Shown here piece by piece: positions 1-64,000 of a stretch of 64,000 nucleotides of DNA. How positions within the stretch are numbered: position 1 is the stretch's first letter; each line of letters starts with the position of its first letter. The position numbers and the translations under genes were made by a program. The stretch is from Lysobacter auxotrophicus (GTDB taxonomy: Bacteria; Pseudomonadota; Gammaproteobacteria; Xanthomonadales; Xanthomonadaceae). The stretch is from positions 2,294,001-2,358,000 of the forward strand of contig NZ_AP027041.1 in the NCBI RefSeq assembly GCF_027924565.1, given 5' to 3'. A model generated the notes under the pieces. That model was not told where the DNA came from. It saw nothing but the letters and a program-made list of their open reading frames with translations, and did not search any database.

Positions 1-80
1 GTCGCGACGGGCTCGTTCGACAGGGCCGGCGCGGACCACACGCACAGGCCGATCAGCAGCAGCGAAAGACGACGGACCAC
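1..80 (-). CDS. Secreted protein, N-terminal fragment
   Basis: The first 26 codons of a gene running off the left edge are visible. A GTG start at 80 follows a GGAG ribosome site about seven bases upstream. The translation opens with two arginines, a leucine-rich hydrophobic core and an APALS-type cleavage site, which is a classical Sec signal peptide, so the product is probably periplasmic or outer membrane. The family cannot be told from this fragment. In E. coli and many relatives the gene after lolA is rarA; the fragment does not look like RarA, which is cytosolic. Confidence 0.55.
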   Translation of the reverse strand, partial: MVRRLSLLLIGLCVWSAPALSNEPVA

Positions 81-130
81 GTGGCGCTCCGGCGGCCGGC
101 GGATCCGGCCCTGCCTTCACCAGAAACGCA

Positions 131-152
131 AAGGCCTGCCGAAGCAGGCCTT
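131..152 (-). terminator. Rho-independent terminator after lolA
   Basis: Nine-base-pair stem AAGGCCTGC/GCAGGCCTT with a four-base loop, 25 bases beyond the lolA stop. The downstream side is only moderately T-rich. Confidence 0.7.
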
Positions 153-176
153 GGTTGCGATGCCGCCAGCGCGCGC

Positions 177-803
177 TTACTCGCCGCCGATCACGTCCAC
201 GCCCTTGGGCGGCGTGTAGCGGAAGGTGTCCGCGCCGAAAGCGGGATTGCGCTTCCAATTGGTGAATTCGATCTCGGTCCGCTGGCCGAGGTTGTCGACC
301 ACCTGCATTTTCACCAGGCCGCTGCCGCCGAAGCCCAGTCGGGCGCTGCGGAAGGCCGCGTCGGCCTCGCGTCGGGGCGCGAGCGACAGCCATTCCAGAC
401 CCTTGTCCATGCCCAGTTCCTTCACCACGAACTGCGCGTCCAGCTTGGCCGGGTCGATCAGCGCGGCGAGCGGGCTGTTCTGCTCCTCGACGCCCTGCGG
501 GCGAACGGTGGCCTGCTGCAGGTCCGGATCGAACACCCACACCTTCTTGCCGTCGGCGACGATGAGCTGCGGATACGGCTTCACGTACTGCCAGCGGAAC
601 AGGCGCGGCGCCGACAGCGCGAGCGTGCCGGTCGAGGTTTCCTTCAACTTGCCCTGCGGGTCGAAGACCTGCTGGCTGAACTCGCCGCTCAGGCCCTTCA
701 TGCCCTTGGTGAACGTGTTGAGGTCGTCGCGCGCGCCGGCCAGGGCCGGCGACGAGGCCAGCGCGAGCGCCAGCACGGCACCCAGGAAACGTACTGCACG
801 CAT
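177..803 (-). CDS. lolA: Outer-membrane lipoprotein carrier protein LolA
   Basis: Periplasmic chaperone that takes lipoproteins from the LolCDE transporter and passes them to LolB at the outer membrane. The 208-residue product has a clear Sec signal (hydrophobic segment ending SSPALAGA, about residues 1-22), followed by a LolA beta-barrel sequence with FSQQVFDPQG, FRWQYVKPYPQLIVADG and VWVFDPDLQQ. The chosen ATG at 803 has a CCGGAG ribosome site and starts just before the signal peptide. It lies 92 bases downstream of ftsK on the same strand, the same ftsK-lolA pairing seen in enterobacteria. A terminator follows, so it is probably the last gene of this transcript. Confidence 0.96.
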   Translation of the reverse strand: MRAVRFLGAVLALALASSPALAGARDDLNTFTKGMKGLSGEFSQQVFDPQGKLKETSTGTLALSAPRLFRWQYVKPYPQLIVADGKKVWVFDPDLQQATVRPQGVEEQNSPLAALIDPAKLDAQFVVKELGMDKGLEWLSLAPRREADAAFRSARLGFGGSGLVKMQVVDNLGQRTEIEFTNWKRNPAFGADTFRYTPPKGVDVIGGE

Positions 804-895
804 GCGAAAACTCCGGATATCCACGTGTTGCCGGCGAGTGTGCCGGCGGTTGTCTGAACAGGCCTGCACGCCGCGGCACGTCGCCGCGGCGGGGT

Positions 896-3256
896 TCATT
901 TCGGCGGCGGCGGCGCCAGCACCGAACGGTCGCCGTTGTGCTCCGGCGGGGTCACGACGCCAGCGGCTTCCATCGCCTCGATCAGGCGCGCGGCGCGGTT
1001 GTAGCCGATCTTCAGGCGACGCTGCACGCCGGAGATCGACGCGCGGCGGGTCTCGGTGACGATGCGGACGGCTTCGTCGTACAGCGGATCGGACTCGTCG
1101 CCGCCACCGCCGCCGGTCTCCGGCAGGCCCGTTGCGCCGACGACCACGCCGTCGCCCATCGTCTGCACTTCGTCCAGCACGCCTTCGATGTAATCCGGGC
1201 CGCCGCCGACCTGCTTGAGGTGCTCGACGACGCGATGCACTTCGTCGTCCGACACGAACGCACCGTGCACGCGCTCCGGCATGGCGGTGCCGGGCGGCAG
1301 GTACAGCATGTCGCCGTGGCCGAGCAGCGTTTCCGCACCGGACTGGTCGAGGATGGTGCGCGAGTCGATCTTGCTCGACACCTGGAACGCGATGCGCGTC
1401 GGGATGTTCGCCTTGATCAGGCCGGTGATGACGTCCACCGACGGTCGCTGCGTGGCGAGGATCAGGTGGATGCCGGCGGCGCGCGCCTTCTGCGCGAGGC
1501 GCGCGATGAGCTCTTCGACCTTCTTGCCGACGATCATCATCATGTCGGCGAATTCGTCGATGAAGATGACGATGAACGGCAGCGTTTCCAGCGGGCGCGG
1601 CGTCTCGCCGAGTTCGGCGTTCGGCTTGAACAGCGGATCCATCATCGGCTGGCCGGCCTCGATGGCGTCCCTCACCTTCTTGTTGAAGCCGGCGAGGTTT
1701 CGCACGCCGACGGCCGACATCAGCTTGTAGCGGCGCTCCATCTCGGCCACGCACCAGCGCAGGCCGTTGGCCGCTTCCTTCATGTCGGTGACGACCGGCG
1801 CCAGCAGGTGCGGGATGCCCTGGTAGACCGAGAGCTCCAGCATCTTCGGGTCGATCATCAGCATCCGCAGGTCCTTCGCGGACGCCTTGTACAGCAGCGA
1901 CAGCACCATCGCGTTGACCGCGACGGACTTGCCCGAACCGGTCGTACCGGCGACCAGCAGGTGCGGCATGCGCGCCAGGTCGGCGACGGTCGGGCGGCCC
2001 GCGATGTCCTTGCCCAGCGCGAGCGTGAGCGGGCTGGTCGACTTGTCGTATTCCTTCGAGCGCAGCAGCTCGGACAGGAAGATCATCTCGCGCGAGGTGT
2101 TCGGCGTTTCCAGGCCGATCACCGACTTGCCGGGAATCACGTCCACCACGCGCACCGACTTCACCGACAGGCCGCGCGCGATGTCCTTGTCGAGCGAGGA
2201 AATCTGGCTGACCTTCACGCCTGGCGCGGGCTCGATCTCGAACCGCGTAATGACCGGGCCCGGGTACGCGCCGACGACCTGCGCGTCGATGCGGAAGTCC
2301 TTGAGCTTGAATTCGATCTGGCGCGAGAGGGTTTCCAGCGTCTGCTCGTCGTAACCCTTCGGCTGCGGCTTGGGATCGTCGAGCAGCGCCAGCGGCGGAA
2401 TGCCCGAGCCGTCGCCGGTGTGGAACAACGGGATCTGCGTCTCGCGCTTGGCGCGTTCGCTCTTCTCCACGACCGCGGCGGCCGGCGGCGGCGGTTCGAT
2501 CTTGACCGGCGCACGCTTGGCGCGCAGTTCGGTATCGACCTTGCGCGCTTCCTCGCGCTCCTCGCGCAGCGCGCGCGTCTGCTGCCACTCGGTGGCCTGT
2601 TTCTCGCCCTTGCGGAACAGGGTGCTCGCGGTCGGACCGAAGGCCAGCACCCACTGGCCGATCTTGTCCATCACCGCGAACCACGACAGCCCCGTCGCCA
2701 GCGTCACCGACACCAGCAACAACGCGAGCAGGAACAGATTGCCGCCCACCGGGCCGAAGCCGCTGTAGAGCGATTTGCCGACAAGCTGGCCGAGGATGCC
2801 GCCCGCGCGGGCGGAAAACGCTTCGGCGTGGCCGACGCGCAGTTCGAGCAGGCCCGTGGCCGCCACGAGGAAACCGACGATGCCGACCAGTCGCAACGCC
2901 GGGCCGAAGTCCGCGTCGCCATCGCCGTCGCTGTCCATGCCGAACAGCGCGATCCATGCGATCGCGCCAAGCATGATCGGAAGCAGGAACGCGACGTAGC
3001 CGCACAGGTACAGCAGCACGTCCGCGGTCCATGCGCCGACGCGGCCGCCGACGTTGTGCAGCGGCGCGGTCACGCTGCCGGAGTGCGACCAGCCCGGGTC
3101 CTGCGGAGAGAACGTCACCAGGCTCGCCAGCAGGTACAGCAGCAGCGGCGCGATCAGGATCAGCGCGATGTCGCGCACCAGCCGCTGCCGTCGCGGCGAC
3201 GGCGGCAACTTTTCGGCCTTGAGCTTCTTTCGACTGGCTGCGGACGCTTGCGCCAC
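896..3256 (-). CDS. ftsK: DNA translocase FtsK
   Basis: Septal ATP-driven DNA pump that clears chromosome dimers and activates XerCD at dif. The protein has about 786 residues. A basic N-terminus is followed by four or five membrane segments within the first 190 residues, then a short linker with many E/R/K and P residues. The RecA-like motor carries Walker A GTTGSGKS and Walker [11 protein letters not shown]. The C-terminal gamma winged helix ([20 protein letters not shown], then [13 protein letters not shown]) reads KOPS sites. The linker is short, as in xanthomonads. GTG at 3256 is preferred because Xanthomonas FtsK aligns from there; an in-frame TTG at 3274 would add six residues, and the GAGG at 3269-3272 could serve the GTG start with long spacing. 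Confidence 0.97.
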
Positions 3257-3320
3257 CGTGATGTACTGCCTCAACAGGAGATCGTTAGTTATTGAATATA
3301 CGCGAAAAGCCGCGAATCGC

Positions 3321-3514
3321 GATTGGGGAATCGGGAATCGGCGAGGCCTCGGCCATTCAGGCTTTGGCTGTCCCTCCCACCATCCCGTCCCGAATGCCTC
3401 TTCCCCAAAACGATAATAGCCCGGGGCGACTGAGCGCCCCGGGCTATCGATTGTAGGTCGGCGGCGAACCGGTTGGCCGAGCGTTGCTCGACGATTCCCG
3501 ATTCCCGGTTCCCG
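3321..3514. repeat. Inverted GGGAATCG repeat pair, copy 1
   Basis: A unit GGGAATCGGGAATCG at 3326-3340, followed by CGAGGCCTC, faces an inverted unit CGATTCCCGATTCCCGG at 3492-3508. The pair flanks about 150 bp in the ftsK-ald gap, including the ald terminator. The same arms and the same CGAGGCCTC core recur between dnaK and dnaJ, and a degraded version lies upstream of hrcA. The element looks like a short non-coding mobile repeat; no reading frame in it is credible. Confidence 0.6.
3416..3447 (-). terminator. Terminator after ald
   Basis: Thirteen-base-pair perfect stem ATAGCCCGGGGCG with a six-base loop, followed on the minus strand by TATCGTTTT. It lies about 70 bases beyond the ald stop and is the strongest hairpin in this part of the window. 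Confidence 0.85.
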
Positions 3515-3518
3515 GCCT

Positions 3519-4589
3519 TTAGACCTTCATGTCCTGCAGCGCCGGATGGACGATCTTGCCGCCCTCGACGTTGATGCCGCGCACCAGTGCCTGGTTGCTG
3601 CGCCATTCGCTGCCCGAGGCCAGCTTGTTGACCCACGGCAGGATCGCCGCGCAGATCGCCTGCGAGCTGGTCTGCGGCACGGCGCCCGGCATGTTGGTCA
3701 CGCAGAAGTGGGTGACGCCCTCTTCCGCGTAGGTCGGCTCCTTCCAGGTGGTCGGACGCGAGGTCTCGAAGCAGCCGCCCTGGTCGATGGAGATGTCGAC
3801 CAGCACGCTGCCCGCTTCCATGCCCTTGAGCATTTCGCGGTTCAGCACGTGCGGCGCCTTGGCGCCGGTGACCAGCACCGCGCCGACGACGAGGTCGGCG
3901 GACGCGACTTCACGCGCGACGACGTCCGCGTACGGGTACAGCGCGGTGACGTTGTTGCCCAGGCGCATCATTTCGTCCATGCGGTCCTGGCGCATTTCGA
4001 ACACGACGACGTTCGAGCCACCGGCCGCCGCCAGCTGCGCCGACGCGCTGCCCGCCTTGCCCGCGCCGAACACGACGACCTTGCCGCGCTCGGTCGACGG
4101 CAGGCCGCCCAGCAGCTTGCCCTTGCCGCCCTGCGGCTGGTGCAGCAGGTGCGTGCCGACCTGCACGGCGATCTTGCCGGCGATGACCGACATCGGCGCC
4201 AGCAGCGGCAGGTCGCCGTTGGGCAGCTCGACGGTCTCGAACGCGACGCCGGTCAGGCCGATGTCGAGCAGTTCGCGCGTCAGCTTGGGCTCGGCTGCCA
4301 GGTGCAGGTAGCAGAACAGCAGGTGATCGCGGCGCAGGTGCGACAGGTCGCCGGCGATCGGCTCCTTCACCTTCACGATCAGCTCGCCCTTCTCGTACAG
4401 CGCGGCCGCGTCGGGCGCGATCTTCACGCCGAGCTGCGTGTACTGCTCGTCCTTGAAGCCCGACTTGATGCCGGCATCCTTTTCGATCCAGACCTCGTGG
4501 CCGCGCTTGACCAGGTCGCCGGCCGCGGCCGGAACGAGCGCGACGCGCCCTTCGAGGGTCTTGGTTTCCTTGGGAACGCCGATCCGCAT
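3519..4589 (-). CDS. ald: Alanine dehydrogenase
   Basis: NAD-dependent enzyme that interconverts L-alanine and pyruvate plus ammonia, usually serving alanine catabolism. The 356-residue length is typical. The N-terminus [10 protein letters not shown], the substrate Lys at about 75 (VKVKEP) and His at about 96 (FCYLHLA) match the family catalytic pair. The Rossmann motif is [14 protein letters not shown], preceded by the conserved VQVGTHLLH segment. The ATG at 4589 has a GGTAAGAG ribosome site; an upstream in-frame extension lacks homology. It is monocistronic, divergent from trxB, with its own terminator. Confidence 0.97.
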
Positions 4590-4793
4590 GTCTCTTACCT
4601 TCGATCGTTGAAAAGCCGCGCGGTGTGCGCGGCTCGTGGGGGGATGGGGTGACGAAAAAAACGCCGCATCGGCGGCGCGCGTGCCTATTGTCGTCTGTCG
4701 CCTCGCCTGCCTCACGGCGCAGTGCAACATTGCGTCACGCGGCCGGGCCGGTTCAGCGCCTTGTGTTAGGGGGACCGCGCCGCCAAGCTATGA

Positions 4794-5828
<1,035 letters not shown>

Positions 5829-5880
5829 GGAACGCATCAGGGTGACGCGGCTTGCCGCGTCGCCCGCGTCACGAAGCCCG

Positions 5881-7038
5881 ATGTCGACCGCCCGCATCCT
5901 CGACTCGCTCGCGCAGGTTCCGGCCTCGCAGTGGGACGGGCTGCACGACGGACGCAACCCCTTCGTGGCGCGTGCCTTCCTGCTGGGGCTCGAAGCGCAC
6001 GGCTGCCTGCGCGAGCGCTGGGGCTGGCGGCCCCAGCACCTCACGCTGTGGGAGGGCGATGAACTCATCGCGGCGGCGCCGGCGTACCTGAAGGACAACT
6101 CGCACGGCGAGTTCGTGTTCGACCACGCCTGGGCGCACGCTTACGCACGTGCCGGCCTCGACTACTTTCCGAAGTGGCTCTGCGCAGTGCCCTATTCGCC
6201 CGTCACCGGGCCCCGGCTACTGGCGAAAACACCGGAACGTCGCCGCAAGCTAGTGGACACCATGACCGCGTTGTGTGCCGGAAACGAGTTGTCGTCCGTG
6301 CACGTCAACTTCCACACGGACGCGGAAGACGCCGACTTCCCGGACGACTGGTTACCGCGCGTCGACGTGCAGTACCACTGGCGCAATGACCGCGGCTGGC
6401 GCGCGTTCGACGACTATCTAGCCGCGTTCGACCACAAGCACCGGAAGAACATCCGGCAGGAACGCGCGAAGGTCGCGCGTGCGGGCGTGGCATTCCGCGT
6501 CGTCGACGGCACGCAGGCGACCGCGGACGACCTCTCCGCGATGCACGACTTCTACCTGCAGACCTTCGCCGAATACGGCAACCATCCGGCGATCACGCTG
6601 GAGTTCCTGCAGCACCTCGCGCGCGAGATGCCGACGTCGCTGGTCATCATGCTGGCGATGCGCGACCGGGCGCCGATCGCCGGCGCCCTGTGCCTGCGCG
6701 GCGGGGACACGCTGTACGGCCGCTACTGGGGCGCGATGGAAACCGTGCCCGGCCTGCACTTCGAGACCTGCTACTACCAGGGCATCGAGTACTGCCTGCG
6801 CGAAGGCCTCACCCGTTTCGAACCCGGCGCGCAGGGCGAACACAAACTGGCGCGGGGTTTCCTGCCGACGATCGTGCGCAGCCGGCACTGGATCGCGCAC
6901 CCGCAGTTCCGCGACGCGCTGCGCGAGTGGTGCTCGCAGGAAGCCGAATCCATCCGCGCCTACGCTCGCACGCTCTGCGCGCACTCGCCCTTCAAGGCGA
7001 CCGACGCCGGCCACGATGCGCCATCATCGCCGCCGTGA
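5881..7038 (+). CDS. FemAB/GNAT-like acyltransferase (DUF482 family)
   Basis: The 385-residue protein matches the family annotated as GNAT N-acetyltransferase or peptidogalycan biosynthesis protein (PF04339), a relative of FemAB transferases that use aminoacyl-tRNA. Recognisable features are the N-terminal PSQWDGL/NPFVARAFL segment, the central HKHRKNIRQERAKV helix and the C-terminal RFEPGAQGEHKLARGF block. The substrate of this family is not established. It begins 52 bases after trxB and its TGA overlaps the GTG of aat by four bases, so the two are co-translated. A link to Aat through shared use of charged tRNA is attractive but is inference only. Confidence 0.85.
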   Translation: MSTARILDSLAQVPASQWDGLHDGRNPFVARAFLLGLEAHGCLRERWGWRPQHLTLWEGDELIAAAPAYLKDNSHGEFVFDHAWAHAYARAGLDYFPKWLCAVPYSPVTGPRLLAKTPERRRKLVDTMTALCAGNELSSVHVNFHTDAEDADFPDDWLPRVDVQYHWRNDRGWRAFDDYLAAFDHKHRKNIRQERAKVARAGVAFRVVDGTQATADDLSAMHDFYLQTFAEYGNHPAITLEFLQHLAREMPTSLVIMLAMRDRAPIAGALCLRGGDTLYGRYWGAMETVPGLHFETCYYQGIEYCLREGLTRFEPGAQGEHKLARGFLPTIVRSRHWIAHPQFRDALREWCSQEAESIRAYARTLCAHSPFKATDAGHDAPSSPP

Positions 7039-7781
7039 GCACCCTGCCCGCCCTGCTGTCGCCCGACCCCGACGCGCCGTTCCCGCCCGTCGATCGGGCG
7101 CTGCGCCAGCCGGACGGACTGCTCGCGGTCGGCGGCGATCTCACGCCGGCGCGGCTTCTCAATGCGTATCGGCACGGCATCTTTCCGTGGTACTCGCAGG
7201 GGCAGCCGATCCTGTGGTGGAGCCCCGATCCGCGCACGATGTTCGCCACCGACGGCGTGCGCCTCGGGTCGAAGTTCCGCCGGGGCCTGCGTCGCTCGAC
7301 ATGGACCGTGCGTGCCGACACCGCATTCGCGCAGGTCATTCGCGCCTGCGCCGAGATCCCCCGTCCCGGCCAGCGCGGCACTTGGATCACCCCCGAGATG
7401 CGCGCCGCCTACGAGCGCATGCATGAACTCGGCCATGCGCATTCGTTCGAGGTGTTCGAAGGCGACCGGCTGGTCGGCGGCATCTACGGCATGGCGGCCG
7501 GCCGGATGTTCTTCGGCGAGAGCATGTTCAGCGCGGTCTCGGGCGGGTCGAAGGTCGCCCTGGCGGCGCTGGCCTTCCATCTGCGGCGATGGGGCTTCCC
7601 GCTGATCGATGCGCAGGTCGAGAACGACCACCTCCTCAGCCTGGGTGCGAAGCTGTGGCCGCGGCCGCGATTCCTGGCCGCTGTCGCCGAACTGACCGCG
7701 CAGCCCGGTATCGTGGGGGCCTGGACGGATCGCATCGGCGACTGGCCGGCGACCGCGCTGGCGGACGTAAATCGCCCCTGA
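7035..7781 (+). CDS. aat: Leucyl/phenylalanyl-tRNA-protein transferase
   Basis: Adds Leu or Phe from charged tRNA to proteins with N-terminal Arg or Lys, creating a degron that ClpS passes to ClpAP. The 248-residue protein carries the family signature GLLAVGGDL near residue 30, HGIFPWYSQGQPILWWSPDPR, the conserved GGIYGMAAGRMFFGESMFS and the end motif LIDAQVENDHLLSLGA. The GTG start at 7035 lies inside the stop of the preceding gene (GTGA overlap), and the homology begins there. clpA and clpS are a few kilobases downstream, so the whole N-degron pathway is clustered. Confidence 0.96.
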   Translation: MSTLPALLSPDPDAPFPPVDRALRQPDGLLAVGGDLTPARLLNAYRHGIFPWYSQGQPILWWSPDPRTMFATDGVRLGSKFRRGLRRSTWTVRADTAFAQVIRACAEIPRPGQRGTWITPEMRAAYERMHELGHAHSFEVFEGDRLVGGIYGMAAGRMFFGESMFSAVSGGSKVALAALAFHLRRWGFPLIDAQVENDHLLSLGAKLWPRPRFLAAVAELTAQPGIVGAWTDRIGDWPATALADVNRP

Positions 7782-7814
7782 CGAGGCCGCTTCGCCCGAT
7801 CCTTAACCGATTTT

Positions 7815-7843
7815 TTGCACGAACGCCACCGGCATGGCAAAAT
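7815..7843 (+). promoter_or_regulatory. Sigma-70-type promoter of infA
   Basis: TTGCAC at 7815-7820, a 17-base spacer and CAAAAT at 7838-7843. It lies about 60 bases upstream of the infA start and would allow transcription independent of aat. Confidence 0.6.
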
Positions 7844-7904
7844 GCGGGGCTTCGTTGCCGCTCCGCTCCCGGACCGGCGCCACGACACACATTCCAGGAA
7901 GCAC

Positions 7905-8123
7905 ATGGCAAAAGACGACGTGATCGAATTCGAGGGCACGGTGGCGGAAACCCTTCCGAACACCATGTTCCGGGTGCGCCTCGAAAACGGGCACGAGATC
8001 ATTGCCCACATCTCCGGCCGCATGCGGAAGAACTACATCCGCATCCTGACCGGCGACAAGGTGAAGGTCGAAATGACCCCGTACGACCTGACCAAGGGTC
8101 GCATCACCTACCGCATGAAGTGA
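7905..8123 (+). CDS. infA: Translation initiation factor IF-1
   Basis: Small S1/OB-fold protein that binds the ribosomal A site during initiation. All 72 residues match the family: [13 protein letters not shown], the RNA-binding [20 protein letters not shown] and the end KGRITYRMK. An AGGAAG ribosome site precedes the ATG. It has its own promoter and a strong terminator, so it is probably a single-gene unit between aat and the following aminotransferase. Confidence 0.98.
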
Positions 8124-8170
8124 CGTTCTTGCGAATTCGCTTCAGGTAAACCCGGCAAGTGCTTGAACAG

Positions 8171-8191
8171 AAAGCGGCCTCTGGCCGCTTT
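8171..8191 (+). terminator. Terminator after infA
   Basis: Nine-base-pair stem AAAGCGGCC/GGCCGCTTT with a three-base loop, followed by CTTCGTTTC, 47 bases after the infA stop. Confidence 0.85.
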
Positions 8192-8271
8192 CTTCGTTTC
8201 CGGGTGACCGCGCGCCGCCCGTGATCGCGTTGTCCCGAAGGACCGGCTACCGGTCGCCGCAGGGTGCCGCC

Positions 8272-9603
8272 ATGCCGAGCCGACGTGCCTTCCTCGCCGC
8301 GCAGGGCGTGCTGTTCGCCACTGCGGCCGCGCCCACCGGACTGCTTGCCGCGCTCGCGGCCAACACGCCCCCGATGCCCCGACTGGACGACTGGGAATTG
8401 GTGCGCGCGCTGTTCCGCCTCGACCCGGCCTGGCTGCACTTCTCCGGCTTCTATATCGCCTCGCATCCCGAACCGGTCCGCCAGGCGATCGAGGCGTTCC
8501 GGGTCGCCCTCGACGCCAATCCGCTGCTCACCGTCGAGCACGGGATGTTCGGCACCGACGAGCAGAGCCTGGAGGGGAAGGTCCGCGAGGCGGCCGCGCC
8601 TTACCTGGGCGGGCGCGCCGAAGACATCGCGCTGACCGGCAGCACCACGATGGGCCTGGCACTGGTCTACCACGGCCTGCAGCTGCAGCCGGGCGACGAG
8701 ATCCTCACCACCGTGCACGACCACGTCGTCCACCACGAGGCGATCCGGCTGTCGGCGCAGCGCAATGGCGCGAGCGTGCGGAAGATCCGCCTGTTCGAGC
8801 GATCGTCCGACGCGACGGTCGACGGCATCGTTGCGGCAGTACGCAGCGGCATCGGGCCGAAGACGCGCATCCTCGGCATCACCTGGGTGCAATCCAGCAC
8901 GGGGCTGCGCGCACCGGTCCGGGCGATCGCCGATGCGGTGGCGGAGATCAACGCCACGCGCAGCGAGGACCAGCGGGTGCGGATCGTGCTCGACGGCGTG
9001 CATGGCTTCGGCAGCGTGGATGCGGCGGCGGCGGAACTCGGCGCCGATTACTTCTGCGCCGGCACGCACAAGTGGATCCTCGGCCCGCGCGGCACCGGGC
9101 TGGTGTGGGCATCGGCGGAGAACTGGGCACGACTGCGCCCGACCATCCCGTCCTTCTCGGACCTGGAACTCTATGAAGCGTGGAAGGACGGCCGCCCGCC
9201 GCGCGGACCAAACAACGCAGCGCGCGTCACGCCCGGCGGCTTCCACGCCTACGAACACCACTGGGCGCTGGCGAGCGCGTTCGAGCTGCAGCGGCAACTG
9301 CAGCGGCCGCGCGTTGCCGGCCGGATCGCCGAACTCAACGGCCGGATCAAGGACGGATTGGCCGGCATCCCCGGCCTCACGCTGCACACGCCACGCGATC
9401 CCGCACTCTCGGCGGGAATCTGCTGTTTCGAACTCAAGGGAAAGACCCCCGACCAGATCGTCGCCGGCCTGCTGGCCCGCAAGGTGCTGGCGAGCAGCAG
9501 TCCGTATGCGGTGAGCTATGCGCGGCTTTCGGGCGGACTCATGAACACGCCCGACCAGGTCGACCAGGCATTGGCCGCCCTTCGCGAGGTGGCGAAGGGG
9601 TGA
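8272..9603 (+). CDS. Tat-exported aminotransferase class V-like PLP enzyme
   Basis: The 443-residue fold-type I PLP enzyme is related to isopenicillin N epimerase, cysteine desulfurase and similar proteins. The PLP lysine is in FCAGTHKWILGPRGTG, with the cofactor Asp/His in IVLDGVHGFG. Its N-terminus PSRRAFLAAQG, followed by an alanine-rich hydrophobic stretch to about residue 35, fits the twin-arginine consensus SRRxFL, so it is probably folded with PLP in the cytosol and exported. The substrate is unknown. The ATG at 8272 (AGGG upstream) puts the twin arginines at positions 4-5; an in-frame GTG at 8221 would add 17 residues. A bidirectional terminator separates it from convergent clpA. Confidence 0.85.
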   Translation: MPSRRAFLAAQGVLFATAAAPTGLLAALAANTPPMPRLDDWELVRALFRLDPAWLHFSGFYIASHPEPVRQAIEAFRVALDANPLLTVEHGMFGTDEQSLEGKVREAAAPYLGGRAEDIALTGSTTMGLALVYHGLQLQPGDEILTTVHDHVVHHEAIRLSAQRNGASVRKIRLFERSSDATVDGIVAAVRSGIGPKTRILGITWVQSSTGLRAPVRAIADAVAEINATRSEDQRVRIVLDGVHGFGSVDAAAAELGADYFCAGTHKWILGPRGTGLVWASAENWARLRPTIPSFSDLELYEAWKDGRPPRGPNNAARVTPGGFHAYEHHWALASAFELQRQLQRPRVAGRIAELNGRIKDGLAGIPGLTLHTPRDPALSAGICCFELKGKTPDQIVAGLLARKVLASSSPYAVSYARLSGGLMNTPDQVDQALAALREVAKG

Positions 9604-9616
9604 GCCGGAAAACGAG

Positions 9617-9646
9617 AACGCCGGGCGATTTGCGCCGCCCGGCGTT
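9617..9646. terminator. Bidirectional terminator, aminotransferase/clpA
   Basis: Eleven-base-pair stem AACGCCGGGCG/CGCCCGGCGTT with an eight-base loop between two convergent stop codons. TTCTAAG follows on the plus strand and TCTCGTTTT on the minus strand. Confidence 0.8.
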
Positions 9647-9667
9647 TCTAAGATCACGATTCGGCGA

Positions 9668-11953
9668 TCAGACCGTCGCGGGCAGGAGCTTCTCCGGCTC
9701 GGCCTGCGCGGTGACGACCAGCTCGTCGTCCTTGACGTCGATGCTGACCTTGCCGCCGTTGACCAGCTTGCCGAACAGCAGCTCGTCGGCCAGCGGGCGC
9801 TTGATCTTGTCCTGGATGACGCGCGACATCGGGCGCGCACCCATCAGCGGATCGAAGCCGTGCGATGCCAGCCAGTCGCGCGCGGTCGGCGTCGCCGACA
9901 GCGAGACGTCCTTCTCGTGCAGCTGGGTTTCCAGCTCGATCAGGAACTTGTCCACCACGCGCAGGATGTGGTCAAAGCCCAGCGGCTGGAACTGCACGAC
10001 CGCGTCCAGGCGGTTGCGGAATTCCGGCGTGAAGCTGCGGCGGATCACTTCCATCGCATCGGTCGAGTGGTCCTGACGGGTGAAACCGATGGTACGGCGC
10101 GATGCCTGCGCGGCACCGGCGTTGGTCGTCATCACCAGGATCACGTTCTTGAAGTTCGCCTCGCGACCGTTGGTGTCGGTGAGGATGCCGCGATCCATGA
10201 CCTGCAACAGGATGTTGAAGATGTCCGGATGCGCCTTCTCCACCTCGTCCAGCAGCAGCACGCAGTGCGGCGTCTTGACGATCTTCTCCGTCAGCAGGCC
10301 GCCCTGGTCGAAGCCGACGTAACCCGGAGGCGCGCCGATCAGGCGGCTCACCGAATGCGGCTCCATGTACTCGGACATGTCGAAGCGGACCAGTTCGATG
10401 CCCAACTGCAGTGCGAGCTGCTTGGTCACCTCGGTCTTGCCCACGCCGGTCGGGCCGGCGAACAGGAAGTTGCCGATCGGCTTGTCCGGATTGCCCAGGC
10501 CCGAGCGGGCGAGCTTGATCGCCGAGGTCAGCGTGTCGATCGCCGGGTCCTGCCCGAAGATCACCATCTTCAGGTTGCGCTCGAGGTTCTTGAGCACGTC
10601 CTTGTCCGACGCGGACACCTGCTTGGTCGGGATGCGCGCCATCTTGGCGACGATCGTCTCGATCTCTTCCACATCGATCAGCGTCTTGCGCACGTCGTCG
10701 GCGAGCAGGCGCTGGCGGGCGCCGGCCTCGTCGATCACGTCGATGGCCTTGTCGGGCAGCAGGCGGTCGCCGATATGCTTGACCGACAGGTCCACGGCCG
10801 CCTGCAGCGCGTCGTCGGCGTAGGTCACGCCGTGGTGCGCTTCGTACTTGGGCTTGAGGCCCTGCAGGATTTCATACGCTTCGCCCACCGTCGGCTCGAC
10901 GATGTCGATCTTCTGGAAGCGACGCGCCAGCGCACGATCCTTCTCGAAGATGCCGCGGTATTCCTGGAACGTGGTCGAGCCGATGCAGCGCAGCTCACCC
11001 GACGCGAGCGCGGGCTTGATCAGGTTGGACGCATCCATCGTGCCGCCGCTCGCCGAACCCGCACCGATGATGGTGTGGATCTCGTCGATGAAGAGCACGG
11101 CTTCGGGCAGCTTCTTCAGCTGCGTCAGCACGGCCTTCAGGCGCTTCTCGAAGTCGCCGCGATACTTGGTGCCGGCGACCAGCGCCCCGAGGTCGAGCGA
11201 ATAGATGGTCGCGTCCATGAGCACGTCGGGCACGTCGCCGTCGACGATGCGCTTGGCGAGGCCTTCGGCGATCGCGGTCTTGCCCACGCCGGCTTCGCCG
11301 ACGTAGAGCGGATTGTTCTTGCGACGGCGGCAGAGCACCTGGATGGTGCGCTCGACTTCGTCCGCGCGGCCGACCAGCGGGTCGATCTTGCCGTCGCGCG
11401 CGAGCTGGTTGAGGTTCACCGCGAACTCGGCCAGGGCGTCGCCCTTGCCTTCGCCCTCGCCGCCTTCGCCGCCCGGCGATTCGCCGTCTTCCTGCGAACG
11501 GGTCGGCTCCTGGCCGCCGCCGTGCTTGGCGATGCCGTGCGAGATGTAGTTGACGACGTCCAGGCGCGCGACGTCCTGCTGGTTGAGGAAGTAGACCGCG
11601 TGGCTGTCCTTTTCGCCGAAGATCGCCACCAGCACGTTGGCGCCGGTCACTTCCTTCTTGCCGCTGGACTGCACGTGGTAGACCGCGCGCTGCAACACGC
11701 GCTGGAAGCCCAGCGTCGGCTGCGTGTCGCGATCGACGTCTTCGGGCAGCACCGACACCGAGGTGGCGATGGCCTGCTCCAGGTCGGTGCGCAGGCGCTG
11801 GAAATCCACGCCGCACGCCTTGAGCACGCTTTCGGCCGATGGGTTGTCGAGCAGTGCCAGCAGCAGGTGTTCGACCGTCATGTACTCGTGACGCGCCTCG
11901 CGGGCGCGCTTGTAGCACTGGCCGATGCTGTATTCGAGATCCTTGCTGAACAT
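9668..11953 (-). CDS. clpA: ATP-dependent Clp protease ATPase subunit ClpA
   Basis: AAA+ unfoldase that feeds N-degron and tagged substrates to ClpP. The 761 residues hold an N-terminal double Clp repeat that docks ClpS (about 1-140), an acidic and glycine-rich linker near 150-175, a first AAA module with Walker A GEAGVGKT and Walker B VLFIDEIHTIIGAG, and a second with GPTGVGKT and CVLLLDEVEKAHPDI. An RTIGFTR segment near residue 620 is the IGF/IGL loop that contacts ClpP. clpS lies 138 bases upstream on the same strand, so the two are probably one transcript. Confidence 0.97.
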   Translation of the reverse strand: MFSKDLEYSIGQCYKRAREARHEYMTVEHLLLALLDNPSAESVLKACGVDFQRLRTDLEQAIATSVSVLPEDVDRDTQPTLGFQRVLQRAVYHVQSSGKKEVTGANVLVAIFGEKDSHAVYFLNQQDVARLDVVNYISHGIAKHGGGQEPTRSQEDGESPGGEGGEGEGKGDALAEFAVNLNQLARDGKIDPLVGRADEVERTIQVLCRRRKNNPLYVGEAGVGKTAIAEGLAKRIVDGDVPDVLMDATIYSLDLGALVAGTKYRGDFEKRLKAVLTQLKKLPEAVLFIDEIHTIIGAGSASGGTMDASNLIKPALASGELRCIGSTTFQEYRGIFEKDRALARRFQKIDIVEPTVGEAYEILQGLKPKYEAHHGVTYADDALQAAVDLSVKHIGDRLLPDKAIDVIDEAGARQRLLADDVRKTLIDVEEIETIVAKMARIPTKQVSASDKDVLKNLERNLKMVIFGQDPAIDTLTSAIKLARSGLGNPDKPIGNFLFAGPTGVGKTEVTKQLALQLGIELVRFDMSEYMEPHSVSRLIGAPPGYVGFDQGGLLTEKIVKTPHCVLLLDEVEKAHPDIFNILLQVMDRGILTDTNGREANFKNVILVMTTNAGAAQASRRTIGFTRQDHSTDAMEVIRRSFTPEFRNRLDAVVQFQPLGFDHILRVVDKFLIELETQLHEKDVSLSATPTARDWLASHGFDPLMGARPMSRVIQDKIKRPLADELLFGKLVNGGKVSIDVKDDELVVTAQAEPEKLLPATV

Positions 11954-12091
11954 GGTGGCGTAAGCCTCCGGAAAGCTACTGCCGTCCTAGATGGGGACGC
12001 GCATGGGGAATTCCATGCTCGCTAGACCTTGGGACCCGGCGGCGGGACCGGGGTTCCGCCCTTATCGCTCAGGACGTACTGAGGAGGACTT

Positions 12092-12412
12092 TTAGGCCTT
12101 TTCCATCGTGCACAGCAAGGGATGTTGGTTGAGTCTTGAAAATTCGTTCACCTGCGCCACTTTCGATTCTGCGACCTCGCGGGTGAAAACGCCGCAGACG
12201 CCACGGCCACGGGTATGCACGTGGAGCATGATCTGGGTCGCCTTTTCGGCGTTCATCGCGAAAAAACGCATGAGAACCTCGACGACGAAGTCCATGGGCG
12301 TGTAGTCGTCGTTCAGCAGCAGGACGGAATACAGCGGCGGGCGGGCGATTTCCGGCTTCCCCGTCTCCACCAGGACGCCATGCTGATGCTCGTGTTCGGT
12401 CTGTTTGGCCAT
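12092..12412 (-). CDS. clpS: ClpA adaptor protein ClpS
   Basis: N-recognin that binds N-terminal Leu, Phe, Tyr and Trp and delivers the substrate to ClpAP. The 106-residue protein has a flexible N-terminus, then [21 protein letters not shown], which forms the N-end pocket, and the [17 protein letters not shown] and [10 protein letters not shown] segments. It starts at the ATG at 12412 and precedes clpA in the expected order. Together with aat upstream it completes the leucine/N-degron branch. Confidence 0.97.
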
Positions 12413-12565
12413 GGCGGGATTATAGGCCGGGGGCGATGGCGGATCGCCGCGCTGCGTGGACGCCCGAGCCCGCCGGCCGGCACAATGCCCGGATTCGGGA
12501 TGAAGAACGCGGCAAAACGCGGGACTTCATCCCATTACCCTCGTGTTCTCTTCAAGGAAGGTTGC

Positions 12566-13066
12566 ATGCGACTTCACGCTCTCGCCGTCGTCCTGGTGTC
12601 GCTTTGCGTGCCGCTTCCGGGGCTCGCCGCCGATACGGCGTCCACGCGTGAAACGGACCGTTCCGCCGATCCTGCCATCGCGCGGCAGCTCGACAGCCTG
12701 AAGTACCAGTACGAGGTCGACGACGACGGCGACTACAAGCTCGCCTTCGACATGGACGAGGGGCGCTCGCAACTGGCGTTCGTGATCTCCGCCGTGGAAA
12801 GTTTCGGCGAAATGAAAGTACGCGAGGTCTGGGCGCCGGCGTATCGCGCCACGGGCGGCGAGTTCCCCGCCCAGGTCGCCAACCGCCTGCTGGAGGACAG
12901 CCATTCGAGCAAGCTCGGCGCCTGGGTCAAGCAGGGCGACATGGCGGTGTTCGTGGTGAAGCTGGCCGCCGATGCCACCCCGCGCCAGCTCGACGACGCG
13001 CTCGACTTCGTGCTGCGCACCGCCGACCAGATGGAGCTGGAACTGACCGGCAAGGACGAGTTCTGA
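12566..13066 (+). CDS. Secreted YbjN-like protein
   Basis: A 166-residue protein with a Sec signal peptide (leucine/valine-rich core ending PLPGLAAD, about residues 1-22). The mature part contains YQYEVDDDGDYKLAFDMD, VISAVESFGEMKVREVWAPA and an ending of paired helices typical of the YbjN/type III secretion chaperone-like fold. The assignment to YbjN is by pattern only. YbjN proteins affect motility and stress responses in E. coli, but the exported location here argues against assuming the same role. An AAGGAAGG ribosome site precedes the ATG, and the stop overlaps the start of nudJ by one base (TGATG). Confidence 0.65.
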   Translation: MRLHALAVVLVSLCVPLPGLAADTASTRETDRSADPAIARQLDSLKYQYEVDDDGDYKLAFDMDEGRSQLAFVISAVESFGEMKVREVWAPAYRATGGEFPAQVANRLLEDSHSSKLGAWVKQGDMAVFVVKLAADATPRQLDDALDFVLRTADQMELELTGKDEF

Positions 13067-13545
13067 TGACCTACCGTCAGGGCCGCTTCTGGCAACCCGA
13101 CGTGACCGTCGCCACCGTGGTGGTCGATGGCGGCCGCTTGCTGATGGTCGAGGAAACCGTCGGCGGGCAGCTCGTTCTCAACCAGCCTGCGGGTCACCTG
13201 GAACCGGACGAGACGCTGATCGAAGCCGCCCTGCGCGAAACGCGCGAGGAAACCGGCTGGGACGTGCGCCTGACCGCGTTCGTCGGCGCGTACCAGTGGA
13301 AGGCGCCGGTCAATCCCGACGGCAGCGGCGGCCGGCATTACCTGCGCTTCGCCTTCGCGGCCGAACCGGTTGCGCATGACCCCACGCGCACGCTCGATGA
13401 AGGCATCGTCCGCGCGCTGTGGATGACGCCCAGCGAACTGCAGGCCGCGCACTCGCGCCATCGCAGCCCGCTGGTGTGGCGCGTGGCGGCCGACTTCCTC
13501 GGCGGCCAGCGCCATCCGCTGGAAATCACCCAGCACCTGGCATGA
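13066..13545 (+). CDS. nudJ: Nudix hydrolase, NudJ type
   Basis: A 159-residue Nudix enzyme with the complete box: [20 protein letters not shown] followed by TGW, giving the GX5EX7REUXEEXGU pattern. Nudix enzymes cleave nucleoside or other diphosphates. Assignment to the NudJ branch (HMP-PP and other pyrophosphates) rests on the N-terminus ([20 protein letters not shown]) and on its place directly before mnmA-hflD, the same order as in E. coli. It is translationally coupled to the upstream gene; mnmA begins 25 bases downstream. Confidence 0.88.
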
Positions 13546-13570
13546 GCAGACACCACCCGATACGAGCCGC

Positions 13571-14743
13571 ATGAACACCACACCGCGCACCATCGTCGGC
13601 ATGTCCGGAGGCGTCGATTCCTCCGTCGCCGCGCTGCGCCTGCGCGATGAGGGCGAGCCGGTCGCCGGGTTGTTCATGCAGAACTGGGCCGATGACGATG
13701 CGCAGGACAGCGCGAGTGCCGCTGAAGGCAGGAGGCCGAAAGCGGCCGGGACGGGCGATTGCCGCGCCGAGGACGATCGCCGCGATGCGGTGGCCGTCAG
13801 CGGGCGCCTCGGCATTCCGATCCACTTCCGCGATTTCTCCGGCGAATACTGGAAGGGCGTGTTCGAGCACTTCCTCGCCGAATACGCCGCCGGCCGCACG
13901 CCGAACCCCGACGTGCTGTGCAATCGCGAGATCAAGTTCAAATACTTCCTCGACGCGGCACGCGCGCTGGGCGCGGAGTTCATCGCCACCGGCCATTACG
14001 CGCGTGTCGAACGACGCGGCGATCGCCACCTGCTGCTGCGAGCGGTGGATCGCAGCAAGGACCAGAGCTATTTCCTGCACCAGCTCGGACAGGCGCAACT
14101 GGCGGCGACGAAGTTCCCGCTCGGCGAACTGCTCAAACGCGACGTGCGGCAGATGGCGCTGGACGCCGGGTTGCCGACCGCGGCGAAGAAGGACTCCACC
14201 GGCATCTGCTTCATCGGCGAACGCGATTTCCGCGAGTTCCTCGGCCGCTACCTGCCCGCGCGCGAGGGCGAGATGCGCACGCCCGACGGCCACGTGATCG
14301 GCCGCCATCCGGGGGTGTTCTATTTCACGCTGGGGCAGCGCGAAGGCCTGAACATCGGCGGCGTGCGCGGTTTCGAAGCCGCGCCGTGGTACGTCGTCGG
14401 CAAGGACGTCGCACAGAACGTGCTGTACGTCGACCAGGGCGCCGACAGCCTGTGGCTGCAGTCGCACAGGCTGTGGTCGGAAGTGGCGCACTGGATCGCC
14501 GGGAGCCCGCCGGCATCGCGCTTGGAATGCACCGCGCAGACGCGTTACCGCCAGGCCGACGAGGCCTGCGAGGTCGAGGTCCGCGACGACGGTACGCTGG
14601 CGGTGCGATTCGCGCGCGCGCAGCGGGCGGTCACGCCGGGACAGTCCCTGGTGCTATACGACGGCGAGGTCTGCCTGGGCGGCGCGGTGATCGCCGCCAC
14701 GGACGCGCCCCTCGAACAACGATTGAAGGCTCGAGCTGCATGA
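13571..14743 (+). CDS. mnmA: tRNA-specific 2-thiouridylase MnmA
   Basis: Introduces sulfur at U34 of tRNA Lys, Glu and Gln, using persulfide relayed from IscS and TusE. The 390-residue protein has the PP-loop [11 protein letters not shown] at 10-20 and the catalytic cysteines Cys117 ([13 protein letters not shown]) and Cys213 ([12 protein letters not shown]). An insertion of about 17 residues near positions 44-60, rich in Ala, Gly and Arg, separates MQNWADDD from the conserved GDCRAEDD block; it lies in a surface-loop position, so the enzyme should still work. The ATGA overlap with hflD indicates one operon. Confidence 0.96.
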
Positions 14744-15360
14744 CCCAGAACACGTCGATGTCCACGCGCGTCCTCGCCCTCGCCGGCCTCGTGCAGGCCC
14801 TGGCCCAGGTTCGGCGCGTGGCGGACACCGGTCAGGCCAACGCGGCCATCCTTGCCACCGCGATGGAATCGGTGTTCCGCATCGATGCCCCCTCGCCGAC
14901 CGCCGTCTACGGCGACGTGGAGGCGTTGCGCCCGGGCCTGACGCTGCTGCGCGACTACTTCGGCAGCTCGCAGCGCGACGAGCAGCTGCCCCGGCTGGTG
15001 CTCGCCGTGATGCAGCTGGAACGACGCTTCGTGCGCGACGACGACATGGGCCAACGCGTGCAGGCGGGCATCCGCGCGCAGGCCGGGAACGCCGAGCGGA
15101 TGGGGCCCACGCATCCGGACGTCATGGCCGCGCTGGGTTCGCTGTATGCCGAAACGCTGAGCCACCTGCGCCCGCGCGTGCTCGTGCAGGGCAACCCGCA
15201 CTACCTCGGGCAGGCGACGGTGGTGTCGGAAGTGCGCGCGATCCTGCTCGCGGCCGTGCGTTCGGCCGTGCTGTGGCGCCAGTGCGGCGGCAGCCTCTGG
15301 GACTTCCTGCTGCGCCGACGCGACCTGCTGGCCGCCGTGCGCGAGCATCTGGAAGGCTGA
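14740..15360 (+). CDS. hflD: High-frequency lysogenization protein HflD homologue
   Basis: A 206-residue helical protein of the HflD/YcfC family, a peripheral inner-membrane protein that in E. coli binds phage lambda CII. Conserved stretches are [20 protein letters not shown] near the start, [12 protein letters not shown] and [25 protein letters not shown]-type helices. The native role outside lambda is unclear. It overlaps the mnmA stop by four bases, matching the widespread nudJ-mnmA-hflD order; purB, next in E. coli, is not here. Confidence 0.92.
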
Positions 15361-15386
15361 GCTTTCGCTTGGTCCCGCGGTCGCGG

Positions 15387-15506
15387 TCAGCCCGCGACCG
15401 ATCCCATCGCCACCGCCCACCAGACCGCGGCCCCCAATGCCGCGAGTATCGTCCAGCGCATTGCCTGCTCCACCCGGTCCGACCGGGCTGGCTTGTCCGT
15501 CTTCAT
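15387..15506 (-). CDS. Small single-span membrane protein (39 aa)
   Basis: An open frame of 39 codons convergent with hflD. A charged N-terminus (MKTDKPARSDRVEQAMRW) is followed by one hydrophobic span (TILAALGAAVWWAVAMG), giving a positive-inside single-pass peptide. A strong purine ribosome site (GGGGGA) lies six bases before the ATG at 15506. I do not recognise a family. Ribosome site, composition and membrane span favour a real gene, but at this length chance cannot be excluded. Confidence 0.5.
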   Translation of the reverse strand: MKTDKPARSDRVEQAMRWTILAALGAAVWWAVAMGSVAG

Positions 15507-15746
15507 GTCGCATCCCCCTGCGTGCCGCCTATGAGATAGCGGCACAGGACGCAAGTCCTTGACTGTTGTCACGCAGTGGATCGGCGCGGGCGGCCAGAAG
15601 TCGCGGTTTGTTCGAGGATTGCGATGGAGGGCGCAATTGGTGGGCTGCGTTCGGTGCGCGCTGTCTTCTTCGGCCGGCGCTGCGTTCATGCGTGCAGCCT
15701 TCCCTTGGCGCCCTCGTCGTGCTTCGCGATACGTTCGACTCCGTGG

Positions 15747-15918
15747 CCGTCATCCCGGCGAAGGCCGGGACCCAGGCTGTTTGCGCTCGGGCACGCCCCG
15801 CTTCTGCGAACGGCTTCCCCCATTCCAGCCAAAGCTGGAATCCCGCTTGCTCTTCGTTCTGGCGATGCGCCTCAAAGCCAACGTCAAAATGGGTTCCAGC
15901 GTTCGCTGGAATGACGGT
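15747..15918. repeat. Cluster of REP-like palindromes
   Basis: Three palindromes lie close together: CCCGGCGAAGGCCGGG at 15753-15769, preceded by CCGTCAT; ATTCCAGCCAAAGCTGGAAT at 15822-15841; and TTCCAGCGTTCGCTGGAA at 15894-15911, followed by TGACGG. The first faces left and the last right, which gives the paired layout usual for REP elements. Related palindromes with the ATGACGG tail occur at 29.75, 42.2 and 55.1 kb. Confidence 0.75.
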
Positions 15919-16273
15919 GAGGTGGTTCGACTGGGTCGGAGTGCCCAGGCGTTGTCGGCTGGGTCCCGGCCTTCGCCGGGATGACGGTGAGGTGGTTCGA
16001 CTTGGTCGGGAGTGCCCAGACGTTGTCGGCCTGGGTCCCGGCGTTCGCCGGGATGACGGTCAGGTGGTTCGACTTGGTTGGGGGTGCCCAGGCGTTGTCG
16101 GCCTGGGTCCCGGCCTTCGGGATGACGGTGAGGTGGTTCGACTTGGTCAGGAGTGCCCGGGCGTTGTCGGCTTGGGTCCCGGCCTTCGCCGGGATGACGG
16201 CGAGGTGGTTCGACTTGGTCGGGAGTGCCCGGGCGTTGTCGGACTGAGTCCGGGCCTTCGCCGGGATGACGGT
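15911..16273. repeat. Tandem array of a ~70-bp unit
   Basis: Units begin with ATGACGGTGAGGTGGTTCGA at 15911, 15981, 16053, 16122 and 16193, with a sixth start at 16265; spacing is 70, 72, 69, 71 and 72 bases. Each unit carries AGTGCCC, GGCGTTGTCGG and a CCCGGCCTTCGCCGGG-type palindrome (the fourth has lost part of it). Units differ by single bases and short indels. The whole stretch from 15507 to 16381, about 870 bases, shows no gene on either strand apart from repeat-derived open frames. Confidence 0.85.
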
Positions 16274-16381
16274 GACGATTGCCGGGACGAGAGGAAAGGA
16301 TTGCGGCGCGCAAGCGCACCAGCGAACGTTCAACACCAAGCACGGGCACCATCAGGCCAAGGCTCAAGCGCCGCCCAAACA

Positions 16382-16407
16382 AAAACCCCGGCCGGAGCCG
16401 GGGTTTT
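16382..16407 (-). terminator. Terminator after acnB
   Basis: Eleven-base-pair stem AAAACCCCGGC/GCCGGGGTTTT with a four-base loop, followed on the minus strand by TGTTTGGG after the T-run. It lies 27 bases past the acnB stop. Confidence 0.88.
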
Positions 16408-16433
16408 CATTTAACCCGTGACGACAGCGCCGA

Positions 16434-19019
16434 TCAGGCCGCGACCGTCTCCGCCACCTGGCGGTAGTCTTCGATCTGGTCGAAGTTCATGTAGCGGTAG
16501 ATCTCTGCGCCCTTGGCGTTGATCACGCCGATGTCGGCCATGTATTCCTCGCGGGTCGGGATGCGGCCCAGGCGCGAGCAGATCGCCGCCAGTTCCGCCG
16601 AACCCAGGTACACGTTGGTGTTGCGGCCCAGGCGGTTCGGGAAGTTGCGGGTCGAGGTGGAGAACACCGTCGCGCCCTCGCGCGCCTGCGCCTGGTTGCC
16701 CATGCACAGCGAGCAGCCGGGCATTTCCATGCGCGCGCCAGCGGTACCGAAGGTGCCGTAGTGGCCTTCCTTGGTCAGCTCGGACGCGTCCATCTTGGTC
16801 GGCGGCGCGACCCACAGGCGGGTCGGGATGTCGCGCTTGCCTTCCAGCAGCTTCGCGGCGGCGCGGAAGTGGCCGATGTTGGTCATGCACGAACCGATGA
16901 ACACCTCGTCGATCTTCGCGCCGGCGACGTCGGACAGCGTCTTCACGTCGTCCGGGTCGTTCGGGCAGGCGAGGATCGGCTCGACGATCTGGTTCAGGTC
17001 GATCTCGATGACCGCGGCGTACTCGGCATCGGCGTCGCCTTCCAGCAGTTGCGGGTTGGCGAGCCATGCTTCCATCGCCTTGATGCGGCGCGCGAGCGAG
17101 CGCGGGTCGGCGTAACCCTCGGCGATCATCCACTTCAGCAGCGTGATGTTGCTGGTGAGGTATTCGACGATCGGCTCCTTGTCGAGCTTGACCGTGCAGC
17201 CGGCGGCGGAGCGCTCGGCAGAGGCGTCGGACAGCTCGAACGCCTGTTCGACCTTCAGGTGCGGCAGGCCTTCGATCTCGAGGATGCGGCCGGAGAAGAT
17301 GTTCTTCTTGCCCTGCTTCGCCACCGTCAGCAGGCCCTGCTTGATCGCGGCGAGCGGGATCGCGTTGACGAGGTCGCGCAGCGTGACGCCCGGCTGCATC
17401 TCACCCTTGAAGCGCACCAGCACCGATTCGGGCATGTCCAGCGGCATGACGCCGGTGGCCGCCGCAAAGGCGACCAGGCCCGAGCCCGCCGGGAACGAGA
17501 TGCCCACCGGGAAGCGCGTGTGCGAGTCGCCGCCGGTGCCGACGGTGTCCGGCAGCAGCATGCGGTTGAGCCAGCTGTGGATCACGCCGTCGCCCGGGCG
17601 CAGCGCGATGCCGCCACGGTTGCTGATGAAGGCCGGCAGCTCGTGGTGCGTCTTCACGTCCACCGGCTTCGGGTACGCGGCGGTGTGGCAGAACGACTGC
17701 ATGACCAGGTCGGCCGAGAAGCCCAGGCATGCCAGGTCCTTCAGCTCGTCGCGGGTCATCGGGCCGGTGGTGTCCTGCGAACCCACCGACGTCATCTTCG
17801 GCTCGCAGTACGTGCCGGGGCGGATACCCTTACCTTCGGGCAGGCCGCACGCGCGACCGACCATCTTCTGCGCCAGCGAGTAGCCCTTGCCGGTGTCGGC
17901 CGGATTCTGCGGCAGGCGGAACAGCGTCGACGGGGCGAGGCCCAGCGCTTCACGCGCCTTGGCGGTGAGGCCGCGGCCGACGATCAGCGGGATGCGGCCG
18001 CCGGCGCGGACTTCGTCGAACAGCACGTCGGACTTCACCGAGAACTCGGCGATCACTTCGCCGTTCTTCAATGCACGGCCTTCGTACGGACGCAGTTCGA
18101 CCACGTCGCCCATGTTCATCTGCGACACGTCGAGTTCGATCGGCAAGGCGCCGGCGTCTTCCATCGTGTTGTAGAAGATCGGCGCGATCTTCGAGCCCAG
18201 GCACACGCCGCCGAACCGCTTGTTCGGGATGTACGGGATGTCCTCGCCGGTGAACCACAGCACCGAGTTGGTGGCGGACTTGCGGCTGGAACCGGTGCCG
18301 ACGACGTCGCCGACGTATGCGACCAGGTGGCCCTTGGCCTTGAGCGATTCGATGAAGGCGACCGGGCCGCGCTTACCGTCTTCTTCCGGCTCGATGCCGT
18401 CGCGCTTGTTCTTCAACATCGCCAGCGCATGCAGCGGGATGTCCGGGCGCGTGGTGGCGTCGGGCGCGGGCGACAGGTCGTCGGTATTGGTTTCGCCCGT
18501 CACCTTGAACACGGTGATGGTCATGGACTGCGGGACTTCCGGGCGGCTGGTGAACCACTCGGCATCGGCCCAGCTCTGCAGCACGGACCTGGCGTTCTCG
18601 TTGCCCTTCTCCGCCTTTTCCTGCACGTCGTGGAAGGCGTCGAACATCAGCAGCGTGTGCTTGAGCGCAGTCGCGGCGACGGTGCCGACTTCCGCGTCGT
18701 CCAGCAACTCCACCAGCGGATGGATGTTGTAGCCGCCGAGCATCGTGCCGAGCAGTTCGGTGGCGCGCGCGCGGGAGATCAGCGCGTTCTTCTCGGTGCC
18801 GAAGGCAACGGCGGCGAGGTAGGACGCCTTCACCTTGGCGGCATCGTCGACGCCCGCCGGGACGCGGTGGGTGATGAGGTCGAGCAGGAAGCTTTCCTCG
18901 CCGGCCGGCGGCGCCTTCAGCAGTTCGATGACGTCGGCGGTCTGCTGCGCGGTGAGCGGCAGCGGCGGGATGCCCAGCGCGGCGCGCTCGGCAACGTGGT
19001 GGCGATAGGCTTCCAACAT
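16434..19019 (-). CDS. acnB: Aconitate hydratase B
   Basis: Bifunctional aconitase/2-methylisocitrate dehydratase of the TCA cycle. The 861 residues match AcnB: the N-terminal HEAT-like domain ([20 protein letters not shown]), the swivel domain with [13 protein letters not shown], and the catalytic domains with [10 protein letters not shown] and iron-sulfur cysteines in [12 protein letters not shown] and [10 protein letters not shown]. The ATG at 19019 follows a CTGGAG ribosome site; a 14-residue in-frame upstream extension has no homology. The TA pair lies 42 bases upstream on the same strand, so read-through from vapBC into acnB is possible. Confidence 0.97.
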
Positions 19020-19061
19020 GGTTTTCTCCAGGAAAAACTCAGGCGTTTTGACGTGCTGCAC

Positions 19062-19508
19062 TCAGGCGATCGTCTTGGGCACGATGATCTTCAGGCCCTT
19101 GAAGTAGTCGCGGAAAAACCCGGCATCCCGGGTGATGAGGCCCGCGCACTGCAGCAGCGCATGGGCCCCGACGATGAAATCCGGCACGGTGCGCGGGGAG
19201 GTCTGGCCGCCCTGCCCGGCCGCGCGGCGGCGCTGGTTGAAGCGGCGCTGCATCTCGCCGGCGCGGATCGCCGAACGGCGCTCCACCGGCAGGTAACGCA
19301 TCCCCATTTCCTCGACCACGTCCATGATGTCGGTGCCGTGGCCAAGGCCCGCGGTGATCTCGCTGACCACCACGTCGCACAGCACCACCGGCCCTTGCGC
19401 CAGCGCGTCGCGAACGCACTGCTCGGCGGCGTCGGCCATGCCGGCGTCCTCGCCGAGCAGGTCGATCAGCACCGAGGTGTCGATGGCGATGGTGTTCGGC
19501 GTGGTCAT
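19062..19508 (-). CDS. vapC: PIN-domain toxin, VapC family
   Basis: A 148-residue PIN-domain ribonuclease. Acidic active-site residues are visible in IAIDTSVLIDLLGE, VVVSEITAG, VPDFIVGAHA and LITRDAGFFRDYF. VapC toxins cut tRNA or rRNA and are neutralised by the paired VapB. It follows the AbrB-type antitoxin gene by four bases, so both come from one transcript with the antitoxin first, as usual. The start at 19508 is preferred; an upstream in-frame extension would overlap the antitoxin gene. Confidence 0.88.
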   Translation of the reverse strand: MTTPNTIAIDTSVLIDLLGEDAGMADAAEQCVRDALAQGPVVLCDVVVSEITAGLGHGTDIMDVVEEMGMRYLPVERRSAIRAGEMQRRFNQRRRAAGQGGQTSPRTVPDFIVGAHALLQCAGLITRDAGFFRDYFKGLKIIVPKTIA

Positions 19509-19512
19509 CGTC

Positions 19513-19758
19513 TCAGACGTCCACCGGATCGCCCGGGGCGCGTCCACGCAGCTCGCGCATGACGTCATCGGTCGTCACGCCTTCGGGCAGCTTGAAGCGG
19601 CCGCGAGCGCGCGAGATGGCGTCGTCGACGTTCTTGCGCAGGATGATGCGACCGCCTTCCAGCTCCACCTTCAGGTGGGTGCCCTTGGTCAGCCCCAGCG
19701 CGTCGCGGACGGCTTTCGGGAGCGTGATCTGGCCGCGTTCGGCAACGATGGCTTCCAT
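19513..19758 (-). CDS. vapB: AbrB/MazE-type antitoxin, VapB
   Basis: An 81-residue protein whose N-terminal half (MEAIVAERGQITLPKAVRDA, then LGLTKGTHLKVELEGGRIIL) is a SpoVT/AbrB swapped-hairpin DNA-binding domain; the C-terminal tail should wrap the VapC toxin. A GAGGAGG ribosome site precedes the ATG at 19758, much stronger than that of the toxin gene, which fits an antitoxin made in excess. A palindromic operator overlaps its promoter just upstream. Confidence 0.88.
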   Translation of the reverse strand: MEAIVAERGQITLPKAVRDALGLTKGTHLKVELEGGRIILRKNVDDAISRARGRFKLPEGVTTDDVMRELRGRAPGDPVDV

Positions 19759-19785
19759 GGCGGACCTCCTCGGCCTGCGGATTCG

Positions 19786-19824
19786 GTATGCATGAATGAT
19801 ACATACCTTCCCGCCCATACTCAA
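19786..19824 (-). promoter_or_regulatory. vapBC promoter with overlapping operator
   Basis: On the minus strand TTGAGT (19819-19824) and TATCAT (19796-19801) are separated by exactly 17 bases. An inverted repeat at 19786-19806, GTATGCAT facing ATACATAC, covers the -10 box and is the likely site of VapB autoregulation. Confidence 0.72.
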
Positions 19825-19983
19825 TTGCGCATGGCGTGGCAAGCGGCACAATGGTGTCCCTGTTCAGGGTCTAAGACCATCGTCCGGTCGGCGACTTAAC
19901 GCCGGCCGCGGATAATCGACCGGATTCCTGATCCGTCTCTCCGAGCCAGACTCGCCATTCAGCCCAGCCGCCAGGAGGCCCCC

Positions 19984-22749
<2,766 letters not shown>

Positions 22750-22775
22750 TCACAGCCTGGCGGTCTTCCAACGAG

Positions 22776-22798
22776 CCCCTCTCCCGTCGGGAGAGGGG
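22776..22798. repeat. CCCCTCTCCC palindrome
   Basis: Perfect 10-bp stem CCCCTCTCCC/GGGAGAGGGG with a three-base loop, 27 bases after acnA and facing the convergent lipoprotein gene. There is no T-run on either side, so it may be a dispersed repeat or a weak bidirectional terminator. Confidence 0.55.
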
Positions 22799-22857
22799 TC
22801 GGGGCGAGGACGGGCAACCGAGACGTGCCGGAAGCGGATCGCCTGCAAGACCCCGAA

Positions 22858-23301
22858 CTACAACCGCCCCGTCCACTCCACGCTGGTCATCCGCCACTCG
22901 CCGTCGACCTCACGCCAACCGGTGGTGACGTCGTAAAGCCGCGCGGCGTCCGGCAACAGCTGGCCGGAACTGCCGGTCAGCGCGACGTTGAACCGCGCCG
23001 TCGCGTGTCCCGACTGCAGGTCGATGCTGATCGGTCCTACGTTCGCGCCGATCGCGCCGTGCCGCAGGAACATCAGCTGCGCCATGCGGCGCGCGCCGGT
23101 GCGATCGAGCCCGTTCGGGCCAACGAAATCCTCCGCCAGCACGTCCTCAAGCGCCGCAACGTCCTTCCTTTCGATCGCCGACTGCAATTCCCCCATCGTG
23201 TCGCGCAGCCGTTGCTCCCGCGCGCCGCGCCCGCAAGCCGCCAGCACGAACGCCAGGCACACCGCCATCGCGAGGCGGGCGGACACCTTCCCCATCCACA
23301 T
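22858..23301 (-). CDS. Lipoprotein with NTF2/SnoaL-like domain
   Basis: A 147-residue protein with a lipoprotein signal (AVCLAFVLAAC), whose Cys lies near residue 20. The mature part begins with a helix REQRLRDTMGELQSAIERKD followed by VAALEDVLAEDFVGPNG, the pattern of the NTF2-like cone fold that often binds small ligands, and ends in an antiparallel sheet (YDVTTGWREVDGEWRMTSVEW). ATG at 23301 is chosen for its GGGGAA ribosome site; an ATG two codons later is possible. It is divergent from rpfB and convergent with acnA. No specific function can be given. Confidence 0.75.
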   Translation of the reverse strand: MWMGKVSARLAMAVCLAFVLAACGRGAREQRLRDTMGELQSAIERKDVAALEDVLAEDFVGPNGLDRTGARRMAQLMFLRHGAIGANVGPISIDLQSGHATARFNVALTGSSGQLLPDAARLYDVTTGWREVDGEWRMTSVEWTGRL

Positions 23302-23486
23302 TCCAATCGTTCCCCTTCGTATCGCGCGAGCGCCCCATCCTGCCACGGACCACCGGCGCGAAACCGCGCCGCACCGCGCCTTGCCAGTCCTCTCGCCCCA
23401 TGCTCCAATCCATCGAAACCGTACGGTGGAGCATCCATGGAATGCGACCGACGGGCCTGATCAACTGCGATGGAGAGGGGATCGCG

Positions 23487-25166
23487 ATGAGTTTCGAACG
23501 ACCGTGGCTGGCGCAGTACCCCGAGCGGGTTCCGGCGCAGATCGACGTGGACGAGTTTCCGTCCGTCGTCGCCGTGCTGGAAAGCGCCATCGAGAATTAC
23601 CGCGACCGCCCCGCGTTCGCCAATCTCGGCAAGACCCTCACCTACGCCGAAATCGACCAGCTCAGTGCGCAGTTCGCCGCGTACCTGCTGGGTGAGCTGA
23701 AGCTCAAGAAGGGCGATCGCGTCGCGATCATGATGCCCAACTGCCTGCAGTATCCGATCGCCACCTTCGGCGTGCTGCGTGCGGGCCTGACGGTGGTCAA
23801 CACCAATCCGATGTACACCGCGCGCGAGCTGCGGCACCAGCTGGTGGATTCGGGCGCGAGCGTGATCTTCGTGCTCGACAACTTCGCGCACACCGTGCAG
23901 GAAGTGATCGGCGACACGCAGGTCAAGCAGGTGATCACCACCGGCCTTGGCGACATGCTCGGCTTCCCGAAGGGCTCGATCGTCAACTTCGTGCTGAAGT
24001 ACATCAAGAAGATGGTGCCCGAGTACGACCTGCCGGGCGCGATCCGCTTCCGCGACGCGCTCGCGCTGGGCCAGCGCCACACGCTGCCGACGGTCGACAT
24101 CGAACCCAACGACATCGCCTTCCTGCAGTACACCGGCGGCACCACGGGCGTGGCGAAGGGCGCGATGCTCACGCACCGCAACATGGTCGCCAACATGCAG
24201 CAGGCCGCGGCGTGGGTGGGCACCAACGTGCGCATGGGCGAAGAGGTGATCATCACCGCGCTGCCGCTGTACCACATCTTCGCGTTGACGGCGAACGGAC
24301 TGGTCTTCATGAAGTTCGGTGGCCTGAACCACATGATCACCAACCCGCGCGACATGAAGGCCTTCGTCAAGGAGCTCAAGAGCGTGCGGTTCACCGCCAT
24401 CACCGGCGTCAACACGCTGTTCAACGGCCTGCTCAACACGCCGGGCTTCGACGAGGTGGATTTCTCCGGCCTGCACCTGACGCTCGGCGGCGGCATGGCC
24501 GTGCAGCGTTCGGTGGCCGAGCGCTGGAAGCAGGTCACCGGCTCGACGCTGGTGGAAGCCTATGGCTTGACCGAATCGGCGCCGGCCGCGTGCATCAACC
24601 CGATGGACCTGGTCGACTACAACGGCGCCATCGGCCTGCCGATCCCGTCCACGGACGCCTGCGTCAAGGACGAGAACGGCAACGCGATGCCACAGGGCGA
24701 AGTGGGCGAGCTGTGCCTGCGCGGTCCGCAGATCATGAAGGGCTACTGGAAGCGCCCGGAGGAAACCGCGGCGGCGATCGATGCCGACGGCTGGCTGCAC
24801 ACCGGCGACATGGCGCGCATGGACGAGAAGGGCTTCTTCTACATCGTCGACCGCAAGAAGGACATGATCCTGGTCTCGGGCTTCAACGTGTACCCGAACG
24901 AGGTCGAGGACGTGATCGCGATGATGCCCGGCGTGCTCGAAGTGGCTGCCGTGGGCGTGCCGGACGACAAGTCCGGCGAGGCGGTCAAGGTCGTCATCGT
25001 CAAGAAGGATCCGTCGCTCACCGCCGAGCAGGTCAAGGCGCACGCGCGCGAGAACCTCACCGGTTACAAGCATCCGCGCTACGTCGAGTTCCGCACCGAA
25101 CTGCCGAAGACGAACGTGGGCAAGATCCTGCGTCGCGAATTGCGGGACGCTCCGGCAACACACTGA
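23487..25166 (+). CDS. rpfB: Long-chain fatty acyl-CoA ligase RpfB
   Basis: A 559-residue AMP-forming acyl-CoA ligase of the FadD type. Motifs include the P-loop YTGGTTGVAKG, LPLYHIFALT, VEAYGLTESAP, GWLHTGDMA and the C-terminal DRKKDMILVSGFNVYPNEVE and catalytic-Lys region KTNVGKILRRELR. In xanthomonads RpfB activates fatty acids and takes part in DSF turnover and fatty-acid recycling. The name rests on FadD similarity plus position directly upstream of rpfF. The ATG at 23487 has GGAGAGGGG ten bases upstream; a 29-codon upstream extension is unlikely. A terminator follows, so rpfF is not simply co-transcribed. Confidence 0.93.
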   Translation: MSFERPWLAQYPERVPAQIDVDEFPSVVAVLESAIENYRDRPAFANLGKTLTYAEIDQLSAQFAAYLLGELKLKKGDRVAIMMPNCLQYPIATFGVLRAGLTVVNTNPMYTARELRHQLVDSGASVIFVLDNFAHTVQEVIGDTQVKQVITTGLGDMLGFPKGSIVNFVLKYIKKMVPEYDLPGAIRFRDALALGQRHTLPTVDIEPNDIAFLQYTGGTTGVAKGAMLTHRNMVANMQQAAAWVGTNVRMGEEVIITALPLYHIFALTANGLVFMKFGGLNHMITNPRDMKAFVKELKSVRFTAITGVNTLFNGLLNTPGFDEVDFSGLHLTLGGGMAVQRSVAERWKQVTGSTLVEAYGLTESAPAACINPMDLVDYNGAIGLPIPSTDACVKDENGNAMPQGEVGELCLRGPQIMKGYWKRPEETAAAIDADGWLHTGDMARMDEKGFFYIVDRKKDMILVSGFNVYPNEVEDVIAMMPGVLEVAAVGVPDDKSGEAVKVVIVKKDPSLTAEQVKAHARENLTGYKHPRYVEFRTELPKTNVGKILRRELRDAPATH

Positions 25167-25198
25167 ACCCTGCCTGCCCGTTTGTCGGACGCTTCATG

Positions 25199-25226
25199 AA
25201 AGCCCCTCCCCTCGCGGAGGGGCTTT
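25199..25226 (+). terminator. Terminator between rpfB and rpfF
   Basis: Eleven-base-pair stem AAAGCCCCTCC/GGAGGGGCTTT with a six-base loop, followed by CTCTTTT, 33 bases after the rpfB stop. Confidence 0.85.
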
Positions 25227-25331
25227 CTCTTTTGGGCAGATTTCGCGGTGTAGCATCGCCCGGTGGGCAAACTCCCCTTGCCGCTCGCTGCCCACACCCT
25301 GCCTGCGGGCGGCGATGCCGAGGACCGCAAC

Positions 25332-26207
25332 ATGAGCATGATCGAGAAACTGCACCGCACGCGCGCCTACCCGACCCTGCGCGTCGAATCCGACCCCGCG
25401 GGCGACACGCACTGGATGTACATGCACAACGACCACACCCAGGGCGCGCGTCCGTGCTTCCGCACGGAACTCATGGACGACATGTGGAGCTTCCTCAACT
25501 CGATCACGCTGCGTGAGAACCAGCGCCAGAGCGGTCGTCTTCGCCACGTCGTGCTCGCGTCGTCCGCTCCGCACGCGTTCAACCTGGGCGGCGATCTCGC
25601 GCTGTTCTCGCAACTGATCCGCGCGAACGATCGCGAACACCTGCTCGCCTACGCGCGCCGCTGCGTCGAAGGCGTGCACCACTTCCACACGGGCCTGGGC
25701 GGCGACGTGCGCACCATCGCGCTCGTGCAGGGCGATGCACTGGGCGGCGGCCTGGAGCTCGCGCTGTCGTGCCACACCATCGTCGCCGAGGAAGGCGCCG
25801 AGATGGGCTTGCCGGAAGTGCTGTTCGGTTTGTTCCCGGGCATGGGCGCGTACTCGTTCCTGTGCAAGCGCGTGTCGCCGCAGCTCGCCGAACGCCTGAT
25901 CCTGGAAGGCACCATCGCGCCGAGCGAGGAATGGCATCGCATGGGCGTGGTCGACATCCTCGTGCCGAAGGGTGAAGGCGACGCGGCGGTCAACGACGTG
26001 ATCCGCCGGCAGCAGCGCGCTCCGCATGCACACCTGGCGATGAACGCCGTGCGGGGCATCGGCCAGCCGGTGGGCTACGACGAGCTGATGGGCATCACCG
26101 AGGTGTGGGTCGACACCGCGCTGGCGCTGGGCGACCGCGCGCTGAAGACGATGGAGCGCATCGTGCGCGCGCAGGAGCGCCGTTCGGGAACGGAAGCGGC
26201 CGCCTGA
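25332..26207 (+). CDS. rpfF: DSF synthase RpfF (crotonase family)
   Basis: Makes diffusible signal factor (cis-2-unsaturated fatty acids) by combined thioesterase and dehydratase action on acyl-ACP. The 291-residue protein retains the two catalytic glutamates, here Glu142 (GGGLELALSCHT) and Glu162 (MGLPEVLFGLFPG), corresponding to Glu141 and Glu161 of X. campestris RpfF. It also has the oxyanion-hole FNLGGDLALF and the C-terminal TEVWVDTALALGDRALKTME, MERIVRAQERRSG. The ATG at 25332 has GAGGA upstream; an ATG two codons later is possible. It is convergent with rpfC, as in Xanthomonas. In RpfF biology, free RpfC can bind and restrain the enzyme. Confidence 0.95.
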   Translation: MSMIEKLHRTRAYPTLRVESDPAGDTHWMYMHNDHTQGARPCFRTELMDDMWSFLNSITLRENQRQSGRLRHVVLASSAPHAFNLGGDLALFSQLIRANDREHLLAYARRCVEGVHHFHTGLGGDVRTIALVQGDALGGGLELALSCHTIVAEEGAEMGLPEVLFGLFPGMGAYSFLCKRVSPQLAERLILEGTIAPSEEWHRMGVVDILVPKGEGDAAVNDVIRRQQRAPHAHLAMNAVRGIGQPVGYDELMGITEVWVDTALALGDRALKTMERIVRAQERRSGTEAAA

Positions 26208-26300
26208 CGGTGGCCGGGCCGACCGGGTACGCCCGGGCGAGCCGCAACAACCGCGACATCGGCACCACGGGGACGAACGGGCCGAACCTCCGGCCCGGGA

Positions 26301-28472
26301 TCAGGGGGAGCGCTCGCCTTCGCCGCGCGCGGCACGCTGCCGTTCGCGGGCTTCGAGCGCCGCCCTGCCCTGCGCCAGACGCTCACGCAGGCGGACCACG
26401 TGGGACGACCAGTCGCGTGCCAGCTGCCAGTCCGGAAGGCGCATCAGTTCGCCACTGATGGCGGCCAGCTTGATCAGCCCGAGGTTGCTCGCCACGCCCT
26501 TGAGGGCGTGCGCCTGATCGCGAGTGCGCTCCCAATCGACCCGCTGCGCACAGGCCTCGATCTGCTGGAGGCACTTCTCCGCATCGATCAGGCACTGCGC
26601 GATGAATTCGCGCTCGAAACCGGCCCCCATGCCCAGCGCACCCAGCTCGTCGAGCACCGACGGGTCGAAGTGACTGTCGGTCGATGCGGCGGCATCCCGC
26701 GCGGGAGCGACCACAGTCGTGGAAACCCGCTGGTTCGCGGCGATCTCCGCCAGCGTGTCCAACAGGCGCGTCGTGGACACCGGCTTGGAGAGGAAGGCGC
26801 GTGCGCCGGCCTGTTCGCACGCCTGGATCGACTCGGTGGTGACGTCGGCGCTGAGGATCAGCACCGGTGTGCGTCGGCCACTGCCCGCCTCCATCACGCG
26901 CAGCTGGCGTAACAGATCCAGTCCGCTGACGTCCGGCATGTGCAGGTCGGTGATCACCGCGTCGTAGTCGGACGTCGTCAGTGCGTTGAGCACCTCTTCG
27001 CCGCCCTCGACGCAGACCACGCGATGGCCGGCCTTCTGCAACAGGCGCTGCAGGACCATCCGGTTGGCGATGTGGTCGTCGGCGACGATGATCGACAGGC
27101 TGCGCACGCGGGCGCGATGGCGCAGGAACGGATCGGAGAACGCGATGACGTTCGGCGCCGTCTCCGCCTGCCCCATCTCGGGCGCGACGCCTTCCACTGT
27201 CTGCGGCGCGAGCTGCGCGCGTTCGAACGGAAGCTCGACCCAGAACCGGCTGCCTCCGCCTTCCACGGGCTCGTAGCCGATGCTGCCGCCCATTCCCTCC
27301 GCCAGTCCCTTGGCGATGGTCGTGCCCAGGCCCGTGCCGCCGTAACGACGCGCCAGGCTCACGTCGGCCTGCTCGAACGGCTTGAACAGGCGCTGGCGCA
27401 TCGCCGCCGGCACGCCGATGCCGGTGTCCGTCACCACGAACCGCAGGCGCACGCGTTCGGCGGTGGTATCGATGACGCCCACGTCGATACGCACGGCGCC
27501 CTGGTCGGTGAACTTCACTGCGTTGCCGGCGAGGTTGATCAGGATCTGGCGCAGGTGGCCGACGTCGCCGCGCAGCACTTCGGGCACGTCTCGCGAGATG
27601 ACGACTTCGTACTGCAGCTGCTTGGCGCGGACTTGTGGCTGCAGGATCAGGCTGATGGCGTCCATCAGCTCGCGCGGGGTGAAATCGACACGATCGAGCT
27701 TGAGCTTGCCGGCCTCGATCGCCGAAATGTCCAGCACGTCCTCGACCAGCGACAACAGGCTGCGCGTGGACGCCTGGATCGTGCTCAGGCACTCGCGCTG
27801 CTCGTTGTCGAGCTTCGTCGTCGCGAGCAGCTCGGACATGCCCGCCAGACCGTTGAGCGGCGTGCGGAACTCGTGGCTCATGTTCGCCAGGAAACGGCTC
27901 TTGGCCTCGTTCGCGCGGCGGGCCTCGTCCGTCGCGGTGGTCAGTGCGCGCAGCAGGCCGGAGAGATACAGCGGAATGGCGACCAGGCCAAGCAGCAGGC
28001 CGACGCCCAGCACGCGGTTGGACAGCCAGTACTCGTTGAAGGAAACCACCGCGCCGAAACTGGCGAACGACATCGCCACGGCACCGTAGAGATAGCCGTT
28101 GCCGAAGCGCAGGCCGTTGCCGATCGTGACCCACATCAGGATCACGTACACCCACGCGAGCGGCTCGCCGATATGGATCATCGCCGCGGCCATCAGGCCG
28201 TAGTCGGAGATCATCCCGATGATGCGGCGCAGGTGCGACTTCTGTGGGCGCCAGAGGATCCACGCGATCAGGAAGGCGCCGACGACGAAGCCGGTTTCCA
28301 CCATCTTCAGGACGTTGACGTATTCCTTCGAAGGCAGTGCGCCGGTGGCGCCGCGCACGAGCATGTACACCAGCACCACGGACAGCACCGCCAGGCGCAC
28401 GAACGCCTGGCCATGCTCACTGTCGGGGCGCCGCGAAAGTTCCTTTTTCAGATGGCGCAGCACGTTCAACAT
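26301..28472 (-). CDS. rpfC: DSF sensor hybrid kinase RpfC
   Basis: Membrane hybrid histidine kinase that senses DSF and phosphorylates RpfG. The 723 residues comprise an N-terminal membrane region of about five spans (residues 25-178), HisKA with His200 ([13 protein letters not shown]), HATPase with N-box LAGNAVKF and GTGLG, a receiver with Asp509 ([11 protein letters not shown]) and Lys563, and a C-terminal HPt with His655 ([13 protein letters not shown]). This is the full RpfC architecture. It starts six bases after the rpfG stop, so rpfG-rpfC is an operon. The 93-base gap to rpfF has only a weak CGGGCC/GGCCCG hairpin for termination. Confidence 0.95.
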
Positions 28473-28478
28473 CGCGGC

Positions 28479-29561
28479 TCACTCCAGGCCGGGGCGCGCT
28501 GACACCGTAGAGAACCGGTTGCAGATGTCCTCCAGCCGTTCTCGGCTGCGGATCAGCGCGTCGACGCAACGCGGGTCGAACAATCGACCGCGCTGCGCAT
28601 AGAGATAACCCAGCGCCGCATCCACGTCCCACGCCTTCTTGTACGGGCGGGGAGAGATCAGCGCGTCGAATACGTCGGCAACCGCGACGATCCTGGCTTC
28701 CAACGGGATTTCCTCGCCGCGCAGGCCATCGGGATAACCGCTGCCGTCGTAGCGTTCGTGATGGCGCAGCGCGATGAGCGCGCCGGCCTGGATGAAACGG
28801 TTCTGGCTGCCGCTGAGCAGTTCGTAGCCGATGCGCGGGTGACGACGCATCACCGCGGTCTCGTCCTCCGACAGCGGGCCGGCCTTCATCAGCACCGCAT
28901 CGGGAATGGCGATCTTGCCGATGTCGTGCAGCGGCGCGGCCATTTCGATGACGCGGACTTCGTCTTCGAACATGCCGAGCTGCTCGGCGATGAGGCCCGC
29001 GATATGCGCCATGCGTTCGAGGTACGCGCTGGTGCCCGCGTCGCGGTATTCGATGGCGCGCGCCAATCGCGAAAGCGTTTCGCGCTCGCGCTCTTCGACC
29101 TCGTGCATGCTCGAGAGCAGGCGTTGCTCAAGCGACAGCGCACGCTGCTTCACGTTCTCCGACTGCTGTCGCAGCTGCAACAGGTTGCGGCAGCGGGCGC
29201 GCAGTTCGCGCGGTCGCACCGGCTTGACGAGGAAGTCGATGACGCCCGCTTCGAGCGCCGCCTGCCGGATCGGCTCATCGCCGACCACGGTCACCAGGAT
29301 GATCGGGATGTCCCGATGCAGCGGCAGGCGACGGAAGCGCCGGGCGAACTCCAGCCCGTCGAGGGCCGGCATGCGGTAGTCGAGCAGGAGCAGGTCGGGC
29401 TGGTTGGACTCGCACCAGCCCAGCGCGGCCTCGGGGTCGCCGAAATCGGACACATGCAGCTCGGACGAGATGTCCTCGATGATGTGGCGCAGCATCGTGC
29501 GCGCTGAGGTTTGGTCATCGACGATGACGACGTTCACATCGGGGTTCCGTAGAGCCGCCAC
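28479..29561 (-). CDS. rpfG: Cyclic-di-GMP phosphodiesterase response regulator RpfG
   Basis: Output protein of DSF signalling. The 360 residues have a receiver with Asp61 (LLLLDYRMPALDG) and Lys113, a coiled linker near 130-165, and an HD-GYP domain with His212-Asp213 (PLHDIGKIAIPD), the helix HHERYDGSGYPDGLRGEEIP and DVFDALISPRPYK. The intact HD and GYP motifs predict active hydrolysis of cyclic di-GMP on phosphorylation by RpfC. The GTG start follows AGGGG. rpfC comes next directly; the rpfH gene found between them in X. campestris is missing. Confidence 0.95.
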   Translation of the reverse strand: MAALRNPDVNVVIVDDQTSARTMLRHIIEDISSELHVSDFGDPEAALGWCESNQPDLLLLDYRMPALDGLEFARRFRRLPLHRDIPIILVTVVGDEPIRQAALEAGVIDFLVKPVRPRELRARCRNLLQLRQQSENVKQRALSLEQRLLSSMHEVEERERETLSRLARAIEYRDAGTSAYLERMAHIAGLIAEQLGMFEDEVRVIEMAAPLHDIGKIAIPDAVLMKAGPLSEDETAVMRRHPRIGYELLSGSQNRFIQAGALIALRHHERYDGSGYPDGLRGEEIPLEARIVAVADVFDALISPRPYKKAWDVDAALGYLYAQRGRLFDPRCVDALIRSRERLEDICNRFSTVSARPGLE

Positions 29562-29751
29562 CCCCTGTGGTGGCCGATGAAGGGAGCATACCCCGGGCCG
29601 GCGGCGCCCGCAGCCAGAAACCGCCCTGGCCTGATATGGGAATCGGCTGACGTATGCGTGGGCTTTAGCTGACCTTCACGGCAGGGCGGAGCCGGTGTGC
29701 GTCCCCACCCGGCGGATATGTGACGACGAGCCGGATCGGCAGCCGGCCCGG

Positions 29752-29774
29752 TGCCAGCTTTCGCTGGCATGACG
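29752..29774. repeat. Single REP-like palindrome
   Basis: Stem TGCCAGC/GCTGGCA with a four-base loop and an ATGACG tail, in the 266-base gap between lysS and rpfG. It is a member of the family clustered at 15.7-16.3 kb. Beyond this and the rpfG promoter, which I could not define, the gap holds nothing recognisable. Confidence 0.6.
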
Positions 29775-29827
29775 CCATCCGTTTGTTCGACGGCTTTGCC
29801 GGCGGTGGCGTTCCACCGGGCGACAGG

Positions 29828-31348
<1,521 letters not shown>

Positions 31349-31460
31349 GGGCTGGAGCAGGTATGGGTTTCGAGAAGAGGAAGTGGGACTGGCGAGCCGG
31401 AGGAGGCGTGCCGGAGAGGTCAATCCTCTCACTTCCCGCCCCGCCCCACCCGCTCGCGCA

Positions 31461-32589
31461 TCAAACCGCGTCGGCGCGTTTGGAACCGGCCTCCAGGCCG
31501 GACTTCAGGCTGGCTTCGACGAACTCGTCGAGATCGCCGTCGAGCACCTTCTGCGTGTCGCTGCGCTCGATGCCGGTGCGCAGGTCCTTGATGCGGCTCT
31601 GGTCGAGCACGTAGTTGCGGATCTGGCTGCCCCAGCCGATGTCGGACTTGGTGGCTTCCACCGCGTCGCGCTCGGCGTTGCGCTTCTGGATTTCCAGCTC
31701 GTACAACTTGGCCGCGAGCATCTTCATCGCGCGGTCGCGGTTGGCGTGCTGGCTGCGTTCGGTCTGGCACGCCACCACTATCCCGCTCGGCACGTGCGTG
31801 ATGCGCACGGCGGACTCGGTCTTGTTGACGTGCTGGCCGCCCGCGCCGGAAGACCGGTACACGTCGGTCTTCAGGTCCGCCGGATTGATCTCGATGTCGA
31901 TCTTGTCGTCGACTTCCGGCGATACGAACACGGACGTGAAGCTCGTGTGGCGACGGTTGTCCGAGTCGAACGGCGACTTGCGCACGAGGCGGTGCACGCC
32001 GGTTTCGGTCTTCAGCCAGCCGTACGCGAAATCGCCTTCGACGCGGAACGTCGCCGACTTGATGCCGGCCACGTCGCCGCCGCTGACTTCCATCAGCTCG
32101 GCCTTCCAGCCGCGCGATTCGGCCCAGCGCAGGTACATGCGCAGCAGGATTTCGGCCCAGTCCTGCGCCTCGGTGCCACCGGCGCCGGCCTGGATGTCGA
32201 CGAACGCGTTCGTGCCGTCCATCTTGCCGGAGAACATGCGCTGGAACTCCAGCTTCTCCACGTCCTTGGCGAAGCGCTCGACGTCGTCCACCACGGCCTG
32301 CGCGGTGCCTTCGTCGTTCTCCATCTCGGCCAGTTCGAGCAGTTCGCCCGCGCCAACGAGGCCATCGGTGAGGTCGCGGATGCCGCCGACCACCTTGTCG
32401 AGCGAGGAGCGCTCGCGGCCGAGCGACTGGGCGCGCTCGGCGTCGTTCCAGACGTCCGGGCTTTCCAGTTCGCGGTTTACTTCTTCCAGACGTTCGACCT
32501 TGCGGTCGTAGTCAAAGATACCCCCTGAGCGCATCCAGCCGACCGGTGAGGTCGGCGATGCGCTGGCGGACGGGATTGAGCTCGATCAT
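31461..32589 (-). CDS. prfB: Peptide chain release factor 2 (programmed frameshift)
   Basis: RF2 ends translation at UGA and UAA. The gene is in two frames: 25 codons from the ATG at 32589 ([20 protein letters not shown] onwards) run into an in-frame TGA at 32512-32514, and the remaining frame continues [12 protein letters not shown] to 31461. With a +1 shift the product has 375 residues, the usual RF2 length. It has the codon-recognition SPF motif ([13 protein letters not shown]) and the catalytic GGQ ([14 protein letters not shown]). The shift is autoregulatory: low RF2 lets the ribosome pause at UGA and slip. Confidence 0.97.
32511..32526 (-). promoter_or_regulatory. prfB +1 frameshift site
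   Basis: On the minus strand AGGGGGTATCTTTGAC: an internal Shine-Dalgarno AGGGGG three bases before the slippery CTT, followed by TGA and C. This is the canonical RF2 element with nothing altered. Confidence 0.97.
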
Positions 32590-32677
32590 GTCCAATTCGA
32601 ATCGCGGTGGTGAACCGGCGATTCTAACAAACGATCGCCCGCCGCTGGTTGGCTGGCGGCGGGATGACCGGCCCGAA

Positions 32678-33316
32678 TCAGCGGAAGCGGAACGGTCCCG
32701 GGCGCCAGCCGCTGTCGGAATACCGCCGCACCGGTCCGTAGCTGCTGCTGCCGCCGAACCCGGTGCCGAAGCCGCTGCCGAAGCCGCCGCGGAAGTCGCG
32801 GCTGCGGCGACGGTGCATGCGGTCCTGGAGCTCGTCGCGACGCCCCTCGAGCCAGTCCGCACGGCCGACGCCGGCGGGATCGAGCTTGCGCCGCTCCGCC
32901 TCGCGCTGGCGGAAGTCGCAGAAGTCGTCGTAGGCCTCGATCTCGTGCCGCAGTTCGCGCGCGCAAAGCTCGATCATGATCGCGTCGTCGATGAAGCCGA
33001 GTACCGGGACGTTGTCCGGGATCGCATCGCCGGCCGACACGAAATACGCCAGCGCCGAGCGCACGTTCGCCGCATCCGCCTCCGACAGGCCCCAGCCCTC
33101 GTCGCGCAGCATCGCGATGAGCGAATCGAGCATCAGCAGGCGGTCCTTCACGAACTGCGGCGGATTGCTCTGGCTCGCCTTGGTGGCCAGTTGCGTGGCG
33201 GCTTCGACCACTTCGGCGTTGCTCTTGTCCGACGCTTCCTTTCGGGCCGACTCGACCACACCGGCAAAGTGCTGCAGGTCCTCGTCGGAAAGATCGATGT
33301 TGATCGTCAGCGGCAT
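32678..33316 (-). CDS. DUF1232 (YkvA-like) protein with Gly/Arg-rich tail
   Basis: A 212-residue protein. The middle (LSEADAANVRSALAYFVSAG, DAIPDNVPVLGFIDDAIMIE, then LCARELRHEIEAYDDF) is the DUF1232/YkvA domain, usually a short hydrophobic hairpin of unknown function. The N-terminal 70 residues are charged and helical. The last 45 residues are a low-complexity Arg/Gly/Ser/Phe tail (RRRSRDFRGGFGSGFGTGFG), predicted disordered. The 291 bases upstream (33317-33607) hold its likely promoter but no gene I can support. Function is unknown. Confidence 0.82.
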   Translation of the reverse strand: MPLTINIDLSDEDLQHFAGVVESARKEASDKSNAEVVEAATQLATKASQSNPPQFVKDRLLMLDSLIAMLRDEGWGLSEADAANVRSALAYFVSAGDAIPDNVPVLGFIDDAIMIELCARELRHEIEAYDDFCDFRQREAERRKLDPAGVGRADWLEGRRDELQDRMHRRRSRDFRGGFGSGFGTGFGGSSSYGPVRRYSDSGWRPGPFRFR

Positions 33317-33607
33317 GGCGGAAACTCCCAGTCCGGGGGGAAGGCTGTTCAGCCTAGGTGCGAGAATGTTGCGGCGGCGTCAAGCTTGCTCTTGGACCGA
33401 CGATCCCGGCGGCGGTCGCTTAACCACTCGGCCGACCGCGCGTTTCCTCAGATTCCTCTGGTCGGCAGGCCCGCGCCTGCCCGATAGCCTTGTGCACCTG
33501 CCCCCGCCCGCACGACGCGCTCTCGCCATGACCGTCCTCGTCTCCCCCGTCCGGTTCCCGAAGATCCGCTCCGGCACGCCGGGCCGTGGCTGGCCGGGTG
33601 CAGTGCG
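33317..33607. other. Intergenic stretch with no recognised feature
   Basis: These 291 bases lie between the DUF1232 gene and the first response regulator gene. Open frames here are continuations of antisense shadow frames without a ribosome site. No repeat, hairpin with T-run or convincing promoter was found. Confidence 0.6.
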
Positions 33608-34216
33608 TCAGGAACGCGAGGCGCGCTTCGGATCGGAACTGCCTTGCGCGCCGGCCCCGGCGACGTCGAACGCGCGCGCGTGCCGCTCGATGCAGGAGGA
33701 CGGAAGCGTAAGCATCGACGCGATCTCGTCGGCGGATCGTCCCCGTTCGAACATCTGCGCGATCTCGCGTCGCAGCACGAGGTCGTCCATGTGGCCGGCC
33801 CACTCGTCGATGGCGTCGGCGAAGCTCGGGCTGACGACGATCTCGCCCTGGTCCACCGCACGGATGGCGGCGTTCAATTCCAGCGCAGGCGCGGCCTTGT
33901 CGATCAACCCGCGCACGCCCTGTGCGAGCAATGCGCGAAGCAGGACGCCGTTGGACATGGTCGTCAGCATGATTACGGGCAAATCCGGCCACTGCGTCCG
34001 CACGCGATGAACCATCTCGATGCCATCGACCTGCGCGTCGACCGGCATCGCGTAATCGCAGACGAGGAGATCGCATGGCAGTTCACGCAGTGCGGCGAAC
34101 ACCTCGTCCGGCGACCGCGCACGCGCGACAACCGTCGCGCCCGTCGCGGCGACGGCAGCGCCAACGGAGGCGAGCACCGGAAGGTGGTCGTCCGCGATCA
34201 CGATACGTTTGGACAT
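33608..34216 (-). CDS. Response regulator with degenerate C-terminal HTH
   Basis: A 202-residue regulator. The receiver domain is intact: DD at 9-10, the phosphoacceptor Asp54 (LLVCDYAMP), Thr near 86 and Lys107. The C-terminal part (LVLRREIAQMFERGRSADEI, then ASMLTLPSSCIERHARAF) has the spacing of a LuxR-type helix-turn-helix but lacks the usual LSxREx start and the TVxxH recognition-helix consensus. It may bind DNA differently or act through protein contacts. It pairs with the second regulator 106 bases away and with the divergent BvgS-like kinase; the receivers of both begin with a similar ADDH stretch, which suggests duplication. Confidence 0.82.
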   Translation of the reverse strand: MSKRIVIADDHLPVLASVGAAVAATGATVVARARSPDEVFAALRELPCDLLVCDYAMPVDAQVDGIEMVHRVRTQWPDLPVIMLTTMSNGVLLRALLAQGVRGLIDKAAPALELNAAIRAVDQGEIVVSPSFADAIDEWAGHMDDLVLRREIAQMFERGRSADEIASMLTLPSSCIERHARAFDVAGAGAQGSSDPKRASRS

Positions 34217-34322
34217 GGCTCCGTCGCTCTACGGTGGCCCGCGAAGTGTGCGCCCCGGACCCAGCCCGCACCATCGGAATGGTCCGGATCTCGCCGGGCC
34301 GGCGCTTCGGCGGGCCCGGCCC

Positions 34323-34952
34323 TCAGGCCAGGCCGTTCTCGCGCGCGTATGCGTACAGCTCGGCCTCGTTCTCCAGGCCCAGCTTGCGCATGGCGTCGAT
34401 CTTCTGCCGACTGATGGTCTTCAAGCTGCGATCCAACTGCTGCGCGATCTCTGTTACCGTCAGGCCGGACGCCAGCAGGCGGATGATTTCGGCTTCACGC
34501 GCACTTAACGTGCCGCGCCCACGGCGCTTTCCCATCGCGTCGAGTTGCCGCCGCAGGCCCGGCGAGATGAAGACGCGACGGTTGGCCGCCGACTTCACGG
34601 CGATCGGGAGGATTTCCATGTCCTCGGTCTTTTCGACGATGCCCAGTACGGCGGCGCGCAACAGCGAGTCGAGGATTCCCACGTTTCCGATCATGGTCAT
34701 CACCACGATGGGCAGCAGCGGATGACGCTCGCGCAGCTCCTTGATCATTTCCGTGCCGTCGGGCGATGCGCTGTTGGGCATCGCGAAATCGGTGACGACG
34801 ACGTCGCAGGCTTCGTTGTTCTCGAGCGCCGCCAACAGTTCGTCGCTGGAGCGCGCTTCTCCCACCACGGCGATTCCGCTCGCTTCCAGGATCGCCCTCG
34901 CACCGCGAAGAACCACCGGATGATCGTCGGCCAGAAATACTCGCAGGTTCAT
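34323..34952 (-). CDS. LuxR/NarL-family response regulator, BvgA-like
   Basis: A 209-residue response regulator. The receiver has ADDHPVVLRGARAILE, Asp55 (VVVTDFAMPN) and a Lys in GIVEKTEDME. The C-terminal GerE domain is complete: LSAREAEIIRLLASGLTVTE, IAQQLDRSLKTISRQK, then IDAMRKLG. This is the BvgA/EvgA/RcsB layout. It is divergent from the BvgS-like hybrid kinase with 69 bases between starts, so the kinase is its likely partner. The targets are unknown; the shared intergenic region could carry an autoregulatory site, but I saw no clear palindrome. Confidence 0.92.
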   Translation of the reverse strand: MNLRVFLADDHPVVLRGARAILEASGIAVVGEARSSDELLAALENNEACDVVVTDFAMPNSASPDGTEMIKELRERHPLLPIVVMTMIGNVGILDSLLRAAVLGIVEKTEDMEILPIAVKSAANRRVFISPGLRRQLDAMGKRRGRGTLSAREAEIIRLLASGLTVTEIAQQLDRSLKTISRQKIDAMRKLGLENEAELYAYARENGLA

Positions 34953-35021
34953 GAAGGCGTGCCCGCCGGAGGAGGAAGCTCCGGGCCGATAGGATATCCC
35001 CCTGCGGTCGCGCGCGCACCG

Positions 35022-38000
35022 ATGACGATGTTCCGTCGTGTCGCATGGCTGCTGCTTCTTTTCGTCGCGAACCTCGCGCATGCGGCCTCGATCGGGCTCG
35101 CCGACGACGAACGCCAATGGGTGCGCACGCATCCGACGATCACGGTAGCGACCTACGAAGGCGGCTGGCCGCCGTTCGAACGTTTCGACGGCGAAACATT
35201 GAGTGGACTCGGGCCGGCCTACCTGCACGAGGTTGCGCGCCAGCTCGGCGTGCGCGTCGCCGTTCGTCGCTACCCGACGTGGGAAGAAGCCTTCGCGGCG
35301 GCGTGCCGACGCGAGGTCGACGTGCTGATGAATGTCTCGCTCGTACCCGAGCGCACGCCGTGCCTGGTGTTCACCTCGGCCTATTTCGAAAGCGCACCCG
35401 TGTCGGTCGGCCTGGCGAGCCGCAGCGATCTGCTCGCACCCGATCGACTGGCATCGGCGCGCATCCTCGTCGATCGCGGTGCATCGATCGAACGCTCTGC
35501 GCGCGCGAGGTTTCCGGGCGCGCGGATCACCGCAATCACCGACACGCGACAGGCGCTGGACGCCCTGCAGAACGCGCAGGCCGATGTCTTCATCGGCAAT
35601 CCCTACGTCGCCCGCACGACGCTGGCGACCGGCGCCTGGCCCAAGCTCGCGGTGCTCGCGCCGATCGACCTGCCGCCCGACACGTTGCACTTCGCCGTGC
35701 CGGACGATCGCAAGCCGCTTGCCAGTGCGATCGACAAGGCACTCGCTCGCATCACGCCGCAGCAGCGCCTGGCGTACGAAACCCGGTGGCTTGGTACGTC
35801 GTCCACGGTCGTCGCGCGCGCGGGACGCGTGCCGCTCACGCGCGACGAGGAACTCTGGCTCGAACGCATCGCGCCGCCGCGCGTCGGCTACGCACGCGAC
35901 TGGGAGCCGATCAGCTTTACCGGCGACGACGGACGCATGAGCGGGGTCGCCGCCGAGTACCTGCAGATGATGCACACGCGACTCGGCTTGAAGCTGGGGC
36001 CGGAATCCTCGGGCAACATCGAGGACCTGCGCGGCAAGATGCGTCGTGGCGAAGTCGATCTCGTGCCGATGCCCGCGAGCGCACCGGTCGGTCCGGAGTG
36101 GGCGCTCACGTCGGCCTTCACGCGCGTCAGCCTCGTGATCGTCATGCGCGCCAGTTCGCACGCGATCAGCGGGCTGGACGACCTGGATGGAAAGCGCATC
36201 ACCATCGTGGGCCCCGCGCGTGCCGCACGGGTCAAGGCGGAGTTGCCCAACGCCGTGGTCGTGCGGGTGGACGGCATTCCGGCGGGACTGCGCGCAGTGG
36301 AACGCGGAGACGCGGACGCCTATGTCGGCGACATGATGTCGGCGGACCGGCCGCTTCGAAGCGGCCAGTACCCGACGCTCCGTCTCGCCGCGCCGGCCGG
36401 CTTCGACGAAGACCTGGTGTTCGGCGTACGAGGGCAGTACCAGCCGTTGATCCCGCTGATCAACCGCATGCTCGGCGCGTTGAGTGCCGAAGAGCGTCAG
36501 CGCATTCGTTCCGGGTGGCTCGAAGTGCAGGTCTCCAGCGGCGTGGAGTGGCGCACCGTCGCGATCGGCGCTGCATTCGCCGCTCTGCTGGTCTCGGTCC
36601 TCGCGTTCGCCTACGTGCGCACGCGCAAGGAGATCCGCCGCCGGGAGAAGACCGACAGCCTGATGCGCGATCTCACGCGCAACCTGCCCGGCGTGATCTT
36701 CAAGATCACGCGCGATCCGCAGGGCAACTACGCCCTGCCCTTCGTCGCCGGCAACACGCGCGAGCTGTTCGGGCTGGAGCACGATGAACTCATCTCCGGC
36801 GAGCAACCCGGATTGGCGGGCCGCATCGACGATCGCGATCGCGAACGACTGCGCGCGACCTTCGACCAATCGACCATGGACCTCGCGCCGATCGAGATGG
36901 ATTTCCGCACGGTTGCGCCCGCGCCGGATCGCTGGATACGCGTGAGCGCGGTGGCGCGTCGCCTCGACGACAACCTGGTGCACTGGAGCGGGTACTGGGT
37001 CGACGTGAGCGCGTCGCATCGCCAGTCCGAAGCGCTCGACGCCGCGCGGCAATCGGCGGAGAACGCCGCGGCCGGGCGCGCCAACTTCCTCGCGGCGATG
37101 AGCCACGAGATCCGCACCCCGATGGCCGGCATCGCCGGCATCATCGAGATCCTCTCGCGCAGCGACGTCAACGACGACCAGCAGTACCTGCTGGGCCTCG
37201 TGCAGGATTACGCGCAGGCGCTGCGGACGATCCTCGACGACGTGCTGGACCTGTCGCGCATCGAGGCCGGACGGCTCGACCTGGAACCGGTCGAGACGGA
37301 CCTGCGCGTCCTGGTGTGCAACTCGATCGAGCTGGTGCTGGATCTGTGCCGGCGCAAGAACCTGCGTTGCCTGTGCCACATCGATCCGTCGCTCGCCGGC
37401 ATGGTGCTGGCGGATCCGACGCGCTTGCGGCAGATCCTGCTGAACCTGCTGAGCAATGCGATCAAGTTCACCAGCGCGGGGTACGTCGCCGTGTCGCTGC
37501 AGGTGCTCGACAGCGGCGACGGGTCGCAGACGTGGTGCCTTGCCGTCGCGGACACGGGCATCGGCATCGCATCGGAAGAACAGGGCAAGCTGTTCCACGC
37601 GTTCACGCAGGCCGAAGCGAGCACGTCGCGCACCTACGGCGGCAGCGGATTGGGACTCGCGATCTGCCGGCGGTTGTCCGAACTGATGCAGGCGCGACTG
37701 GAACTGGAAAGCGCGCGCGGCGCCGGCACGCGCGTGTCGCTCACACTCACCACGCCCGTCGTCCGGCTCGACGCGCGCGACCCGTCGCTCGACGGCCGCA
37801 CGATCGCGATTCGTGCTGGCGACGAGGACGTTGCCGACGGGCTGCAGGAGATCGTCATCGCATTCGGCGCGCAGATCGTCGAGCCTTCGCAGGCGCAACT
37901 GCTGCTCGCCGACGCGCCCTCGCCCGCGGGCGAGGGCGCGCACTGGGTGCCGCTCGTGCCCGACAGTCCGGACGCGCCGCGTCATGCCATCGTCATCGAG

Positions 38001-38891
38001 CCGCTGCTTCCCACGCATGTGCGCCGTGCCTGCGTCCTGGCGCTCGACGACGCGTCGACCCGCGAACATGCAAGCGCGCCCATCACGATGCGCGCCGGCC
38101 ACATCCTCGTGGCGGAAGACCATTCGACCAACCAGCTGCTGATGAAGCGCCAGCTTGCCGAACTGGGCCTGCGCTGCCGCGTGGTGTCCACCGGCGAACA
38201 GGCGCTGGCGGCGTTGGCGACGGACCATTTCGACCTGCTCATCACCGACCTGCAGATGCCCGGCATGAGTGGTTTCGAGCTCGCGCGCGCGATCCGTGCC
38301 GGCGAAGCCGCCGAAGGCCGGACTGCATTGCCCATCCTTGCGCTCAGCGCGGGCGTGATGTCAGAGGACGAAGTGCGCTGCCGGGACGCCGGCATGAACG
38401 GCCACCTGCGCAAACCCATCGGGCTGGATGAACTCATGCGACAACTGGAACGCTGGCTACCCCACGAAGCGCGGGACGAAGCGGGCGACGCGACGGCATC
38501 GGCGCCGCTGCAACAACCGCCGCCCCCGCTCGAAGCGCCACTGGAGCCGCTCGATCTGGCGATGCTCACGCGCAGCTTCGGGTCGCGCGAAACGGTCTGC
38601 CTCGTCGCCGAAGACCTGCTCGCCAACCTGCCCAGCGATCTCGACGATCTGCGGCGCTCGCACGATGAGCACGACGCGGAGCGCATGGGCCGTGCGCTGC
38701 ATCGCATCACCGGCGCGCTGGGGACGTTCGGCTATCGCAACCTCGCCGCCGACCTGCGCACCGCGACACGCATCGCCGAAGCCGGCACGCTCGTGCCGTC
38801 GGACGAAATCGCACGCCTGCTGCGCCGCGTCGACGGCACGCTGTTCGAACTCGGCGAGTTCGTGACGAAGAGCAAGGCGGGCGTCGACTAG
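35022..38891 (+). CDS. BvgS/EvgS-like hybrid sensor histidine kinase
   Basis: A 1289-residue unorthodox kinase. In order: Sec signal (1-22); two periplasmic solute-binding (Venus flytrap) domains at about 35-258 and 270-502; one membrane span near 512-533; a PAS domain near 550-665; HisKA with His695 (AAMSHEIRTPMAG); HATPase with N-box LLSNAIKF and GGSGLG; a segment at about 915-1015 that resembles a receiver without the acceptor Asp; a receiver with Asp1076 (ITDLQMPGMSG) and Lys1131; a proline-rich linker; and an HPt with His1227 (LHRITGALGTFG), in which the usual Lys after the His is replaced. The ligand is unknown. Two divergent response regulators are the likely partners. Confidence 0.93.
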   Translation: MTMFRRVAWLLLLFVANLAHAASIGLADDERQWVRTHPTITVATYEGGWPPFERFDGETLSGLGPAYLHEVARQLGVRVAVRRYPTWEEAFAAACRREVDVLMNVSLVPERTPCLVFTSAYFESAPVSVGLASRSDLLAPDRLASARILVDRGASIERSARARFPGARITAITDTRQALDALQNAQADVFIGNPYVARTTLATGAWPKLAVLAPIDLPPDTLHFAVPDDRKPLASAIDKALARITPQQRLAYETRWLGTSSTVVARAGRVPLTRDEELWLERIAPPRVGYARDWEPISFTGDDGRMSGVAAEYLQMMHTRLGLKLGPESSGNIEDLRGKMRRGEVDLVPMPASAPVGPEWALTSAFTRVSLVIVMRASSHAISGLDDLDGKRITIVGPARAARVKAELPNAVVVRVDGIPAGLRAVERGDADAYVGDMMSADRPLRSGQYPTLRLAAPAGFDEDLVFGVRGQYQPLIPLINRMLGALSAEERQRIRSGWLEVQVSSGVEWRTVAIGAAFAALLVSVLAFAYVRTRKEIRRREKTDSLMRDLTRNLPGVIFKITRDPQGNYALPFVAGNTRELFGLEHDELISGEQPGLAGRIDDRDRERLRATFDQSTMDLAPIEMDFRTVAPAPDRWIRVSAVARRLDDNLVHWSGYWVDVSASHRQSEALDAARQSAENAAAGRANFLAAMSHEIRTPMAGIAGIIEILSRSDVNDDQQYLLGLVQDYAQALRTILDDVLDLSRIEAGRLDLEPVETDLRVLVCNSIELVLDLCRRKNLRCLCHIDPSLAGMVLADPTRLRQILLNLLSNAIKFTSAGYVAVSLQVLDSGDGSQTWCLAVADTGIGIASEEQGKLFHAFTQAEASTSRTYGGSGLGLAICRRLSELMQARLELESARGAGTRVSLTLTTPVVRLDARDPSLDGRTIAIRAGDEDVADGLQEIVIAFGAQIVEPSQAQLLLADAPSPAGEGAHWVPLVPDSPDAPRHAIVIEPLLPTHVRRACVLALDDASTREHASAPITMRAGHILVAEDHSTNQLLMKRQLAELGLRCRVVSTGEQALAALATDHFDLLITDLQMPGMSGFELARAIRAGEAAEGRTALPILALSAGVMSEDEVRCRDAGMNGHLRKPIGLDELMRQLERWLPHEARDEAGDATASAPLQQPPPPLEAPLEPLDLAMLTRSFGSRETVCLVAEDLLANLPSDLDDLRRSHDEHDAERMGRALHRITGALGTFGYRNLAADLRTATRIAEAGTLVPSDEIARLLRRVDGTLFELGEFVTKSKAGVD

Positions 38892-38910
38892 ACCTCGACG
38901 CGTGTCACCG

Positions 38911-40629
38911 TCAGGCGACGGTTTCGCGATGCACGACGACCAGCTGCACGGCGTCGCCGCCGCGGTAGTCGTCGGTTTCCAGGCGATAGGCGATGCGCAC
39001 GCGCGGCGGCGGCGCCAGCCCAGCCCATCCACCGAATTCGATCGCATTGAGGCGTCGGCCCGACAGGCCGAGTTCGAGCTTCAGGTGCCGCTCGCCAACA
39101 ACGCGCCAGCCGAGCACGTCGAACTCGCCGTCGAACTGCGGCTCGGCGAAACCTTGTCCCCACGGGCCGCCATCGCGCAGCGCTTCGGCACTGGCGCGGC
39201 AGAAGTCGTCGGCGGCCAGCTCGCCGTCGCTGAGCAGCTCCGCCTGCAGCAACTCGGGCGTGAGCAGCGAGGTGGCGCAATCGCGGAACGCGTCGGCGAA
39301 GGCCGCGAAGGCGTCGGCGCGCAACGATAGCCCCGCCGCCATGGCATGGCCGCCGAAGCGTTCGATCAGCTGCGGATGGCGCGCGTGCACGTCGGCGAGC
39401 GCGTCACGGATGTGGAAGCCGGGGATCGAACGCGCCGAGCCGCGCAGCGAATCGCTTCCCGGCTCCGCCGGCGCGAACGCGATGACCGGCCGGTGCAATC
39501 GCTCCTTCATCTTCGACGCGACCAGGCCGACCACGCCCGGATGCCATTCCGCGTCGAACAGGCAGATCGCCGCGGGCGCCGCGCCTTCGCCGATCGCAAC
39601 GCGATCGAGCGCGCGTTCGGCGTCGTCGGTCATCTGCTGCTGCACCGCGCGGCGCTCGCTGTTGATCTCGTTGAGCGTCGCGGCGATGTCGCGCGCGCGC
39701 GAGAGGTCGTTGGTGAGCAGGCACTCGATGCCCAGCGACATGTCCTCCAGCCGGCCCGCTGCGTTGAGACGCGGCCCGACCGCGTAGCCGATGTCGGTCG
39801 CGGTAAGTCGCGCCGGATCGCGCTGCGAGACTTCGATCAGCGCACGAAGCCCGGCACTGCCCTGCCCCGCGCGCAAGCGGCGCAGGCCGGCGGCGACAAG
39901 CGCGCGGTTGTTCGCGTCCAGCGGCACGACGTCGGCCACGGTGCCGACGGCAACGAGGTCGAGCAGCACCTGCAGGTCCGGCTCTTTTCCGACGAACGCC
40001 CCCTGCTCGCGCAGGCGGCGGCGCAACGCGAGCAGCACGTAGAACATCACGCCGACGCCGGCGAGGCACTTGCTCGGGAACGCATCGCCGCGCAGGTTCG
40101 GATCGACGATCGCGTCGGCGGGCGGGAGGTGTTCGCCCGGCAGGTGATGGTCGGTGACCAGCACTTGCCAGCCGCGCGCCTTCGCCGCCGTGATGCCGGC
40201 GTGGCACGCGATGCCGTGATCGACCGTGACCAGCAGATCCGGCTGCAGCGCGGCGAGTTCGTCCACCAGCGCAGGCGAAAGGCCGTAACCGTGCACGATG
40301 CGGTTGGGCACGGCGTGCGACACGCGCTTCGCGCCGAGCATGCGCAGGCCGCGCACGCCGACCGCGCAGGCGGTGGCGCCGTCGCAATCGAAATCGCCGA
40401 CAACGACGATGTGGCGGTCTTCCGCAATGGCGGTGGCGAGCAGCGCGGTTGCCGCGTCGAGGCCGCCGAGCAGTTCCGGCGGATGCAGGTGCGCCAGTCG
40501 CGGCTGCGCGAGTTCCATCGTCGTCGCCCCGCGCGATGCGTACAGGCGACGCAACAGCTCCGGCATGGAATCCGGCCAAAGACCCGGATCGACGCAATCG
40601 CGACGACGCAGACGCGCGACCGGTTTCAT
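38911..40629 (-). CDS. recJ: Single-stranded-DNA-specific exonuclease RecJ
   Basis: 5'-3' exonuclease in recombination and mismatch repair. The 572-residue DHH-superfamily protein shows motif I DFDCDGATACAVG, the DHG motif VTVDHGIACHAG, the DHH motif VTDHHLPGE and LVAVGTVADVVPLD; the DHHA1 domain carries ERFGGHAMAAG. The C-terminal OB fold ends in QLVVVHRETVA. The ATG at 40629 overlaps the rpfE stop (ATGA), so it is co-translated with rpfE and greA upstream. Its stop faces that of the hybrid kinase at only 19 bases. Confidence 0.96.
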   Translation of the reverse strand: MKPVARLRRRDCVDPGLWPDSMPELLRRLYASRGATTMELAQPRLAHLHPPELLGGLDAATALLATAIAEDRHIVVVGDFDCDGATACAVGVRGLRMLGAKRVSHAVPNRIVHGYGLSPALVDELAALQPDLLVTVDHGIACHAGITAAKARGWQVLVTDHHLPGEHLPPADAIVDPNLRGDAFPSKCLAGVGVMFYVLLALRRRLREQGAFVGKEPDLQVLLDLVAVGTVADVVPLDANNRALVAAGLRRLRAGQGSAGLRALIEVSQRDPARLTATDIGYAVGPRLNAAGRLEDMSLGIECLLTNDLSRARDIAATLNEINSERRAVQQQMTDDAERALDRVAIGEGAAPAAICLFDAEWHPGVVGLVASKMKERLHRPVIAFAPAEPGSDSLRGSARSIPGFHIRDALADVHARHPQLIERFGGHAMAAGLSLRADAFAAFADAFRDCATSLLTPELLQAELLSDGELAADDFCRASAEALRDGGPWGQGFAEPQFDGEFDVLGWRVVGERHLKLELGLSGRRLNAIEFGGWAGLAPPPRVRIAYRLETDDYRGGDAVQLVVVHRETVA

Positions 40630-41588
40630 TCGTGAGCGTTCCCGGGCGTGTCGGCCGTCGCGGCGATGAACGAGGCGAGCGGGCGGCGCCAGAAACGCCA
40701 GCGCTGCGAACGCGCGAGGTCGTAGCGCGCGCCGTCGTCGAATTCGACCCGCAACTGCTTCAGTTCTCCGCCCCCGACAGCCTGGAGCAGCGGCGCGAAC
40801 CAGCCGCGTTCGAGCAGCGCGAGATCGCGCGCATCGCGCAGGTCGTACAAGGTATTGCCTGCGTCGGCGCGGCCGTTCCACGAGGCCGGCTTGGCCGCCA
40901 CGTCCACGCCACCGATCGCGGCGAGCGCCGTCACGCTTTCGTCGTCGCTCGCGATACGCGTGTAAGCGGACTGCACGCGGTCGGGCAGCGTGCCCGCGCC
41001 CCAGAACCACAGCGAATTGACCGGCGCGAGCCCGGCGGCGGCGCGTTGCGCGTTCAACGGATGGTTGTGCAGCACGACCTGCGCCTCGCTCAGCAATGCA
41101 CGCCAGCGGCGGCCGTCCGGGCCTTGCGGTAATTCGTCGAACAGATCGGCGCCAAGCGCCTGCTCCGGCGCGGTGAATTCCGGCCACTTTGCGCCGGTCG
41201 GCAGGCGCAGGTACCAGCGCGACGGCGCGGGGGCATCGATCGGGAAACCCGCATCGCCGAACAGCGGCTTGAGCGGTTTGAGCAGCGCGGCGGCGTCCTG
41301 CGCGTTCAAGCCCAGCGCTTCGCCGTAGGACAGCAGACGCGCGCCATTGATGTCGGGCCGCACGTAGGCGGGATCGGCGCGAAGCCACGCCGCACCCGCC
41401 GCATCGCCTGCATCGCGCTGGCGCGAGGCCGCTGCCACCGGCCAGCCGCGCGGCAGGACGTCGAGAAGGTTCGACAATGCATCGCCGACGCGCTCGCTGC
41501 GATCGGCGCGCGCCAGGGCGCGTCCGGTGTCGACGGACAGGCGCTGGCCGCCGAAGCGTGCGCGCGGCGGCAGCAGCAGCGTGATCAT
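40626..41588 (-). CDS. rpfE: RpfE homologue
   Basis: A 320-residue cytosolic protein matching the xanthomonad RpfE family: start MITLLLPPRARFGGQRL, central WYLRLPTGAKWPEFTAPEQA and VVLHNHPLNAQRAAAG, and LAPVNSLWFWGAGTLP near the middle. RpfE is sometimes annotated as phosphoglycerate mutase-like; I see no catalytic motif that proves this. In Xanthomonas, rpfE lies between recJ and greA, as here, and belongs to the wider regulation-of-pathogenicity-factors region. It is separated from greA by eight bases and overlaps recJ, forming a greA-rpfE-recJ operon. Confidence 0.85.
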   Translation of the reverse strand: MITLLLPPRARFGGQRLSVDTGRALARADRSERVGDALSNLLDVLPRGWPVAAASRQRDAGDAAGAAWLRADPAYVRPDINGARLLSYGEALGLNAQDAAALLKPLKPLFGDAGFPIDAPAPSRWYLRLPTGAKWPEFTAPEQALGADLFDELPQGPDGRRWRALLSEAQVVLHNHPLNAQRAAAGLAPVNSLWFWGAGTLPDRVQSAYTRIASDDESVTALAAIGGVDVAAKPASWNGRADAGNTLYDLRDARDLALLERGWFAPLLQAVGGGELKQLRVEFDDGARYDLARSQRWRFWRRPLASFIAATADTPGNAHE

Positions 41589-41596
41589 CGACGGGA

Positions 41597-42073
41597 TCAG
41601 CCGGCGTAACTGACGCCGACGATCTCGTACTCGCGGGTGCCGCCCGGCGCGTCGATGGTGATCGTGTCGCCCTCGTGCTTGCCGATGAGCGCGCGCGCGA
41701 CCGGCGAGGAAATGGCGATCAGGCCGAGTTTGATGTCGGCTTCCAGGTCGCCCACGATCTGGTAGCGGCGTTCTTCGTCGGTTTCGGTGTCGGCCAGTTC
41801 GACCGTGGCGCCGAAGACGACGCGCGACCCGGCGTTGAGCGAGGCCACGTCGATGACCTGCGCGTGCGACAGCTCGGATTCGAGCTGCTTGATGCGGCCT
41901 TCGATGAAGCCCTGCTGTTCGCGGGCCGCGTGGTATTCGGCGTTTTCCTTGAGGTCGCCGTGCGCGCGCGCTTCGGCGATCGCGTTGATCACCGCCGGGC
42001 GCTTGACCGACTTCAATTCTTCCAGCTCGGCGCGCAGACGCTGCGCGCCCTGAAGGGTAATGGGTGCTCGCAT
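41597..42073 (-). CDS. greA: Transcription elongation factor GreA
   Basis: Rescues backtracked RNA polymerase by stimulating transcript cleavage. The 158 residues show the N-terminal coiled coil with the acidic tip ([20 protein letters not shown]) and the C-terminal FKBP-like domain ([35 protein letters not shown]). First gene of greA-rpfE-recJ; carB lies 221 bases upstream, separated by a palindromic repeat. Confidence 0.97.
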
Positions 42074-42182
42074 TGCTTGTTCTTCCTGTGCGCCGGGCGC
42101 GGAAGCCCGGCGGTGGCGATATGCGGATTCTGTATCAGATGGGCGCCGGGGTGAACCCGTCTGGCCCGGAGCGCCTCCAAGT

Positions 42183-42284
42183 CGTCATTCCCGCGAAGGC
42201 GGGAATCCAACGGTCCGCAGCGTCACGCCCTCCGTCGGGCGTGATACCCGCCAGCGTGGATCCCCGCCTGCGCGGGGATGACGG
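42183..42284. repeat. Composite inverted REP element between greA and carB
   Basis: Left arm CGTCATTCCCGCGAAGGCGG, continuing to GGAATCC, and right arm GGATCCCCGCCTGCGCGG, continuing to GGATGACGG, face each other. A central hairpin (TCACGCCC/GGGCGTGA) lies between them. Total length is about 102 bases. The same architecture occurs at 55.13-55.24 kb. Confidence 0.78.
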
Positions 42285-42294
42285 TCTTGAGTCC

Positions 42295-45543
<3,249 letters not shown>

Positions 45544-45551
45544 GGGGGTCC

Positions 45552-45995
45552 TCAGTAAAGTCGTTCCTGCCACGCGTCGGGCGCGAGCCAGGTGATCTGG
45601 TCGGGCGATCGGGCGTCGATCGCGCCATGGTTCACGGCAGCAAGCACCGCCTGCTGCATGGCGTTCCAGCTGTCGGCGGCCGCGCCGATGCGCGCGCCGA
45701 GCCGGTTGTTGTGCGCATCCATCGCACGTGATGCGTTGCCCTGCCCGTCGCGCTCCATCACCTGGGTCACGAGGTCCACGCAGCGCGGGGACAAGGTGTA
45801 GGCGACGATCGCGCTGGCGAGCGAGTGGCGGTACGCATCGGCCGGGCCGTTGCGACCGCCGGGCAATCCGGCGGCGAAGAACTGCGAGTACGTCGCCACC
45901 ATCACGAAGGCCGGATAGGCGCCCAGCACGACCGCAATAACGAAGAACCTGCGCCAGTGGCGCTTGCGGGCGGGCTTGGCGGCCGGCCGGATCAC
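45552..45995 (-). CDS. Small membrane-anchored protein, DUF6973-like
   Basis: A 147-residue protein with a basic N-terminus ([17 protein letters not shown]) and one membrane span ([17 protein letters not shown], about 18-36), so most of it should be periplasmic. The outside part has [20 protein letters not shown] and [16 protein letters not shown], a pattern resembling the DUF6973 family (NGxADAxRH and DxHNN); I am only moderately sure of that assignment. Its GTG start overlaps the carA stop (GTGA), and carB follows after eight bases, so it is translated within the carAB operon. Function is unknown. Confidence 0.7.
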
Positions 45996-47116
45996 TTCGC
46001 CTGCTGCATCGAGGCGACGAAGCGGTCGAACAGCGGCGCGACGTCGTGCGGGCCGGGGCTCGCTTCCGGGTGGCCCTGGAAGGAGAACGCCGGCGCGTCG
46101 GTCAGCTCGATGCCTTGGTTGGTGCCATCGAACAGCGAACGGTGGATCACGCGCACGTTGGCCGGAAGCGTGGCTTCATCGACCGCGAAGCCGTGGTTCT
46201 GCGAGGTGATCATGACGCGGCCGGTGTCGAGGTCCTGCACCGGATGGTTCGCGCCGTGGTGGCCGTGGCCCATCTTCACCGTCTGCGCGCCGGCGGCGAG
46301 CGCCAGCAGCTGGTGGCCCAGGCAGATGCCGAAGGTCGGGATCTTCGCGGCGATGAATTCCTTGATGGCCGCGACCGCGTAATCGCACGGCGCCGGATCG
46401 CCCGGGCCGTTGGAGAGGAACACGCCATCAGGCTTCAGCTTGAAAACCTCCGACGCCGGCGTCTGCGCCGGGACGACGATGAGCTTGCAGCCGCGTTCGG
46501 CGAGCATGCGCAGGATGTTGAACTTCACGCCGTAGTCGTAGGCGACGACGTGGAACTTCGGCTCTGCGCGGACGAATGCGTTGCTGTCGAGGTCGAGCTG
46601 GCCGTCGGTCCACTCGTACGCCTCGCGCACGCTGACTTCCTTCGCCAGGTCCATGCCTTTCAGGCCGGGGAACTTGCGTGCGGCCTCGAAGGCCTTGTCG
46701 ACGTCGATCTCGCCCGCCATCAGGGCGCCGTTCTGCGCGCCCTTCTCGCGCAGGATGCGCGTGAGCTTGCGGGTGTCGATGTCGGAGATGGCGACGATGC
46801 CGCGGGCGTTGAGCCACTCCGGCAGCGACACCTGGCTGCGCCAGTTGCTCGGGCGGCGCGGCACGTTGCGCACGATCAGGCCCGAAGCGAAGCAGCGCGC
46901 GGCCTCGTCGTCCTGGTCGGTGCAGCCGGTGTTGCCGATGTGCGGATAGGTCAGGGTCACCAGCTGACGCGCGTACGACGGGTCGGTGACGATTTCCTGG
47001 TAGCCGGTGATGGCCGTGTTGAAGACGACTTCGCCGACGGAAAGGCCGGGCGCGCCTACGGAAACGCCCTCGAAGAGGGTGCCGTCTTCGAGCGCGAGGA
47101 TTGCGGGTTGGGTCAC
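45992..47116 (-). CDS. carA: Carbamoyl-phosphate synthase small subunit
   Basis: Glutaminase subunit that hydrolyses glutamine and channels ammonia to CarB. The 374 residues have the N-terminal CarA domain ([39 protein letters not shown]) and a class I amidotransferase domain with the catalytic Cys in [14 protein letters not shown] and the His/Glu in [16 protein letters not shown] at 47116 fits the family start and has AAGG eight bases before it; an upstream 25-residue extension has no homology. First gene of the carA-membrane protein-carB set; dapB lies 207 bases upstream. Confidence 0.96.
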
Positions 47117-47323
47117 GGGGATCGCCTTGGCTGCCGGGGGGTGCTGACCCTTCCCGTCGCGCAGACGCCAAGAAAAACCGGGCTGCAGCAAAGCGCGGAC
47201 GCGGTGCGGGACCGGTCCGACGGAAGGGGTTCAGGCGAGCCGGAATTCTAGCGGGCCGGGGCCGGTAACGCCAGCGTCATGTGCGCGGATCCGCGATCCG
47301 GGCGGCGATTCGACGCGCCTTGT

Positions 47324-48049
47324 TCAGGCGAGCAGATCGCGCAGGCGGTAACGCCCCGGAGCACGCCCGGCGAGTTTGGCGGCCGCATGGAGGGCGCCGC
47401 GGGCAAAGATGTCGCGATTGGTGGCGCGATGGACCAGCTCGATCCGCTCGCCCGGCGCGGCGAACTGCACCAGGTGTTCGCCGACGATGTCGCCAGCCCG
47501 CAGCGAGGCATAGCGCGGCGTGGCGCCCCCGTGCTCCGCGCTCGCGCCCAGCGCCAGCGCCGTGCCGGACGGGGCGTCCTTCTTGTGCACGTGGTGCGAT
47601 TCCACGATGTCGCAATCCCAGCCCGGCAACGCCTGCGCGGCCCGTTCGACGAGCTCGCTCAGGATCGCCACGCCGAGGCTGAAATTGGCCGCCCACAGCA
47701 AGGGGATTCGCTGCGATGCGGCGTCCACCGCGGCGAGCTGCGGCGCTTCCAGTCCCGTCGTGCCCGACACCAGCGCCGCGCCGCGCTCCTCGCACAGCGC
47801 GAGGACCGGATCGAAGCCCTGCGGCAGGCTGAAGTCGATCGCGACGTCGAACGGCGGCGCGCCGTGGAGTTCGGACGCGGCGAAGTGCGCCACGCCATCC
47901 ACCACGCGCTGTGCCGGCTGCGAACGCTGCACGGCGGCGACGACGACGACATCGTCGCGTTCACTTGCCAGACGGAGCAGCGCCTGCCCCATGCGGCCAG
48001 AGGCGCCATGGACGAGGATTCGGGTCTGCGGAGTCTTGTGATCGCTCAT
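47324..48049 (-). CDS. dapB: 4-hydroxy-tetrahydrodipicolinate reductase
   Basis: NAD(P)H reductase in lysine and diaminopimelate synthesis. The 241 residues show the dinucleotide motif VHGASGRMGQALLRLA, VSGTTGLEAPQL, the catalytic ESHHVHKKDAPSGTAL and a C-terminal HRATNRDIFARGALHAA. The ATG at 48049 is the family start. A dnaJ terminator upstream and 207 bases to carA downstream suggest a short unit. Confidence 0.96.
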   Translation of the reverse strand: MSDHKTPQTRILVHGASGRMGQALLRLASERDDVVVVAAVQRSQPAQRVVDGVAHFAASELHGAPPFDVAIDFSLPQGFDPVLALCEERGAALVSGTTGLEAPQLAAVDAASQRIPLLWAANFSLGVAILSELVERAAQALPGWDCDIVESHHVHKKDAPSGTALALGASAEHGGATPRYASLRAGDIVGEHLVQFAAPGERIELVHRATNRDIFARGALHAAAKLAGRAPGRYRLRDLLA

Positions 48050-48133
48050 GCCGGCAGTCTGCCGGCGGGCCTGCGCTGCTACAAGCCGTGCGTGGACGGA
48101 AGCGGTGCGATCGCGGTGTCGGCCCGCACAAAA

Positions 48134-48156
48134 AAGCCGCGGTCGTGCCGCGGCTT
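48134..48156 (-). terminator. Terminator after dnaJ
   Basis: Nine-base-pair stem AAGCCGCGG/CCGCGGCTT with a five-base loop and a minus-strand TTTTTTG run, 25 bases after the dnaJ stop. Confidence 0.88.
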
Positions 48157-48180
48157 CTTCGATGGACGATGGCGGCGGCG

Positions 48181-49302
48181 TCAGGACGTCATCCGGTCCC
48201 AGAATCCCTTCACGCCGTCGATGAACGTCGACGCGCGGGGCGAGTGCCGCCGCGCGCCGTCGCCTGCGAAGGTCGCTTCGAACTTCTCGAGCAGCTCGCG
48301 CTGCTCGGCCGTCAGGTTGACCGGCGTTTCCACCACGGCGCGGCAGTACAGATCGCCCGGCTTGCGGCTGCGCACGGACTTCACGCCGCGGTCGCGCAGG
48401 CGGAACAGCTTGCCGGTCTGCGTCTCGGCCGGAATGCGCAGCTCGACCTCGCCTTCCAGCGTCGGCACGCGGATCGTGTCGCCGAGGGCGGCCTGCCCGA
48501 TGCGGACCGGCACTTCGCAATGCAGGTCGTCGCCGTCGCGCTGGAAGATCTCGTGCTCGCGCACGCGCACGTCCACGTACAGGTCGCCTGGCGGCGAACC
48601 GGCCGGGCCGGCCTCACCCTCGCCTGCCAGACGGATGCGGTCGCCGTTGTCGACGCCGGCCGGAATCTTGACCTGCAGCGTCTTGGTGCGCTCGACGCGA
48701 CCTTGTCCGTTGCAGTCGGCACAGGGGTTGGGAATCGTCTTGCCGCGACCGGCGCAGTGCGGGCACGCCTGCTGCATCGAGAAGATGCCGCGCTGGAAAC
48801 GCACCTGGCCGCGGCCATGGCAGGTCGCGCAGGTTTCGGTCTTGCCGTCGGCCGACCCCGAGCCGTCGCAGGTCTCGCATTCGTCCAGCGTCGGGATCTC
48901 GATGGTCTTCTCGGTGCCGAAGACGGCTTCCTCGAGCGACAGCTCCATCACGTAACCGATGTCGGCGCCGCGACGCGGACCGCGTTGCGCACCGCCGCCG
49001 AAGATGTTGCCGAAGATGTCGCCGAAGATGTCGCCCATGTCGGCGTAGCCCGGTCCGCCACCGCCGCCCATGCCGTGCTCGAACGCGGCATGGCCATGCT
49101 GGTCGTAGGCACGACGGCGGTTGCCGTCGGACAGGACTTCGTAGGCTTCCTTGCACTCCTTGAACGAGGCTTCCGCCGCGGCATCGCCGGGGTTGCGGTC
49201 CGGATGGAACTTCATCGCACAACGGCGATAGGCCTTCTTGAGGTCTTCGTCGCTGGCGTCGCGGGCCACGCCCAGCACTTCGTAGTAGTCGCGTTTGCTC
49301 AT
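48181..49302 (-). CDS. dnaJ: Chaperone protein DnaJ
   Basis: Co-chaperone that stimulates DnaK ATPase and delivers substrates. The 373 residues have the J-domain with HPD ([12 protein letters not shown]), a Gly-rich linker (about 75-110), the zinc domain with four CxxCxGxG repeats ([32 protein letters not shown]) and the substrate-binding beta domain. It lies downstream of dnaK with a 138-base spacer occupied by a repeat element; I see no separate heat-shock promoter there. Confidence 0.97.
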
Positions 49303-49313
49303 GGAGCCGGAGA

Positions 49314-49438
49314 TCGGGAATTGGGAATGGAGAATCGTTCGAAACGATGGCGTTGCAACCTACGGACACAAGAACGGGAATTGGGAGAGTGAAAGCGTCG
49401 AGGCCTCACGATTCCCAATTCCCGGTTCCCTATTCCCG
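49314..49438. repeat. Inverted GGGAATTGGGAAT repeat pair, copy 2
   Basis: Left units GGGAATTGGGAATGG (49317-49331) and GGGAATTGGGAG (49377-49388), the core CGTCGAGGCCTC, then the inverted units CGATTCCCAATTCCCGG and TTCCCTATTCCCG up to 49438. It fills the dnaK-dnaJ gap almost completely. Arms and core match the copy at 3.3-3.5 kb. Confidence 0.65.
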
Positions 49439-49440
49439 TC

Positions 49441-51363
<1,923 letters not shown>

Positions 51364-51452
51364 GGTGTAGCTCCCTCTCTCGATCTTTGACTGTGCGGCG
51401 GCGCGGGCCGCCTGCTTGAAGGTGTATGGCGGAGCGATCCGCCGATGTGCGT

Positions 51453-51482
51453 TATCTGGGGGGCTCGCGGCCCCGCTTCAAG
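51453..51482 (-). promoter_or_regulatory. Sigma-32 heat-shock promoter of dnaK
   Basis: On the minus strand CTTGAAG (51476-51482), a 14-base spacer and CCCCAGATA (51453-51461). Against the heat-shock consensus CTTGAAA and CCCCATNTA only two or three bases differ. It lies just beyond the grpE stop. Confidence 0.8.
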
Positions 51483-51485
51483 GCG

Positions 51486-52022
51486 TCAGTCGTGCTTGGC
51501 CACGACCACCAGCGCCGGGCGCAGGAGGCGTTCGTTCAGCACCCAGCCCTTCTGGTAGACCTGGACCACGTCGCCCGGCGCATGGCCGGCGGCATCGACC
51601 ATGCTCATGGCCTGGTGGCGTTCCGGATCGAACGGCTGGCCGACCGGATCGACCATCACCAGGCCGTTGTCGGACGCGACCTTCAGCAACTGGCGCAGCG
51701 TGAGCTCCATGCCTTCGCGCAGATGGGCCGCGGTGTCGCCCTGCACGGCCAGGCCGGCTTCGAGGCTGTCGATGACCGGCAGCAGCTCGGCCAGCAGGCG
51801 CTCGTTGGCGAACTTGCGGGCCATGTCGACCTCGCGCGCCATGCGCTTGCGCTGGTTCTCCAGTTCGGCACGCTCGCGCAGCGTGTCCTCGCGAAGCTGG
51901 GTCAGCTCGGCCTGGAGGGCCTCGATCTGTGCGGCGAGCGTCGCGCCGGCGTCGACGGCCTCGGTGTTGGGGGTCGATTCGGGGGTCTGGTTGGGTTCGC
52001 CGGAAGGCGTACTAGCGGTCAT
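51486..52022 (-). CDS. grpE: Nucleotide exchange factor GrpE
   Basis: Releases ADP from DnaK and acts as a thermosensor. The 178-residue protein has a polar N-terminus, a long helix ([20 protein letters not shown] and the following [11 protein letters not shown]) and the C-terminal beta domain with [19 protein letters not shown] at 52022 is chosen for its GGAG ribosome site; an in-frame ATG 11 codons upstream is possible. Order hrcA-grpE-dnaK-dnaJ is standard. Confidence 0.96.
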
Positions 52023-52106
52023 GCGGTGCTCCATCCCTGCGCCAGGGGCGCTCAAACATGCTGGAATTCAATGTCTTGCAGCCGCGCCCGGGGCGCGTCA
52101 GGGCTG

Positions 52107-52135
52107 CAATGGGGCCCGCCCTTCCCGTATTCAAG
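52107..52135 (-). promoter_or_regulatory. Sigma-32 heat-shock promoter of grpE
   Basis: On the minus strand CTTGAAT (52129-52135), a 14-base spacer and CCCCATTG (52107-52114). It lies about 85 bases before the grpE start, in the hrcA-grpE gap, and has the same spacing as the dnaK promoter. Confidence 0.8.
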
Positions 52136-52208
52136 GCAGCAAGGTTCAACACGAGCGCGGCGGCCGATGCCGGCCAGCGAGGCCGGCGGTCCCGATCCGG
52201 GCTGCGGA

Positions 52209-53255
52209 TCAGGTGTCCGGATTCAGCGCCGCGCCCAGCGCATCGGCGGCCGCCTGCACGACGGGGATCACCCGGTCGTAGGCCATGCGCGTGGGCCCGA
52301 TGACGCCCAGCACGCCCAGCACGGTGCCCGCCGCCACGTAGGGCGCGGTTACCAGCGACATGCCTTCCAGCGGCGCCAGGCCGGTTTCCTCGCCGATGAA
52401 GATGCGCACGCCCGGCGCCTGTACCGTGCGTTCGAGCAGCTGGAGGATCTCCCGCTTGCGCGAGAAGGCTTCGAACAGTTCGCGCAGGCGATCCAGGTCC
52501 GCCAGTTCCTGCACGCCCATCAGGCGGGTCTGGCCGGCCAGCACCATGTCGTCGCCGCCGGGCGCGAGCGCCTGCTCGGCCAGTTCGACGGACTGGGCGA
52601 GCAGCAGCTGCATCTCGTCCTGCGCGCTGCGCAGCTCGCGCAGCAGCGTGGCCCGGATATCGGCCACGGTGCGCCCGGCGAAGTGCGCGTTGAGGTAGTT
52701 CGCCACGCGCTCCAGCTCGCCCGCATCGAACGGCCGCCGCGTGAGGACGATGCGGTTCTGCACCTCGTTGTCGGCGAACACCAGGATCGCCAGCACGCGC
52801 GAGCCGTCCAGCGGAACGAAGTCGATGCGCCGGAACGCGAACTGCTCGCGGCGCGGCACGCTGACCACGCCGACGAAGTGGGTCATCGCCGACAACAGTT
52901 CGGACGCGCTGCCCAGCAGCGCCTGCGTACCCGAACCGGCGGGAAGCTCGCCCCGCAACCGGGCGACGTCGGTCTCCGGCAATGGGCGCACCTGCAGCAG
53001 CGAATCGACGAACAGCCGGTAGCCCTGCGGCGTCGGCACGCGCCCGGCGGACGCATGCGGCGCGCTCAGCAGGCCCGCGTCCTCCAGATCGGCCAGGATG
53101 TTGCGGATCGTCGCCGGACTCACGTCCAGCCCCGCGTGGCGCGCCAGCGTCTGCGACCCGACCGGCTCGCCGCTGCGGATGTAGCGGCCGATCAGGGTGC
53201 GCAGCAACTGGCGCGCGCGCGGGTCGAGGCTGGGATCGGCGGGTTTGCGGCTCAT
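52209..53255 (-). CDS. hrcA: Heat-inducible transcription repressor HrcA
   Basis: Repressor of chaperone genes in many bacteria, acting at the CIRCE palindrome and needing GroE. The 348 residues have an N-terminal winged helix (GRYIRSGEPVGSQTLARHAG and SPATIRNILADLEDAGLL), then HASAGRVPTPQGYRLFVDSL and a C-terminal GAF-like dimer domain. The start at 53255 has almost no Shine-Dalgarno, and the best promoter places the transcript start at or next to it. No CIRCE palindrome was found near hrcA, grpE or dnaK, so its target may be elsewhere, for example groESL. Confidence 0.96.
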   Translation of the reverse strand: MSRKPADPSLDPRARQLLRTLIGRYIRSGEPVGSQTLARHAGLDVSPATIRNILADLEDAGLLSAPHASAGRVPTPQGYRLFVDSLLQVRPLPETDVARLRGELPAGSGTQALLGSASELLSAMTHFVGVVSVPRREQFAFRRIDFVPLDGSRVLAILVFADNEVQNRIVLTRRPFDAGELERVANYLNAHFAGRTVADIRATLLRELRSAQDEMQLLLAQSVELAEQALAPGGDDMVLAGQTRLMGVQELADLDRLRELFEAFSRKREILQLLERTVQAPGVRIFIGEETGLAPLEGMSLVTAPYVAAGTVLGVLGVIGPTRMAYDRVIPVVQAAADALGAALNPDT

Positions 53256-53261
53256 CCCGGC

Positions 53262-53290
53262 GATATATGACGGCTTGGTACGGGGCGCAA
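53262..53290 (-). promoter_or_regulatory. Sigma-70-type promoter of hrcA
   Basis: On the minus strand TTGCGC (53285-53290), a 17-base spacer and TATATC (53262-53267). The predicted start of transcription falls at about 53255, the first base of the hrcA ATG, which implies a leaderless mRNA. Confidence 0.6.
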
Positions 53291-53437
53291 GTCGGGATAC
53301 CCGGAATCGGCCATCGGGAATTCACCCGGCCGGCGTAGCCGTTCGCCCGGATTTGCGAATCCGGATCCCGAATCTCGAACGCTGCGACGGCCCACCGCTA
53401 TCAAGCCGCAACCCACACAGGGCACAATCGCGCTCCG

Positions 53438-55105
53438 ATGCTCGTCCACCTGTCCCTCAAGCAATTCGCCGTCGTCACCGAAGCCGAACTGGCCTTCGGC
53501 CCCGGCCTGACCGTCATCTCCGGCGAAACCGGCGCGGGCAAGTCGCTGCTGGTCGATGCCCTCGGGCTGATTTCCGGCCTGCGCGCCGACAGCGGCGTGG
53601 TGCGCCACGGCGCCGATCGCGCCGAACTGGTCGCCGAATTCGCGCTCGACGACGTGCCTGCCGCCGCGGGCTGGCTGCGCGAGCACGAGCTGGACGAGGA
53701 CGACGCCTGCCAGATCCGCCGCGTGATCCGTGCCGATGGAGGCTCGCGCGCATGGGTCAACGGGCGTCCGGTCACGCTGGGCCAGCTCGGTGAACTGGCC
53801 GCGCTGCTGGTGGAGATCCACGGCCAGCACGAACACCAGGCGTTGCTCTCCCGTCCCAGCCAGCTTGCGTTGCTGGACGCGTTCGGCCGCACCGACGCCG
53901 AACGCCGCGCGGTCGAAGCCGCCGCCGCTCGCTGGAGCGCGCTGCTCGCCGAGCGCGAAACGCTGCTCGCGCAGGGCGACGTGTCCGATCGCATCGACTG
54001 GCTGGAGCACCAGCACGCCGAACTCGATCGCGAGGAACTGGCGCCCGAGGCCATCGCGCGACTGCAATCGGACCACCGCCGTCACGCGCACGCCGCCGGG
54101 CTGATCGCCGCATGCGATGGCGCCTTCGCGCAGCTCGGCGGCGAGGACGGCCCGTCGCTTTCGCGCACCCTGCAGCACGTGCGATCGGACCTGGCGCGCG
54201 TCGCCGAACACGAGCCGCGGTTGTCGGAAGTCGACGGCATGCTCGACGCGGCGACCATCCAGATCGATGAGGCGCTGGCGCTGCTCGATCGCGTGCGCAG
54301 CGACCTCGACCTGGACCCGTCCGCGTTCGACACGCTCGAACATCGCCTCGGTCGGCTGCACGAACTCGCGCGCAAGCATCGCGTCACGCCCGAACAGCTC
54401 GCTGCGCACCGCGATTCGATCGCCGCCGAACTCGACGTCCTTCGCGGCGCCGGCGTGCGCCTGGCGAAGCTGGATGGCGAGATCGAAGCGGCACGCACCG
54501 CGTGGCGCGACGTCGCGCAGGTGTTGAGCGCCCGTCGTCGCGAGGCCGCCGCGCACCTGTCGTCGAGCACCAGCGCGCTGATCGGCGAACTGGGCATGGG
54601 CGGCGGCCGTTTCGACGTCGAACTGGAACCGCTGGACGCCGATCGCCCCGATCCGCAGGGCGCCGAGCGTGTGGAATTCATGGTCGCCGCCAACCCCGGC
54701 CAGCCGGCGCGCCCGCTGCGCAAGGTGGCGTCGGGCGGCGAACTGTCGCGTATTTCGCTGGCGATCGAGGTCGCGGCGCTGGGACTGGATGCCGTCGCGA
54801 CGATGGTCTTCGACGAGGTCGACACCGGCATCGGCGGCGCCGTGGCGGAGATCGTCGGCCAGAAGCTGCGCGCCCTGGGCGCAAGCCGCCAGGTGCTGTG
54901 CGTGACCCACCTGCCGCAGGTCGCGGCGCAGGGGCATGCGCATTACCGCGTGAGCAAGGCCAAGAGCGAAGGCGTCACGCAGAGCGCGGTGCAACTGCTC
55001 AAGGCGAAGGAGCGCGAGGAGGAACTCGCGCGCATGCTGGGCGGCGTCGAACTCACGCGCGAGGCACGGGCTGCGGCGAAGCGATTGCTGGCGGACGTGG
55101 TCTAG
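53438..55105 (+). CDS. recN: DNA repair protein RecN
   Basis: SMC-like ATPase acting in double-strand break repair. The 555 residues have Walker A SGETGAGKSLLVDALG near residue 33, long coiled-coil arms (about 150-375), the ABC signature KVASGGELSRISLAIEV and Walker B TMVFDEVDTGIGG, then VTHLPQVAAQGHAHYRVSK. It is divergent from hrcA with 182 bases between. I looked for a LexA box upstream and did not find a clear one. Confidence 0.97.
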   Translation: MLVHLSLKQFAVVTEAELAFGPGLTVISGETGAGKSLLVDALGLISGLRADSGVVRHGADRAELVAEFALDDVPAAAGWLREHELDEDDACQIRRVIRADGGSRAWVNGRPVTLGQLGELAALLVEIHGQHEHQALLSRPSQLALLDAFGRTDAERRAVEAAAARWSALLAERETLLAQGDVSDRIDWLEHQHAELDREELAPEAIARLQSDHRRHAHAAGLIAACDGAFAQLGGEDGPSLSRTLQHVRSDLARVAEHEPRLSEVDGMLDAATIQIDEALALLDRVRSDLDLDPSAFDTLEHRLGRLHELARKHRVTPEQLAAHRDSIAAELDVLRGAGVRLAKLDGEIEAARTAWRDVAQVLSARRREAAAHLSSSTSALIGELGMGGGRFDVELEPLDADRPDPQGAERVEFMVAANPGQPARPLRKVASGGELSRISLAIEVAALGLDAVATMVFDEVDTGIGGAVAEIVGQKLRALGASRQVLCVTHLPQVAAQGHAHYRVSKAKSEGVTQSAVQLLKAKEREEELARMLGGVELTREARAAAKRLLADVV

Positions 55106-55132
55106 GCGATTTCGGACCTGCCGCGTTTTGCG

Positions 55133-55237
55133 ACCGTCATCCCCGCGAAGGCGGGAAGCCGCCTTTGCGCGCCATCACCCATCCTGAAAGCGTGCGATAC
55201 CTGACAGTGGGGTCCCCGCCTTCGCGGGGTGACGGTC
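55133..55237. repeat. Composite inverted REP element after recN
   Basis: Left arm ACCGTCATCCCCGCGAAGGC, continuing to GGGA, faces right arm TCCCCGCCTTCGCGGGGTGA, continuing to CGGT, across about 60 bases. Same layout and almost the same arm sequence as the element at 42.18-42.28 kb, here followed directly by the recN/fur terminator. Confidence 0.78.
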
Positions 55238-55246
55238 GAAAAACGA

Positions 55247-55269
55247 AAAGCCCGCCATTGGCGGGCTTT
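55247..55269. terminator. Bidirectional terminator, recN/fur
   Basis: Ten-base-pair stem AAAGCCCGCC/GGCGGGCTTT with a three-base loop. The minus side has TTTTCGTTTTT for fur; the plus side has CTTTCTTCG for recN. Confidence 0.85.
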
Positions 55270-55304
55270 CTTCGTCATGGCGCATCAGCCGTTCGAAGCG
55301 AACG

Positions 55305-55712
55305 TCAAACGCCCTTCTTCCTGCGCACGTAAAGCACCAGCGAGTGCTCTTCGATCTCGTAGCCGTGCTTGGCCGCGACCTTGCGCTGCAGTTCCTCGAT
55401 CTCGGCGCTTTCGAACTCGATGATCTTGCCGGTGTCGATGTCGACCATGTGGTCGTGGTGATGGCCGCGATCGAGTTCGTACACCGACTGGCCGGCTTCG
55501 AAGTTGTGCTTGAGCACGAGCCCGGCCGCCTCGAACTGCGTGAGCACGCGGTACACGGTGGCCAGGCCGATGTCCTCGCCGTGTTCGAGCAGGTGGCGGT
55601 AGATGTCCTCGGCGGTCATGTGCCGGGGCTTGGCCTGCTCGAGCAGTTCCAGGATCCGCAGGCGCGGATGGGTGACCTTGAGTCCGGCCTTGCGGAGTTC
55701 TTGCGATTCCAT
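55305..55712 (-). CDS. fur: Ferric uptake regulator Fur
   Basis: Iron-dependent repressor. The 135 residues have the winged helix (LRKAGLKVTHPRLRILELLE and GLATVYRVLTQFEAAGLV) and the metal site with the family HHHDH motif (DRGHHHDHMVDIDTGKIIEF). The second CxxC zinc motif of some Fur proteins is absent at the C-terminus, as in other xanthomonads and Pseudomonas. fur and bamE are divergent with 148 bases between their starts. Confidence 0.96.
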   Translation of the reverse strand: MESQELRKAGLKVTHPRLRILELLEQAKPRHMTAEDIYRHLLEHGEDIGLATVYRVLTQFEAAGLVLKHNFEAGQSVYELDRGHHHDHMVDIDTGKIIEFESAEIEELQRKVAAKHGYEIEEHSLVLYVRRKKGV

Positions 55713-55802
55713 GGTGGTCCCTCAACGATGCGGCGCGACCGGTGGCGCCGGAACGGCGGATGAACATGGCCGACCCCGAAGGTGGACGGCCCGACTCCGC
55801 GC

Positions 55803-55830
55803 TTGGTGGATGCGCCCGGCAGTGTATCAT
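55803..55830 (+). promoter_or_regulatory. Sigma-70-type promoter of bamE
   Basis: TTGGTG (55803-55808), a 16-base spacer and TATCAT (55825-55830), about 30 bases before the bamE start. Confidence 0.55.
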
Positions 55831-55860
55831 CGCGGCGTTATCCGCCTGTCGCAGACACCG

Positions 55861-56265
55861 ATGCCGAAGCACACGCACAAGCTCCTGCTGGTCCTCTCCA
55901 TTGCCTTGGTCACCAGCGGCTGCGGCATCCTCTACAAGCAGCCGATCTACCAGGGCAACCTGCTGGAAAAGGCCAACGTGGACCAGCTGCAGACCGGCAT
56001 GAGCAAGCAGCAGGTCACGCTGCTGCTGGGTACGCCGTCGGTGGAGGATCCGTTCCACCACGACCGCTGGGACTACACCTCCACCCAGCGCACCAACCGC
56101 CGCGGCTCCACCGAGAAGAAGAACCTGACGGTTTGGTTCGAGAACGACGCCGTGGTGAAGTGGGAAGGCGACTACTTCCCCGAGCAGGACGAGCAGCTGG
56201 CGCGCCAGACGGTCAAGCAGTTCGGCCGCAACCTGCCGAAGGAAAAGGGCAAGAAGGGCCGCTGA
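55861..56265 (+). CDS. bamE: Outer-membrane assembly lipoprotein BamE
   Basis: Accessory lipoprotein of the BAM complex that inserts beta-barrel proteins. The 134 residues start with a lipoprotein signal (LLLVLSIALVTSGCG, Cys at about 21), then IYQGNLLEKANVDQLQTGMS and TLLLGTPSVEDPFHHDRWDY, the SmpA/OmlA core. The C-terminus ends in a basic KEKGKKGR tail. Next to fur, as in other gammaproteobacteria; convergent with rnfH, sharing a terminator. Confidence 0.96.
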   Translation: MPKHTHKLLLVLSIALVTSGCGILYKQPIYQGNLLEKANVDQLQTGMSKQQVTLLLGTPSVEDPFHHDRWDYTSTQRTNRRGSTEKKNLTVWFENDAVVKWEGDYFPEQDEQLARQTVKQFGRNLPKEKGKKGR

Positions 56266-56292
56266 TCGGCGCCGCTGCTTCCCCTCGAACGA

Positions 56293-56319
56293 AAAACCCC
56301 GGCTCACGGCCGGGGTTTT
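56293..56319. terminator. Bidirectional terminator, bamE/rnfH
   Basis: Eleven-base-pair stem AAAACCCCGGC/GCCGGGGTTTT with a five-base loop. T-runs follow on both strands (GTTTT, TCGTTCG). The rnfH stop codon lies in the loop. Confidence 0.85.
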
Positions 56320-56576
56320 GTTTTGGTCGATTCGGCGCGACGGCGACGCGCGTCCTTGGGGTCGGCCACCAGCGGGCGTAGCAATTCCAGGCGATCGCCT
56401 TCGCGCAGTTCGGTATCGGCGGTAGCGCGCACGCCGAACACCGCACAGGCCACGATCTCCGGGTCGTCCTGCCAGCCCGTCGCCGCCAGCGCCTGCGCGA
56501 CGGACGCGCCCGGCGGCAGGTCGAGCCACACCGACTCGAAGCGCCGCGGCCACGCGCGGACGACCTCGATCCTCAC
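56304..56576 (-). CDS. rnfH: RnfH family protein (UPF0125)
   Basis: A 90-residue beta-grasp protein of the RnfH/UPF0125 family: [40 protein letters not shown] and [18 protein letters not shown]. Function is not established despite the name. GTG at 56576 overlaps the ratA stop by four bases. The gene stop sits in the loop of the shared terminator with bamE, an unusually tight arrangement. Confidence 0.93.
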
Positions 56577-57022
56577 GCCTCGTCACCGCGATCGGCCACG
56601 CGGACGAAGTCGTCCACCATGCGATCGGCCAGGCTCTGGAAGCCCACCGCCATCGCCGGGCCGAGCAGCTTCACCTTCGGCTCGAAGTTGAGCGTGAGCG
56701 TCACCTTGCAGGCGGACTCGTCCAGCGCGTGGAATTCCCAGCGTCCCCCCAGGCTCTGGAACGGCCCGTCGACCAGCTTCAGGTCGATGTGATGCGGCGC
56801 GCAGGTGGTGTTTTCCGTGACGAACCAGGTGCGCAGCGCGCCCAGGCCGATGTCCAGCCGCGCGACCATGCGCCCGGTGCCGTCCGTCTGGACGCCCTCC
56901 TCCAGCACCTGCGAGGCATCGCACCAGCCGAAGCGGCGCGAGTAGGCGCCCACATCGTTCACCAGCGCGAACATGCGCGCGGCGGAGTGCTCGACGAGGG
57001 CGGAACGGCGGATGGTCTGCAT
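56573..57022 (-). CDS. ratA: RatA/Coq10-like START-domain protein
   Basis: A 149-residue polyketide-cyclase/START-like protein. The start [40 protein letters not shown] and the ending [16 protein letters not shown] match the family that includes E. coli RatA (YfjG) and the mitochondrial coenzyme Q carrier Coq10. A role as ubiquinone-binding protein or as a ribosome-association toxin is debated. It is divergent from smpB and followed by rnfH with a GTGA overlap, as in E. coli. Confidence 0.93.
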
Positions 57023-57085
57023 GCGGCGGCGGTTCCCGAAGCGCGGAAGTCGCGCGCGGGCCCCGCTTTCGGGGACAATGGCGCG

Positions 57086-57598
57086 ATGTCCAAGAATTCC
57101 AACAAGAAGACCGGCAAGGATAAGGGAAAGGGCGCCGGCGGCGGCACCATCGCGCTGAACAAGCGCGCCCGCCACGAATACAGCCTCGAGGAGAAGTTCG
57201 AGGCCGGCCTGTCCCTGCAAGGCTGGGAGCTGAAGGCGATCCGCGCCGGCCGCGCCAACATCGGCGACGCCTACGCCGTGGTGCTGCACAGCGAGATCTT
57301 CCTCATCGGCGCGCAGATCACGCCGCTGATCTCCGCCTCCACGCACGTGGTCGCCGACGACCGCCGCTCGCGCAAGCTGCTGCTGCACCGCGCCGAGATC
57401 GACAACCTGATCGGCCGGGTGCAGCGCGATGGCTACACCCTGGTGCCCACGGCGTTGTACTGGAAGGGCAACAAGGTGAAGGCCGAGATCGCGCTCGCCA
57501 AGGGCAAGCAGGCGCACGACAAGCGCGAGGCGAGCAAGGAACGCGACTGGCAGCGCGAGAAACAGCGCGTGATGCGGCGGCACAACAAGGACGCTTGA
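57086..57598 (+). CDS. smpB: SsrA-binding protein SmpB
   Basis: Binds tmRNA and mimics the missing anticodon arm during trans-translation. The 170-residue protein has a basic low-complexity N-terminus, then [40 protein letters not shown], and a C-terminal tail rich in Lys/Arg ([20 protein letters not shown]), which enters the mRNA channel. Its partner ssrA is 3.3 kb downstream on the same strand. The 182 bases after it hold a GC-rich hairpin at 57692-57712 but no T-run. Confidence 0.97.
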
Positions 57599-57780
57599 AC
57601 CACGCAGCGCCTGGTCGTTTCCGGGCTACGCCCGAAAACCCGCGATTCGCTTCGCAAACCGCGGGCCGCGAACCGTGCACATCCATTCCCCATTCGCGCC
57701 TTCGGCGCGAATCGCCCCCCACTCGGGGGCTGGGCGGCTTCGTAGACAGGAAATCGCCATTCGAAGAGGCGGGCCGTTCG

Positions 57781-59982
57781 TCACTCCGCCAGCTTCTCCC
57801 GCGGGAGCGTGAACCAGAACGTCGCGCCCTTCCCCACTTCGCCTTCGGCGCGGATGGTGCCGCCGTGGCGTTCGACGATGCGCTTCACCGACGCCAGGCC
57901 GATGCCGTGGCCGGCGAAGTCGTCGTTGTGGTGCAGTCGCTGGAACGGGCGGAACAGCTTGTCGACATAGGCCTGCGAGAACCCCGCGCCGTTGTCGCGC
58001 ACGAAGTACTCCAGCCCCTGCTCGGTCATCACCGCGCCGAATTCGATGCGCGGATCGAGCCGGTCTCGGGTGAACTTCCACGCGTTGCCCAGCAGGTTGC
58101 CGAGCAGGTTGCGCAGCAGCGGCGCGTCGCCGATCACGAACAGCTCCGGCTGGATGTTCACCTCGACCTGGCGCCGCGCGTCGCTCACGCGCAGTTCCTC
58201 GACGATCTCGCCGGCGAGGCGGCTCAGGTCCACGCGCTCCAGCCGCAGTTCGCCGCGGCTCACGCGCGACATCTTGAGCAGCGCGTCGATCAGCTCGCCC
58301 ATGCGCCCCGCGGCGCGTCGCACGCGCACCAGGTAAGCACGGCCGCCTTCGTCCATGCCGGCCGAGTGGCGTTCGATCAGGATGCGGCTGAAGCCATCGA
58401 TCGCGCGCAATGGCGCGCGCAGATCGTGTGAGACGGAGTATGCGAAGGCCTCCAACTCCTGGTTGGCCTGGCTCAATTCGCGGGTGCGCAGCGCCACCCG
58501 CGCCTCCAGCGTCCGGTTCAGGGCGTGGACGCGCGCTTCGGCACGCAGGCGCTCGGTGACGTCCTCCACCTGCACCAGCCCGGCGATGTCCTGGCCAATG
58601 TTGCCCGGCACCGGCGCGTAGGTCAGTTGCGCCTGGCGCGGGTCGCCGCCCTCGCGATGCAGGCGGCGCGTCGCGCGATGCACGCCCTGCGCGTCGGTGG
58701 TGCCGTGTCCGTAGGCGATCATTTCCGGCTCGTCGCTCTCGAACAGCGCATCGAAACGCCGGCCCACCAGCGCCTCCGGCGCGAGCCCGACGATGTTCCC
58801 CAGCGCGGGGTTCGCCTCGACGATGTGGCCCTCGCTGTCGAGCAGCGCCTTGCCGATCGCCGAATAGCGCATCGCGCTGCGGAAGCGCTGTTCGCTGCGG
58901 CGGTAATCCTCGGTCATGCGCACCGCGATGCGGTACGCCTGCGCTTCGGTGCGCGCCAGCATCCACGCGATCGCATACAGCAGCAGCGACGAGAACAGGC
59001 CCAGCGCAAGCAGGTTCTGAAGGCCCTGCAAGCGCGGCGCCGCCTGCGCGAGCGGCGGCGATTCGAATTCCACGCGCCAATGGCGGCCATACAGCTCGAA
59101 CGTGCTGCTGTGGCGGAACGCCGGCGCCGGTCGATCGCTCGGCGCGTACGTCGCATACAGCAGGCGGTCGCCGGCGGAGACGTCGACGACGCGGAACTGG
59201 TTGTCGTTGCGCAGCGCGCCCAGCGCGTTGCGCACGAACCCTTCCATGCGCACCGGCACGTACACCCAGCCCTGCATGTCGGCGCGACGATTCGTGAGCG
59301 TGGCCGGACGCCCGCCGCCGCGGTACACCGGCAGGTACAGCAGGATGCCGGTGCTGCGCAGCGAACCGTCCTGGATCAGGTGCACCGGGCCGGACAGCGT
59401 CGCATTGCCGGTTTCCATCGCCTGCAGCATCGCGGCGCGACGCACGGGCTCGGAGTACATGTCGAAGCCGACCGCCCCGACGTTCGCCGGCGTCTTCGGC
59501 TCCAGATACAGGATGGGCCCATAGTCGCGACGTTGCCCCCGCGGCCAGATCTCCAGGAGCCCGTGGCCGGCTTCGCGCCATTCCAGTTGCAGGTCGGTCA
59601 GCCGCGTCGCGGGCACGAACTCGGCGAAGCCCAGGCCCACCATGCCGGGAAAGCGCCGCTGCAGGTCCATGCCGTCGACGTACGCCTGCCACTGCGCCGG
59701 CGACGGACGCGGGCGCGTGACCGAGGCGAACATCGACACGCCGCCGCGGGCGACCAGCTCGTACTTGGTCATGCCCTGCCGCAGGAGTTCGGTGACCTCG
59801 GCCGTCTTGCTGACGAACTCGGCTTCGGCCGCCCGCAGCTCGCGGTCGCGCGCGGCGCGCCATGCGGTGAAGACCAGCAGCAGCGAGCCGGCGAGCACGA
59901 TGAGCGCGAGCAGGTAGCCGCGTCGCGGCGAAAGCTCGGACAGGTCGGGCGTGCGGTCTTCGCGAACGGCCTCGGGGCTCAT
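57781..59982 (-). CDS. CHASE-domain sensor histidine kinase
   Basis: A membrane kinase of about 733 residues. A first membrane span (about 22-42) and a second near 330-350 enclose a periplasmic CHASE domain (about 55-310, with GMVGLGFAEFVPATR and VGAVGFDMYSEPVRR). A PAS domain follows (about 370-500, SAIGKALLDSEGHIVEANPA), then a coiled linker, HisKA with YSVSHDLRAPLRAIDGFS and HATPase with LLGNAWKF and GHGIGLASVK. It has no receiver. No response regulator gene is adjacent, so it is an orphan. The ATG at 59982 is preferred over a GTG at 60051. Confidence 0.9.
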   Translation of the reverse strand: MSPEAVREDRTPDLSELSPRRGYLLALIVLAGSLLLVFTAWRAARDRELRAAEAEFVSKTAEVTELLRQGMTKYELVARGGVSMFASVTRPRPSPAQWQAYVDGMDLQRRFPGMVGLGFAEFVPATRLTDLQLEWREAGHGLLEIWPRGQRRDYGPILYLEPKTPANVGAVGFDMYSEPVRRAAMLQAMETGNATLSGPVHLIQDGSLRSTGILLYLPVYRGGGRPATLTNRRADMQGWVYVPVRMEGFVRNALGALRNDNQFRVVDVSAGDRLLYATYAPSDRPAPAFRHSSTFELYGRHWRVEFESPPLAQAAPRLQGLQNLLALGLFSSLLLYAIAWMLARTEAQAYRIAVRMTEDYRRSEQRFRSAMRYSAIGKALLDSEGHIVEANPALGNIVGLAPEALVGRRFDALFESDEPEMIAYGHGTTDAQGVHRATRRLHREGGDPRQAQLTYAPVPGNIGQDIAGLVQVEDVTERLRAEARVHALNRTLEARVALRTRELSQANQELEAFAYSVSHDLRAPLRAIDGFSRILIERHSAGMDEGGRAYLVRVRRAAGRMGELIDALLKMSRVSRGELRLERVDLSRLAGEIVEELRVSDARRQVEVNIQPELFVIGDAPLLRNLLGNLLGNAWKFTRDRLDPRIEFGAVMTEQGLEYFVRDNGAGFSQAYVDKLFRPFQRLHHNDDFAGHGIGLASVKRIVERHGGTIRAEGEVGKGATFWFTLPREKLAE

Positions 59983-60063
59983 GCCCCAAGCATACAGGCC
60001 AGAGACTTTGTCGCGTTCAGCTCGGTGGGCCGGTTCCGCGACGACCGTCACCCCGATGCGGGA

Positions 60064-60312
60064 TCACGTGCGGGGTCCGCGAGGCGAACGGCGCACGCCC
60101 GACAGCGCGAGCAGCTCGATCGCATCGACCCGGAAGCTGCACGCGCGGGCCATGATCAATGCGCGTTTTCGCGTGGTGACGTAGCCGCGCTTGCGCATGC
60201 GGCGCAGCATTTCGGTGCTGATTCCGGCCGCCTGCGCGGCCGCGCCACAGGAGTGGAAACATTCTACGTATCGCTCGACCGGATTGGCCGCGACGTCCAT
60301 ATCGGTAGTCAT
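60064..60312 (-). CDS. Small Cro-like HTH protein
   Basis: An 82-residue protein. CGAAAQAAGISTEMLRRMRK and RGYVTTRKRALIMARAC have the spacing of a Cro/YdaS-type helix-turn-helix as used by lambdoid phages. It is divergent from a CI-like repressor gene with 141 bases between starts, which is the layout of a phage lysis-lysogeny switch. No other phage genes are seen in the window. The match is by pattern, not certain. Confidence 0.6.
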   Translation of the reverse strand: MTTDMDVAANPVERYVECFHSCGAAAQAAGISTEMLRRMRKRGYVTTRKRALIMARACSFRVDAIELLALSGVRRSPRGPRT

Positions 60313-60453
60313 GGCGCAAATGGATACCACCGCGGGTTGCCAGATACAACAACCTACGCATGCGTGCTTTTCGCGAAGCCTGCGCAACAATAAGTTGGAA
60401 CGACGCGCACTCCTCATGTGCGTTTCGGATCTCTCTCATTCGAGCGTAGGGAA
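60313..60453. promoter_or_regulatory. Divergent control region, Cro-like/CI-like genes
   Basis: 141 bases between the two divergent starts. It contains a perfect palindrome ACGCATGCGT at 60356-60365 and partial inverted sequences around GGTTGC and CAACAACC (60336-60354) and CAACAATAAGTTG (60384-60396), which may be operators. Exact promoters could not be fixed. Confidence 0.45.
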
Positions 60454-60822
60454 ATGCCTCAAGCACCGCACAAGGAATTCGCAAAACGCCTGCACCAGGC
60501 GTGGGATTACGCCGGCTTCCCGCAAGGTCGCCATCGCACCACGCACGTCGCCGACCACTACGAGGTCAGTCGCGAATCCGCGCGAAAGTGGGCGCTCGGT
60601 CTTTCGATCCCGGCCAACGAGCGCCTTCGCGCGATGGCCGTGCAGATGCAGGTCAGCTACGAATGGCTGTCGACCGGCCGCGGCACGATGGAAGGCAAGA
60701 ACCTGGTGCGCGAAACGCCCACCAAGTACGACAACGCCGAAGAGGTCCGGCTGGTCGGCCTGGTCCGCAAGCTGCCGCGCAAGAAGCAACGCGCGCTGAT
60801 CCAACTGCTCGAGGAAAGCTGA
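60454..60822 (+). CDS. CI-like transcriptional regulator
   Basis: A 122-residue protein. Its N-terminal HKEFAKRLHQAWDYAGFPQG, then VADHYEVSRESARKWALGLS and AMAVQMQVSYEWLSTGRG, match the HTH_3/CI-type DNA-binding domain seen in phage repressors. The C-terminal part is short (VRLVGLVRKLPRKKQRALIQ) and lacks the S24 self-cleaving peptidase domain, so it cannot be induced by RecA in the lambda way. An AGGGAA ribosome site precedes the ATG at 60454. tmRNA lies 104 bases downstream. Confidence 0.78.
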   Translation: MPQAPHKEFAKRLHQAWDYAGFPQGRHRTTHVADHYEVSRESARKWALGLSIPANERLRAMAVQMQVSYEWLSTGRGTMEGKNLVRETPTKYDNAEEVRLVGLVRKLPRKKQRALIQLLEES

Positions 60823-60873
60823 GCGTCCACGCTGCGGCGCTTGAACGGTGGCAAACCCCTGCTCCGCCGGCCC

Positions 60874-60901
60874 TTGTGGCTGCGGACTTCGCCCCTATAC
60901 T
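60874..60901 (+). promoter_or_regulatory. Sigma-70-type promoter of ssrA
   Basis: TTGTGG (60874-60879), a 16-base spacer and TATACT (60896-60901). The predicted start is about 20 bases before the mature tmRNA 5' end, as expected for a precursor trimmed by RNase P. Confidence 0.65.
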
Positions 60902-60926
60902 GGTCGGGTCAGCGCGAGCTGTCCCC

Positions 60927-61280
60927 GGGGGTGCACTGGCTTCGACGGGGGTTGCGAAATCGCTTGGCGCATGCCGAGGGGGTAGCTTTCCTCGTAAATC
61001 CAGCTGCAAACTTCTAGTTGCCAACGACGACAACTACGCTCTGGCCGCTTAAGGCCTAAGCCCCGAAACTGCTTGTGTCCGTGCTCGCAGCGTAGGGTCA
61101 TCATCACGGAATCGCCGGGAGTGGTTGCCTGTCAGCACCCGGTTAACCCAAAACAGGCTGGTCCGCCGATGCGCTTCGCACATCGTGCTGTCGGAGGACG
61201 AGATCCAACGGTGAGCTAAGCATGTAGTGCCGGGGATGGAGTGCCTTCGGACGGGGGTTCAATTCCCCCCACCTCCACCA
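60927..61280 (+). ncRNA. ssrA: Transfer-messenger RNA (tmRNA)
   Basis: Rescues stalled ribosomes with SmpB and tags the nascent chain. The mature RNA of about 354 nt begins GGGGGTG and ends CACCTCC plus ACCA; these ends pair as the tRNA-like acceptor stem with one G-U. The T arm GGGGGTTCAATTCCCCC is intact, as is the 5' GCACTGGCTTCGACGGGG. The reading frame resumes at GCC 61020 and encodes ANDDNYALAA, stop TAA at 61050-61052. The final LAA should be a ClpXP/ClpAP degron. Confidence 0.97.
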
Positions 61281-61290
61281 TCTACTGCAG

Positions 61291-61314
61291 AAAAGCCCGC
61301 TTCGGCGGGCTTTT
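61291..61314 (+). terminator. Terminator after ssrA
   Basis: Ten-base-pair stem AAAAGCCCGC/GCGGGCTTTT with a TTCG tetraloop and a continuing T-run, starting ten bases after the CCA end. Confidence 0.93.
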
Positions 61315-61471
61315 TTGTGGCCGCGATTCGCCGGGTTCCGGTGCCCGGCCAAACGCCGATCCGTGAACCCGTGCACGCTCCGGGCGCCCTGCCCGCCCAA
61401 TTCGGACTCGTCTGATGGGCCCGCAAACGGGGGTTGCGGATGCTGGGGACCACTTCGCCTCCGGGACGCCC

Positions 61472-61753
61472 ATGCGCCAGGCCAGTCGACTCACCGGCAC
61501 CGAACTGACCCAGACCGAACGCTTCGCCTTGCTGGCGCTGCGAAACAGGACACAGCTGTTCCGCTGGGAACGCGCGCTGATGGAAACGGCGACGATGCAG
61601 CGCCTCGCCGGCAAAGGCCTGGCGTTGTTCGAAGGCGAGCGCTGGGAGCCGACGCAGAAAGGTATCGAGCTGATCGCCCGCCTGACCGGCCATGACCTGA
61701 GCTCCATCGCGATGCCCGATGCCGCATCGGCGCCGGATACCGCAGGCGGTTGA
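61472..61753 (+). CDS. Small hypothetical, possible winged-helix protein
   Basis: A 93-residue cytosolic protein. The core LTQTERFALLALRNRTQLFR, then MQRLAGKGLALFEGERWEPT and QKGIELIARL has the helix-helix-wing rhythm of a small winged-helix DNA-binding domain (a MarR-like fragment), but no family is certain. An ATG at 61472 follows GGGACG; an in-frame ATG at 61415 would add 19 residues and has no ribosome site. It is convergent with topoisomerase IB, with six bases between stops. Confidence 0.55.
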   Translation: MRQASRLTGTELTQTERFALLALRNRTQLFRWERALMETATMQRLAGKGLALFEGERWEPTQKGIELIARLTGHDLSSIAMPDAASAPDTAGG

Positions 61754-61759
61754 GGCCTG

Positions 61760-62863
61760 TTACGGCTTGATCGCGCGGCGGCTGCGCCGCAGCAGTCGCA
61801 ACGCGGCGAGCTCCCACTGGCGCTCGCCGCGGGCGCCGGCCACCGCCTTCTGCAGGCGGCCGTCTTCCCAGCATTCGAACACCGTCGGGTCGATGTACGA
61901 CTTGCGACAGACTGCCGGCGTGTTGCCCAGTCGCTGCGCGACGTCCTTGATCACTTCGTTGCGCAGCGCCGGGACCGCCGTGACCTTGATCTCGCCGTCC
62001 TCGCGCCGCGGCACCTCGCGTTCGGCCAGCAGGCGGATCGCGACGAGCGTGCCGCCCCAGGTGCGGAAATCCTTCGCGGTGAAATCCGCGCCCATCGCCT
62101 CGCGCAGGTAGTCGTTGACCATGCCCGAATCGACGGGCTGCTGCTGCCCGTCGTCGTCGAGGTACTGGAACAGCATCTGTCCCGGCAGCTGCTGGCAGCG
62201 CCGCATCAGCCTGGTCAGTCGCGCGTCGGTCAACACGATGTCGTGCTCCAGCCCGCTCTTGCCTCGGAAGTGCAGGTGCGCACGACCGCCGCCGAGGAAC
62301 TCCACGTGCCGGTTGCGTAGCGTCGTCAACCCGTAGGAGCGATTGCCGCGCGCGTACTCGGCGTTGCCGATGCGCACCAGCGTGTCGGCGAGCACGGACA
62401 CGACGATCGCCAGCACCTTCTCGCGCCCGAGCCCCTCGCGCGCCAGGTCGCGCCGCAACGCACGGCGAAGACGCGGCAGCGAGGCGGCGAACGCGACGAT
62501 GCGATCGAACTTGCGTGAATCGCGCACCTCCTGCCAGCGCGGGTGGTAGCGGTATTGCTTGCGGCCGCGGGCATCGCGCCCGCATGCCTGCAGATGGCCG
62601 TTCGCACGCCGGCAGATCCACACTTCGCGATACGCCGGCGGAATCGCCAGCTTGCGGATGCGCGCCAGCGTGTCGGCATCGCGCACGGTGCGGCCCTCCG
62701 GGTCTATGTAACGGAAGCCCTTGCCCGAGCGCATGCGGCGCAGGCCTGGTTCGTTGTCGCTCACATAGACGAGGCCGCCGTCGCTGGCCGCGGCCACGCA
62801 CGCCTCGTCCCGGGGAACGCCATTGCCTTTTGCGATGGGTGGAGCCTTGCGCGCGCGTGCCAT
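61760..62863 (-). CDS. DNA topoisomerase IB (poxvirus type)
   Basis: A 367-residue type IB topoisomerase that relaxes supercoils through a 3'-phosphotyrosyl link. The N-terminal domain has GFRYIDPEGRTVRDADTLAR, IPPAYREVWIC and GRDARGRKQYRYHPRW. The catalytic domain has GLTTLRNRHVEF, LHFRGKSGLEHDI, DFRTWGGTLVA and the nucleophilic Tyr in CRKSYIDPTVFECW. This small eukaryote/poxvirus-like class occurs in many bacteria, often without a known cellular task. It starts at 62863, divergent from the next gene. Confidence 0.93.
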   Translation of the reverse strand: MARARKAPPIAKGNGVPRDEACVAAASDGGLVYVSDNEPGLRRMRSGKGFRYIDPEGRTVRDADTLARIRKLAIPPAYREVWICRRANGHLQACGRDARGRKQYRYHPRWQEVRDSRKFDRIVAFAASLPRLRRALRRDLAREGLGREKVLAIVVSVLADTLVRIGNAEYARGNRSYGLTTLRNRHVEFLGGGRAHLHFRGKSGLEHDIVLTDARLTRLMRRCQQLPGQMLFQYLDDDGQQQPVDSGMVNDYLREAMGADFTAKDFRTWGGTLVAIRLLAEREVPRREDGEIKVTAVPALRNEVIKDVAQRLGNTPAVCRKSYIDPTVFECWEDGRLQKAVAGARGERQWELAALRLLRRSRRAIKP

Positions 62864-62951
62864 GCGATCAGCATCCGAAGGACCGCATCAAGATTGCGTC
62901 GCGATGCCGCGCCACGACCGCGGCTCACGCGCGATCGGCGATGATGGCCGC

Positions 62952-63569
62952 ATGGCTTTCCTCCGCACCAGCGAGCCTGAACGCACGCGCGGCACCAGCG
63001 AAGGCGCGTGCCACCTGTACGTGCTGCCATGCGCGTACGAGGACCTGCTGAAGCTCGGTTTCTCGCGACAGCCGCTGGAGCGCATGCAGGCGCTGCACCC
63101 GCGCTTCTTCGAGTTCTTCGACCTCGACCGCGCCCTGCTGGTGGACACCGAAACCGTGCGCGACGCGCGCCGGCTCGAACTCGAACTCGGCCACGCCCTG
63201 GCCGAGTACAGCGCGCCAGCGCCGCTCACCGTGCGTTTGCAGGCGGCCGGCCACACGGAGTGGTACCGCGGTGCGTACCCGCTGCTTTCGCAGGCCGTCG
63301 AACGTCTGGCTGCGAACGGCCACACCGTGCACGCTCCACTGCGCGCATGGCTGGAGATGCAGATGCAGGCACGCGCGCCGGCGCTGTTCTCGTGGGGGTT
63401 AAGCGTGCTCGAGCGCGTCGAGGGCGAACCCGATCACCTGGACCGGTTGCCCATGCTGCACGCACTGCGGCAGCAGGTACTGGATGTGCTGGATGCCCAT
63501 CGCGCACTTGGCGTGACCGTGAGCGACCACCTGCCCGACGCGCTCGCGCAGTGGTATCGACAACGGTGA
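62952..63569 (+). CDS. GIY-YIG/T5orf172-like protein
   Basis: A 205-residue protein. The segment CHLYVLPCAYEDLLKLGFSR, QPLERMQALHPRFFEFFDLD and ELELGHALAEYSAP has the pattern of the T5orf172/MUG113 branch of GIY-YIG nucleases: a hydrophobic YVL strand, a GFS turn, an Arg helix and a Glu further on. The C-terminal half (from about 110) is helical and unassigned. Catalytic competence is uncertain, because GIY is only partly recognisable. The pairing with topoisomerase IB is back to back (88 bases), so they could share regulation. Confidence 0.6.
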   Translation: MAFLRTSEPERTRGTSEGACHLYVLPCAYEDLLKLGFSRQPLERMQALHPRFFEFFDLDRALLVDTETVRDARRLELELGHALAEYSAPAPLTVRLQAAGHTEWYRGAYPLLSQAVERLAANGHTVHAPLRAWLEMQMQARAPALFSWGLSVLERVEGEPDHLDRLPMLHALRQQVLDVLDAHRALGVTVSDHLPDALAQWYRQR

Positions 63570-63582
63570 TGCGCGTGTCGCG

Positions 63583-63924
63583 CTATTTGCGACCAGCCGA
63601 CAGCGGCTCTTCTTCCGAGTCGTACGCTGGCGGGTAGTAGAAGTTCACGGTCTTCAGGCGCGTGCGCCCGGTGTTGCGGATTTCATGGCGTTCGCCGCGT
63701 TCCACGACCAGCAGGCTGCCCGCCTTCAGGGGCTGGCGACGTCCTTCGACGATCGCCAGCCCCGTTCCGGATACCACATACAACCACTGGTCCGCGCCGC
63801 GATGCCGGTTGTCCGGGCCGCCTTCGCTGTCGCCGGGTGCGATGACCATTTCGGCTGCCTGCACCTTGCGTACATCGAAGGCGACGCGGAATCCCGTGCC
63901 GAAGCGGAATCGCTCGTGCTTCAT
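63583..63924 (-). CDS. Cupin-domain protein
   Basis: A 113-residue single cupin. Motif 1 is GADQWLYVVSGTGLAIVEG, motif 2 is AGSLLVVERGERHEIRNTG. Several metal-ligand positions are retained (His in ERHEI, Glu in RGERHE), though the first HxH is replaced by GADQW, so metal binding is possible but not assured. The substrate is unknown. It is convergent with the GIY-YIG-like gene, with 13 bases between stops. Confidence 0.85.
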   Translation of the reverse strand: MKHERFRFGTGFRVAFDVRKVQAAEMVIAPGDSEGGPDNRHRGADQWLYVVSGTGLAIVEGRRQPLKAGSLLVVERGERHEIRNTGRTRLKTVNFYYPPAYDSEEEPLSAGRK

Positions 63925-63951
63925 GCGTCGGGAACGGACCGTGCGTGGCGC

Positions 63952-64000
63952 TTACCGTGCGCGACCGCGCGTGAACAGATTCACGATCGCAAGCAGCACC
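63952..64000 (-). CDS. C-terminal fragment of a gene entering from the right
   Basis: Fifteen codons ending in TAA at 63952-63954: a hydrophobic VLLAIVNLF followed by the charged TRGRAR. This looks like the last membrane helix and cytosolic tail of a small membrane protein. The fragment is too short to assign, and the frame is not proven. Confidence 0.4.
   Translation of the reverse strand, partial: VLLAIVNLFTRGRAR

Follow-up and report, generated by a model that had tools for sequence, protein, structure and literature searches.

A BvgS/RocS1-type phosphorelay locus in Lysobacter auxotrophicus encodes a second response regulator with an intact receiver and a remodelled output domain

The window analyzed here, a stretch of 64,000 nucleotides from Lysobacter auxotrophicus, contains a gene cluster encoding a large hybrid kinase (K) and two response regulators (A and B). 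All three are real open reading frames, and they bear the main features that an earlier, sequence-only reading of this DNA had claimed for them. The features dealt with below are the following.

32678-33316: DUF1232 gene, situated between prfB and B
33608-34216, minus strand: regulator B, 202 aa, Asp54; RcsB-like receiver and (predicted) remodelled three-helix C-terminal domain
33677-33781, minus strand: remodelled HTH segment of B, codons 146-180
34217-34322, minus strand: gap of 106 bases from A to the downstream gene B
34323-34952, minus strand: regulator A, 209 aa, Asp55; RcsB/BvgA-type response regulator with an intact LuxR-type HTH
34953-35021, no strand: divergent promoter region of 69 bases separating K from A
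35022-38891, plus strand: kinase K, 1289 aa; BvgS/RocS1-type hybrid kinase

The gene order is lysS, prfB, the DUF1232 gene, B, A, K (divergent from A, as had been read), recJ, a gene at 40626-41588 and greA. The gene at 40626-41588, which gave weak phosphoglycerate-mutase-like matches in NCBIfam and none in Pfam, is presumably rpfE, and the name lysS is likewise one that we assume. The locus had been placed between prfB and recJ-rpfE-greA; these are indeed its flanks, except that the DUF1232 gene intervenes between prfB and B.

K gave matches above the Pfam cut-offs to SBP_bac_3 (twice, E 2.8e-19), HisKA, HATPase_c, Response_reg and Hpt. It has the anatomy of the BvgS family: two tandem periplasmic SBP_bac_3 or Venus-flytrap (VFT) domains, as the sequence-only reading had it, then a histidine kinase, a receiver with its Asp and an HPt domain with its His. 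The phosphosites are His695 (HisKA), Asp1076 (receiver) and His1227 (HPt). Judged by eye, the N-terminus is signal-like and there is one hydrophobic stretch resembling a transmembrane segment; the linker is PAS-like, with a PAS_3 match under the cut-off. The periplasmic half of K is matched at E 1e-20 or better in 59 of 395 genomes of the family. Two stretches of viral contigs fitted a search pattern, and neither encodes a relative of K.

We fetched 57 loci around K-type kinases, including the one in the window. An A-like regulator is encoded in 46 of them (in one case at only 26 bits), and is absent from the fetched stretch of the other 11 (L182, L183, L184, L187, L188, L192, L193, L194, L204, L205 and L207). 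One of these 11, L204, is that of a second BvgS-like kinase, K2 (genome positions 3933128-3937243), which has 33% and 40% identity to K in two stretches; no A-like regulator was found in the stretch fetched around it, nor around the similar kinases of the three sister genomes (L192-L194).

K and the frames longer than 1000 aa scoring above 400 bits were aligned in 54 rows. Every row has the H-box His and the receiver Asp, and 49 of the 54 have the HPt His. The replacement of a Lys after His1227 had been noted as a peculiarity of K. The third residue after this His is indeed Thr, but Lys occupies that position in only two of the 49 rows bearing the His. Since Lys is so rare there, Thr is a trait of the family, and we reject the possibility that its presence marks a lesion.

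Ahead of the receiver, K residues ~927-1008 form a segment that is found in 31 of the 54 rows and had been described as receiver-like and lacking the Asp. This description fails in its detail: Asp964 sits in the phosphoacceptor column, where 27 of the 31 rows have Asp. The beta-5 Lys is found in none of the 31 rows, all of which keep the Pro that follows it. Only three of 62 cells in the acid-pair columns hold D or E, in a part of the alignment where the register is uncertain, and the row of the window has acidic residues a few positions beyond these columns. On the evidence of the alignment the segment is a pseudo-receiver, though not through a missing Asp. Across loci L164-L206 it is missing from 23 of the 54 rows, and a single genus (g30) accounts for 20 of the 23; its presence or absence amounts to gain or loss of a domain within the hybrid kinase. 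The predicted model of residues 672-1289 was poor (mean pLDDT 54.6, from a 4-row alignment) and its PDB matches were filled by the receiver; the kinase part and the pseudo-receiver were not judged from it.

Regulator A scored above the Pfam cut-offs for Response_reg and GerE, and its best NCBIfam model is RcsB, under the cut-off. It has the make-up of a NarL/RcsB-type regulator: a receiver with its Asp and a LuxR-type HTH with contact residues, of which it keeps 9 of the 12 known from RcsB. K shares with BvgS the order of two VFTs, histidine kinase, receiver and HPt, and A corresponds to the HTH partner of the BvgS-BvgA and EvgS-EvgA systems, as these are described in passages of PMC5829827. 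Differences are the pseudo-receiver, which those passages do not mention for BvgS, and the addition of an extra regulator lacking most DNA contacts; moreover, K reaches 266 bits against the EvgS model, whose cut-off is 1995. By their anatomy, K and A would constitute an ordinary BvgS/RocS1-type relay.

Regulator B is a different matter. The only domain in B that passes a Pfam cut-off is Response_reg. GerE was not found by Pfam in any of the four copies of B known to us (see below), and EAL was not found among the Pfam families matching at E up to 1. Models of HTH domains do match residues ~148-181 in all four copies under their cut-offs: in the window, HTH_38 at 148-179 (E 0.007, 16.5 bits versus 27), and in L. 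soli, whose copy comes nearest to an HTH model, HTH_23 (E 9e-5, 22.6 bits versus 24.6).

We then counted DNA-contact residues. In the RcsB-DNA structure, according to the portions of PMC5829831 that describe it, bases are contacted by K180 and S184, nine side chains contact the backbone, and K192 completes the contacts; these 12 positions were located by MAFFT alignment or by anchoring on the turn glycine. The comparison, like the tree and conservation counts below, used 47 regulators from the 57 loci: four A, four B and 39 others beside related kinases, of which A and the 39 are called the 43 partners. Left out were the regulators of L167, L169, L172 and L196, which align with A up to residue 205-206, of L190 (26 bits) and of L191 (a short broken contig). 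With both alignments, the four copies of B keep 0, 0, 0 and 1 of the 12 contacts, and the 43 partners 6-9. Scored against the partners' own consensus, the values are 1, 1, 1 and 3 for B and 6-11 for the partners. All four B differ at positions 181, 183, 185 and 192, which are near-invariant in the partners, and each has Glu at 183; position 169 is Asp or Glu in two. Position 180 is Ser in B, as it is in 16 of the 43 partners, and the Arg of 34 of the 43 partners at 184 is retained in all four B. None of the four copies has the KLG motif or the sequence of the fourth helix.

The predicted model of B consists of the receiver followed by three helices (146-157, 162-169 and 173-190) and has no fourth HTH helix. 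Its mean pLDDT is 87-92 at residues 141-180 and 60 at 181-190, and it lies below 50 from 187; the underlying alignment contained regulators with an intact HTH, which favours an HTH-like fold. Compared with RcsB structures it gave Z 19.6-21.5 over 130-156 residues with an rmsd of 1.8-2.6, a likeness that rests mainly on residues 1-144. The normal LuxR fold with DNA-binding residues, which would have spoken against the sequence-only reading, was thus not seen. Judged by these features, B is derived from the class of DNA-binding NarL/RcsB-type regulators, but is no longer a member of it.

It might still be argued that B binds DNA, with a new specificity provided by a diverged three-helix domain. 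The sub-threshold HTH matches in all four copies, closest in L. soli, are in line with this, as are the constraint on the predicted HTH-like trihelix and the retained Arg at 184. Nevertheless, the four changed contact positions, the Glu at 183, the acidic residue at 169 in two copies and the fourth helix that is absent from the model make DNA binding by B very improbable.

Loss of contacts could also mean that the gene is falling apart, and the last ~20 residues of B do look unconstrained (pairwise dN/dS 0.38-1.72). Yet the frame is open in all four genomes, and codons 146-180 have a dN/dS of 0.30 (95% CI 0.16-0.52), with 19 of the 35 residues invariant, among them E177, R178 and H179, the second of which is common to most partners. 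The receiver, with a pooled dN/dS of 0.14 (95% bootstrap CI 0.09-0.21), is constrained as well, both intervals lying below 1. We therefore rejected B as a decaying pseudogene, an explanation whose chance is close to negligible. The helical (predicted) and constrained segment 146-180 also sets B apart from single-domain receivers of the VemR/MrrA type. Because the three helices are still under constraint, the DNA-binding end of B appears to be repurposed, or remodelled, rather than in decay. The HTH had been called eroded, which holds in that most contacts are lost and no HTH model exceeds its cut-off, but not in view of the three predicted helices and the purifying selection on them.

The receiver of B is intact, as had been claimed from Asp54: D9, D10, D54 and K107 do not vary across an alignment of 16 rows and T85 is present in all four B, so that the acid pair, Asp, Thr and Lys of a NarL/RcsB-type receiver are all there. 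Conservation in at least 70% of the 39 other partners marks out 50 receiver positions; 38 of these are retained by all four copies of B, and A retains the same number. Pairwise receiver dN/dS is 0.10-0.18 for B and 0.055-0.115 for A. The changes in B are concentrated in helix 1, where four of five family-conserved positions (12, 17, 19 and 23) are changed in all four copies, versus 6 of 45 in the rest of the receiver (hypergeometric P ~0.004, for a comparison made post hoc once the list had been seen). Position 115 is changed too. In RcsB-like regulators, the face of helix 1 docks the HPt or kinase and forms the alpha1-alpha5 dimer, and position 115 lies in the dimer face. Since helix 1 is changed in B, transfer from K to B cannot be assumed, and B may have another phosphodonor or another dimer partner than A.

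A simple role for such a protein would be that of a phosphate sink, in which B just drains the HPt of K and thereby sharpens or damps activation of A, its C-terminal domain having no partner. An intact and constrained receiver, few remaining DNA-contact residues and linkage to K would all suit a sink. However, a sink has no need of C-terminal helices held at a dN/dS of 0.30, the docking helix of B is remodelled, and we consider this explanation unlikely.

The likeness to the Rcs system suggests another possibility. RcsB is the best NCBIfam match of A and the second best of B (after MctR, all under the cut-offs). RcsA, BglJ and others form heterodimers with RcsB. B could be an anti-activator that pairs with A, poisoning or retargeting its DNA binding, and the constraint on the HTH-derived module would fit such a role. 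On the other hand, the known partners of RcsB retain an HTH, B is changed at helix 1 and position 115 in the alpha1-alpha5 dimer face, and it is without the fourth helix, through which LuxR-type HTHs dimerise. A heterodimer of this kind is distinctly unlikely. RcsA itself, which keeps its HTH and is without a phosphoacceptor, is the reverse of B, which keeps the phosphoacceptor and loses the HTH contacts; in addition, the HPt resides within K here and in a separate protein in the Rcs layout.

We surveyed related genomes for B. Among the 395 family genomes it occurs in its own genome and in three others at 76-79% identity, the next best match being 41%; among the 80 relatives kept of 84, close orthologues (74-78%) are present in L. 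changpingensis, L. arvi and L. soli only, and an order-wide draw of 299 genomes gave a match at E 1e-40 in one, that of the window. Every orthologue adjoins K-A, so that K, A and B occur together in the same four genomes; these are closely related, and the co-occurrence with K-A counts as about one event. A survey of Lysobacter synteny had been suggested by the sequence-only reading, and it found the arrangement DUF1232-B-A/K-recJ at the same chromosomal place in 4 of 12 genomes of the genus. K-A-B was not found in the other eight within the 6 kb fetched beside recJ. In two of these (G078 and G235) the DUF1232 gene alone separates recJ from prfB, in three (G223, G045 and G181) the interval is filled by other frames, and in three (G210, G165 and G105) the fetched stretch ended before prfB. 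The interval from prfB-DUF1232 to recJ (32534-38914 in the window; L227-L234) thus varies in content across the genus. In two genomes of another genus (G044 and G077), a K-type kinase lies near prfB with a single regulator each.

These data also bear on the possibility that B serves another kinase, for instance K2, and owes its present place to history. The missing A-like regulator near K2 and a docking helix unlike that of A would agree with this. Against it, B follows K-A in four of four genomes with its gene adjoining A, and genus genomes without B carry kinases that are similarly distant from K. Service to another kinase is quite improbable.

Two regulators beside a K-type kinase are also encoded in G223 and in G145 C34 (loci L177 and L203), and there each has kept its HTH. 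Pairing of regulators is therefore recurrent, and it is the loss of DNA contacts that is special to the present locus.

Where B came from was addressed with receiver trees. Recent duplication of A cannot account for B: forcing A and B into one clade lowered lnL by 27 (p-AU 0.0003, in a test run after the first tree had been seen), and together with the trees this led us to reject the idea. A clade of A and B with RR_G029, RR_G044 and RR_G077 was not rejected (p = 0.185). The tree used for the AU test dropped seven further long-branch rows and the six outgroups from the window's own genome. B is on a long branch and its placement is otherwise unsure; one tree joined it to the G145b and G343x regulators, a grouping that resembles long-branch attraction and that we set aside. 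In the phosphoacceptor loop, B, A and RcsB all have an insertion following the MP, and from this shared insertion it follows that B belongs to their regulator family, through either an older split or a transfer.

By function, and as an analogy, the nearest known system to K-A-B is Roc1 of Pseudomonas aeruginosa (RocS1-RocA1-RocR). As outlined in parts of PMC2696094, PMC3083521 and PMC12051241, RocS1 carries an HPt in addition to two SBP_bac_3 domains, RocA1 is an HTH regulator, and RocR is a regulator without DNA binding that interacts with the HPts of both RocS1 and RocS2, antagonises RocA1 and represses the RocA1 target. K-A-B likewise combines a two-SBP_bac_3 kinase with an HPt, one HTH regulator and a second regulator that, in the case of B, is predicted not to bind DNA. 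The two differ in that RocR ends in an EAL phosphodiesterase and B in a remodelled remnant of an HTH, and in gene arrangement, rocR sharing an operon with the kinase gene whereas B lies downstream of A. A second parallel is HpaS of Xanthomonas campestris, which, according to sections of PMC7036368, uses HrpG and the receiver-only VemR in a one-to-many branch; the proposed branch at K also comprises one kinase and two regulators. VemR, however, is an orphan single-domain receiver, whereas the receiver of B is followed by a helical module and its gene adjoins that of the presumed kinase partner pair. Lacking the EAL domain of RocR yet having more than the bare receiver of VemR, B would represent a variant of the known branched relays. 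Our literature search, which covered open-licence papers and whose silence is weak evidence, found no report of this locus or of a BvgS-like kinase accompanied by an HTH-less second regulator.

Taken together, the arrangement proposed by the sequence-only reading, in which a single kinase has one regulator that binds DNA and another that probably does not, is supported by the contacts lost in four of four copies and by the linkage of K, A and B in the same four genomes. We tentatively favour, as plausible though not quite probable, that B is a second, non-DNA-binding branch of the K-A relay that works by protein contact. A signal would be sensed at the two Venus-flytrap domains of K and phosphate would pass from His695 to Asp1076, His1227 and then Asp55 of A, which would bind DNA, as the anatomy of the family suggests. 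The intact active site and the gene linkage lead us to infer that B is phosphorylated too, most likely by K, as the second branch of the relay; it might then lower or redirect signalling from K to A through protein-protein contact. K-A-B would in this way work like Roc1 or HpaS/HrpG/VemR, with a regulator of changed HTH in place of RocR or VemR.

Already known are branched relays in which the second regulator does not bind DNA; in the cases considered here, its output is enzymatic (RocR) or it has no output domain (VemR). In the present locus, an HTH regulator has lost most of its DNA contacts while its fold and receiver stay constrained. It is conceivable, if somewhat unlikely, that a DNA-binding regulator lost most of its contact residues and its dimer helix and so became a protein-binding module, gated by phosphorylation and controlling the pathway of its sister regulator, with a new conserved contact surface around E177-R178-H179 for A, K or RNA polymerase. 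If true, a transcription factor would have become an anti-activator within one and the same phosphorelay. The four sister genomes with the changed form, set against relatives that keep the contacts, make the step from activator to possible modulator open to direct study.

Finally, the intergenic regions were inspected. The K/A promoter region contains GGATATCC, common to all four genomes; in 18 other partner regulators, the 190 bases ahead of the gene do not contain it. We do not claim it as an RcsB-like operator, and it may merely represent -10 boxes. In the A-B gap, the blocks TCCGGA..TCCGATGG and GCGCACACT are kept in all four genomes and much of the rest varies; these blocks are a possible promoter or binding site for B. 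The gap folds strongly, at -56.8 kcal/mol in the window and at -49.1 to -55.1 in the other three genomes. We dropped the idea that it holds a terminator or attenuator, the folds differing in form by eye and a T tract being absent. Elsewhere in the window, at the start of prfB (32512-32590), a short frame ends in TGA where the main frame opens, and the minus strand reads AGGGGG TAT CTT TGA C, a layout that we take to be that of the programmed +1 frameshift of RF2.
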